42,899 nt of DNA, taken from assembly GCA_012520935.1 (NCBI GenBank), contig JAAYNG010000030.1, forward strand, positions 1 to 42,899. The letters run 5' to 3'. Below the pieces are notes generated by a model that worked only from the letters and a program-made list of their open reading frames with translations, was not told the DNA's origin and did no database searches. Source of the DNA: Tissierellia bacterium. Lineage in GTDB: Bacteria > Bacillota > Clostridia > Tissierellales > Peptoniphilaceae. The position numbers and the translations under genes are program-made. This document shows positions 1-42,899 of this stretch, piece after piece (positions within the stretch are counted from its first letter, which is position 1; each line of letters starts with the position of its first letter).

Positions 1-30
1 ATAAAAAATACAAGGGTAAATTTTAAACAA

Positions 31-312
31 TTAAGATATCGGTATTATTCTAAAGCCTTTTGAGAAAAACTTATCGCTATATTCAATGTTTACTTCATGC
101 AATACTTCCGATACATAGCTATCAGCAAGAAAAGTAAAGCCGTCTACTTCAACAACTGTATCTTCTTTTTGTTTCTCGTCCCGAGAAAGACCAAATGATG
201 GTCCTCTTCAAGAAAAATTTTGTACCATTATCCTAAATGGTTTCGGATTACTATTGGAAGAAACAATGTTTTCAAGTTGATTTTTTGCAGATTTTTCTAA
301 ATTAATTTTCAT
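31..312 (-). CDS. HesB/IscA-like selenoprotein (UGA read as selenocysteine)
   Basis: Small HesB/IscA-like protein of 93 residues, of the type linked to iron-sulfur cluster or redox work. Read from the ATG at 312, which has a GGAGGG ribosome site 5-7 bases upstream, the frame is open to a TAA at 31-33 except for one TGA at 208-210, codon 35. The residues after it read RGPSFGLSRDE, which lines up with the family motif GCGGPSFGLALDE, so the TGA sits where the family has its conserved Cys. The reading frame continues with normal family sequence (VVEVDGFTFLAD) to a plausible C-terminus. A hairpin with the features of a bacterial SECIS follows the TGA. Sec-containing HesB-like proteins are a known group. 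A conventional gene caller would truncate or miss this gene. It is divergent from the aminotransferase at 497. The cellular role is not known from sequence. Confidence 0.9.
172..207 (-). promoter_or_regulatory. Bacterial SECIS-like hairpin
   Basis: Immediately downstream of the in-frame UGA the minus-strand RNA can form a perfect 7-bp stem, UUUCUCG/CGAGAAA (172-188), closed by a GGA triloop at 179-181. Twenty-six nucleotides separate the UGA from the loop. A short stem, a small loop with G in its first two positions and this spacing fit the published description of bacterial SECIS elements, which recruit SelB. A second, competing stem (GGACC/GGUCU) lies between the UGA and this hairpin. Confidence 0.8.
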
Positions 313-496
313 ATAAATCCCTCCTGCAATAAAATATACCCCCAATACATATAGTTAAACATATATATTTAAAAAACAATTAAATCAATAGATATATTTT
401 ATGCTAGGCTTTAAAATAGATAAAGAAATTACTTTAATAAATAGTTCTAAATTTTAAATATATATGATAGAATATAAGAAAAAGAGGAGGGATTTT
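313..496. promoter_or_regulatory. Divergent intergenic region with 15-bp inverted repeat
   Basis: This 184-bp AT-rich gap separates two divergent genes. A perfect 15-bp inverted repeat (360-374, CATATATATTTAAAA, and its complement at 452-466) frames 77 bases between the two start regions. No clean consensus promoter stands out on either strand because the whole stretch is A/T. The repeat could be an operator shared by the two genes, or a chance result of base composition. Confidence 0.35.
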
Positions 497-1738
497 ATGA
501 GTAAATCAATGGTAGGGTCACATGCAGTGTGGCCGCATGAAGATGACCCAATATTTGGACTTGCAAAAAGAGCTGGGGAAGCTAAGGAAAAATTTGGTAA
601 AGAAAAAGTTATTGATTCGACCTTGGGTTCTTTAGTGGATGATGATGGCAACCTTATATGTTTTGATTCTGTTTATGATGAGTTAAAGAATCTTCCTAAT
701 AGTGAAATAGCTGCTTATGCACAAGTAGCAGGACAAGGAGATTTTTTGGAATCTGTTATTGAGGTTTTGTTTAAAGAATATAAACCAGAAGGACACATCA
801 GAGCTGTTGCTACACCTGGTGGAACTGGTGCTGTAAGGCATGGTATTTGGAACTACACAGAGCCTGGCGATACTTTCATTGTAGGAGACTGGTATTGGAG
901 TCCTTATCAAACAATGGCAGATGAGTTTGAAAGGAAGCTGAAGATTTATCCTTTCTTTAATGAAAAAGGGGGGTATAATGTAGAAGCTTTTAAAGAAAAC
1001 TTTAATAGTATAATTGACAGCCAAAAAAGAGTACTAACTATATTCAATACTCCTGCCAATAACCCAACTGGATATAGTATTTCTGACGAGGAATGGGATG
1101 AAATTCTTGAAATAATTAAAGAAAAGGCAAAGGATAAGGAAAATAAGATAACAATATTACTTGATGTTGCTTATATTGACTATGCAGGCAATGACAGAAG
1201 GTCTTTCTTTAAAAAATTTGGAAACTTGCCTGATAATATATTTGTAATGATTGCGTTCTCCATGTCTAAGGGCTATACTATGTATGGTATGAGGTCGGGT
1301 GCAGCGATTGGTATATCGTCAAACGAGTCTATTGCAGATGAATTTTACTATTCACTATCCCATGCTAATAGGTCGAACTGGTCAAATGGCGTAAGGGGTG
1401 CTATGAAAGTACTTACTAACCTTTATAGGGACAAGGATAAGAAAGCAAAGTATGAAGCGGAATTAGAAAGCATTAGAAAATTATTGGTTGACAGGGCAAA
1501 GGCCTTTGTAGATGCTTCAAAGGAAGTGGGATTAGTAACTCTTCCATACAGGGATGGTTTTTTCGTAACAATTCCTTGCGAAAACTCTAAGGATGTGTCT
1601 GAAGAGCTTATTAAAGATAATTTATTTGCAGTTCCGTTAAAGAAGGGGCTTCGCTTTGCAGTTTGTGCTGTAAGCAAAGAAAAATGTGCAAAGTCACCAG
1701 CATTGATTAAGAAAGCTTTAGATAAGATTAACGGATAA
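497..1738 (+). CDS. Class I/II PLP-dependent aminotransferase
   Basis: Cytosolic fold-type I aminotransferase of 413 residues that moves amino groups between an amino acid and a 2-oxo acid using pyridoxal phosphate. The active-site pattern is visible: NNPTG around Asn188-189, the ring-nitrogen Asp in LLDVAYID (Asp223), the Schiff-base Lys in SMSKG (Lys258) and the phosphate-binding Arg in YGMRSG (Arg266). The chosen start is the ATG at 497 because GAGGAGGG lies just upstream; an ATG at 464 in the same frame has no ribosome site and adds a poor leader. The N-terminus (HAVWPHEDDPIFGLA) resembles clostridial aromatic/aspartate aminotransferase relatives, but the substrate cannot be read from sequence. 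It is single-gene, ending at a bidirectional terminator. Confidence 0.9.
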   Translation: MSKSMVGSHAVWPHEDDPIFGLAKRAGEAKEKFGKEKVIDSTLGSLVDDDGNLICFDSVYDELKNLPNSEIAAYAQVAGQGDFLESVIEVLFKEYKPEGHIRAVATPGGTGAVRHGIWNYTEPGDTFIVGDWYWSPYQTMADEFERKLKIYPFFNEKGGYNVEAFKENFNSIIDSQKRVLTIFNTPANNPTGYSISDEEWDEILEIIKEKAKDKENKITILLDVAYIDYAGNDRRSFFKKFGNLPDNIFVMIAFSMSKGYTMYGMRSGAAIGISSNESIADEFYYSLSHANRSNWSNGVRGAMKVLTNLYRDKDKKAKYEAELESIRKLLVDRAKAFVDASKEVGLVTLPYRDGFFVTIPCENSKDVSEELIKDNLFAVPLKKGLRFAVCAVSKEKCAKSPALIKKALDKING

Positions 1739-1744
1739 AATGCG

Positions 1745-1774
1745 AAACGGGTGGAAATTTCCCACCCGTTTTTA
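1745..1774. terminator. Bidirectional terminator between convergent genes
   Basis: A 10-bp stem (AAACGGGTGG, 1745-1754, with CCACCCGTTT, 1762-1771) and a 7-base loop is followed by T's on the plus strand and preceded by A's. It can end both the aminotransferase transcript and the minus-strand EF-G-like transcript whose stop is at 1780. Confidence 0.9.
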
Positions 1775-1779
1775 ATTCA

Positions 1780-3837
1780 TTATTCTTCTTCTTTTGATTC
1801 AGCTATTATTTTCTCTGCTATATTTGAAGGAACTTCTTCATATCTTACGAATTCCATTGTGAAGCTTCCCCTTGCTTGGGTCATAGCCCTAAGGTCTATT
1901 GCGTATTCAAACATTTCTGAATGAGGAGCTTCTGCTAAAACTTTTTGTGATCCATCTGCCTGTTGTTCCATTCCAAGAATTTTACCTCTTCTTTTATTCA
2001 TGTCTCCCATTACATCGCCTAGATAGTCTTCTGGAATAGAGATAGTATATTGCATTACAGGCTCTAATAGTATAGGCTTAGCTTCTTCCATACCTTTTTT
2101 AAAGGCAAGGGAGGCAGCAATTTTGAATGCAGTCTCGTTAGAGTCAACGGCATGGTATGATCCATCATAAAGTGTTGCTTTAATATTAACTACAGGGTAT
2201 CCTGCAAGTACACCATGTTGTAGACATTCTTGTAAGCCTTTTTCAACTGCAGGAAAGTAGTTTCTTGGAACAGCTCCACCAAAGACTTCCTCATTAAATA
2301 CGAATAAATCTTCACAAGGCTCAAATCTTATATGAACATCACCGTATTGTCCAGCACCACCGGATTGTTTCTTGTGTTTTCCTTGAACATCAGATTTACC
2401 TTTAATTGTTTCTCTATATGCAATCTTTGGATTTCTTAAGTCTACATCAACACCAAAGTCACTCTTCAATTTATTAACAATTACAGATAATTGCATATTG
2501 CCTTGTCCGCCAATAAGCAATTCTTTAGTTTCGCTATTCCTTTCTACTATTAGGGTAGGGTCTTCTTCTGTCAACCTATTAAGTGCCATACCAATTTTTT
2601 CGTCATCGCCCTTATTTTTTGGATAAACAGCCATAAACAATGAAGCTGGTGGATATTCTATAGGTTCAAACATAATAGGTACAGCTTTAGTAGAAAGGGT
2701 ATCACCTGTTTTAGTAAAGTCTAGTTTTGAAGTCGCACCTATGTCTCCAGCACAAATTTCTGTAGCTTCTATTTGTGTTTTTCCTCTAGGGAAGAATAAA
2801 CTTCCTAATCTTTCTGTCTTATCCCTATTTGGATTATATATTTCTGTATCCTTTGTTATCTTACCAGACACGACTCTAAATAGAGACAGTTTTCCAACAA
2901 ATGGGTCAACAACTGTTTTAAATACTAGTGCTGAAAAAGCTGGCTCCTTGAAGGATACTTCAATTTCTTTATCATTTTTAGTTGCAGCTGCAGGGTCTGC
3001 TGTTATTGGAGAAGGGAAGTATTTAGAAACTACTTCCAAAATCATATCTACACCAATGCATTCGTCAGCAGCACCAACAATTAAAGGAGCAAGACTTGAA
3101 TCCCTTACAGCATTTCTCATTCCTAGTTTAATTTCTTCAGTAGTAAACTTTTCACCGGAGAAGTATTTTTCCATTAAGTCTTCGTCTGATTCAGCAACCA
3201 TTTCCATCAATGCTTCTCTAATCTCTTCAACTTGTTCTTTTTGATCTTCTGGCACAGGTACTTCAGCCTTCTTTAGTCCATCATATTTGAAAGCTGCTTC
3301 ATCTAATACATCTATGTATCCGACAAATTTTCCTGCTTCAAAAAGTGGTAGAGCTACTGGTATAACCTTATTTCCAAGTTCTGTTTTTAACTCTTCTAAT
3401 ACCTTATTAAAGTCTATGTCTTCCTTGTTTAGCTTATTTAAAAATACATACCTTGGAGTATTGTATTTTTCTAGATTTTTCCAGGCTTTTTCTGTACCTA
3501 CTTCTACTCCTGCTGAAGCATCCACAACAAGTATTGAACCTTCACTTGCTCTTTTTGCTCCATACATTTCACCATAAAAGTCAAAATAACCAGGAGTGTC
3601 TAAAAAGTTAAATTTATAATCTCCCCATTCCACAGGAACAACAGCAGTTCCTAAGGATATACCCCTAGCAATTTCTTCCTTATTAAAGTCAGAAACAGTG
3701 TTTCCATCTTCTACTCTTCCCATTCTTTTAGTAACACCTGTTTGATAAAGAAAAGCCTCTGTTAAAGTTGTTTTACCACTACTTGAATGTCCTAGTAATG
3801 CAACATTTCTAATCTTTCTTGCTTCGTAATTCTTCAT
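1780..3837 (-). CDS. Elongation factor G-like GTPase (FusA2 type)
   Basis: EF-G paralog of 685 residues, slightly shorter than the usual ~690, with the full order of GTPase domain, beta-barrel domain II and domains III-V (domain IV around QGKHKKQSGGAGQYGDV). The P-loop GHSSSGKTT is at 16-24. Two GTPase motifs are unusual: the G3 box reads DTPGY (80-84), with Tyr where canonical EF-G has His, and the G4 box reads NKLN (134-137), with Asn where the guanine-selecting Asp is expected. DTPGY is known in the FusA2-like branch, so this is probably not the main translocase. Start ATG at 3837 follows AGGAGG. It has its own extended -10 promoter, so it is transcribed apart from the lipoprotein upstream. 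The function of this paralog is not established. Confidence 0.88.
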   Translation of the reverse strand: MKNYEARKIRNVALLGHSSSGKTTLTEAFLYQTGVTKRMGRVEDGNTVSDFNKEEIARGISLGTAVVPVEWGDYKFNFLDTPGYFDFYGEMYGAKRASEGSILVVDASAGVEVGTEKAWKNLEKYNTPRYVFLNKLNKEDIDFNKVLEELKTELGNKVIPVALPLFEAGKFVGYIDVLDEAAFKYDGLKKAEVPVPEDQKEQVEEIREALMEMVAESDEDLMEKYFSGEKFTTEEIKLGMRNAVRDSSLAPLIVGAADECIGVDMILEVVSKYFPSPITADPAAATKNDKEIEVSFKEPAFSALVFKTVVDPFVGKLSLFRVVSGKITKDTEIYNPNRDKTERLGSLFFPRGKTQIEATEICAGDIGATSKLDFTKTGDTLSTKAVPIMFEPIEYPPASLFMAVYPKNKGDDEKIGMALNRLTEEDPTLIVERNSETKELLIGGQGNMQLSVIVNKLKSDFGVDVDLRNPKIAYRETIKGKSDVQGKHKKQSGGAGQYGDVHIRFEPCEDLFVFNEEVFGGAVPRNYFPAVEKGLQECLQHGVLAGYPVVNIKATLYDGSYHAVDSNETAFKIAASLAFKKGMEEAKPILLEPVMQYTISIPEDYLGDVMGDMNKRRGKILGMEQQADGSQKVLAEAPHSEMFEYAIDLRAMTQARGSFTMEFVRYEEVPSNIAEKIIAESKEEE

Positions 3838-3883
3838 CCTTATCCTCCTATTCTTTTATGAAATTAATTAAAGTCTTTAAAAA

Positions 3884-3892
3884 ATTATATCA
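3884..3892 (-). promoter_or_regulatory. Extended -10 promoter for the EF-G-like gene
   Basis: On the minus strand TGATATAAT (3892 to 3884) matches an extended -10 element; no good -35 box is seen 17 bases upstream. It lies 47 bases before the start codon at 3837. Confidence 0.6.
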
Positions 3893-3913
3893 CAAAAACT
3901 TACAATATAGTAG

Positions 3914-4681
3914 TTATTTTTCACTTGATTTAGGATCAACATATAATATAAAGTTCCACCATTTTTTTAAAGCAGTGTCTACATCGCTTTCTGAATAAAG
4001 CCTATCCTTCCCCATAGGCTTACCGTCTTGATAAGCTAGTCCATGATTATTAGGGTCATATACCTCCCAATAAAGTTGGTCATTTAAGTATTGGTAGCCT
4101 TTTACAACAATAAAATGACCTCCTGTATATTCATAAAATCTTCCAGTCTTATACTTTGAAAAAGGATCATATGTTATATAAGTGGAGTCAATGCAAAGAA
4201 TCCCTACTTTACCACTATCAATTTCTTTTTTCAAGTCTTCAGGCTTCTTGTAAAGTTTTTCCTCATAAGGGATATCGTTGGCCTTAAAATAGGCTTCAAT
4301 TGTTGTTGTTGACCACCAACCCCAGTTTTCTGGAAATTCCTCCCTTGCCTTTTCAGCAGTCATTTCTGTAGATTCATCATACCACTTGTGAACCATTACT
4401 GCAGATGAAGGACCGCAGTTATTACTTGATGCTTTTCCAGTTTTTCCTTGGTCTATAAACCAATCGTAGTCCCTATTATTACTTTTTCCTTCTCTTGGAA
4501 GTCCAACATCATTATTTTCTTTTTCTTCAGTATCTAATTCAATATTTTTTTCTGTGTCTTTTGTGTCAATTACCTCTTCAAAAGATATAACTTGATTTTC
4601 TATAATTTCAGTTGTTTTGTCATCACCACAGGCTGTAAAAATAAAAACAAATAATAGAAATATAATAAAATTTTTTTTCAT
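3914..4681 (-). CDS. C39-like papain-fold peptidase lipoprotein
   Basis: Exported lipoprotein of 255 residues with a papain-like C39_2-type peptidase domain. A lipoprotein signal ends in FTAC (lipid-modified Cys18), followed by an acidic, Glu/Thr-rich linker to about residue 65. The catalytic pattern is visible: NCGPSS with nucleophile Cys89, GGHFIVVKG with His189, and DPNNHG with Asp209. Such proteins are membrane-anchored on the outer face of Gram-positive cells; the substrate is unknown. It is encoded 26 bases downstream of the TtcA-like gene on the same strand, with AAGGAG before the ATG, so the two probably share a transcript, although no functional link is obvious. All three catalytic residues are present, so it is likely active. 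Confidence 0.85.
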   Translation of the reverse strand: MKKNFIIFLLFVFIFTACGDDKTTEIIENQVISFEEVIDTKDTEKNIELDTEEKENNDVGLPREGKSNNRDYDWFIDQGKTGKASSNNCGPSSAVMVHKWYDESTEMTAEKAREEFPENWGWWSTTTIEAYFKANDIPYEEKLYKKPEDLKKEIDSGKVGILCIDSTYITYDPFSKYKTGRFYEYTGGHFIVVKGYQYLNDQLYWEVYDPNNHGLAYQDGKPMGKDRLYSESDVDTALKKWWNFILYVDPKSSEK

Positions 4682-4707
4682 AATAGGCTCCTTATTTTTA
4701 AAAACAA

Positions 4708-5514
4708 TTAATATCCACCAGGGAATAAGTGTTTTCCATTTTTATCTTTATATCCTAAAATCATATCTATTGAAACATTCTCCGTTGCTCTAAAAATATT
4801 TATATCGGCATTAGCATACTTACCAGATAGATCTTTAATCAATTCCTTCATATCATTTCTTTTCGAACCAATCTTACCTGCCTCTACTTCGCAGGCACAG
4901 TCAATGGGTTTTAAGCCGGTGAAATTTACAAACCTAATGATATCTTTCTCCCTAATAAGATAAAGAGGCCTGATGAGTTCCATATTTTCAAAGTTATCAG
5001 CCCTTAGTTTGGGCATCATTGTTTTAAAAGACCCAGCCATAAGGAGGTTGAGCATAACAGTTTCAATTACATCATCAAAGTGATGTCCAAGGGCCAGTTT
5101 GTTACAGCCAAGGTCACTTGCTTTTTGGTAAAGTGCACCTCTTCTCATCCTAGCACATAGGTAGCAGGGATTTTCGCCTCCTGTCATAAACTTTGCAACT
5201 TTAAAGACATCTGTTTCGAATATCTCTACAGGTATATCAAGAAATGAGTATAGGTCTTCGATTTTTCTTCTTGTATCCTTGCTAAAGCCTGGGTCCATGG
5301 AAATATATCTTACTTCGAAATTTTTAATCCCATGCCTTGATAGTAATTGAAATAGCTTTGCCATCAGAATGGAGTCCTTGCCCCCAGATATAGCAATAGC
5401 AATTTTATCCCCATCCTCTATTAATTGATATTCTTTAATGGCCTTTATAAATCTTGATTTAATTTCTTTTCTATAGGTTTTGATAATGGATCTTTCTATA
5501 TCTACCTTATTCAT
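4708..5514 (-). CDS. ttcA: TtcA-family tRNA 2-thiocytidine synthase (PP-loop ATPase)
   Basis: PP-loop ATPase of 268 residues that in the TtcA family adenylates tRNA cytidine 32 and inserts sulfur with an oxygen-sensitive iron-sulfur cluster. Visible motifs are SGGKDS (43-48), CYLC (Cys117, Cys120) followed by ARMRRGALY, GHHFDDVIET (143-152) and a second cysteine group DCAC (Cys206, Cys208), all in the TtcA order. It is about 40 residues shorter than the Escherichia coli protein. The start at 5514 has AGGGTGA upstream. A promoter with good spacing lies before it, divergent from dnaJ. Other TtcA/TtuA-like thiolases acting at another base remain possible. Confidence 0.8.
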   Translation of the reverse strand: MNKVDIERSIIKTYRKEIKSRFIKAIKEYQLIEDGDKIAIAISGGKDSILMAKLFQLLSRHGIKNFEVRYISMDPGFSKDTRRKIEDLYSFLDIPVEIFETDVFKVAKFMTGGENPCYLCARMRRGALYQKASDLGCNKLALGHHFDDVIETVMLNLLMAGSFKTMMPKLRADNFENMELIRPLYLIREKDIIRFVNFTGLKPIDCACEVEAGKIGSKRNDMKELIKDLSGKYANADINIFRATENVSIDMILGYKDKNGKHLFPGGY

Positions 5515-5529
5515 TTTGTCACCCTAGCC

Positions 5530-5558
5530 ATTTTAACACAAAAGACACTTCAATACAA
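5530..5558 (-). promoter_or_regulatory. Promoter for the ttcA-like gene
   Basis: Minus-strand TTGTAT (5558 to 5553), a 17-base spacer and TAAAAT (5535 to 5530) with TGT just before it form a sigma-A type promoter 15 bases upstream of the ttcA-like start. Confidence 0.65.
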
Positions 5559-5607
5559 CAAGGTTTTAGAAGAGCTAGGTTTATTTGAATATATTGAGTT
5601 AAAAAGA

Positions 5608-5635
5608 TTGCTTAAAATAGTTTTTTTGTTATAAT
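5608..5635 (+). promoter_or_regulatory. Promoter for dnaJ
   Basis: TTGCTT (5608-5613), a 16-base spacer and TATAAT (5630-5635) form a good sigma-A promoter 21 bases before the dnaJ start. No CIRCE-type inverted repeat was seen here. Confidence 0.75.
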
Positions 5636-5656
5636 ATTTCTTTAGGAGATGGTTAT

Positions 5657-6799
5657 ATGTCAAAAAGAGATTATTATGAAGTACTTGAGGTTGGAAAAAG
5701 TGCCACAATTGATGAAATCAAATCTGCTTACAGAATACTGGCAAAAAAATATCATCCGGACTTGAATCCAGATGATAAAGAAGCTGAATCAAAATTTAAA
5801 GAAGCTACAGAGGCTTATGAAGTTTTATCTGATGAAGAAAAAAGAAAAAGATATGATACTTATGGGCACTCTGCATTTTCTACTGAAGACTTTTCTGGTT
5901 TTGGAGGCTTTGGTGGTTTCGGTGGCTTTGGTATCGACTTTGATGACTTATTTGGAGACTTGTTTGGTGGAGGGTCCCAATCTAGGAGGAGGAATGTTCC
6001 TAGAAAAGGTAGGGATGTATCAGGTGTCTTAGACCTTGATTTTAAAGAGGCAGTATTTGGAGTAGAAAAAGAATTAAAATATAAAAACAGGACAGAGTGT
6101 AATGATTGCAAGGGGACAGGGGCAGAAAATGGAACAGAAATAGAAACATGTCCTATTTGTAAGGGGAGTGGGTATGTTACACAAACCCAGTCAACCTTAT
6201 TTGGTCAATTTGCATCAAAGACGGCTTGTAGAAATTGTCAAGGAACTGGAAAAGTTATTAAGAAGGCTTGTTCTACTTGTAAGGGTCAAGGAATAATTGA
6301 AAATGAAAAGACTATAAAAATTAGAGTTCCGGCAGGTGTTAATGATGACACTATAATACAAATGGGAGGACTTGGCGACTCCGGAATTAATGGAGGACCT
6401 CCAGGGGACTTATTGGTACATTTAAGAATAAAGAAGGATGAAAATATAAAAAGAGAGGGTTTTAACCTATATAGGGATATAAAGATTAGCTTTCCTCAAG
6501 CTTGTCTTGGTGCAGAAATAGAGGTAGAAACCCTTGATTCAGTTGAAAGTTATTCTATTCCAAAGGGGACTCAATCTGAAACAATTTTTAAACTTAAAGG
6601 GAAGGGAGTACCTATTTTGAAAAGGGAAGGCAGAGGAGACTTTTTCTTTAAGGTAAGGGTTGATGTTCCAGAAAAGCTTACAGACAGGCAGAAAGAACTT
6701 TTAAGAGAATTTGCTGAAGAAGAAAACCAAACTGTAAAAGAGTCAAAAAAAGGATTCTTTGATAAGGCTAAGGATTTTATAGAAGGTCTTGGTGATTAG
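5657..6799 (+). CDS. dnaJ: Molecular chaperone DnaJ
   Basis: Type I Hsp40 co-chaperone of 380 residues that stimulates the DnaK ATPase and delivers unfolded clients. Domains in order: J domain with HPD in [10 protein letters not shown] (near residue 35), a Gly/Phe-rich stretch ([12 protein letters not shown]) around 80-93, four CxxCxGxG zinc repeats ([32 protein letters not shown]) and two C-terminal beta domains. Length is normal. AGGAGA precedes the ATG. Unlike the common hrcA-grpE-dnaK-dnaJ order, the genes upstream here are on the other strand and unrelated, so dnaJ has its own promoter and leads the prmA-rsmE-mtaB transcript. The prmA ATG follows its TAG directly. Confidence 0.97.
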
Positions 6800-7711
6800 A
6801 TGAAATGGAAAAGAATTGAAGTTGTTTCTAATAAAGACTTTACTGACATAATTTCCTTGATATTTTATAATAATGATGCAAGTGGTTTGGAGATAATTGA
6901 CCCCAGCGATATAGACATAATAAAAAATGACGAGGAGAGTTGGGCAGTCTTTGATAGGAGTGAATTCCCTGATTCAGATGAGGTTAGAATAAGGGCTTAT
7001 TTTGAAGATTCAATTGCTGATAGGATAATTGAAAATATAAAAAGAGATTTAAGAGAGAATAGGTCTATTGGACAATATTCTGTTAATGTTGAGGAAATTG
7101 ATGATGAAGACTTTGCCAATAATTGGAAGGCTTTTTATAAGCCAATAAGTGTTGGGGAAAAGCTTTTAATATGTCCTGAATGGGAAAAAGTTGAGCCTAG
7201 TGATAGAATTGTAATAAAAATTGACCCGGGTATGGCATTTGGTACAGGTGACCATGAAACTACAAAACTTAGTTTGCAAGCTATGGAAAGGTATGTTAAG
7301 CCTAATATGACTGTGTTTGACATAGGAACGGGTAGTGGAATCCTTGCTGTGGCTGCAAAACGTTTGGGTGCAAAAGAGGTTATAGCTACTGATATAGACA
7401 GTCTTGCTATAAAGGCTAGCAGTGAAAATGCTAAGCTGAATAATGTTGAATTTGAAGTTAGGGAAGGTAACTTACTTGATGTTGTGGAAGAAAAGGCTGA
7501 TTTAATTGTATCTAATATAATTGCTGAAATTTTAGTTAAGATGATTCCAGATATGTTTACAAGGCTGAATAAAGATGGTTTATTTATTGCTTCAGGTGTA
7601 ATAGACGAACGAATGAGCATGATGAAAGATGCCTTGGGCAATTTTGAAATACTGGAGATAATAAGAGAGAATGGCTGGAATGCTATTATATCGAGAGTGA
7701 AAGATGAATAG
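6800..7711 (+). CDS. prmA: Ribosomal protein L11 methyltransferase
   Basis: SAM-dependent methyltransferase of 303 residues that trimethylates ribosomal protein L11. The N-terminal substrate-recognition part leads to the family signature DPGMAFGTGDHETT (about 143-156) and the SAM-binding motif VFDIGTGSGILAV, with the catalytic-region SNIIAEIL further on, as in PrmA. The ATG directly abuts the dnaJ stop and the end overlaps rsmE by 8 bases, so translation is probably coupled. The dnaJ-prmA-rsmE-mtaB order is shared by many Firmicutes. Confidence 0.95.
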   Translation: MKWKRIEVVSNKDFTDIISLIFYNNDASGLEIIDPSDIDIIKNDEESWAVFDRSEFPDSDEVRIRAYFEDSIADRIIENIKRDLRENRSIGQYSVNVEEIDDEDFANNWKAFYKPISVGEKLLICPEWEKVEPSDRIVIKIDPGMAFGTGDHETTKLSLQAMERYVKPNMTVFDIGTGSGILAVAAKRLGAKEVIATDIDSLAIKASSENAKLNNVEFEVREGNLLDVVEEKADLIVSNIIAEILVKMIPDMFTRLNKDGLFIASGVIDERMSMMKDALGNFEILEIIRENGWNAIISRVKDE

Positions 7712-8435
7712 GTTTTTTATAGATGATGAAATAAAAATTGGAGAAGAATTTGAAATTAGCGGGGATGATGGTAGGCACATCACCCGCTCTTTGCGTATAA
7801 AAAAGGGTGAATTAATTGAGGGAGTAGCTTTTGGAAAAGCTTATTTATCTGAAGTAATAGATGTTAATAGGGAGGATAATACTGTTATTGCAAAGGCTAT
7901 AGAACCAATAAAAACTAATGAGCCAATGACATCCATACGACTATTTCAAGGACTGACAAAGTCTAAAGAAGATTTTATTATTCAAAAAGGGACAGAAGTG
8001 GGTATTTCTGATTTTTTTCCTATAGAATTTATAAGGTCAGTTTCTAAAATTAAAGGCAAGCAAGATAATAAGATGGAGAGGTGGCAAAAAATTGCTAGGG
8101 AGTCTGCCATGCAGTCTAAAAGGGATATTATTCCAAGAGTTCATTATCCAAAAAAATTAATAGATATCAAGGATTCATTGGAAGGTTTATCTATAGTACT
8201 GTATGAGGAAGAATTATCTTTTTCCTTAAAGGATTGTCTTAAGAAAATCGGGGAATGTAAAATAGTTAACATTTTTGTAGGACCTGAAGGAGGCTTCGAT
8301 AGTTCTGAAATAAAATTTTTAATAGAAATTGGAGTACATTCTGTTTCTCTAGGTAGGAGGATTTTGAGGACAGAAACGGCAGGTCTTGTTGCATCATCAA
8401 TAGTTTTATATGAATATGGGGATATGGAAATATGA
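7704..8435 (+). CDS. rsmE: 16S rRNA m3U1498 methyltransferase
   Basis: SPOUT-class methyltransferase of 243 residues that methylates U1498 of 16S rRNA. An N-terminal PUA-like part (GRHITRSLRIKKGE) is followed by the knotted SAM-binding domain with FVGPEGGFDSSE and the C-terminal SLGRRILRTETA signature. Length matches the family. The start overlaps prmA by 8 bases and the stop overlaps mtaB by 4 (ATGA), consistent with a tightly packed operon. Confidence 0.95.
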   Translation: MNRFFIDDEIKIGEEFEISGDDGRHITRSLRIKKGELIEGVAFGKAYLSEVIDVNREDNTVIAKAIEPIKTNEPMTSIRLFQGLTKSKEDFIIQKGTEVGISDFFPIEFIRSVSKIKGKQDNKMERWQKIARESAMQSKRDIIPRVHYPKKLIDIKDSLEGLSIVLYEEELSFSLKDCLKKIGECKIVNIFVGPEGGFDSSEIKFLIEIGVHSVSLGRRILRTETAGLVASSIVLYEYGDMEI

Positions 8436-9703
8436 GAACAGTATCATTTATTACTCTTGGCTGTAAGGTTAACCAGTATGAAACCGAAGCTATGGAAGAA
8501 AAGTTTGTTCAGTCAGGATATAAAGTGCAAGGTCCTGACGACTTATCTGATATATATGTAATAAATACCTGTACGGTGACCAATCTTTCTGACAGGAAGT
8601 CTCGTCAAATGATAAGGAAGTGTAGAAGGAATAATGAAGGAGCCATTGTAGTTGTTGTTGGATGTTTGGCTCAAACTGCTCCTCAAGATGTGGAAGAAAT
8701 GGAAGAAGTTGATATTATCATAGGAACAACAGGCAAAATGGATGTTGTTGATGCTGTTGAAGAATTTGACGGCTCAAAGAAGGCTAGGGTTGAATCCTTA
8801 AAAGAAGTTGAATTTGAAGAGATGAAGGTTTCTAAAATTGAAGATAGGACAAGAGCCAACATTAAAATACAGGATGGATGTAATCAATTTTGTTCATATT
8901 GTATAATTCCATATGCTAGAGGTAGGATTAGGTCTAGGGATATAAACAATATAAGGGAAGAGGCCTTAAGGATTAGAGAACAAGGATACAAGGAAATTGT
9001 ATTAACTGGAATCCATGTTGCAAGCTATGGTAAAGACTTAGGAGATATTGCATTAATAGATGTAATAGAAGAAGTAGCAACAATTGAAGGTATTGAAAGG
9101 ATAAGGTTGAGTTCTATTGAAGAAAGTGCCTTAACTAATGAATTTTTAGAAAGAGGAAGGACAACTGGTAAACTTACGGACCATTTTCATATTTCTCTTC
9201 AATCAGGTTCAGACACTGTTTTAAAAAGAATGAATAGAAAGTATAATACAAGAGAGTACAAGGATACTGTGGAAAGGGTTAGAAAATTTTTTCCAGATGC
9301 AGGAATTACTACAGATATAATTGTAGGTTTTCCAGAGGAAACGGAAGAAGAATTCCAAGAAAGCTTTAATTTTTGCAAGGAAGTTAACTTTTCTAAAATT
9401 CATATTTTCCCTTATTCAATGCGGAAGGGAACCCCAGCTACCAAAATGAAACAGGTAGATAGTAGGGTAAAAAAAGAAAGGGCAAAGAGGCTCTCACTAT
9501 TAGAAGAAGAACTTAGATATGCCTTTATGGATTCATTTGTAGGCAAGGACTTAGAAGTTTTGTTTGAAAGAGAAGTTGACGGAGTATCTGACGGCTTAAG
9601 TTCCAACTATATAAGAGTTGAAAAAGAAGCAATTAATATCAGTAATGAAATTATGAAAGTTTCCATAAAAAATAGAATAAATGATAAGTTAAGGGGTATA
9701 TAA
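8432..9703 (+). CDS. mtaB: tRNA t6A37 methylthiotransferase MtaB
   Basis: Radical SAM enzyme of 423 residues that adds a methylthio group to t6A37 of tRNA, with two iron-sulfur clusters. The N-terminal cluster cysteines are at 11 (TLGCKVNQYE), 47 (NTCTVT) and 78 (GCLAQ); the radical-SAM triad CNQFCSYC is at Cys150, Cys154 and Cys157. A C-terminal TRAM-like segment follows. TLGCKVNQYE distinguishes MtaB from MiaB. It begins at the overlapping ATGA of rsmE. Confidence 0.95.
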   Translation: MRTVSFITLGCKVNQYETEAMEEKFVQSGYKVQGPDDLSDIYVINTCTVTNLSDRKSRQMIRKCRRNNEGAIVVVVGCLAQTAPQDVEEMEEVDIIIGTTGKMDVVDAVEEFDGSKKARVESLKEVEFEEMKVSKIEDRTRANIKIQDGCNQFCSYCIIPYARGRIRSRDINNIREEALRIREQGYKEIVLTGIHVASYGKDLGDIALIDVIEEVATIEGIERIRLSSIEESALTNEFLERGRTTGKLTDHFHISLQSGSDTVLKRMNRKYNTREYKDTVERVRKFFPDAGITTDIIVGFPEETEEEFQESFNFCKEVNFSKIHIFPYSMRKGTPATKMKQVDSRVKKERAKRLSLLEEELRYAFMDSFVGKDLEVLFEREVDGVSDGLSSNYIRVEKEAINISNEIMKVSIKNRINDKLRGI

Positions 9704-9738
9704 TAACAAAGTAAAGAGATATAATGAGGGGGTGAAAG

Positions 9739-10080
9739 ATGTTGGATTGTATATTTTGCAAAATTGCAAATAAGGAAATCGATTCTCAAATAGTATTTGA
9801 AGACGACAAAATGGTTGCTTTTAAGGACCTTTCTCCTCAAGCTCCAGTCCACCTGTTGATTATTCCAAAAAAACACATTCAATCTTTAGCAGATGTGTCA
9901 GAAGATGATGTAAAACTTTTAGGTGAGATGCTTATTAGGGTAAAGAAACTTGCAGAAGAGTTTGAATTAGAAAATGGATATAGGACAGTCATTAATACTA
10001 GGGGGGACGGGGGGCAAACAGTAGACCATCTTCACATTCATTTGCTTGGTAAAAGAAAAATGCAATGTCCACCAGGTTAA
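9739..10080 (+). CDS. HIT-family nucleotide hydrolase
   Basis: Histidine-triad protein of 113 residues, the Hint/HinT type that hydrolyses adenosine phosphoramidates and related nucleotide conjugates. The N-terminal zinc-type pattern CIFCKI (Cys4, Cys7) and the triad HLHIH (His97, His99, His101) are present. The length is typical. A GAGGGGG ribosome site precedes the ATG. It sits between mtaB and rpsU, as in many clostridia. Confidence 0.92.
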   Translation: MLDCIFCKIANKEIDSQIVFEDDKMVAFKDLSPQAPVHLLIIPKKHIQSLADVSEDDVKLLGEMLIRVKKLAEEFELENGYRTVINTRGDGGQTVDHLHIHLLGKRKMQCPPG

Positions 10081-10088
10081 AAAAGATG

Positions 10089-10117
10089 TTGTATTTTATC
10101 TAGACTTATTATATAAT
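10089..10117 (+). promoter_or_regulatory. Promoter for rpsU
   Basis: TTGTAT (10089-10094), a 17-base spacer and TATAAT (10112-10117) form a good sigma-A promoter about 50 bases before rpsU. Confidence 0.7.
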
Positions 10118-10167
10118 AGGTGAGGATAACACGGTAAACTCTTTTATAGAAGAGAGGAGGGATATCG

Positions 10168-10350
10168 ATGACGGAAATTAAAGTTGGCGAAAATGAATCT
10201 CTAGACAATGCGTTAAAAAGATTCAAGAGACAGTGCGCTCGCTCTGGTGTTTTAGGAGAAGCAAGAAAAAGAGAACATTATGAAAAACCGAGCGTGAAGA
10301 GAAAAAAGAAGGCCGAGGAAGCAAGGAGGAAGAAATACTCTAGATACTAA
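10168..10350 (+). CDS. rpsU: 30S ribosomal protein S21
   Basis: Small basic ribosomal protein of 60 residues ([17 protein letters not shown], then a Lys/Arg-rich tail), part of the 30S subunit near the mRNA exit region. GAGGAGG lies 8 bases before the ATG, and a small hairpin (CTCTT/AAGAG, 10139-10154) sits just upstream of it. The usual yqeY gene does not follow; a structured region and terminator do. Confidence 0.96.
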
Positions 10351-10486
10351 GCTCCGGGATAAAGATATCTCGAAAGCTTTTAGAAATACCGTTGTTATCA
10401 AATCGTCCTAATCGGTTTCTAAATATGAAATTTAAAGGCAAATAACTCGGTATATCCGAGTTATTTTTTTGGAAAGGAGTGGTGAT
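10351..10486 (+). promoter_or_regulatory. Structured leader with terminator upstream of nfeD (possible attenuator)
   Basis: Between rpsU and nfeD the RNA can form three hairpins: CGGGATA/TATCTCG soon after the rpsU stop; a long one with TTTAGAAA plus CCG (10379-10391) pairing with CGG plus TTTCTAAA (10413-10423); and a terminator at 10441-10470. Bases 10389-10398 (CCGTTGTTAT) can alternatively pair with the terminator's 5' arm (10442-10450). No promoter is seen between the terminator and nfeD. The arrangement resembles an attenuator but matches no family I recognise. Confidence 0.4.
10441..10470 (+). terminator. Intrinsic terminator after rpsU
   Basis: A 10-bp perfect stem (AATAACTCGG, 10441-10450; CCGAGTTATT, 10456-10465) with a 5-base loop runs into seven T's. 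It lies only a few bases before the nfeD ribosome site. Confidence 0.92.
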
Positions 10487-11215
10487 ATGACAAAAGAAAA
10501 AGGCAATAATTTTTTTATTCCGATTGTAATTGCACTAATTTTAGTACTCGTTTTGATAGCATCTGCCTTTTCAGATAGCGTTTTTTTAGCTAAATTAGCT
10601 AATCCTTATCTCAATACACTTATTCTAACAATTGCTACCGTTCTTATCATAATTGAATTATTCTTACCAACTTATGGTATAGCTGGGCTTATTGGTATTT
10701 TATTATTTGGTGTTTATTTTGCATCAAATATTCAAGCAGGCTACTCCAATTGGATGAGTGTTCTTGTCTTTTTATTAGGGATGTTATTAATTGGATTTGA
10801 ATCGGTGATTCCAGGTTTTGGGATAATTGGCATTTCTGGTATTATACTTGTAGTTATGGGTATAGTGCTAGGCAGGGGTAATCCAGCCCAAGCTGTAATA
10901 TCACTAAGTGTTGCAGCTATAGCTGGATTTGGTTCAGTTTTTATATTAATAAAAACTGGCTTTAATAGCAAACTATTTGATAAAATTATTTTACGGGATA
11001 AACAGACAGATGAAAGAGGTTTTGTATCTGGTGATGATTATTCTCACCTATTAGGCAAAACAGGTGTTGCTTTAACGAATTTAAGACCTGCAGGCTTTGT
11101 TGAGATAGATGGACAAAAGATAGATTCTCTGTCTGAAGGCTCAATGATTAATAGTGGGGAAAAGATAGAAGTTGTAAGTGTTGAAGGTTTTTCAGTAAAA
11201 GTGAGGAGGATATAA
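10487..11215 (+). CDS. NfeD-family membrane protein
   Basis: NfeD-like membrane protein of 242 residues, partner of flotillin-type proteins. A transmembrane segment near residues 10-25 is followed by three or four more hydrophobic helices to about residue 155, then a soluble C-terminal OB-fold-like domain ([20 protein letters not shown], ending [10 protein letters not shown]). No N-terminal ClpP-like protease domain is present, so this is a short form. The ATG at 10487 with AGGAGTGG upstream is preferred to a TTG 18 bases earlier. One base separates it from floA, so the two are co-translated in practice. Confidence 0.9.
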
Positions 11216-11216
11216 T

Positions 11217-12209
11217 ATGGGCTTTTATAATGTTTTTGAACTATTTGTACCAGTTGTTGTAATATTTTTAATTATTTTATTTTTTACATTTGTTCCTGTA
11301 GGTTTGTGGATAACAGCAATATTTTCTGGAGTAAAAGTAGGTCTTGGAAATTTAATTGGTATGAGGTTAAGAAGGGTTGTTCCTTCAAGGATTGTCAACC
11401 CATTAATTAAGGCAACAAAAGCTGGGCTAGACCTTAATGTATCACAATTAGAGGCTCACCATTTAGCAGGAGGTAATATTAACACATTGGTGGATGCTTT
11501 AATTGCAGCTGAAAGAGCTAGTATATCGCTTTCATTTGAAAGGGCTGCAGCAATTGACCTTGCAGGTAGGAATGTTTTGGAAGCTGTACAGGTTTCAGTT
11601 AATCCTAAGGTGATTGAAACACCCAATATTTCTGCAGTTGCTAAAAATGGTATAGAGGTTATTGTTAAAGCGAGAGTAACTGTAAGGGCAAACATAGAAA
11701 GACTGGTTGGTGGTGCTGGTGAAGAGACAATTATTGCCAGAGTTGGTGAGGGTATTGTTACAACTGTAGGTAGTTCTAAATCTCACGAAGAAGTATTAGA
11801 AAACCCAGATAGTATATCTAAGACAGTTCTCACTAAAGGGTTAGACTCAGGAACTGCATTTGAAATTCTATCAATCGATATAGCAGATGTTGATGTAGGA
11901 AGGAATATAGGCGCTAAACTTTTAACGGACCAAGCTGAAGCAGATAAGAAAATTGCTCAAGCTAGGGCAGAAGAAAGAAGAGCAATGGCTGTAGCTAAAG
12001 AACAAGAGATGATTGCAGAAGTGCAAGCTATGAAAGCTAAAGTTGTTGAGGCGGAAGCAATGGTTCCAACAGCTATATCAAAAGCATTAGAAACAGGGAA
12101 CCTAGGTGTGATGGACTATTACAATATGAGAAATGTCATGTCTGATACAGATATGAGAAACTCAATTTCAAAGGTAACTAACGACTCAAACAATAAGGAT
12201 AATCGATAG
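11217..12209 (+). CDS. floA: Flotillin-like protein FloA
   Basis: SPFH-domain scaffold protein of 330 residues of functional membrane microdomains. An N-terminal hydrophobic membrane anchor (about 8-35) is followed by the SPFH region and an Ala/Glu-rich helical repeat region ([18 protein letters not shown]), as in Bacillus FloA. The gene lies directly behind nfeD (AGGAGG at the junction) and before a small membrane gene, matching the yqeZ-yqfA-yqfB order. Confidence 0.94.
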
Positions 12210-12211
12210 TT

Positions 12212-12685
12212 ATGACAGCCATGATAGGTGATATATTTGATATTATAGGAGATTTACTTCCAATACTTATTGGTATAGTAATTTTCTCTTTTGCAGGGCC
12301 AAGTGCTAGAAAAAAAAGACTGGAAGAGGCACAGAAGAAAATAGAAGAAAGGAAATTGAACAATAAAGGCGATAGCACAGCATATAAAAAAAAGGCTCCT
12401 GAAAGCCTTTATAAAAAAGGAAAAAAATCTAAAATTTATCAAAACAAGGAAGACTTGCAAGAACAACTTGTAAGCCTTAAAAAGAAGGTAAACAAAGAAG
12501 AGAAAAAACCTATTGAACCAGACTTACAAAAACAAGAAGTAGCTAGCCTTTTAAGGGAAAAGGTTCAAGAAGGTGAAGTTCAAGTGCCTGATAAGAGCAA
12601 GGCTCAAAACTTTGGTAGAGAAGAACTTATTAAAGGAATTATTTTTTCTGAAATAATATCAAAGCCTAAAGCTTTAAGGCGATAG
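12212..12685 (+). CDS. Small membrane-anchored charged protein downstream of floA
   Basis: Protein of 157 residues that I do not recognise by family. One hydrophobic segment (about 10-29, LLPILIGIVIFSFAG) is followed by a strongly charged, Lys/Glu-rich, probably helical cytoplasmic tail; the last residues (IIFSEIISKPKALRR) are less charged and may be a short docking segment. It begins 3 bases after the floA stop, so it is in the nfeD-floA operon, in the position of yqfB in Bacillus, though homology to YqfB is not shown here. An ATG 9 bases downstream is an alternative start. A terminator follows. Confidence 0.75.
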   Translation: MTAMIGDIFDIIGDLLPILIGIVIFSFAGPSARKKRLEEAQKKIEERKLNNKGDSTAYKKKAPESLYKKGKKSKIYQNKEDLQEQLVSLKKKVNKEEKKPIEPDLQKQEVASLLREKVQEGEVQVPDKSKAQNFGREELIKGIIFSEIISKPKALRR

Positions 12686-12704
12686 ATATATTAATAAAGT
12701 AAGA

Positions 12705-12757
12705 TTAACATAAACATCTCATTATTATAGATGGGGTGTTTATGTTAAAGCTTTTTT
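12705..12757 (+). terminator. Terminator of the nfeD-floA operon
   Basis: An 18-bp stem with two G-U pairs (12705-12722 and 12731-12748) and an 8-base loop is followed, after a few bases, by six T's (12752-12757). Confidence 0.8.
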
Positions 12758-12796
12758 ATAAAATATTTACATATTTTATCATATGGAGGTAAACTA

Positions 12797-13762
12797 TTGG
12801 GTGAAAAAATTTTAGAAGTTGAATTTGAAAAAATTGAAGATATGCGAGAAATATTTGGATATTTAGATGAAAACATATCAACAATAAAAGAAGCTTTTGA
12901 TGTTAATATGAAGTTATCAGATGGCAGGCTTGAGATTTCTGGAAATGCTGCCAATGTAAATTTAACTAAGAAATTGCTAGATAATTTAGTAACTGTTATA
13001 TCAGAAAACGGTAAAATTGATAAACAGAGTCTGAATTATTCAATAGATATGGTTTTAAAAGGAAATGCAGATGTTTTAAAAGACCTGTTAAATGAAACTA
13101 TATCTGTATCTTTTGAAGGCAAGCCAATAAAGCCAAAGACTTTGGGTCAGAAAAGATATATAAATTCCATGAGAGATAATGATATAGTTTTTTGTATTGG
13201 TCCAGCGGGAACAGGCAAAACTTATCTTGCCATTGCTATGGCAGTAAAGAAGTTAAAAAATAAGGAAATATCCAGGGTAGTTCTTACAAGACCAGCAGTT
13301 GAAGCCGGGGAGAATCTAGGATTTTTGCCGGGCGACTTGCAAGAGAAGGTAGACCCTTATTTAAGGCCAATTTATGATGCCTTATATGACATTTTAGGTT
13401 TTGAATCCTTTACGAGATATCTTGAAAAGGGGATAATTGAGGTAGCACCTCTTGCATATATGAGGGGGAGGACTTTAGATTCTTCTTTTATTATTTTAGA
13501 TGAGGCTCAAAATACAAGTAAGGAACAGATGAAAATGTTTCTAACTAGGATGGGATTTGGCTCTAAGGCAGTAATTACTGGAGATATAACCCAAATAGAT
13601 ATTCCTAGAAAAAAAGAATCAGGACTAATATCTATACAGGAAATTTTGAAGGATATTAAGTCAATTGATTTTATTCATTTGAACAAGTATGATGTTGTTA
13701 GACACCCTCTTATACAAAAAATTATAGAGGCATATGAAAGGTATGAAACTGAAGGTGATTAA
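12797..13762 (+). CDS. phoH: PhoH-like ATPase
   Basis: PhoH-family P-loop ATPase of 321 residues, an RNA-associated protein of poorly defined function often next to ybeY. The N-terminal KH-like region is followed by Walker A GPAGTGKT (135-142), Walker B with FIILDEAQNT, and the family TGDITQIDIP. The start is a TTG at 12797, chosen because GGAGGT lies 6 bases upstream and no ATG fits. The four-base overlap-like junction with pgpH (GATTAAATG) indicates one operon with pgpH and ybeY. The sporulation genes normally upstream of phoH in spore-formers are missing. Confidence 0.95.
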   Translation: MGEKILEVEFEKIEDMREIFGYLDENISTIKEAFDVNMKLSDGRLEISGNAANVNLTKKLLDNLVTVISENGKIDKQSLNYSIDMVLKGNADVLKDLLNETISVSFEGKPIKPKTLGQKRYINSMRDNDIVFCIGPAGTGKTYLAIAMAVKKLKNKEISRVVLTRPAVEAGENLGFLPGDLQEKVDPYLRPIYDALYDILGFESFTRYLEKGIIEVAPLAYMRGRTLDSSFIILDEAQNTSKEQMKMFLTRMGFGSKAVITGDITQIDIPRKKESGLISIQEILKDIKSIDFIHLNKYDVVRHPLIQKIIEAYERYETEGD

Positions 13763-15811
13763 ATGAAAGCAAGTAATAGAGCTTTTAAGATTAATGTTTT
13801 AGTTTTTATAATATTAACTATTGTTCTATTCTTATTGATGTTAGATACAGTAGGAGGTCTAAGACATAGCTATAGAGAAGGTGACATAGCTCAGACTAAT
13901 ATTTTTACCAACAGAAGAATTTTGGATGAAATTGAAACTGAGAGATTAAAGGAAGAGGCTTTTGATTCTGTTGAAGTTATTAAGACTGAAAACATAAACA
14001 TAAGAGAAAATACATTTGCCAATATTAATAAGCTCTTTGATGAAATTGTTACCTATAGGGCAGGAGATAATCCTGGCTTAGGCAGAAAGATTGCAGAGAT
14101 AAGGCAGACTTCTAAAGAAATCAATTCTTATGAAATATCTGATGACGAGATTAAGGCACTACTTGAACTAGAGTCAAATAAAGTATTAAGTTTAAAGAAC
14201 AACATCGAAACAGTTATAAGAAGTTTATATGATGAAGGAATTGAGAATAGGACACTTTCCAGCTATAAAGAAAGGGCCGTTCAAGAATTTGCAGGATTAG
14301 AAGCAAATAAAAATATTAGAAGTTTTTCCAATAAGGTTTTTAATAGGCAAATAAAGGCAAATCTTTTTGATGATTTGGCAAAGACAAAGGAAGCTAGGGA
14401 TAAAAAAGTAGCTGAAGTTGAAGATGTTTACCTTGAAAAAGGTGATTTAATAAGCTCAAAGGGAGCTACATTAGAAAGCAGGGAGATACTTCTAATAAAG
14501 GAATCAGGATTAATGAAAGAAGGGGGGCATGACTATCCCTTATACATAGGATTAATCTTTCTTGTTTTATTATTTGCATCAATAATTTTTTTATCATTAA
14601 TTTCAGAAGGAGATTTTTTTGAAGGTAAAAAGTTTATACCAGTTGCTATTACAGTTATTATTTTTGCTCTTTTTTATTCATGGGTAATTAAGTACAATCC
14701 ATATGTTTTTCCTGTTGCCTTTGCTGTAATTTTAATAACCATGATAGCTGGTTACAGGGTATCAAATTTTGTACTGGCTTTTTTAATCTTATATTTTTCC
14801 TTTAACCCCTTGTTTCTTAAAGAACTTGTAGTATCAGGTCTAATTCAAGCTGTTTTCTTAGCTACAGCCTTGAAGAAAGAAAGGGTAAGACGAGAGATGT
14901 TAAAGTTAGGTCTACTTTCTGGATTAATTGCTGTCATATCAATGATATCTTTGGATTTAATAAGATCTGCTTCGATTGTTGATTCAATAATAAACTATAT
15001 AACAGTGTTTATTACTCAAATAATAGCTTCTATTTTAGCTTTAGGTGCAATTCCTATTGTAGAGTTATTATTTAAAACTTTGACTCCATTTAAATTGCTT
15101 GAGCTTTCAAATACAAACAATAAGTTAATGAAGCAGTTAAAGCAAGAGGCACCGGGAACATATCAACACAGTATTGCTGTTTCTAATTTAGCAGAGCAGG
15201 CAGCGGAAGCTATTGGTGCAGATTCTTTACTTGTGCGAGTAATGAGTTATTACCATGATATTGGAAAACTAAAGAGACCTTTATTATTTTCTGAAAATCA
15301 AATTGGAATTGATAATCCACATAATCAAATGGAACCAATTATGAGTTCTGGTGTTATTTTATCTCATATTAAGGATGGGATACAAATTGCCAAAGAGGAA
15401 AAATTACCAAAGGAAATAATTCAAGGAATTCAGGAACACCACGGTACAACCCTTGTTCAATATTTTTATTATAAGGCAAAGGAAGACTTATCAGGAGTTC
15501 CTATAAATGAAGAAGAGTTTCGCTATAATGGACCAAGACCGCAGACAAAAGAAACTGTTATTTTAATGCTTGCAGATTCTTGTGAAGCTGCAGTAAGGTC
15601 AATAAAAGATATTAATATGGAAAACATAAGTGAGATGGTAGAAAAAGTAATAAAGGGAAAGATAGATGATAACCAGTTTACTAATGCCAATATCACCTTT
15701 AAAGAAATAAATATTATCAAGGAGTCATTCTTGAAATATTTTAAAACTTTTTACCACGACAGGATAGAGTATCCAAAGGAGAAAAATGATGGAAATTTTA
15801 TTTCTGAATGA
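13763..15811 (+). CDS. pgpH: 7TM-HD cyclic-di-AMP phosphodiesterase PgpH
   Basis: Integral membrane phosphodiesterase of 682 residues that degrades cyclic di-AMP. An N-terminal membrane helix (about 10-28) leads to a large extracytoplasmic domain (to about 250), a bundle of membrane helices (about 255-440) and a cytoplasmic HD domain with YQHSIAV (His469), HDIGK (His498, Asp499) and EHHG further on. Domain order and length match the Listeria/Bacillus YqfF group. It immediately follows phoH and its end overlaps ybeY by 26 bases. Confidence 0.95.
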   Translation: MKASNRAFKINVLVFIILTIVLFLLMLDTVGGLRHSYREGDIAQTNIFTNRRILDEIETERLKEEAFDSVEVIKTENINIRENTFANINKLFDEIVTYRAGDNPGLGRKIAEIRQTSKEINSYEISDDEIKALLELESNKVLSLKNNIETVIRSLYDEGIENRTLSSYKERAVQEFAGLEANKNIRSFSNKVFNRQIKANLFDDLAKTKEARDKKVAEVEDVYLEKGDLISSKGATLESREILLIKESGLMKEGGHDYPLYIGLIFLVLLFASIIFLSLISEGDFFEGKKFIPVAITVIIFALFYSWVIKYNPYVFPVAFAVILITMIAGYRVSNFVLAFLILYFSFNPLFLKELVVSGLIQAVFLATALKKERVRREMLKLGLLSGLIAVISMISLDLIRSASIVDSIINYITVFITQIIASILALGAIPIVELLFKTLTPFKLLELSNTNNKLMKQLKQEAPGTYQHSIAVSNLAEQAAEAIGADSLLVRVMSYYHDIGKLKRPLLFSENQIGIDNPHNQMEPIMSSGVILSHIKDGIQIAKEEKLPKEIIQGIQEHHGTTLVQYFYYKAKEDLSGVPINEEEFRYNGPRPQTKETVILMLADSCEAAVRSIKDINMENISEMVEKVIKGKIDDNQFTNANITFKEINIIKESFLKYFKTFYHDRIEYPKEKNDGNFISE

Positions 15812-16232
15812 AACTAATAAGGGTGTTGAAGATTTTAAACCAACAATAAGGACCTCTATAAAAAAGACTTTGGAATTAGAAAATCTTGGAAGTGATTTTG
15901 AAATATCGTTTGTTTTTACAGATGATGAAAAAATTAGGGAACTAAATAAAAAGTACAGAGGTGAGGATTCTTCTACAGATGTACTATCTTTTCCCTTGGA
16001 TGATGACTATATGTTGGGGGACATAATAGTTTCCCTTGAAAGAGCAGGTGATCAGGCAAAGGAGTATGGCAATAGTCTGGAGCGAGAAATATCTTACCTC
16101 ACTGTTCACTCTATGCTTCATCTTTTAGGTTATGACCATATTGAAGAAGAAGATAGGCTAGAAATGAGGGCGAGAGAAAAGATAATAATGAAAGAGCTTG
16201 GAATTTTCAAAGGGGATATTAATGAGAAATAA
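15786..16232 (+). CDS. ybeY: Endoribonuclease YbeY
   Basis: Metal-dependent single-strand endoribonuclease of 148 residues for 16S rRNA maturation and ribosome quality control. The zinc signature HSMLHLLGYDH supplies His108, His112 and His118. AAGGAG lies before two adjacent ATG codons (15786, 15789); either may be used. It starts inside pgpH and its last bases overlap the next gene. Confidence 0.95.
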   Translation: MMEILFLNETNKGVEDFKPTIRTSIKKTLELENLGSDFEISFVFTDDEKIRELNKKYRGEDSSTDVLSFPLDDDYMLGDIIVSLERAGDQAKEYGNSLEREISYLTVHSMLHLLGYDHIEEEDRLEMRAREKIIMKELGIFKGDINEK

Positions 16233-16932
16233 AGATGTTATTGAAAGCTTTAACCATGCTGTTTCAGGGATAATTTCTGCTTTAAAAACAGAAGGACATA
16301 TGAAGATTCATTATTTTGCTGCAATAGCAGTAATTTTACTGTCTTTATTTTTAGACCTAAGTCGCATGGAGTTTACTGCACTTATTTTAACAGTTGCCTT
16401 GGTTATTATTACAGAGATGTTAAATACAGCCATTGAACATGTTGTAGATATGGTAAGCCCGGAATACCACCCTAAGGCAAGGCTTGCAAAGGATGTTGCA
16501 GCGGGAGCTGTTTTAGTTTCAGCTATTGCCTCAGTCTTTATTGGCTATTTAATATTCTATGACAGGTTTAGCAACTATTCTATCTCAATAATAGATAAGG
16601 TTAGGAAAAATCCTGTACACCTTACTTTCTTAGCTATGAGTTTAGTAATATTTGCAGTGATAGGGCTTAAGACAAAGTATTCTAAGGGACATGGGACCTT
16701 TTTCAAAGGGGGAAAGGTAAGTGGGCACTCAGCAATTGCCTTTGCTATTGCCACTATAGTTTCTTTTATAGCACATAATTTTTTAATAATAATTTTAACA
16801 ATGTTTTTAGCAGCCATGGTAGCTGAAAGTAGGATTGAAGGTGAAATACATTCATTAGATGAAGTTGTTTTGGGTGGAATATTAGGTGTTGCCATAGCCT
16901 TATTTGTTTTCGCTTTCTTCTTGGGGAGGTAA
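16222..16932 (+). CDS. Undecaprenol/diacylglycerol kinase fused to PAP2 phosphatase
   Basis: Two-domain membrane protein of 236 residues. Residues 1-115 are a DgkA-type kinase: EMLNTAIEHVVD (Glu65, Asn68, Glu72) and AKDVAAGAV (Asp91) are its active-site motifs; Gram-positive members phosphorylate undecaprenol. Residues about 130-236 look like a PAP2-type lipid phosphatase: KGHGTFFKGGK, SGHSA (167-171) and SRIEGEIHS with Arg204 and His210. A kinase and a phosphatase for the same kind of lipid phosphate in one chain suggests recycling of the cell-wall carrier lipid. The ATG at 16222 is favoured over a TTG at 16198. It overlaps ybeY by 11 bases. Confidence 0.9.
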   Translation: MRNKDVIESFNHAVSGIISALKTEGHMKIHYFAAIAVILLSLFLDLSRMEFTALILTVALVIITEMLNTAIEHVVDMVSPEYHPKARLAKDVAAGAVLVSAIASVFIGYLIFYDRFSNYSISIIDKVRKNPVHLTFLAMSLVIFAVIGLKTKYSKGHGTFFKGGKVSGHSAIAFAIATIVSFIAHNFLIIILTMFLAAMVAESRIEGEIHSLDEVVLGGILGVAIALFVFAFFLGR

Positions 16933-16934
16933 AA

Positions 16935-17330
16935 ATGTACAAAGATATAATAAAATTAGCAGTAGATGCAAAAGAAAATTCATATTCGCCATACTCGAAA
17001 TTTAGGGTTGGTGCTGCTGTAGAAACAGAAGAAGGTTTATATTATACCGGGTGCAACATAGAGAACGCTGCCTTTACTCCAACAGTTTGTGCTGAGAGGG
17101 TTGCAATTTTCAAGGCAATTTCTGAGGGCAAAAAGATAAAAAGGATTGCTGTTTCTGGGGATACAAAGGCTTATCCTTGTGGGGTATGCAGGCAGGTAAT
17201 GCGTGAATTTAACCCTGAAATGGAAGTAATAATAGTTGTAGATAATGAAAACTATGAAAAATATTTTTTAAAGGATTTTCTGCCATTGAGTTTTGGACCT
17301 GAGAATTTAGCGGAGGACATAGATGTTTAA
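16935..17330 (+). CDS. cdd: Cytidine deaminase
   Basis: Zinc enzyme of 131 residues that deaminates cytidine and deoxycytidine in pyrimidine salvage. The motif VCAER (Cys52, Glu54) and PCGVCRQ (Cys82, Cys85) supply the zinc ligands and the proton-shuttling Glu. Length fits the homotetrameric class. The start is 2 bases after the dgk stop and the end overlaps era by 8 bases. Confidence 0.96.
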   Translation: MYKDIIKLAVDAKENSYSPYSKFRVGAAVETEEGLYYTGCNIENAAFTPTVCAERVAIFKAISEGKKIKRIAVSGDTKAYPCGVCRQVMREFNPEMEVIIVVDNENYEKYFLKDFLPLSFGPENLAEDIDV

Positions 17331-18210
17331 ATCTGGATTTGTTGCAATAATAGGCAGGCCTAATGTAGGTAAGTCTACCTTATTAAATCAAATAATCGGT
17401 GAAAAGATTTCTATAGTATCTAATAAGGCCCAGACCACAAGAAACACTATTAAACTAATATTAAATGATGAAGATTCTCAAATAATATTTTTAGATACTC
17501 CTGGTTTTCAAAATCCAAAGAATAAACTTGGCGAGTTCCTATTAAAGGAAAGTGAGAGTTCAAAGGCTGGTGCAGATATAATTACAGTCTTGACAGATAT
17601 TTCAGATTCTATAGGAAAAATGGACGGTATAATATTAGAAGGGTTGAAGGATACAAAAATTCCTAAGGTCCTTTTGATTAATAAAATTGATTTATTAGAA
17701 AATAAAGAAGAAATAAAATCAATTATAGAGATGTATGAAGATACAGGTATATTCCAAAAGATACTTCCTATTTCTGCCTTGAATAATGAAGGACTAAATG
17801 ATTATGTAAAATTCATTAAAGATAACTTAAAGGAAGGGCCAATGTATTATCCTGACGACTACATCACTGACTTACCTGAAAAATTTATTGCTCAAGAGAT
17901 TATTAGGGAAAAGGCCTTGATATATTTAGATGAAGAAATCCCCCATGGTATTATGGTTGAGATTGAATCTTTTAAAGAAAGGTCAGATAAGAAAATAATA
18001 GACATAGATGCAACTATTTATGCTGAAAAGGATTCCCATAAGGGTATGGTCATTGGTAAGAATGGTGCTATGTTAAAAAAAATAGGGACAGATGCGAGAT
18101 TAGACCTTGAGAGTTTTTTAGATACTAAGGTTAACTTAAAGCTTTGGGTCAAGGTTGATAAGAATTGGAGAGAGAAGGAAAGGAGTTTAAAAAACTTCGG
18201 ATATAAATGA
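17323..18210 (+). CDS. era: GTPase Era
   Basis: Ribosome-assembly GTPase of 295 residues that binds the 3' end of 16S rRNA. G1 is GRPNVGKST (11-19), G3 DTPGF and G4 NKID; a C-terminal KH domain carries GMVIGKNGAMLKKIG. All canonical. It overlaps cdd and recO (ATGA at 18207). Confidence 0.97.
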   Translation: MFKSGFVAIIGRPNVGKSTLLNQIIGEKISIVSNKAQTTRNTIKLILNDEDSQIIFLDTPGFQNPKNKLGEFLLKESESSKAGADIITVLTDISDSIGKMDGIILEGLKDTKIPKVLLINKIDLLENKEEIKSIIEMYEDTGIFQKILPISALNNEGLNDYVKFIKDNLKEGPMYYPDDYITDLPEKFIAQEIIREKALIYLDEEIPHGIMVEIESFKERSDKKIIDIDATIYAEKDSHKGMVIGKNGAMLKKIGTDARLDLESFLDTKVNLKLWVKVDKNWREKERSLKNFGYK

Positions 18211-18926
18211 TAAGGACAAGAGGAATTGTAATAAGGGAAATGAAATATCTAGAGTCCAGTAAAATCTTAACTGTACTCACAAAAAATTACGGCAAAATTT
18301 CTGTAATGGCTAGAGGGGTTTTAAGACCCAAGTCATTAAACACAAATTCTGCCTCTCTTTTTTCACTTTCAGAATTTGAATTTTATAAAGGGAGAAATAT
18401 ATATTACCTCAATTCTTCTAATATCTTAGAAATCTTTTATGGAATAAGGTCAGACAATAAAAAGTTCTTGTACGCATCATATTTTGCTGAATTGGTTAAT
18501 GAAACTATTTTACCGGGAGATGAAGCTAATAAAATATTTGAAATGTTGATAAAGGCTTTGCAAGTTTTAAACTATGGCGAAGCTTCTCCACTTTTGGTCC
18601 TTGCCTTTCAGTTGAAACATATATCAATACTTGGATTTCGACCGGAGCTTACTTCTTGTTTAGAATGTGGAAGGACAAATTCTACAGATTGGAGATTTAG
18701 TTTTGAAAGTGGGGGTATAATGTGTTCTGATTGTTATGATAGCTCTTCTGAGAAAATCAGTGGGGAGGATATTATACTTTTAAACAATCTACTGTTTGCA
18801 AAATTTGATGACATTTTTTCAATGGAAGAATTGACCTCACTTAAACTAGTAAATCTGATGAATAAATATATTGTGCGTTCTTTTGAATTAAAGAACTTTA
18901 AGAGCTTTAAATTTATTGAAGGTTAA
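18207..18926 (+). CDS. recO: DNA repair protein RecO
   Basis: Recombination mediator of 239 residues that works with RecF and RecR to load RecA. The N-terminal OB fold (GKISVMARGVLRPKS) is followed by a helical region with a zinc site (CLECG and CSDC). Length is typical. It is the last gene of the phoH-recO run before the glyQ promoter. Confidence 0.93.
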   Translation: MIRTRGIVIREMKYLESSKILTVLTKNYGKISVMARGVLRPKSLNTNSASLFSLSEFEFYKGRNIYYLNSSNILEIFYGIRSDNKKFLYASYFAELVNETILPGDEANKIFEMLIKALQVLNYGEASPLLVLAFQLKHISILGFRPELTSCLECGRTNSTDWRFSFESGGIMCSDCYDSSSEKISGEDIILLNNLLFAKFDDIFSMEELTSLKLVNLMNKYIVRSFELKNFKSFKFIEG

Positions 18927-18953
18927 TCATATTTACATGTTGTGAAAAATTAA

Positions 18954-18982
18954 TTGACAAGCTAAATAAACTTTGGTAAAAT
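18954..18982 (+). promoter_or_regulatory. Promoter for glyQS
   Basis: TTGACA (18954-18959), a 17-base spacer and TAAAAT (18977-18982) form a near-consensus sigma-A promoter. Transcription should begin near 18989, just before the T-box stem I. Confidence 0.88.
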
Positions 18983-18989
18983 TATGAAA

Positions 18990-19118
18990 AATTGATAGTT
19001 TCTGTGAGGAAGAGTAATGGCGACTTCTGAGAAACGCATCTAAAAGAGAGCTCAGGCTAATTAGGGTGGAACCGCGGAAGAATACCTTTCGTCCCTTGGG
19101 GGATGTTTGGTATTTTTT
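18990..19118 (+). promoter_or_regulatory. Glycine T-box riboswitch with ultrashort stem I
   Basis: tRNA-sensing leader of glyQS. The T-box core AGGGTGGAACCGCGG starts at 19063; its bulge UGGA (19067-19070) can pair with the UCCA end of tRNA-Gly. Stem I spans only 18998-19035: a 5-bp base (GTTTC/GAAAC), a 3-nt bulge, two G-A pairs typical of a kink-turn, a 5-bp helix, and an 11-nt terminal loop with AGTA and specifier GGC (19019-19021). The usual distal arm is missing. A terminator (AATACC 19081-19086 with GGTATT 19109-19114, then T's) competes with the antiterminator. Confidence 0.88.
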
Positions 19119-19151
19119 GTTTTATAAGTTTAAAAGAAAGCGAGGAATACT

Positions 19152-20030
19152 ATGTATTTTCAAGATTTGATGATGACTTTATTAAAGTATTGGGGGGACA
19201 AAGGCTGTATTGTATTAGAGCCTTATGATACTGAGAAGGGTGCCGGAACTATGAGTCCCCACACTTTTTTAAGGGCATTAGGTCCGGAACCATGGCATGT
19301 TGTTTATATTGAACCTTCTAGGAGGCCTGCTGATGCCAGGTATGGGGAAAATCCTAACAGGGTATACCAACATCATCAATTACAGGTAATTAACAAACCG
19401 TCCCCAGATGATATTCAAGACCAATACTTGGATAGTCTGAAGATTATTGGTATTGACCCTTTAAAACATGACATAAGATTTGTAGAAGACAACTGGGAGT
19501 CTCCAACCTTAGGAGCTTGGGGCCTGGGATGGGAAGTATGGCTAGATGGTATGGAAATAACCCAATATACTTACTTCCAACAGGTAGGGTCAATTAACTG
19601 CGAGTTGGAATCTTGCGAATTGACCTATGGTTTAGAGAGGATAGCCATGTATCTTCAGGATGTAAATAATGTCTTTGATATAAAGTGGAATGAGAAAATT
19701 ACTTATGGGGATATTTTTAAGAAGGCAGAATATGAGCACTCAGTATACAGTTTTGAAAAGGGCTCTATTGATACTTTAAAAAAATTATTTGACATGTATG
19801 AGGAAGAGGCCAATAAGATGTTAGCAGAGGACTTAGTAATACCTAGCTATGATTATATTTTAAAGTGTTCTCATACCTTTAATGTCCTTGATGCAAGAGG
19901 GGCAGTTTCGGTTTCAGAAAGAACAAAATATATAGGTAGGGTAAGGGCTTTAGCTAGGGAAGTTGCTAATGTATATATAAAACAGAGAGAAGCTTTAGGA
20001 TTTCCATTGATAAAGAAGTTGGAGGACTAA
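19152..20030 (+). CDS. glyQ: Glycyl-tRNA synthetase alpha subunit
   Basis: Catalytic subunit of the tetrameric glycyl-tRNA synthetase, 292 residues, carrying class II-type aminoacylation elements ([33 protein letters not shown]). The start ATG at 19152 follows GCGAGGA. It is controlled by the T-box upstream and lies one base before glyS. Confidence 0.97.
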
Positions 20031-20031
20031 A

Positions 20032-22104
20032 ATGACTAGTAAATATTTAATAGAAATAGGCGTTGAAGAACTACCTGCAACGCAAGTAGATGATGCATTA
20101 AACCAATTTAGCAATCTATATAAAAAATATTTAACAGAAGAGGATGTTTCTTTTGGAGAAGTAGAATCTTATGCCACGCCTAGAAGACTTACTCTTATAA
20201 TAAGTGACTTATCAAAGTCAGAATCAGATGAGATGGAAGAGGTAAAGGGTCCAGCCAAAAAGATATGTTTTGGGGAAGATGGTTCAATTTCAAAAGCTTT
20301 TTCAGGTTTTTTGAATTCTAAAGGCTTGGAAGAAAAGGATGTTTTCTTTAGAGAAATTAAGGGCGTTGAATATGCCTATGCCAATGTAGTTAAGAAGTCT
20401 AAGAGTCTTGAAGAAGTACTTTCTGAAATTGCCCCAAAGGCTATAAAGGGAATAAGCTTCCCTAAGTCAATGAGATGGGGTGGCAAGGATATTCGTTTCG
20501 CTAGACCAATTAGGTGGCTGATTTCTTTATTAAATGATAAGGTTATCCCTTTTGATTTGGAGGGCATTAAAGTTTCAAATGAAACCTACGGACATAGGTT
20601 TTTATCTAAGGGGAAAATTAAGATTAATACTCCTGACGAATATGTTGAGAAGCTAAAAGATGCTTATGTCATTGTGAATCAAGATGAGAGGAAAGATATT
20701 ATTATAGCAGGAGCAAATAGGCTTGCCAGAGAAAAGGCTGGCAATATTCAAAAAGATGAAGCCCTATTGAATGAGGTAGTATATATTATAGAATACCCGA
20801 CCTGCCTAATAGGAAGAATTAAAGAACAATATATGGAGTTGCCAGACATTGTTATTATTACACCTATGAAGGAACATCTAAGGTATTTTCCTGTTGTTGA
20901 TGATGATGAAAAGCTGATGCCTTACTTTGTAACTGTAAGAAATGGAAATGAAGACCATATTGATATTGTTACCCATGGAAACCAAATGGTACTTGACCCT
21001 AGACTTGAGGATGCGAAATTTTTCTATAATGAGGACTCAAATAAACCATTAATTGAATATGTAGATGATTTAAAGACTGTTGTATTCCAAGAAAAGTTGG
21101 GTACATTATATGATAAGACAAAAAGATTAGAAATACTTACTGAAAAGTATGCAAAGTTTTTATCTGTTGGGGTTGAAACTATAGAAAATGTTGTACGGGC
21201 AGCAACCTTATCAAAAGCAGACCTTTCTACTAAATTAGTTATTGAATTTACAGAACTACAAGGAAAAATGGGGAGGATTTATGCAAAAAATTCCGGAGAA
21301 AATGACCTTGTTTCAGTTGCAATAGAGGAGCAATACCTGCCAAGATTTGCAGGTGATTTACTTCCAGAAACTACAGCCGGTACACTTCTTAGTCTTGCAG
21401 ACAAGTTTGATACTATTTCAGGCATGTTTGCTGTTGGTATCAGACCAACAGGTTCAGTGGACCCATTTGCATTGAGGAGGGCAGCTATCGGAATAATAAA
21501 TATTATTTTAGATACAAACATAGATATTAGAATTGAAAACTTTATTAATGATGCTTTATATGTCTATGTTGAAGAACAAGGACTTACTTTTGATTATGAG
21601 GAAGTCAAGTCTTCAATAATTGACTTTATGAACGGTAGGTTCAAAAATCTATTAACGGATGAAGGTTTTAGGTATGACATAATTGACTCTGTATTAGAAA
21701 TGGATGAATCATTTCCTAATATTTATGACAGGGCAAGATTCATCAAGGAAAATATTGAAACAGATAATTTTAAAGATGCTATTGAAGGTCATACAAGAAT
21801 CTCTAACCTTGCGAGCAAGGCAGAGAGTAAAAATATTGATGAAAAAGTGTTAGAAAAAGAAGATTTGGAAATTTATGGCATTTTGGAAAATGCAGAAAAG
21901 AAGAATGAAGAGATTATCGAAAAGAGAGATTACGAATCAGGCTTAAATTTACTTGCTAGTTTAAAAAATCCAATTAATAAATATATGGATTCATCAATGA
22001 TTATGGTAGATAAAGAGTCTTTAAAAAATTCTAGGCTTGGAATATTGAAGAGACTTGAAGACTTGTTTAATTCTTTTTGCGATTTTTCAAAAATAGTAGA
22101 ATAA
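20032..22104 (+). CDS. glyS: Glycyl-tRNA synthetase beta subunit
   Basis: Beta subunit of 690 residues, required for tRNA binding. The N-terminus LIEIGVEELPA is the family hallmark, RWGGKDIRFARPIRW and an HD-like domain (DKFDTISGMFAVGIRPTGS) follow, and the C-terminus is the anticodon-binding region. GGAGG precedes the start. It is co-transcribed with glyQ and probably with the following regulator gene. Confidence 0.97.
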   Translation: MTSKYLIEIGVEELPATQVDDALNQFSNLYKKYLTEEDVSFGEVESYATPRRLTLIISDLSKSESDEMEEVKGPAKKICFGEDGSISKAFSGFLNSKGLEEKDVFFREIKGVEYAYANVVKKSKSLEEVLSEIAPKAIKGISFPKSMRWGGKDIRFARPIRWLISLLNDKVIPFDLEGIKVSNETYGHRFLSKGKIKINTPDEYVEKLKDAYVIVNQDERKDIIIAGANRLAREKAGNIQKDEALLNEVVYIIEYPTCLIGRIKEQYMELPDIVIITPMKEHLRYFPVVDDDEKLMPYFVTVRNGNEDHIDIVTHGNQMVLDPRLEDAKFFYNEDSNKPLIEYVDDLKTVVFQEKLGTLYDKTKRLEILTEKYAKFLSVGVETIENVVRAATLSKADLSTKLVIEFTELQGKMGRIYAKNSGENDLVSVAIEEQYLPRFAGDLLPETTAGTLLSLADKFDTISGMFAVGIRPTGSVDPFALRRAAIGIINIILDTNIDIRIENFINDALYVYVEEQGLTFDYEEVKSSIIDFMNGRFKNLLTDEGFRYDIIDSVLEMDESFPNIYDRARFIKENIETDNFKDAIEGHTRISNLASKAESKNIDEKVLEKEDLEIYGILENAEKKNEEIIEKRDYESGLNLLASLKNPINKYMDSSMIMVDKESLKNSRLGILKRLEDLFNSFCDFSKIVE

Positions 22105-22117
22105 TTTAGGAGGAAAT

Positions 22118-22939
22118 ATGAAAGTTACTGCATATGTACTTTCTGACTCGATAGGCGAGACTGGTGAAATGATGGCTAGGGCAATTATTACTCAATTTAA
22201 TCTTGATAGATATGATATTAGAAGAGAGCCTTTTATTTCGACCAAGGAACAAATTGATGAAATAATCAACGATGCTGAGGACAATGCTGTTTACTTCATT
22301 ACTATTGTCATTACAGAACTAAGAGATTATTTTATTAGAAAAGCAAAGGAAAGAGGACTTCAGTATGTTGACCTTATGACTGATGGTCTGAAGGCAGTGG
22401 AGGCTATTACAGATATTAGACCAAAGTATGAAGCTGGTCTTCTTAGAAAGTTCGACGATAATTATTTTAGAAGGGTTGAAGCAGTTGAATTTGCAGTAAA
22501 ATATGATGATGGTAAAGACCCGAGAGGGATGAAGAAGGCAGATATATTGTTAATAGGGATATCAAGAACTTCCAAGACACCACTTAGCATGTATCTTGCC
22601 CATAATAATTATAAGGTTGCTAATGTTCCTTTAGTTCCCGAAGTTCCTCCACCTAAGGAACTATTTGAAGTTGATCATAGGCGGGTTATTGGTTTAATAG
22701 CCAACCCAGTAAAACTAAATGAAATTAGACAGGAGAGGCTAAGGTCTTTAGGTTTAGATAACTCAGCTTCCTATGCAAACATGGAGAGGATTCAGGAAGA
22801 GATTGAATATTCTAGAAAACTTATGGATAAGTTGAATTGCCTTGTAATTGATGTTTCTTATAAGGCGATTGAAGAAACAGCAGGAATTATTATGGAATAC
22901 TTTACTGATATTTTTAAGGATGAAAGATATATCTCTTGA
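22118..22939 (+). CDS. Pyruvate,phosphate dikinase regulatory protein (PDRP/PSRP family)
   Basis: Bifunctional kinase/pyrophosphorylase-type regulator of 273 residues (old DUF299). Members inactivate by ADP-dependent phosphorylation, and reactivate by phosphorolysis, either pyruvate,phosphate dikinase or PEP synthase. The nucleotide-binding loop GISRTSKT (147-154) and N-terminal LSDSIGETG are conserved. AGGAGG precedes the ATG. In Bacillus the repressor gene ccpN lies between glyS and this gene; here it is absent. A PEP-synthase-like dikinase is encoded at the far end of the window and could be the target, but that is inference. Confidence 0.93.
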   Translation: MKVTAYVLSDSIGETGEMMARAIITQFNLDRYDIRREPFISTKEQIDEIINDAEDNAVYFITIVITELRDYFIRKAKERGLQYVDLMTDGLKAVEAITDIRPKYEAGLLRKFDDNYFRRVEAVEFAVKYDDGKDPRGMKKADILLIGISRTSKTPLSMYLAHNNYKVANVPLVPEVPPPKELFEVDHRRVIGLIANPVKLNEIRQERLRSLGLDNSASYANMERIQEEIEYSRKLMDKLNCLVIDVSYKAIEETAGIIMEYFTDIFKDERYIS

Positions 22940-22948
22940 GGTGATTAT

Positions 22949-23968
22949 TTGAATATACGGGAAAGAACGGAAGAAATAGAGAGGAATACCTTGTCAATCT
23001 TCGCATGCTTAAGTGAAAATTCAAAAGGAAGAATCTACACTGAAAAAGAGTGTGAGATTAGGACAGTTTTCCAAAGAGATAGGGATAGGATAATTCATTC
23101 AAAGGCCTTTAGAAGACTTAAGAGAAAGACTCAAGTATTTGTTGCTCCAAAAGGAGACCATTATAGGACCAGGCTAACTCATACACTTGAAGTATCACAA
23201 ATAGGGAGGACTATTGCAAGGGCACTTAGGATGAATGAAGACCTAGTTGAGGCTATTTGCTTAGCCCATGATTTAGGTCATACACCCTTTGGGCATACAG
23301 GAGAGAGGATTTTAAATGATTTAAATAAGACGAGGGGATTCAGGCATTATGAACAGTCTTTAAGGGTAGTAGATGTTTTGGAACAGAGAAAGAATAACAG
23401 GGGCTTAAATCTAACTATGGAAGTTCGTGATGGAATCTTAAACCATTCAGGTAAGAATAAGGCAAATACAATAGAGGGAAAAATTGTAAAATATGCTGAC
23501 AGGATAGCCTATATAAATCACGATATTGATGACTCAATCAGGGCAGGAGTTTTGGATAGAGAAGACTTACCTAAGGATGTAATAGAAGTATTGGGAGAAA
23601 CTGGAAGTCAAAGAATTAATACAATGATTTTAGATTTGGTTAAGAACTCTTTTGACAAGGAGGATTTGACTATGTCTAAAGAAGTGAGCGAGGCAACGGA
23701 TAAGCTTAGAAATTTTATGTTTGATATGGTCTATTTAAACTCATTAGCTAAGTCTCAAGATGAAAAGGCGGAGTATGTCATTACTGAGATTTATAATTAT
23801 TATTTAAAGAACTTTTCACTACTTCCAAAGGAACACCTATCAATTTATACAGATGATGAGCTGGAAGACAAGGAATTAGTTATTACCGACTATATTGCAG
23901 GCACCACTGACAACTATATTTTAACATTATTTGAAGACTTATTTATTCCTAGCCCTTGGAGGATGTAA
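22949..23968 (+). CDS. dgt: dGTPase-like HD hydrolase
   Basis: HD-domain deoxynucleoside triphosphate triphosphohydrolase of 339 residues. The metal site is visible in THTLEVSQ and AHDLGHTPFGHTGE, and a later NHDIDDS carries a further metal ligand. The start is a TTG at 22949 with GAGGTG just upstream; no ATG fits. Its stop shares bases with the dnaG ATG (TAATG). Confidence 0.92.
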   Translation: MNIRERTEEIERNTLSIFACLSENSKGRIYTEKECEIRTVFQRDRDRIIHSKAFRRLKRKTQVFVAPKGDHYRTRLTHTLEVSQIGRTIARALRMNEDLVEAICLAHDLGHTPFGHTGERILNDLNKTRGFRHYEQSLRVVDVLEQRKNNRGLNLTMEVRDGILNHSGKNKANTIEGKIVKYADRIAYINHDIDDSIRAGVLDREDLPKDVIEVLGETGSQRINTMILDLVKNSFDKEDLTMSKEVSEATDKLRNFMFDMVYLNSLAKSQDEKAEYVITEIYNYYLKNFSLLPKEHLSIYTDDELEDKELVITDYIAGTTDNYILTLFEDLFIPSPWRM

Positions 23969-25734
23969 TGGCTAGATTTGATAATTCTGTAATTGAAAGA
24001 ATTAGGGAAGAAACAGATATTGTTGAATTGATTTCACAATATGTACAACTAAGACAGGCAGGTAGAAATTATCAGGGGTTATGTCCTTTTCATTCGGAGA
24101 AGACCCCTTCTTTTTCTGTGTCTGAAGATAAGAAGATATTTAAGTGTTTTGGATGTGGAGAGTCAGGAGACGCTATTTCTTTTTTAATGAAGATTGAAAG
24201 TTGTGACTTTTTAACAGCAGTTCAAATCCTTGCAAAGAGACTTGGAATTTTATTGAGGGAGGAAACGGAAGAGGATAAAATAAGAAAGGAAAGACGGGAA
24301 AATCTTTATAAGTTAAATAGGGAAGTGGCTCTTTTTTTCATGGAGAACCTTAGAAAGAGCAAAAAGGCTATTGATTATATAAAAAAAAGGGAGATTCCTG
24401 GGAAAATTGCTAACCAGTTTGGACTTGGATATGCAAATGATAGCTATGATAAGCTTATAAATTTTTTAAACAAAAAAAGTTTTCCTTTGGACTTAGCTGA
24501 AAGTTTAGGCTTGATTGCTACATCAAAAAAAGGAAATAAGTATGACTATTTTAGAGATAGGCTAATGTTTCCAATTATAGATACGAAGGGGAGAGTTATT
24601 GGATTTGGCGGAAGGTCTTTAGGGGACAATGAGCCAAAGTATTTAAATTCAAAGGAAAATGAGATATTTCATAAAGGAGAAAATTTATATTCTTTAAATC
24701 TTGTAAGGAAAAATAACAACGATAGAAAGATAATTTTAGTCGAAGGTTACATGGATGTTATAGCTCTTTTTAAAAAGGGAATTAAGTATGGTGTGGCTTC
24801 GCTGGGTACAGCCCTTACTGAAAGACAAGCTAGGTTGATTTCTAAAAATGCCGATGACATATATATTTGTTTTGACACGGATTCTTCGGGTATTAAAGCT
24901 ACGATGAGGGCACTTGATATATTTTCTAATGATTCCATTGAAGTTGGAATTATTTCATTAGGCAAATATAAGGATCCAGACGATTATTTCCACGATAATA
25001 GTTTAGAAGACTTTAAACTCTTGATGGATAATGCTAAAACATCTTATGAATTTAGGCTAGACTATTTAAAGAGTAAATATGATATTGAGAAACCTGAAGA
25101 AAAGATTAAGCTGGTCAAAGAATTTCTACATGATATAGCAAACTATAAAAACCCTATCGAAAGAGAAGTATATCAGAGAAAGCTATCGGAAGACTTGAAT
25201 GTTGCCTATGAAACTATTAAATCAAATGATGTTGGTCCAATAAGAAGGTATGATAAAAGATTTATTATATCAACATCAAGCGAAATAAAAGATAGCATAG
25301 ATTTCGAGCTTCTAAAACTTTCAATTATAGATAGAGAATTTTTTGAAAAAATGCATCCATTTCTTGAGTCGTATGACTTCAAGGACGATAGATGTAAAGA
25401 CATTTATGCTAATATAGTTAAATTTTATGAAGAAAAGTTAGATGATAAAAACTTATTGTATAAAGATATTATAGAAATACATAGTTCAGACAAGAATTTT
25501 TCAAAAAATTTAATTTACAATAACAAGGGTTTTCTTTCTTTGGAGCCGGAAGAAATGTTTGAAAGTATAAAAAAAGTAATTGAGATAAGACGGTTAAGAG
25601 AGAAAAGAGAGGGTATATTATTAAAGATGTCAGAAAATCAAGATGGTGGAAATGTTTCGCTAAATGATTTATTTCTTGAACTTGATGAAATAAATCAAAA
25701 GCTGATAGCGTTCGGAGAGGGGGATTTTGATTGA
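23968..25734 (+). CDS. dnaG: DNA primase
   Basis: Primase of 588 residues that lays RNA primers at the replication fork. The N-terminal CHC2 zinc finger ([11 protein letters not shown] and CFGCG), central RNA-polymerase core with Toprim ([19 protein letters not shown]) and C-terminal helicase-binding domain follow in order. The ATG at 23968, directly behind GGAGG and overlapping the dgt TAA, is preferred over a TTG 12 bases upstream. It overlaps rpoD by 4 bases. Confidence 0.96.
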
Positions 25735-26870
25735 CTGAGGAGAATCAAAAGGAAAATAAAAATATTTTAGAACTTAATCCAGTTAAGAAAATTATTACAA
25801 AGGGTAAGAAAGAGGGATTTCTTACTTATTCAGATATTACTGATAGCTTGGAAGAATTAAATATAAACATGGATCAAATTGAAGATTTGTATCAATTATT
25901 TGAAGATATGGGTATTGAAATAAGAGAAGATTTTGATGATAAAGAAGAAGATGAACTAGATGTTGATATTACAGAAGATGACGATGAAGATGAAGAAGAA
26001 ATAGACATTTCTAAGGAAGATCTTTCTGTACCAAAAGGTATTAATGTCGACGACCCTGTGAGGATGTACCTTAAAGAAATTGGAAAAATTCCTCTATTAA
26101 CTGCAGAAGACGAGGTAAGGCTTGCCAAACAGATGCTAGCAGGTAATGAGGATGCTAAAAAGCACCTGGCTGAAGCAAATCTTAGGTTAGTTGTAAGTAT
26201 AGCAAAAAGATATGTAGGTAGGGGTATGCTATTCTTGGACCTTATACAAGAGGGCAATTTAGGCTTAATGAAGGCTGTTGAAAAGTTCGACTATGAAAAG
26301 GGTTTTAAGTTCTCTACTTATGCAACCTGGTGGATTAGGCAGGCTATTACGAGGGCCATAGCTGACCAAGCTAGGACAATAAGAATACCTGTCCATATGG
26401 TTGAAACTATTAATAAGTTAGTTAGAATACAAAGGCAGTTGGTACAAGAGCTGGGCAGGGACCCTGTCGCTGAAGAAATCGCTGTAGAGATGGACCTTCC
26501 GGTAGAAAAGGTTAGGGAAATTATGAAGATTGCCCAAGAACCTGTTTCTTTGGAGACCCCAATTGGTGAAGAAGAGGATAGCCACCTAGGGGACTTTATA
26601 CCGGATGAGGAAGTCTTGGCACCTGCAGATGCAGCGACTTTTACAATTTTAAAGGAACAATTAGATGAGGTTTTAGATAGTCTTACCCTTAGGGAGCAAA
26701 AAGTCTTAAGGCTTAGGTTTGGACTTAACGATGGTAGACAAAGGACCTTGGAAGAGGTAGGCAAGGAGTTTGATGTTACTAGGGAGAGGATTAGACAGAT
26801 TGAAGCAAAGGCTTTAAGAAAACTAAGGCATCCAAGTAGGTCTAAAAAATTAAAGGATTTTTTGGAATAA
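25731..26870 (+). CDS. rpoD: Primary RNA polymerase sigma factor (SigA/RpoD)
   Basis: Housekeeping sigma-70 of 379 residues. Region 1.2 ([17 protein letters not shown]), region 2 with the RpoB/-10 motifs ([21 protein letters not shown] cut at its core as [13 protein letters not shown]), region 3 and region 4 with HTH ([19 protein letters not shown]) are all intact. An acidic Asp/Glu-rich stretch around residues 65-95 precedes region 1.2. The start is TTG at 25731, preceded by GGAGAGGGGG, inside the end of dnaG. The stop shares TAATG with trmK. Confidence 0.97.
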
Positions 26871-27535
26871 TGAAATTGTCAAATAGAATGAATTCAATAA
26901 TAAATTTCTTAGAAACCTGTGGGACAATTGCCGATATTGGCACTGACCATGGGTTTATTCCTTTGGAAATAATTAATAGAGGTCTGGCAAAGAAAGTAAT
27001 AGCTACAGATATTTCTGCCAATTCTTTAAAGAAAACAGAGGAACTTGTGGCAGAGTATGGATTGGAAGACAGTATTGAAACCAGGGTAGGGGATGGTCTT
27101 ACTGTTATTGGAGAGAATGAAGTAGACACAATTATAATAGCAGGTATGGGAGGTATACTCATATCAGAAATAATAGGTGGATTTATTGAACTAGCAAAAA
27201 ATACTAAACTTATCCTTCAACCCATGACTGCTGAGGCTGAATTAAAAAGATATTTAGTTAATAATAATTTTAGAATAATTGATGAATACTTATGTTTAGA
27301 TGGAAAAAAATTTTACCAAACTATTTATGTTGAGTATGGTGAAAGTAAAAAAGATTATGATATATATATAAGCCCTTTTTGGAAAAAAGACTCTATCTAT
27401 TATAATTATTTGAAGAATATGGTTGGTAAGTATAAAATTATAGTTAATGGTTTAAAGATTTCAGACAAGGATGGTAGGCTAGAAGAAAATGAAAAACTAC
27501 TAAAAATTTATGAGGAGGCATTATATGAAGGTTAA
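26870..27535 (+). CDS. trmK: tRNA (adenine22-N1) methyltransferase TrmK
   Basis: SAM-dependent methyltransferase of 221 residues that makes m1A22 in tRNA. SAM motif ADIGTDHGFIPLEI, ATDISANSL and the active-site-region IIAGMGGILISEI are visible. Position directly after rpoD and before a Nif3-like gene matches yqfN of Bacillus. Confidence 0.93.
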   Translation: MKLSNRMNSIINFLETCGTIADIGTDHGFIPLEIINRGLAKKVIATDISANSLKKTEELVAEYGLEDSIETRVGDGLTVIGENEVDTIIIAGMGGILISEIIGGFIELAKNTKLILQPMTAEAELKRYLVNNNFRIIDEYLCLDGKKFYQTIYVEYGESKKDYDIYISPFWKKDSIYYNYLKNMVGKYKIIVNGLKISDKDGRLEENEKLLKIYEEALYEG

Positions 27536-28304
27536 AGATATATTTGAATTTATTGATGACTTTGCACCATTTACATCCCAAGAAGAGTTTGATAACTCTG
27601 GAATGCTATTGGGAAATATGGATGCCAGTGTAAGCAAAATACTCTTTACGCTGGATGTTTCGATAGAAGGAATTGACTATGCTATAAATAAAAATTGCGA
27701 CTTAATTGTTTCCCACCATCCATTGATATTTGAACCTTTAAAGCAGATAGACACTTCCAACGAAAGAGGACAGATTTTAGCGAATATAATAAAAAATGAT
27801 ATCTCTGTCATATCTGCCCACACAAATCTTGATAAGGCGAAGAGGGGAGTTAATTTTATCTTGGCTGAACTGGTTGGGCTTACCGAAAAAGAAGTTCTTG
27901 TAAAGGACTCAACACATGATGGGATGGGTTTTGGTATGGTTGGGAATATTGATGAAGTGGAGACCATGGAATACATCAAGGCTTTAAAGGAAAAATTAAA
28001 CCTACCAACTGTTAGGATATATAATGCTAAAGGTAAAATTAAAAGACTTGCTGTTGTTGGAGGCAGTGGAGCAAGCTTCTTAGATGATGCGAAAAATGCC
28101 GGAGCTGACTTACTTATTACAGGTGATTTGAAGTATCATGATGCACAATATGCCAAAGAAATTGGAATTACAGTTGCAGACTTTGGACATTTTTATACTG
28201 AATATAAGGGTTTTAAGTACCTAATAGAAGAATTAAAAGAAAAATTCTCCAATATAGAAATTGAAGAATTTTATAAACCTTATACAGACTTAGGTGTATT
28301 ATAA
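27525..28304 (+). CDS. Nif3-like dinuclear metal-binding protein
   Basis: Hexameric Nif3/YqfO-family protein of 259 residues, annotated elsewhere as GTP cyclohydrolase I type 2-like, of uncertain function. Metal-site motifs SHHPLIFEPL, SAHTNLDKAKRGVN, and near the C-terminus DFGHFYTE are present. It lacks the central CutA-like insert of the longer Bacillus form. The ATG at 27525 with GAGGAGG upstream is chosen over a start 15 bases earlier. It overlaps trmK by 11 bases. Confidence 0.92.
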   Translation: MKVKDIFEFIDDFAPFTSQEEFDNSGMLLGNMDASVSKILFTLDVSIEGIDYAINKNCDLIVSHHPLIFEPLKQIDTSNERGQILANIIKNDISVISAHTNLDKAKRGVNFILAELVGLTEKEVLVKDSTHDGMGFGMVGNIDEVETMEYIKALKEKLNLPTVRIYNAKGKIKRLAVVGGSGASFLDDAKNAGADLLITGDLKYHDAQYAKEIGITVADFGHFYTEYKGFKYLIEELKEKFSNIEIEEFYKPYTDLGVL

Positions 28305-28318
28305 TTTCGTAGATTATT

Positions 28319-28360
28319 AAAATGGGCAATGCTTAACAGGCTTTAGTTGCCCATTTTTTT
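28319..28360. terminator. Terminator of the rpoD operon
   Basis: An 11-bp stem (28319-28329 AAAATGGGCAA; 28347-28357 TTGCCCATTTT) with a 17-base loop ends in seven T's. The distal arm lies inside the end of the convergent histidine kinase gene, so it may also stop that transcript. Confidence 0.85.
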
Positions 28361-29788
28361 AAATATAAAAATAAATTCAGTTTTTTCATCATCACTATTG
28401 ACATTAATTTTTATATTATGGGCATCCGCTATTTCTTTTGCTATGGCAAGCCCTAAACCAAATCCTTTTCTATTATTATTTTTATCCCTATAAAAAGGCT
28501 TAAAAATATGGTTTAAGCTTTCTTCTGGAATCTTAGAATTAAAGTTTATTATGGAACATGTAAAGCTATCTTCGTCACTTTTTTCTTCGATCACTAAGTT
28601 GGAATTTTCTTTGGAATATTTTATCCCATTATCTATCAAAGTAATAAAAAGCTGTCTAATTCTTGTATAGTCTCCAACAAAAGGAAGTTCATCATCAGTA
28701 AAATTCTTTTCAATAGAAATTCCCTTTTCTCTAGCCATTAAGGACTGACTCCTCAATGCATCATTTAGGACATTAATGACATCAATTTCTTCCATTTTCA
28801 TTTGAAACTTAGAATTTTTTAATATATTCAAGTCCATAAGATCATTAATTAATTTTTCTAAGAAACCTACCTCATTAAAGAGCACTTCATGGTATTCTTG
28901 TACCTCGCTAGGGTTTGAAATAACTCCTTCTTTTAATGCTTCCAGTGAGGACTTTAGGACAGTTACTGGAGTCTTAAGTTCATGGGACATGCTTGAAATA
29001 AAGTCATCTCTCATTTTATCTATAGCATCACTTTCAAGTCTTGCAGTTTCAAGACGATAGGCAAGTGTGTCGAGTCTTTCAGCAAGGTCTCCAATTTCAT
29101 CGTCCTGACTTATGCCTGAACTAATTTTATAATTTCCTTCTATTAACTTACCAGTAGCTAAGTTTAACTTATTTAACGGCTCTATAAATCTATTTGCAAA
29201 AAATACAGCAAGGAGTCCAACTAGAATTGCACCTATAATGGTGGAAATGACAAAAATAACCAAATAAGAATTAATAAATTCACTTTCTAAAAAATTATTT
29301 TCACTTAACAATAAAGCAGCAATAATTTGCCCATCTTTTTTAATAGGCGTAGCTAGAGAAATATAATTATCTGAATTAAGAAGTGAAATTTTATCAGTAT
29401 GTGATGTTTCACCATTAAAGGCTCTTTCTACAATTTCTTTTTCCTTCGGGTCGAGGTCTTGAAAGGCAACAGGGTTGTCTCTTCCAGAAAAAACTTGACT
29501 ACCATTCTTATTAATAATTCTTATATCTGTATTTAATAGTTCATTCATTAATTTAATATTATTTCTTCTATATCCTGAACCCATCCTCCCCCTTCCTTCT
29601 GAAGAAAATTCACTTGAATTAGAAATAAAAGAAGCAATTCTAGTCCCCCTTTCGCTAAGGTTTTTTAATGAGGACCTTTCTACAATTTTTTTACTTAAAT
29701 TTAAAAATAAAAATCCACTTATAAAAGAAAAGGCAAGAATTACAATTAGAAAATATACTATTAACTTTTTAGTTATTTTACTTTTCAT
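28343..29788 (-). CDS. Sensor histidine kinase
   Basis: Membrane two-component sensor kinase of 481 residues. First membrane helix about 9-29, an extracytoplasmic sensor domain 30-172, second helix about 173-197, HAMP linker to 250, HisKA dimerisation domain with phospho-acceptor His269 (SHELKTPVTVL), and C-terminal HATPase with the G-box GFGLGLAIAKEI. The sensor domain contains a Gly/Arg-rich patch (GRGRMGSGYRR, 65-75). The ATG at 29788, six bases behind GAGG, is preferred over one at 29791 or 29812. The gene overlaps the response-regulator stop and forms a pair with it. Confidence 0.93.
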   Translation of the reverse strand: MKSKITKKLIVYFLIVILAFSFISGFLFLNLSKKIVERSSLKNLSERGTRIASFISNSSEFSSEGRGRMGSGYRRNNIKLMNELLNTDIRIINKNGSQVFSGRDNPVAFQDLDPKEKEIVERAFNGETSHTDKISLLNSDNYISLATPIKKDGQIIAALLLSENNFLESEFINSYLVIFVISTIIGAILVGLLAVFFANRFIEPLNKLNLATGKLIEGNYKISSGISQDDEIGDLAERLDTLAYRLETARLESDAIDKMRDDFISSMSHELKTPVTVLKSSLEALKEGVISNPSEVQEYHEVLFNEVGFLEKLINDLMDLNILKNSKFQMKMEEIDVINVLNDALRSQSLMAREKGISIEKNFTDDELPFVGDYTRIRQLFITLIDNGIKYSKENSNLVIEEKSDEDSFTCSIINFNSKIPEESLNHIFKPFYRDKNNNRKGFGLGLAIAKEIADAHNIKINVNSDDEKTEFIFIFKKMGN

Positions 29789-30464
29789 CATTAACCTCAA
29801 ATTTATAACCAATTCCTCTTACAGTAGTAATACTCCAACTATTTTCATCAGAAGCTAGTTTTGCTCTAAGCCTTTTAATATGTGTATCTACAGTTCTGGT
29901 ATCTCCAAAATAATCTATCCCCCAAAGCTTATCTAGGATATTATCCCTAGAAAAGACCTTATCTTTATTTTTGGCTAACAAGTATAAGATTTCAAATTCT
30001 TTCTTTGTAAGGTCTATCGTTTTACCGGAAAGTTTACAGGTGTATTCTTCTATGTCCATATATAGGTTTCCGAATTCAATAATTTTCTCATCCTTTTCAC
30101 TTGTGTCCATCCTTCTTAATATTGCTCTAATCCTTGCCATTACTTCAGCAACTGAAAAAGGCTTTACTATATAGTCATCAGCCCCATAGTCAAGACCCAT
30201 AATTTTCTCGTAGTCTTCACCTTTGGCAGTAATCAATATTACAGGTATTTGGGATACTTTTCTTATCTTTTTAAGGACCTCATAGCCATCAATTTTTGGC
30301 ATCATAATGTCTAGTAAGATAATATCATACTCATTCTCTTGAAACTTTTCTAAAGCTTCCTCTCCATCGTGGGCAATGTCAACTTCCATATCTTCCTTAA
30401 TAGCAAAACCTTTTAAGACCTCTGTAATTTGTTTATTGTCATCTACAATTAGTGCTCGTATCAT
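29778..30464 (-). CDS. OmpR-family response regulator
   Basis: Cytosolic response regulator of 228 residues: receiver domain with acidic pair Asp8-Asp9, phospho-acceptor Asp52 (LLDIMMPKIDG) and DDYIVKPF, then a winged-helix DNA-binding domain ending RGIGYKFEV. GGAGGT lies before the ATG at 30464; the ATG 15 bases earlier overlaps the ribosome site. No promoter stands out in the 60 bases before it, which contain the terminator of the upstream gene, so read-through is a likely source of transcription. Confidence 0.94.
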   Translation of the reverse strand: MIRALIVDDNKQITEVLKGFAIKEDMEVDIAHDGEEALEKFQENEYDIILLDIMMPKIDGYEVLKKIRKVSQIPVILITAKGEDYEKIMGLDYGADDYIVKPFSVAEVMARIRAILRRMDTSEKDEKIIEFGNLYMDIEEYTCKLSGKTIDLTKKEFEILYLLAKNKDKVFSRDNILDKLWGIDYFGDTRTVDTHIKRLRAKLASDENSWSITTVRGIGYKFEVNDEK

Positions 30465-30480
30465 AATAAATACCTCCATA

Positions 30481-30514
30481 ATATATAAAAGATGAGAGCA
30501 AGGACTCTCATCTT
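30481..30514 (-). terminator. Terminator after the DUF2202 gene
   Basis: On the minus strand a 10-bp perfect stem (AAGATGAGAG with CTCTCATCTT, 30514 to 30489) and a 6-base loop is followed by TTATATAT. The T-run is short and broken, so it may be a partial terminator that limits transcription into the response regulator. Confidence 0.75.
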
Positions 30515-30523
30515 ATTATAACA

Positions 30524-31204
30524 TTAATTTCCAAATGGACAAACTTCATTATTTTGTGCTTTTTTTATTCCATTTCCTTGACCTTGGCCAGGACCCTGTC
30601 CTTGACCTTGACCAAAGTTTTTATTACCATTTTCTGAGTTATTTAATGGACAGCTTCCATTTTGCCTGTTAAGTCCTTGACCTTTAGCTTGGAAGTTTCC
30701 ACCCATAGGACATGTACCAATAATTTTACCATCAGCATAGCTGGTTATAGCAGCTTCTAAAGACTGCCTATGCCTATCTGACCTATCTTTAAGTCTGGTA
30801 TAAAGAAGTTTTTCTGATTCATTACTCGTTACTGCAATTTTCTTTTCCAAGAAGGCAATATCATCTTTTTCAAATTGTAATGCATCTTTTAAGGCAGTTA
30901 ATTCATCATCACTCACCTTAATAGTAAATTCTTTTTCAACTGGCCTTATCCCGTTTCTTAACATAAAGTTTTTTACAGATTGAGCATGCCTTGATTCTGC
31001 TTGAGCTAATTTTTTGTAGTAGGCATCATTTTCAAATTTTTCAACCATTTTTTCATACAATTTTTGAGCGTAAAGCTCTTCATTATAAACACCATTTAGA
31101 CCGTCTTGGTCAAAAACGCCTCCTGCTGCATTTGATACATTAGTGATGATTAGAACTAAACTTAAGATTAAAATTCCTAATCCAAGTCTTTTTAAATTTT
31201 TCAT
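30524..31204 (-). CDS. DUF2202 ferritin-like exported protein
   Basis: Secreted or surface protein of 226 residues with a signal peptide (cleavage probably after about Ala26-Ala27). Residues 30-160 are a DUF2202-type four-helix domain with ferritin-like metal-ligand candidates: NEELY (Glu42-43), AESRH (Glu70, His73), FEKDD (Glu112) and DRHRQ (His145). The tail (164-226) is rich in Gly, Gln and Asn with a GQGQGPGQGQ run and three Cys-Pro motifs, TCPMGGN, SCPLNNS and VCPFGN, the last at the C-terminus. A metal-storage or redox role is inference. It lies upstream of a two-component system on the same strand, which may respond to it or to its ligand. AGGGAG precedes the start. Confidence 0.82.
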   Translation of the reverse strand: MKNLKRLGLGILILSLVLIITNVSNAAGGVFDQDGLNGVYNEELYAQKLYEKMVEKFENDAYYKKLAQAESRHAQSVKNFMLRNGIRPVEKEFTIKVSDDELTALKDALQFEKDDIAFLEKKIAVTSNESEKLLYTRLKDRSDRHRQSLEAAITSYADGKIIGTCPMGGNFQAKGQGLNRQNGSCPLNNSENGNKNFGQGQGQGPGQGQGNGIKKAQNNEVCPFGN

Positions 31205-31243
31205 ACCAATTCTCCCTTCAGATTTATTATTTGATTTATTTGT

Positions 31244-31249
31244 ATTATA
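31244..31249 (-). promoter_or_regulatory. -10 element of the DUF2202 gene
   Basis: Minus-strand TATAAT (31249 to 31244) lies about 40 bases before the start at 31204. A clear -35 box was not found. Confidence 0.5.
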
Positions 31250-31311
31250 AAGTAATTTTTTGTCTTTAAAAGGGATTTAATATGTCTTTTTTGTGAACAA
31301 TTTTGAAATTA

Positions 31312-31575
31312 TTACATTTTATATAAAAACCACCTTCTAGTGGAAACCTCATACCTTAATTCCAATGGCTTCAGAATATCTTCATCAATAGTTTGGCACT
31401 TATAGTTAATCATCTTATTACCTGCAGTATTATCTATTCTTTTATCTAAAATTTTATCTAGATTAATAACAGAATATGACTTGTCATCATTTGTAATCCT
31501 GATCCTAATAGGAACTGGAAATTCATCAAGCTTAAACCAGGCAATAACTTCAACTTGTTGCATATATACTTTCAT
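31312..31575 (-). CDS. Small protein downstream of DNA polymerase IV
   Basis: Protein of 87 residues with AGGAGG before the ATG. It is 66 bases behind the dinB-like polymerase and on the same strand. Pattern: PVPIRIRI, YSVINLDKILDKR, then LRYEVSTRRWFLYKM at the C-terminus, a small beta-rich layout. This resembles the DUF6504-type proteins found next to Y-family polymerases in other phyla, but homology is not demonstrated here. It may be a polymerase accessory or SOS-induced partner. No transmembrane segment or catalytic motif is seen. Confidence 0.7.
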   Translation of the reverse strand: MKVYMQQVEVIAWFKLDEFPVPIRIRITNDDKSYSVINLDKILDKRIDNTAGNKMINYKCQTIDEDILKPLELRYEVSTRRWFLYKM

Positions 31576-31641
31576 TTTTACCTCCTAAAACAATTTGTTC
31601 GTAATTAATATATTTTACTCTAAAAGGAAGAGGATTACTTA

Positions 31642-32706
31642 TCAAAACTCAAAAAATGATAGCTGGGATTCCTTACCTTTATAGAGTTTTGAAACAGATA
31701 TAGAAAATAGTCTGATGGGCTCTCCATTCCATAATTCATCAAACAAATCTTTCGCGGTGTTAAAGATTAGATTAGTATCATGAGTAGGAGAGTCAAGTGT
31801 TGTTTGTCTTGACTTTACATTGAAATTATTATCTTTAATGCCCAACTGTATAACTGTCCCCCTTACTCCTTCATCTCTCATTCTTATACCAATTTTTTCA
31901 GAAATACCAAGGAGTATTAAGTGGGCTTCATCTTTATTTTCCACATCATAGGCGGTAGTTGTAGAATGTCCTATTGACTTAGCCTCTCTTTTACCAGGAT
32001 TAATAGGGGACTCATCTATTCCGTTTGCATATCTCCATATCATTTCTCCATGCTTTTTTAACCAAATACTGATATATTCTTTATCTTGGGCTGCTAAATC
32101 TCCAATAGTATAAATGCCCCGAGAATTAAGCTTGTTTTCTGTTTTTCTACCAACCATAAACAAGTCGCCAACAGGTAGAGGCCAAAGCTTAGATGGTATT
32201 TCTGATTCGAAAAGAGTGTGAATTTTATTAGGCTTTTCAAAATCAGATGCCATTTTAGCCAGTAGCTTGTTTGTACTAATTCCTATATTTACTGTAAAGC
32301 CAAGTTCTTCAAATATTTTATTTTGAATATATTTTGCCTTTTCTAAGTAATCTTTACTATAGTCCATCTCCATAAATGCTTCATCTATTGAAAACCTTTG
32401 GACATTAGGACTATAACGACTGAGCAGTTCTAATAAAGCGTTTCCTGCCCTAAGATACATCTTGTGGTCAGGTGGTACTATTATTAAATTTGGACATTTT
32501 TTTAAAGCATGAAAGATGGGTTCTCCTGTTTTTATACCAAATTTCTTTGCAGGTTCAGATTTAGCTAGTATTACTCCCCTTCTTTTTTCCCTATCTCCAC
32601 CTATTGCAGAGGGTATTGTTCTAAGGTCAACTTTTTTGCCATGCATTAAAGCATGGCAGGCAGTCCATGAAAGAAATGCTGAATTAACATCTATATGAAA
32701 AATAAT
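31642..32706 (-). CDS. dinB: Y-family DNA polymerase IV (AUU start)
   Basis: Translesion polymerase of 354 residues. The first residues read (I)IFHIDVNSAFLSW, holding catalytic Asp6; SIDEAFMEMD gives Asp108 and Glu109. Fingers, palm, HhH thumb (VGRKTENKLNSRGIYTIGDL) and little-finger domains follow. The C-terminus (KGKESQLSFFEF) ends in a probable clamp-binding motif. No ATG, GTG or TTG lies in frame between an upstream TAA and the catalytic region; the first ATG (32646) would delete Asp6. AGGAGG is 6 bases before an ATT at 32706-32704, so AUU is the probable start codon. A LexA-type operator overlaps the promoter. Confidence 0.88.
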   Translation of the reverse strand: MIFHIDVNSAFLSWTACHALMHGKKVDLRTIPSAIGGDREKRRGVILAKSEPAKKFGIKTGEPIFHALKKCPNLIIVPPDHKMYLRAGNALLELLSRYSPNVQRFSIDEAFMEMDYSKDYLEKAKYIQNKIFEELGFTVNIGISTNKLLAKMASDFEKPNKIHTLFESEIPSKLWPLPVGDLFMVGRKTENKLNSRGIYTIGDLAAQDKEYISIWLKKHGEMIWRYANGIDESPINPGKREAKSIGHSTTTAYDVENKDEAHLILLGISEKIGIRMRDEGVRGTVIQLGIKDNNFNVKSRQTTLDSPTHDTNLIFNTAKDLFDELWNGEPIRLFSISVSKLYKGKESQLSFFEF

Positions 32707-32721
32707 ACTACCCCTCCTCCC
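32707..32721 (-). promoter_or_regulatory. Strong ribosome site for the AUU-started dinB
   Basis: Minus-strand GGGAGGAGGGG (32721 to 32711) lies at the right distance from ATT at 32706. The strength of the site supports non-AUG initiation. Confidence 0.7.
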
Positions 32722-32732
32722 TTTATAAAACC

Positions 32733-32761
32733 ATTATAACAGAACATATGTTCTAAGTAAA
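32733..32761 (-). promoter_or_regulatory. Promoter of dinB
   Basis: Minus-strand TTTACT (32761 to 32756), a 17-base spacer and TATAAT (32738 to 32733) form a sigma-A promoter whose spacer is filled by a LexA-type operator. Confidence 0.75.
32741..32754 (-). promoter_or_regulatory. LexA/SOS operator
   Basis: The palindrome AGAACATATGTTCT has the core GAACATATGTTC, matching the Gram-positive SOS box GAACRNRYGTTC. It sits between the -35 and -10 of dinB, where LexA would block polymerase binding. Confidence 0.85.
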
Positions 32762-32828
32762 GGTTTTTTTAAAATAAGTTATAAAATAGATAAGCATATT
32801 ATTTATATCTCTCAAATAAAATTTGTGT

Positions 32829-32834
32829 TATACT
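32829..32834 (+). promoter_or_regulatory. -10 element of the BspA-like gene
   Basis: TATACT with G upstream lies 20 bases before the start at 32855. No clear -35 box was found. Confidence 0.45.
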
Positions 32835-32854
32835 ATTTGTGGAGGAGCGATTAA

Positions 32855-34405
32855 ATGATATTTAGAAAAAATAAAATACTTACAGCTTTTATCCTATTGA
32901 TATTTATTTTATTTTTATTAATGATATATTCAAATAAACCTAAAATGACTATAAAAGAAAATTTACTACTTTCTTATACAGGACATTCAAAAACAGTTGT
33001 TATTCCTGAAAAGGTTAAAGAAATATGCGAGGGTGCATTTACTGGAAATAAAATTATAGAAAAGGTAATTTTCCCTAAGAGCTTGGAAAGAGTAGGGGAT
33101 TTTGCATTTGCTGATTGTGAAAATTTAAGAGAAGTGAAGTTAAATGATGGCATTAAAGAGATAGGGGCCTCATCTTTTACAAATACTCCTTGGTTAGATA
33201 ATATGCAAGATGAATTTGTAATTATAGGAGGCTCATTGTTAAGGTATAATGGAACATCAAAAAATATTACCCTACCAAATAATGTAAGAGTTTTAACTGA
33301 TGTTTTTAGAAATAGCGATATTGAGACTATTGTATTACCTTCAGACTTAGAAGTTATTGGCAGGGATGCTTTCAGTGCTTGTGCAAATTTAAAAAATATT
33401 GACATTCCGAATAGTGTAACAAAAATAGGACCTAGTGCTTTTTCAAATTGTAGCATTTTAAATTCTATCAAAATACCAGATAAGGTTACAAAGATTGAAG
33501 GGAAAACATTTAAATCATGTGATAGTCTTGAGGAAGTATTTTTACCTAAATCTATTGAATTAATTGGTTATGGATCTTTTATGGACACTGGTTCCTTATC
33601 TAATATTAACTTACCATCAAAAACATCATTTATAGGAGCAGATGCTTTTAGAAATTCTTCTATAAAGGAAATCACTCTTCCAATAGAGTTGATTGAAATT
33701 GGACCAGATGCCTTTAGAAATACTAATTTGGAAAAGGTGATTATACCAGAGAAGGTAAGAAAAATTGGTGATTTTGCCTTTAAAGATTCTCGCAATCTTA
33801 CAAATATTTCTATACCAACTGACTTATTTGATATAGGCTATGGCGTCTTTGATGGTACAGAATGGTTTGGCTCTTTTGATGGTGGATTTTTAATAGTGGG
33901 GGATGGCGTTTTATTAAAATACTCAGGAGATGAAGATGTTGAAATACCATTTGGCGTAAAAGTAATTAAAAAAGCTTTTGCTTATTCAAATATTAGGCAA
34001 GTCATAATACCTGAAAGTGTTGTGGAAATTGGAAGAGGGGCTTTTAAAAATTCAAAGCTAGAATCTATTATTATTCCTTTTAATGTGAAAATTATTGGTA
34101 GAGAGGCTTTTTTAAATTGTAACAAGTTAGGATCTATTAAAATGTCAGTAGGACTTGAGGAAATAAAAGAAAAAGCCTTCAAAGGAACTTCATCTCTTGT
34201 AGAGCTTGAGGTCCCTGAAGGCGTAAAATCTATTGAAGACTTTGCTTTTTCAAATTGTCCAAAAATGATGAGGATAAAGCTTCCAGAAAGCATTGAAAAA
34301 ATGGGAGAGCACATCTTTTATGGCACTAATAATGTTGTGATATCTTCAAGTGGAATACTAATTAAAGAATATGCAGAGAGAGAAAAAATTCCTTACAGCG
34401 ACTAG
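32855..34405 (+). CDS. BspA-like leucine-rich-repeat protein, membrane anchored
   Basis: Surface-exposed protein of 516 residues with an N-terminal membrane segment (about 8-24) that may be a signal anchor. The rest is a run of about twenty-residue BspA-type LRR_5 repeats (for example IPEKVKEICEGAFTGN, LPSDLEVIGRDAF, IPEKVRKIGDFAF). No LPxTG sorting signal and no second transmembrane segment is seen, so it is probably held by the N-terminal helix. BspA-like proteins often mediate adhesion, but the target is unknown. GGAGGAG precedes the ATG. Its TAG shares the palindrome CTAG with the stop of the convergent cyclase. Confidence 0.88.
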   Translation: MIFRKNKILTAFILLIFILFLLMIYSNKPKMTIKENLLLSYTGHSKTVVIPEKVKEICEGAFTGNKIIEKVIFPKSLERVGDFAFADCENLREVKLNDGIKEIGASSFTNTPWLDNMQDEFVIIGGSLLRYNGTSKNITLPNNVRVLTDVFRNSDIETIVLPSDLEVIGRDAFSACANLKNIDIPNSVTKIGPSAFSNCSILNSIKIPDKVTKIEGKTFKSCDSLEEVFLPKSIELIGYGSFMDTGSLSNINLPSKTSFIGADAFRNSSIKEITLPIELIEIGPDAFRNTNLEKVIIPEKVRKIGDFAFKDSRNLTNISIPTDLFDIGYGVFDGTEWFGSFDGGFLIVGDGVLLKYSGDEDVEIPFGVKVIKKAFAYSNIRQVIIPESVVEIGRGAFKNSKLESIIIPFNVKIIGREAFLNCNKLGSIKMSVGLEEIKEKAFKGTSSLVELEVPEGVKSIEDFAFSNCPKMMRIKLPESIEKMGEHIFYGTNNVVISSSGILIKEYAEREKIPYSD

Positions 34406-35316
34406 CCAAATGTCGACCGATTTTTTCCTTTTTGTTTTGATTGATACATTAAGTCATCTGCTCTATTAACTATTGAGTGAGAATTATCTCCACTTCTAAT
34501 CATTGTAGCACCTATAGAAATTGTTACTTTAAGGTTTTGTTCGTTTTCTCTAAGGATTGAATTTTCTACTAACATCCTAATTTTCTCAGAAATCTTTATT
34601 AGGTCAGATTCATTAATACCTGGGAATATTATAAGGAATTCTTCTCCTCCCCATCTTCCAACTAAATCATTTTTTCGAGTTGCGCTTAAAAAAGTTTTTG
34701 AAACAACCTGCAAAACCTTATCTCCCAACTCATGGCCATAATTATTATTAAAACTACCAAAATTGTCAATATCAGCAAAGATTAGTCCAAACTCTATTCC
34801 TAATTCATTATATTCATTGACTCTTGAATTCAAAAAGCTCTCAGCATACCTTCTATTAGGAATACCAGTTAATTGGTCATGCAAGGCTATTATTCGAAGT
34901 TCTGCCTTTGTATAATTGTCAGATTCATCAAATAAAACAGGTTTATTTTCAGATACTTCCCTGAAGGACTCAACGCTACCTATAATTTTTTTTTCATCAA
35001 TTATAGGGGTAATATTTGCACTAATCTTTACTCTTTGACCATTTTTATGGTGGAGGTATACACTAGATTCCCTATTTTTCCCGTCCTGTAAAGTTTCGTG
35101 AAGAGGACAACCTTGAAGGCAAAGCTTATTTCCATCTTCATCGATATGATTTAATATGTTATCGTAACAGTGCCTTCCGATTATTTCGTCTGCAGTAAAA
35201 CCTGTAATAAGTTCTGCCCCTTTATTCCAAAATGTTATCTTTCTTTCATTGTCAACAAAATAAATACCTTCTTGAAGATTTTCAAGTATGGAACTATAAA
35301 GGTCTGAAATTTCCAT
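34402..35316 (-). CDS. PAS-GGDEF diguanylate cyclase
   Basis: Diguanylate cyclase of 304 residues. PAS domain about 8-125 has a conserved cysteine group (HCYDNILNH near 49-57, LCLQGCPLH near 65-73), a common signature of unknown ligand. The GGDEF domain runs 140-304: catalytic GGEEF (223-227) is preceded by a product-inhibition site RKND (214-217) exactly five residues before it. Both active and inhibitory sites look intact, so cyclic-di-GMP synthesis with feedback control is likely. No membrane helix is seen. Its target processes are not evident here. Confidence 0.93.
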   Translation of the reverse strand: MEISDLYSSILENLQEGIYFVDNERKITFWNKGAELITGFTADEIIGRHCYDNILNHIDEDGNKLCLQGCPLHETLQDGKNRESSVYLHHKNGQRVKISANITPIIDEKKIIGSVESFREVSENKPVLFDESDNYTKAELRIIALHDQLTGIPNRRYAESFLNSRVNEYNELGIEFGLIFADIDNFGSFNNNYGHELGDKVLQVVSKTFLSATRKNDLVGRWGGEEFLIIFPGINESDLIKISEKIRMLVENSILRENEQNLKVTISIGATMIRSGDNSHSIVNRADDLMYQSKQKGKNRSTFG

Positions 35317-35371
35317 TATAACACCTCATTATTTTATAATATACCAACTATATTATGGATTTAAGATAGGT

Positions 35372-36598
35372 TTACTTAATAATTAATTGGTGAAAAACTT
35401 TTTTACCCTTTCTTATAATTAGTTTACCATCTTTAAAATCTTTTTTTGTAATAATTTTATTTATGTCTTCAACAGTTTTATCATCTATAAAGATACCAGC
35501 TTGTTGAACAAGTCTTCTTGCTTCTCCATTTGACTTTGTCAACCCAACTTCTGTTAATAGACTTAAAAGTCCCAATCCTTCTTCTAATCTACTTACTTCA
35601 ATTTCAGTTGAAGGCATATTTTCAGTAGAGCCAGCACCTTGGAATAAAGCTTTGGCTGCTTCTAAAGCCTTATCAGCTTCTTCTTTTCCATGTACATCCT
35701 TTACAACTTCATATGCCAAAATTTCTTTAGCCTTATTTAATTCTTTTCCTTCTAATTTTGCAAGCTCATTAATTTCTTCCATAGGAATCATTGTTAGTCT
35801 TTTTAAATAAGTTATTACATCTCTATCATCCGAATTTCTAAGATATTGGAACAATTCATAACCAGATGTTTTATTTATATCTAACCAGATTGCTCCAGAC
35901 ATAGTTTTGCCCATCTTTACACCCTCTGAATTAGCAAGTAGCTTTAATGTTTGGCAGTATACCTTTTCTTCTTCTTTTTGCCATACAAGTTCTGTTCCAC
36001 CTAACATATTAGCCCATTGGTCTGACCCACCCATTTGTAATTTACAATTATAACGGGTATATAATTCCCAAAAGTCATATGATTGCAGTAACATATAGCC
36101 CATTTCAAAGAATGTTAAACCCTCATTTATTCTATTTTTATAAATATCAAAGGTAAGCATCCTGTTTACATTAAAATGAATTCCAATTTCTCTCATGAAA
36201 TTAACAAAGTTCAAGTTAAGTAACCATTTTTTATTATTATCAACTATTGCCTTACCCTCTGACAGATCAAGAAATCTTGCCATCTGTTCTAAAAACTTTT
36301 CAACATTACCATCTATAAATTCCTCAGACATAAGGCTCCTCATGTCATTTCTACCACTTGGATCACCAATCATTGTTGTTCCACCACCCATTAATACAAG
36401 TGGAATATGTCCATGATTTTGCATGTGTTTCATAGCCATTATAGTAGAATAATGACCTAGAGTTAAACTGTCAGCAGTTGCATCAAATCCTATATAAAAG
36501 ACGATACTTTCCTTTCCAAGTAATTCTTTCAAATCTTCTGGGAAGTTAGCAGTATCCAGAAAACCTCTTTCTTCTAAAACATCATAAACATTTCTCAT
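35372..36598 (-). CDS. tyrS: Tyrosyl-tRNA synthetase
   Basis: Class I aminoacyl-tRNA synthetase of 408 residues. The HIGH-like motif is in SLTLGHYST, the KMSKS-like motif is KMGKTMSG, and GGSDQWAN and an S4-type RNA-binding domain at the C-terminus are present. Under control of a T-box with UAC specifier. GAGGAGG precedes the ATG. Confidence 0.97.
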   Translation of the reverse strand: MRNVYDVLEERGFLDTANFPEDLKELLGKESIVFYIGFDATADSLTLGHYSTIMAMKHMQNHGHIPLVLMGGGTTMIGDPSGRNDMRSLMSEEFIDGNVEKFLEQMARFLDLSEGKAIVDNNKKWLLNLNFVNFMREIGIHFNVNRMLTFDIYKNRINEGLTFFEMGYMLLQSYDFWELYTRYNCKLQMGGSDQWANMLGGTELVWQKEEEKVYCQTLKLLANSEGVKMGKTMSGAIWLDINKTSGYELFQYLRNSDDRDVITYLKRLTMIPMEEINELAKLEGKELNKAKEILAYEVVKDVHGKEEADKALEAAKALFQGAGSTENMPSTEIEVSRLEEGLGLLSLLTEVGLTKSNGEARRLVQQAGIFIDDKTVEDINKIITKKDFKDGKLIIRKGKKVFHQLIIK

Positions 36599-36627
36599 TG
36601 TAAGCCTCCTCTTAATATAATTTAAAT

Positions 36628-36812
36628 AAAAAAAGTCCTCTTCAAAAGGACGAGAGAACCCGTGGTACCACCTTAATTAGACTCTTATTCCGTATCGTGG
36701 AAATATGCCGCCGTTTAGGAAACTCAAGAGCTGTATTTCGCTTTTTTACGAGTTTTCACCATCCACTCGCTCTCTGACAATAAGCTACTTATCTCTGTCA
36801 TAGTTTAATTTT
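36628..36812 (-). promoter_or_regulatory. Tyrosine T-box riboswitch with terminator
   Basis: tRNA-Tyr sensing leader of tyrS, read on the minus strand. Stem I contains AAGTAG on its 5' side, a distal arm with GGATGGTG, and specifier UAC (36735 to 36733, in AAATACAGC) on its 3' side. The core AAGGTGGTACCACGG lies near 36676-36660; its bulge UGGU (36670 to 36667) can pair with ACCA of tRNA-Tyr. The terminator is a 7-bp stem (36635-36651) followed by seven U's. This is a full-length T-box, unlike the glycine one. Confidence 0.92.
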
Positions 36813-36816
36813 TTAT

Positions 36817-36845
36817 ATTATAACATAGGATTATTAAAATGTAAA
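36817..36845 (-). promoter_or_regulatory. Promoter for tyrS
   Basis: Minus-strand TTTACA (36845 to 36840), a 17-base spacer and TATAAT (36822 to 36817) with TGT just before form a good sigma-A promoter. Confidence 0.8.
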
Positions 36846-36987
36846 GGAGAAAATAGGTTAACATTAGTTTATGTGTGTATCACTAATAAAATATATAATT
36901 GCTTTAAAGTTTAATGATTAAACTGTAATAACCTAAGCTTCATGTTTTTTAATTGGTGTCTTATTCTATTAAAATAATAACTTTTTA
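36846..36987. other. AT-rich intergenic stretch between tyrS and the liv operon
   Basis: This 142-base region lies between two divergent promoters. AGGTTA (near 36855) and TAACCT (near 36930) form a loose inverted repeat. No gene, T-box or recognised operator was found. Confidence 0.4.
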
Positions 36988-37016
36988 TTGCTTTATTGTG
37001 ATACAAGTGATATAAT
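36988..37016 (+). promoter_or_regulatory. Promoter for the branched-chain amino acid transporter operon
   Basis: TTGCTT (36988-36993), a 17-base spacer and TATAAT (37011-37016) form a near-consensus promoter about 47 bases before the first gene. Confidence 0.82.
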
Positions 37017-37062
37017 TCTTTCTAATCAATTGATTATCTTTATACAAAAAGGAGGAAAAAGA

Positions 37063-38271
37063 ATGAAGAGATTTTTTGCATTTCTACTAGCACTAGTGAT
37101 GGTATTTTCATTTACTGCTTGTGGAGGACAAACAGGAGAAGAGAGCACAGAACCAGCAGGTGAAACAACAACTGAGGAAACAACTACAGAAGAAACAGCT
37201 GCAGGAACAACAGATGATGTTATTAGAATTGGTGTATTCGAGCCATTAACTGGCCCAAATGCAGCAGGTGGTGTTATGACACTTAATGGAATTGAGCTAG
37301 CAAATAAGGTTAAAGGTGAAGTACTTGGTAAGAAAGTTCAACTTTTTGTTGTTGACAATAAGTCAGATAAGGTTGAAGCAGCAAATGCTGTTGCTAGATT
37401 GATTGACAAAGATAAAGTTGTAGCTATAATTGGTAGCTATGGTTCATCTTTATCAATGGCTGCAGGGGATACTGTAAAGAATGCAAAAGTTCCAACTGTT
37501 GGCTGTTCTCCAACTAACCCACTAGTAACTCTTAATAATGATTACTATTTCAGAGTATGCTTTATAGACCCATTCCAAGGTACTGTAATGGCTAAGTATG
37601 CATCTGAAGAATTAGGAGCAAAGACTGCTGCAATAATTAAAGACGTTCAACAAGACTACTCTGTAGGACTTTCAAATTACTTTGCTAATGCTTTTAAAGA
37701 AATTGCTGGTGATGGAGCTATAGTTGAAGATATTTCTTATAATACAGGTGATACAGACTTTACAGCTCAACTTACACAAGTTAAGTCAAAAAATCCAGAT
37801 GTTATTTTTGCACCTGGTAACTATGGCGAATCAGCTCTACTTATTAAGCAAGCTAGAGATTTAGGAATTACTGCTACATTCTTAGGTGGAGATACTTGGG
37901 AAGCACCTGAATTTATTGAAATTGGTGGTGCAGCAGTTGAAGGAGCATGCTACTCAGCTCACTTCTCAGCAGAAAACCCTGTAAATGACACAAGCAAGAA
38001 GTTTATAGAAGAGTTCCAAGCTGCACATAATAAAGCACCGGATACAATGGCTGCTTGTGGATATGATGCTTATCTAGTAATAATTGATGCAATTGAAAGA
38101 GCAGGAGCTGCAGATTCAGCTTCTATAAGAGATGCGGTTGCAACGACTTCAGGATTCGAAGGTTGTACAGGTTCAATTACATTGGATGAAAATGGAGACG
38201 CTGTAAAACCGGCAGTAATTAATACTGTAAAAGACGGAGCTTTCAAATATTTGTCAACAGTTAATCCATAA
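37063..38271 (+). CDS. Branched-chain amino acid ABC transporter substrate-binding lipoprotein
   Basis: Periplasmic-type binding protein of 402 residues tethered as a lipoprotein. The signal ends in SFTAC (lipid Cys20), then a Thr/Glu-rich linker to about residue 48, then a type I binding fold (IRIGVFEPLTGPNAAGG, AIIGSYGSSLS). It captures leucine, isoleucine, valine or similar amino acids outside the cell. AAAGGAGGAA precedes the ATG at 37063; an earlier ATG at 36988 overlaps the promoter. It is the first gene of five and is followed by a strong hairpin without a T-run. Confidence 0.95.
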   Translation: MKRFFAFLLALVMVFSFTACGGQTGEESTEPAGETTTEETTTEETAAGTTDDVIRIGVFEPLTGPNAAGGVMTLNGIELANKVKGEVLGKKVQLFVVDNKSDKVEAANAVARLIDKDKVVAIIGSYGSSLSMAAGDTVKNAKVPTVGCSPTNPLVTLNNDYYFRVCFIDPFQGTVMAKYASEELGAKTAAIIKDVQQDYSVGLSNYFANAFKEIAGDGAIVEDISYNTGDTDFTAQLTQVKSKNPDVIFAPGNYGESALLIKQARDLGITATFLGGDTWEAPEFIEIGGAAVEGACYSAHFSAENPVNDTSKKFIEEFQAAHNKAPDTMAACGYDAYLVIIDAIERAGAADSASIRDAVATTSGFEGCTGSITLDENGDAVKPAVINTVKDGAFKYLSTVNP

Positions 38272-38284
38272 TCTGAAGAGTAAA

Positions 38285-38307
38285 ACGGGGTGGTTTAACC
38301 ACCCCGT
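38285..38307 (+). repeat. Intercistronic hairpin after the binding-protein gene
   Basis: A 9-bp GC-rich stem (ACGGGGTGG with CCACCCCGT, loop TTTAA) is followed by ATTAATAAGG, not a T-tract. It probably protects the 3' end of the binding-protein mRNA or reduces downstream expression, not a full terminator. Confidence 0.75.
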
Positions 38308-38326
38308 ATTAATAAGGGGTGAAAAA

Positions 38327-39235
38327 ATGACAGGAACATTACTGATACAGAATTTAGTCAACGGAATATCTCTTGGTTCACTCTATGCTTTGATAGCCAT
38401 CGGATATACAATGGTATACGGAATTTTAAGATTAATAAACTTTGCCCATGGTGAAGTATTTATGATTGGTGCATATGCAGCTTTTTATCTATTAACTGCA
38501 AATATTATGCCATGGTGGTTAGCTTTTTTAGTAGGTGCACTTATTACAGGCATACTTGGGGTAGCTATAGAAAAGGCGGCTTATTCACCTTTGAGAAATT
38601 CACCGAGAATAACAGTATTGATATCTGCAATTGGTGTATCTTTTTTATTGCAAAATTTAGGTTTGTTGGTTTTTGGTGCAAGACCAAAGGCTTTTCCGGT
38701 GCCAGAATTTTTACTAAGTCAAATTACAATTAGTAATAATACATTTGGTGATATTAAACTTAGTATGATTTCTATTATTACGCCATTAATTACTTTTGTA
38801 TTATTGGCAATATTAACTTTAATTATTAGTAAAACAAAAACTGGTATTGCTATGAGGGCATTATCAGTTGACTTTGAAACGGCTTCCTTGATGGGCGTTA
38901 ATGTAAATAGGGTAATATCTATGACCTTCTTTATAGGCTCATTTTTAGCAGCTATTGGAGGAATGTTATTTACATCAAGATATCCACAACTAGTTCCGCA
39001 TTTGGGAGCAATGCCCGGAATGAAATGTTTTATTGCGGCTGTCGTAGGAGGGATTGGGAGCTTACCTGGTGCTGTAATTGGTGGCTTTATGCTTGGAATA
39101 CTTGAGATAATGCTTGTTGCAGTGTTTAGCTCATTAACAGGTTGGAGAGATGCGATTTCATTTGTATTATTAATTGTAATATTGTTAGTTAAGCCTAGTG
39201 GGTTAATGGGTGAAAAAACTACGGAGAAGGTATAA
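38327..39235 (+). CDS. livH: Branched-chain amino acid ABC permease LivH
   Basis: Integral membrane permease of 302 residues with about eight hydrophobic helices. Family features are NGISLGSLYALIAIGYTMVYGILRLINFAHGE at the start (only partly quoted here: GSLYALIAIGYTMVYG) and the cytoplasmic EAA-type contact region near FETASLMGVNVN. AAGGGGTG precedes the ATG. It ends one base before livM. Confidence 0.95.
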   Translation: MTGTLLIQNLVNGISLGSLYALIAIGYTMVYGILRLINFAHGEVFMIGAYAAFYLLTANIMPWWLAFLVGALITGILGVAIEKAAYSPLRNSPRITVLISAIGVSFLLQNLGLLVFGARPKAFPVPEFLLSQITISNNTFGDIKLSMISIITPLITFVLLAILTLIISKTKTGIAMRALSVDFETASLMGVNVNRVISMTFFIGSFLAAIGGMLFTSRYPQLVPHLGAMPGMKCFIAAVVGGIGSLPGAVIGGFMLGILEIMLVAVFSSLTGWRDAISFVLLIVILLVKPSGLMGEKTTEKV

Positions 39236-39236
39236 T

Positions 39237-40259
39237 ATGAAGAACAAAAAGAATATTATTAATATAATCATTATTGCTGTAGTCTTAGTATTGTTATTTA
39301 TAATTGATAATAATATTGATGAGTACAGAAGAAAAATTATTAATCTTTGTGGGATATATGTAGTTCTTGCATTAAGTCTTAATCTAATAAATGGAGAAAC
39401 AGGACTCTTCTCTTTAGGACATGCTGGTTTTATGGCTGTAGGTGCTTATGTAGTAGCGATACTAACTCTAACTCCTGAAATGAAGGACATGAACTATTAT
39501 ATGCAACCAATTTTACCTATATTAAAAACAATAAATATGCCTTATTTACCAGCTTTAATAATGGGCGGATTGGTATCAGCCTTTTTTGGTTTATTAATTG
39601 GATTTCCGGTTTTAAGGTTAAATGATGACTACCTAGCTATTGCATCATTGGGCTTTTCAGAAATAATTAGGATAGCATTTATTAATTTAGTACCAATTAC
39701 TAATGGTGCACTTGGACTTAAAGGTATTCCTGTCCATAAGGAACTAATATGGACTTGGGGTTTTGCTATAGCTACAATTATTTTTATGTTTCAGTTAATG
39801 AAGTCAATAACAGGAAAGAGCTTAAATGCAATAAGAGAAGATGAAATTGCTGCTCGAGCAATGGGTGTAAATCTTTTTAGAAAAAAACTGCTTTCATTTA
39901 CAATTAGTGCTTTTTTTGCTGGCATTGGAGGAGGGTTACTTGCTGGAGTTTTGGGTACGATAGACCCTGCTCAATTTAAGTTTGCTTTAACATTTAATAT
40001 TATGCTTATTGTAGTTCTTGGTGGTATGGGTAAGATATGGGGAAATGTTATTGCAGCCGTTGTAGTTACGGTTTTGATGGAATACTTACGCTTCTTAGAC
40101 GAGCCAATGAAAAATTTTTTATTCCAAACAGATGGTTTACCTGGTTTGAGAATGGTAGTATTTTCTTTGCTTCTAATAGTTGTTATTATCTTCAAGAAGG
40201 AAGATTCTAAATTCAGCCTTAGGAAACTAATAGGAGGTAAGAAAAATGCTGAGAGTTGA
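39237..40259 (+). CDS. livM: Branched-chain amino acid ABC permease LivM
   Basis: Second integral membrane permease of 340 residues with about nine hydrophobic helices and conserved LSLNLINGETGLFSLGHAGF and REDEIAARAMGVNLFRKK, the latter being the ATPase contact. Start ATG at 39237, after GGAGAAGG, is preferred to an ATG 27 bases upstream that overlaps livH further. It overlaps livG by 14 bases. Confidence 0.95.
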   Translation: MKNKKNIINIIIIAVVLVLLFIIDNNIDEYRRKIINLCGIYVVLALSLNLINGETGLFSLGHAGFMAVGAYVVAILTLTPEMKDMNYYMQPILPILKTINMPYLPALIMGGLVSAFFGLLIGFPVLRLNDDYLAIASLGFSEIIRIAFINLVPITNGALGLKGIPVHKELIWTWGFAIATIIFMFQLMKSITGKSLNAIREDEIAARAMGVNLFRKKLLSFTISAFFAGIGGGLLAGVLGTIDPAQFKFALTFNIMLIVVLGGMGKIWGNVIAAVVVTVLMEYLRFLDEPMKNFLFQTDGLPGLRMVVFSLLLIVVIIFKKEDSKFSLRKLIGGKKNAES

Positions 40260-41022
40260 TAATGTCACGATGCAATTTGGTGGTGTATTTGCTGTTAAGA
40301 ATGCAAATATAATTATTAATAAGGGTGAGTTAGTTGCCCTGATTGGTCCCAATGGTGCAGGGAAAACAACACTTTTTAATCAAGTAAGTGGAGAATATAC
40401 CCCTACATCAGGTAAAATATTTTTTGATAATGGTAGTGGTGAAAAAGATATTACTGGTATGAGACCAGATCTAATTACAAGAATTGGGATATGTAGAACA
40501 TTTCAAAATATAAGATTATTCAAAAAATTATCAGTGTTTGAAAATGTATTTATTGCAAATAACATTAACTTTAAGTCAAATTTATTTTCTTCTGTTGTTA
40601 GAATGCCAAACTATATTAAAGAAGAAAAAGAAAATATTAAAAAAACCCAGTACTTATTAGAAAAAGTTGGTTTATCAGAATTTAAAGAAGACCGTGCAGA
40701 TTCTCTTCCTTATGGTAAACAAAGAAGGCTTGAGATAGCAAGAGCATTGGCAACTGATCCGGTTTTACTTCTTTTAGATGAACCTGCAGCTGGTATGAAT
40801 CCTCAAGAAACCAATGAACTAATAAATTTTATTCAAGAAATTAAAGATGAATATAAACTGACAATATTTATGATTGAACATCATATGAATGTTGTAATGA
40901 ACATTTCAGATAGAATTTATGTTCTAGACCATGGTGAACTTATAGCTGAAGGAACACCTAAGGAAATTCAATCTAATAGCAAGGTAATAGAGGCTTATCT
41001 GGGGGTGGATGAGGATGCTTGA
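40246..41022 (+). CDS. livG: Branched-chain amino acid ABC ATPase LivG
   Basis: ATP-binding subunit of 258 residues. Walker A GPNGAGKTT, a signature region (SLPYGKQRRLEIARAL, with the usual SGGQ replaced by YGKQ, as is typical of LivG), Walker B LLLLDEPAAG and switch His in IEHHM are visible. It begins inside livM behind AGGAGG and overlaps livF. Confidence 0.95.
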   Translation: MLRVDNVTMQFGGVFAVKNANIIINKGELVALIGPNGAGKTTLFNQVSGEYTPTSGKIFFDNGSGEKDITGMRPDLITRIGICRTFQNIRLFKKLSVFENVFIANNINFKSNLFSSVVRMPNYIKEEKENIKKTQYLLEKVGLSEFKEDRADSLPYGKQRRLEIARALATDPVLLLLDEPAAGMNPQETNELINFIQEIKDEYKLTIFMIEHHMNVVMNISDRIYVLDHGELIAEGTPKEIQSNSKVIEAYLGVDEDA

Positions 41023-41719
41023 AATCAGAAATTTGAAGGTTAATTATGGAGGTATCAAAGCCCTTCAAGGTATAGATATAGATGTACCAGATAACTCAAT
41101 AGTTGCCCTTATAGGTGCAAATGGTGCAGGAAAATCAACAACTTTAAAAGCTATAATGGGCATGGTAAAAAAAGCTGATGGTTCTGTTAAATATAATGGT
41201 GAAGAACTTAAAGATACAAAGACAATGGATGTAATAAAGAAAAGAATTTCACTCTCGCCAGAAGGAAGAAGGATTTTCCCTAATCTAACAGTTTATGAAA
41301 ATCTAATAATTGGGTCTTACACTGTAAAAGATAAGAGTCTTGTTGAAAAAAATATAGAGAGGTCTTATGACCTGTTCCCTATATTAAAGGAGAGGAGTTG
41401 GCAAAAGGCTGGAACATTATCAGGTGGTGAACAACAGATGCTTGCTGTTGCAAGAGCTATGATGGTTGACCCTGAAATCTTAATGTTAGATGAGCCTTCT
41501 TTAGGACTTGCTCCATTGATAGTAAATGATATATTTGATATAATTAAAAAAATCCATTCATTGGGTAATAGTATTCTCTTGGTAGAGCAGAATGCAAAGA
41601 AAGCCTTAGAAGTAGCTGATTATGCTTATGTACTTGAAACAGGTTCAATAGTCTTGCAAGGAGAAGGAAAAGAATTATTGAATGATGACAGGGTAAAAGG
41701 TGCTTATTTAGGTGAATAA
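41015..41719 (+). CDS. livF: Branched-chain amino acid ABC ATPase LivF
   Basis: Second ATP-binding subunit of 234 residues. Walker A GANGAGKST, signature LSGGEQQML, Walker B ILMLDEPSLG, and switch VEQNA are present. Starts at 41015 or 41009 are possible; 41015 gives the better distance from GGTGG. It overlaps livG by 8 bases and ends the operon. Confidence 0.95.
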   Translation: MLEIRNLKVNYGGIKALQGIDIDVPDNSIVALIGANGAGKSTTLKAIMGMVKKADGSVKYNGEELKDTKTMDVIKKRISLSPEGRRIFPNLTVYENLIIGSYTVKDKSLVEKNIERSYDLFPILKERSWQKAGTLSGGEQQMLAVARAMMVDPEILMLDEPSLGLAPLIVNDIFDIIKKIHSLGNSILLVEQNAKKALEVADYAYVLETGSIVLQGEGKELLNDDRVKGAYLGE

Positions 41720-41727
41720 TTTTTATT

Positions 41728-41766
41728 AAAAAATGCAAGGATAGTTTCTATTACTTGCATTTTTTA
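41728..41766 (+). terminator. Terminator of the liv operon
   Basis: An 11-bp stem (AAAAATGCAAG with CTTGCATTTTT) around a 14-base loop ends in T's (41754-41765). Confidence 0.9.
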
Positions 41767-41840
41767 TGGGGGAATTTTTTATGGTTATTGAATCAAAAAT
41801 ATTAAAGATTCCAATAAAGTATATAGTTTTTATAATTTTA

Positions 41841-41849
41841 TGGTATAAT
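41841..41849 (+). promoter_or_regulatory. Extended -10 promoter of the dikinase gene
   Basis: TGGTATAAT is an extended -10 element 23 bases before the start at 41872. No clear -35 box was found. Confidence 0.7.
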
Positions 41850-41871
41850 ATATTCCGATAGGAGGGGTAAA

Positions 41872-42899
41872 ATGTATTCTTATATCAAGAGATTTGATGA
41901 AATTGGTAAAAGTGATATCGAAATTGTTGGTGGTAAGGGGGCAAACTTAGGAGAAATGACAGGATTTGGCCTGCCAGTTCCTCCAGGCTTTTGTGTAGTA
42001 AGCGGAGCATATGTAGAATTTATAAATGTTAATGAGCTTGACGAAGTAATTAAACTATTGATGGAAGGATTGGACGAAGAAGATTCTGATGCTTTACAAA
42101 ATACAAGTGAATCGATAAAAAAGAAGATTATTGAGTCCAGTTTTCCGAAAAAAATGGAAGAAGAAATAGTATCTGCCTATGAAGAATTTTCTAAAAAAAT
42201 TGGATTAAAAAATCCAGAGGTTGCTGTAAGGTCTTCTGCAACGGCTGAAGATTTACCTGAAGCATCCTTTGCAGGTCAACAAGATACTTATTTACACATT
42301 AGTGGGAAAGAAGCTTTACTAGACCATATCAGAAGGTGTTTTGCATCTCTTTGGACTGCTAGAGCAATTTATTATAGAGTAAAACAAGATTTTGACCATT
42401 TCAAAGTTTCTTTGTCAGTAGTTGTTCAAAAGATGATTGATTCAGAGAAGTCAGGTGTAATGTTTACAGCTAATCCTATTAATCATAATGTTGAAGAAAT
42501 TATGATTAATGCTTCTTGGGGTTTGGGGGAAGCTGTTGTTTCTGGAATGGCCAGTCCTGATGAATATATATTTTCAAAAAAAGAAGGAAAAGTTATTGAA
42601 AAACACATAGCTGAAAAAAAAGTTATGGTAGTGAAAAGTAAATCCGGTCAAGGCACTGAAGATTTGAAGGTTAAGGATGTTTTGGGCAAAGAATTTATAA
42701 AAAAACAATGCTTAACTGATGATGAAATCCAAAAATTGGCTGAATTTGGTATGAAAATTGAGAAGGCTTATGGTTCAAACCAAGATATTGAGTGGGCATT
42801 TGACCATGACTTAAAAGACTTGTTTATACTACAATCAAGACCTATTACTACACTTAAGAAGGAGGAAGTTGAAGTGTCAACTGGTAAAAAATTAACTGA
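41872..42899 (+). CDS. PEP synthase-like dikinase, N-terminal part (cut by window end)
   Basis: The first 342 codons of a large enzyme, open to the window end. They are the ATP-grasp domain of the pyruvate,water dikinase/PEP synthase family: GGKGANLGEMTGFGLPVPPGF, VAVRSSATAEDLPEASFAGQ, SGVMFTANP, GLGEAVVSG and LQSRPITTL. The family couples ATP to PEP formation through a phosphohistidine; rifampin phosphotransferase shares this domain and cannot be excluded because the later domains lie outside the window. GGAGGGG precedes the ATG. A PDRP-type regulator is encoded 20 kb upstream. Confidence 0.88.
   Translation, partial: MYSYIKRFDEIGKSDIEIVGGKGANLGEMTGFGLPVPPGFCVVSGAYVEFINVNELDEVIKLLMEGLDEEDSDALQNTSESIKKKIIESSFPKKMEEEIVSAYEEFSKKIGLKNPEVAVRSSATAEDLPEASFAGQQDTYLHISGKEALLDHIRRCFASLWTARAIYYRVKQDFDHFKVSLSVVVQKMIDSEKSGVMFTANPINHNVEEIMINASWGLGEAVVSGMASPDEYIFSKKEGKVIEKHIAEKKVMVVKSKSGQGTEDLKVKDVLGKEFIKKQCLTDDEIQKLAEFGMKIEKAYGSNQDIEWAFDHDLKDLFILQSRPITTLKKEEVEVSTGKKLT

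Follow-up and report, generated by a model that had tools for sequence, protein, structure and literature searches.

T-box leader RNAs are sorted into four published classes, of which I and II have a long stem I, and III and IV a short or intermediate one (PMC10482949). Stem II is a requirement of class III, which class IV is said to resemble, and binding gains strength from the distal motif, from stem II or from both (PMC10482949). The distal motif has been described as essential in transcriptional T-boxes and dispensable in translational ones (PMC7583486). In current reviews, a transcriptional T-box depends on its elbow-docking arm to capture tRNA quickly, and a T-box whose stem I is short depends on stem II.

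The leader analysed here lies upstream of glyQS, within a window of 42,899 nucleotides (the whole stretch of DNA that was analysed) from a Tissierellia bacterium. The source genome, hereafter labelled G000, is a 2.04-Mb draft MAG in 167 contigs, 97% complete, with Tissierellia as its nearest relatives by GlyQ. Judged from its sequence and that of its relatives, the glyQS leader is probably a class II (glycine) transcriptional T-box that is miniaturised but functional.

Anatomy of the glyQS leader and its tRNA

The leader occupies the interval between recO and glyQ, in a locus in which the identities of era, recO, glyQ and glyS were confirmed (Table 1). The sigma-70 promoter ends just 5′ of stem I, which makes a distal arm upstream impossible; related glyQS leaders have a promoter in the same position relative to stem I. 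The gap between promoter and stem I is approximately 15 nt, with no AGAGA/GGUG distal motif and nothing like the distal loops. A hidden distal arm 5′ of stem I was ruled out by the promoter position, the absence of the motif and the end of recO at 18926, and an upstream start that adds a normal stem I, named in the preliminary description as a possible objection, is thus not supported.

Stem I is formed by a 5-bp base, a kink-turn, a proximal helix of 4–5 bp and an 11-nt loop with both AGUA and GGC. Its 5′ side reads GTTTC (18998–19002), the 3-nt bulge TGT, GA and GGAAG, and its 3′ side CTTCT, GA and GAAAC (19031–19035). The kink-turn of this leader is assigned by homology, as ViennaRNA alone does not draw it; together with the proximal helix it is homologous in 50 further leaders. 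The preliminary description had proposed a 38-nt stem I with a kink-turn and with AGTA and GGC in an 11-nt terminal loop, and this layout is borne out by sequence, homology and covariation. After GGC, the loop has GA where the relatives have one purine, which places the specifier loop one base out of register with theirs. Strict register with the relatives would make the specifier GCG (Ala), a less likely choice given that UGGA fits U73 of tRNA-Gly and that the gene is glyQS. Also missing from the loop is the GAA strand that lies opposite AGUA in the specifier loops of full-length leaders.

Between stem I and stem III there is neither a stem II nor a IIA/B element, an absence that the preliminary description did not mention; a stem II inside the linker was ruled out by the length of the linker, just 13 nt, compared with 10–16 nt in 20 relatives. 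The T-box core agrees with every invariant column, and the energies of the antiterminator and the terminator are close to the means over 53 leaders (−8.8 and −17.5 kcal/mol, respectively). The specifier-to-UGG distance of 46 nt is slightly below the 49–57 nt of the relatives because stem III is shorter. Overall, the leader retains, intact and almost normally spaced, the elements for gripping both ends of the tRNA, and has lost the one for gripping its middle.

The gene for tRNA-Gly(GCC) is present twice in the genome, with U73 as the discriminator and the CCA not encoded. GGC is complementary to the anticodon GCC, and the bulge UGGA to U73-CCA, in agreement with the earlier proposal that specifier and bulge both fit tRNA-Gly. 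As in other T-boxes, a UGGN bulge is located in an antiterminator that excludes the terminator, and the specifier, the tRNA discriminator and the downstream glyQS genes agree with one another.

Table 1 Positions of the glyQS leader elements and flanking genes in the window
Feature	Positions	Strand	Details
recO	ends 18926		upstream of the leader
Sigma-70 promoter	18954–18982	+	TTGACA-17-TAAAAT; 11/12 consensus matches; predicted start ~18989
Ultrashort stem I	18998–19035	+	38 nt; homology, covariation, covariance model
Kink-turn	19003–19007	+	bulge TGT + GA, paired across with GA 19029–19030
Terminal specifier loop	19013–19023	+	11 nt, AGTAATGGCGA
Specifier GGC	19019–19021	+	predicted to pair with anticodon GCC of tRNA-Gly
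Single-stranded linker	19036–19048	+	13 nt; purine motif AAGAG at its end, before stem III
Stem III	19049–19058	+	AGC-TCAG-GCT; 10 nt, 3 bp (14–20 nt in relatives)
Antiterminator with T-box bulge TGGAACC	19063–19096	+	AGGG-TGGAACC-GCGGAAG; −9.6 kcal/mol
Intrinsic terminator	19081–19118	+	−17.6 kcal/mol; exclusive with antiterminator
glyQ, glycyl-tRNA synthetase alpha	19152–20030	+	TIGR00388, E = 9.9e-147
glyS, glycyl-tRNA synthetase beta	20032–22104	+	TIGR00211, E = 4.5e-237

Relatives of the leader and the missing distal arm

The Rfam model RF00230 scores the glyQS leader at 38.1 bits (E = 7.5e-7), below its gathering threshold of 93 and with stem I misaligned. The score is low because the model expects a distal arm, and the threshold is also missed by other convincing T-boxes of this genome, such as tyrS at 86.4 bits. 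We built a covariance model from 20 full-length relatives, cut to the proximal part and aligned, with the glyQS leader of G000 left out. This proximal-only model matches 18997–19096 at 73.0 bits (E = 3.6e-15), compared with 21 bits for the tyrS T-box of this window. Such an E value, from a model made without the leader, rules out a chance hairpin. When the 20 relatives and the glyQS leader are taken together, the stem I base, the proximal helix and stem III covary, with 98.5% of cells paired; changes on both sides affect 38 cells, compared with a mean of 10.9 after shuffling. Two pairs of the stem I base, U-A (columns 5–37) and G-C (columns 2–40), occur in 0 of the 20 aligned relatives, so both sides of these pairs have changed together.

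The proximal helix is separated from the specifier by 6 nt here, as opposed to 61–73 nt (median 69) in 49 of the 50 other leaders, and, with a single exception, every Tissierellales relative that was parsed carries a class II glyQS T-box of full length. In one of the best-matching genera, for example, the leader L128 (f4 g83) has a full distal arm flanked by GTATAC-GAT-GA-C-GAAG and GGCA-CTTC-G-GA-GTATAT. Because the relatives are full-length, the distal arm was lost in the lineage of G000, and the short stem I is, by this comparison of sequences, derived from full-length class II leaders. Homologous leaders with a full-length stem I and the same core had been put forward as a finding that would speak against the short form; they do exist, but they mark the short form as derived and do not make it unreal.

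The shortening is specific to the glyQS leader, as the other T-boxes of the genome keep the distal arm. All nine other convincing ones have an arm of the AGAG type, including the tyrS T-box (36643–36810, minus strand), where AGAGA...GGTGAAA is present; the earlier claim that tyrS is full length and the shortening specific is therefore upheld by tyrS and eight further T-boxes. In the tyrS T-box itself, a proper stem II seems to be missing and stem III to be reduced almost to nothing (AAGAG-TCT-AA). A further T-box, in L007 (1501–1666, minus strand), has an apparent Ile specifier ATC; its stem I is long, its core GGTGGTATAGCG is non-standard and a stem III is apparently missing.

Decay is common among glycine leaders of Tissierellales. 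Twelve leaders upstream of glyQ (L094, L108, L112, L136, L147, L148, L149, L159, L162, L165, L169 and L175) are without an intact T-box core; they come from several families and form a graded series of T-box loss in which the terminator-like hairpin is retained and the promoter mostly so. In many genomes of the family of G000, f1 (for example, L097, L106 and L115), recO runs almost straight into glyQ, and some members of the family have no GlyQ match.

Using one strict pattern with a glycine specifier, we found no second ultrashort glycine leader in 249 Tissierellales genomes. When 391 genomes of the class were searched with the model, the glyQS leader of G000 and the leader L095 of genome G056 ranked first; of 20 further high-ranking hits, 19 have a distal arm, and L229 matched in the 3′ half only. 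A helix-specific pattern, run on 398 genomes of the phylum, returned the glyQS leader of G000 and an unrelated-looking match without AGTA. These patterns are specific and would not catch an ultrashort leader whose helices or specifier differ, and the genomes are samples, so we describe the form as rare, not unique.

Working or decaying leader

The distal arm of stem I was lost in this lineage, and stem III became shorter as well. The sequence comparisons show the anatomy, the fitting tRNA, the two exclusive structures, the origin from full-length leaders and the conserved core; from these we infer tRNA binding, the response to charging and the kinetics of the leader as follows. The anticodon of uncharged tRNA-Gly(GCC) would first pair with GGC in the terminal loop, and the kink-turn would place the acceptor end at the T-box bulge; pairing of UCCA with UGGA there would stabilise the antiterminator and allow glyQS to be transcribed. 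A charged tRNA would be unable to pair at the bulge, and the terminator would form. Lacking both the elbow dock and stem II, the leader would hold tRNA less tightly and for a shorter time than Bacillus glyQS does, by three G-C pairs at one end and by four pairs at the other; the three G-C specifier pairs may help capture.

In single-molecule experiments on B. subtilis glyQS, a leader from which the distal motif was deleted has a kon half that of the native leader and a bound time of approximately 29 s for the main population (PMC5951919); since this construct binds, tRNA can bind without the elbow dock. A point mutation at the elbow contact lowers the affinity of the first step approximately 50-fold with the second step unaffected, and truncation of stem III has a minor effect (PMC6197855). 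Given both sets of data, a leader of this type plausibly works, with weaker first-step capture. We counted against a working leader the shifted specifier register, the missing GAA strand and its occurrence in a single genome, as well as the cost of the elbow mutation (PMC6197855) and the published need for a distal motif or stem II (PMC7583486, PMC10482949).

As glycine T-boxes decay in related genomes, a point that the preliminary description did not raise, the possibility must be weighed that this leader is a relic too: that with the arm gone, tRNA control is lost and the leader is heading to a promoter-plus-terminator state. We regard this as unlikely. Decay is certainly frequent nearby, the twelve leaders described above having lost the intact core and not the terminator-like hairpin, and none of the other sampled genera in the family of G000 carries a T-box ahead of glyQ. 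A second short stem I, in L095 (1335–1445) from another family, has TAC at the specifier position, the core ACTGCG and a weakened antiterminator. Its stem I deletion is independent, because its close relatives L131, L134 and L138 are full-length, and it looks like early decay.

With such decaying leaders as controls, we compared the 49 columns that are invariant in the 20 relatives. The glyQS leader keeps 48 of them, its sole miss being the specifier register shift, whereas L095 and L136 each keep 42, L148 keeps 35 and L094 keeps 30. Its GlyQ terminal branch, in a tree whose deep forks are weakly supported, is nonetheless long, at 0.31; those of the decaying L095 (0.037) and L136 (0.059) are both 5–8 times shorter. 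No invariant discriminator or kink-turn position has been lost over this long branch, and the base pairs of stem I have changed with compensation. Furthermore, the 5′ half of the antiterminator is conserved though it lies outside the terminator, and hence terminator function cannot account for it. A leader so far diverged, yet with its core unharmed, points indirectly to continued selection, which would most simply account for the conserved core in this one genome.

A leader that works, but captures tRNA through an unseen helper, for example, a kink-turn-binding protein or contacts made in place of the elbow dock by the enlarged loop, the linker or stem III, seems quite improbable to us. Such help would fit the fully kept kink-turn, the lack of both published reinforcing elements and the 11-nt loop, larger than the 5–6 nt of class III (PMC10482949), but this single sequence offers no sign of an additional element that covaries or is conserved. 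An assembly or binning artefact, in which approximately 60 nt of stem I were dropped from a MAG in 167 contigs of a genus for which no second genome turned up, is hardly credible, as the two arms do not correspond to a shortened version of any relative's leader (they differ in the base, the loop, the linker and stem III), every position of the stem base pairs within its own sequence and no direct repeat is seen by eye at the junction.

Comparison with the published T-box classes

If the leader is indeed a working T-box, anticodon pairing, a kink-turn and acceptor-end pairing would suffice for co-transcriptional tRNA sensing in approximately 100 nt, and the leader would be a natural test of a minimal tRNA sensor. 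It could also serve as a compact engineering part, with stem I through the antiterminator again spanning approximately 100 nt. In an order with repeated loss of glycine T-boxes, it may show which module leaves first and which must remain.

With class II, represented by B. subtilis glyQS and the full-length Tissierellales leaders, the leader shares the GGC specifier, the kink-turn, a linker in place of stem II, stem III, the UGGA bulge, the terminator and glyQS downstream, and the retained parts are clearly homologous. As opposed to class II, where distal interdigitated T-loops dock the tRNA elbow, it has no such loops, its specifier is in a terminal loop and its stem III has 3 bp. Similar to the class III leaders of actinobacterial ileS, it has a short stem I with a kink-turn, no elbow dock and a specifier in the terminal loop. 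Class III, however, is mostly translational, needs stem II and has a loop of 5–6 nt (PMC10482949), whereas the glyQS leader has a terminator, no stem II and a loop of 11 nt. The preliminary description had likened the two; an ultrashort stem I coupled to a terminator is indeed present, but the architecture is not that of class III, because the stem II needed there is absent, and since the leader derives from class II, the likeness is independent. The closest laboratory counterpart is the engineered delta-DTM B. subtilis glyQS (PMC5951919), also a glycine T-box without a distal motif and with the other parts kept, but capped on stem I by a UUCG tetraloop, whereas the present leader is natural and has its own loop.

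The leader thus has the glycine specificity, the lack of stem II and the transcriptional control of class II without the long stem I and distal T-loops, and the short stem I and terminal-loop specifier of class III without the stem II domain. It belongs to the T-box family and is of class II descent, but lacks one defining feature each of class II and class III, and it may be the smallest natural T-box. In the open-access literature, to which our search was limited, we found no natural transcriptional T-box without both the elbow dock and stem II. On the sequence comparisons made here, the leader is somewhat more likely than not a working natural T-box with neither element, a fifth architecture beyond the four published classes.
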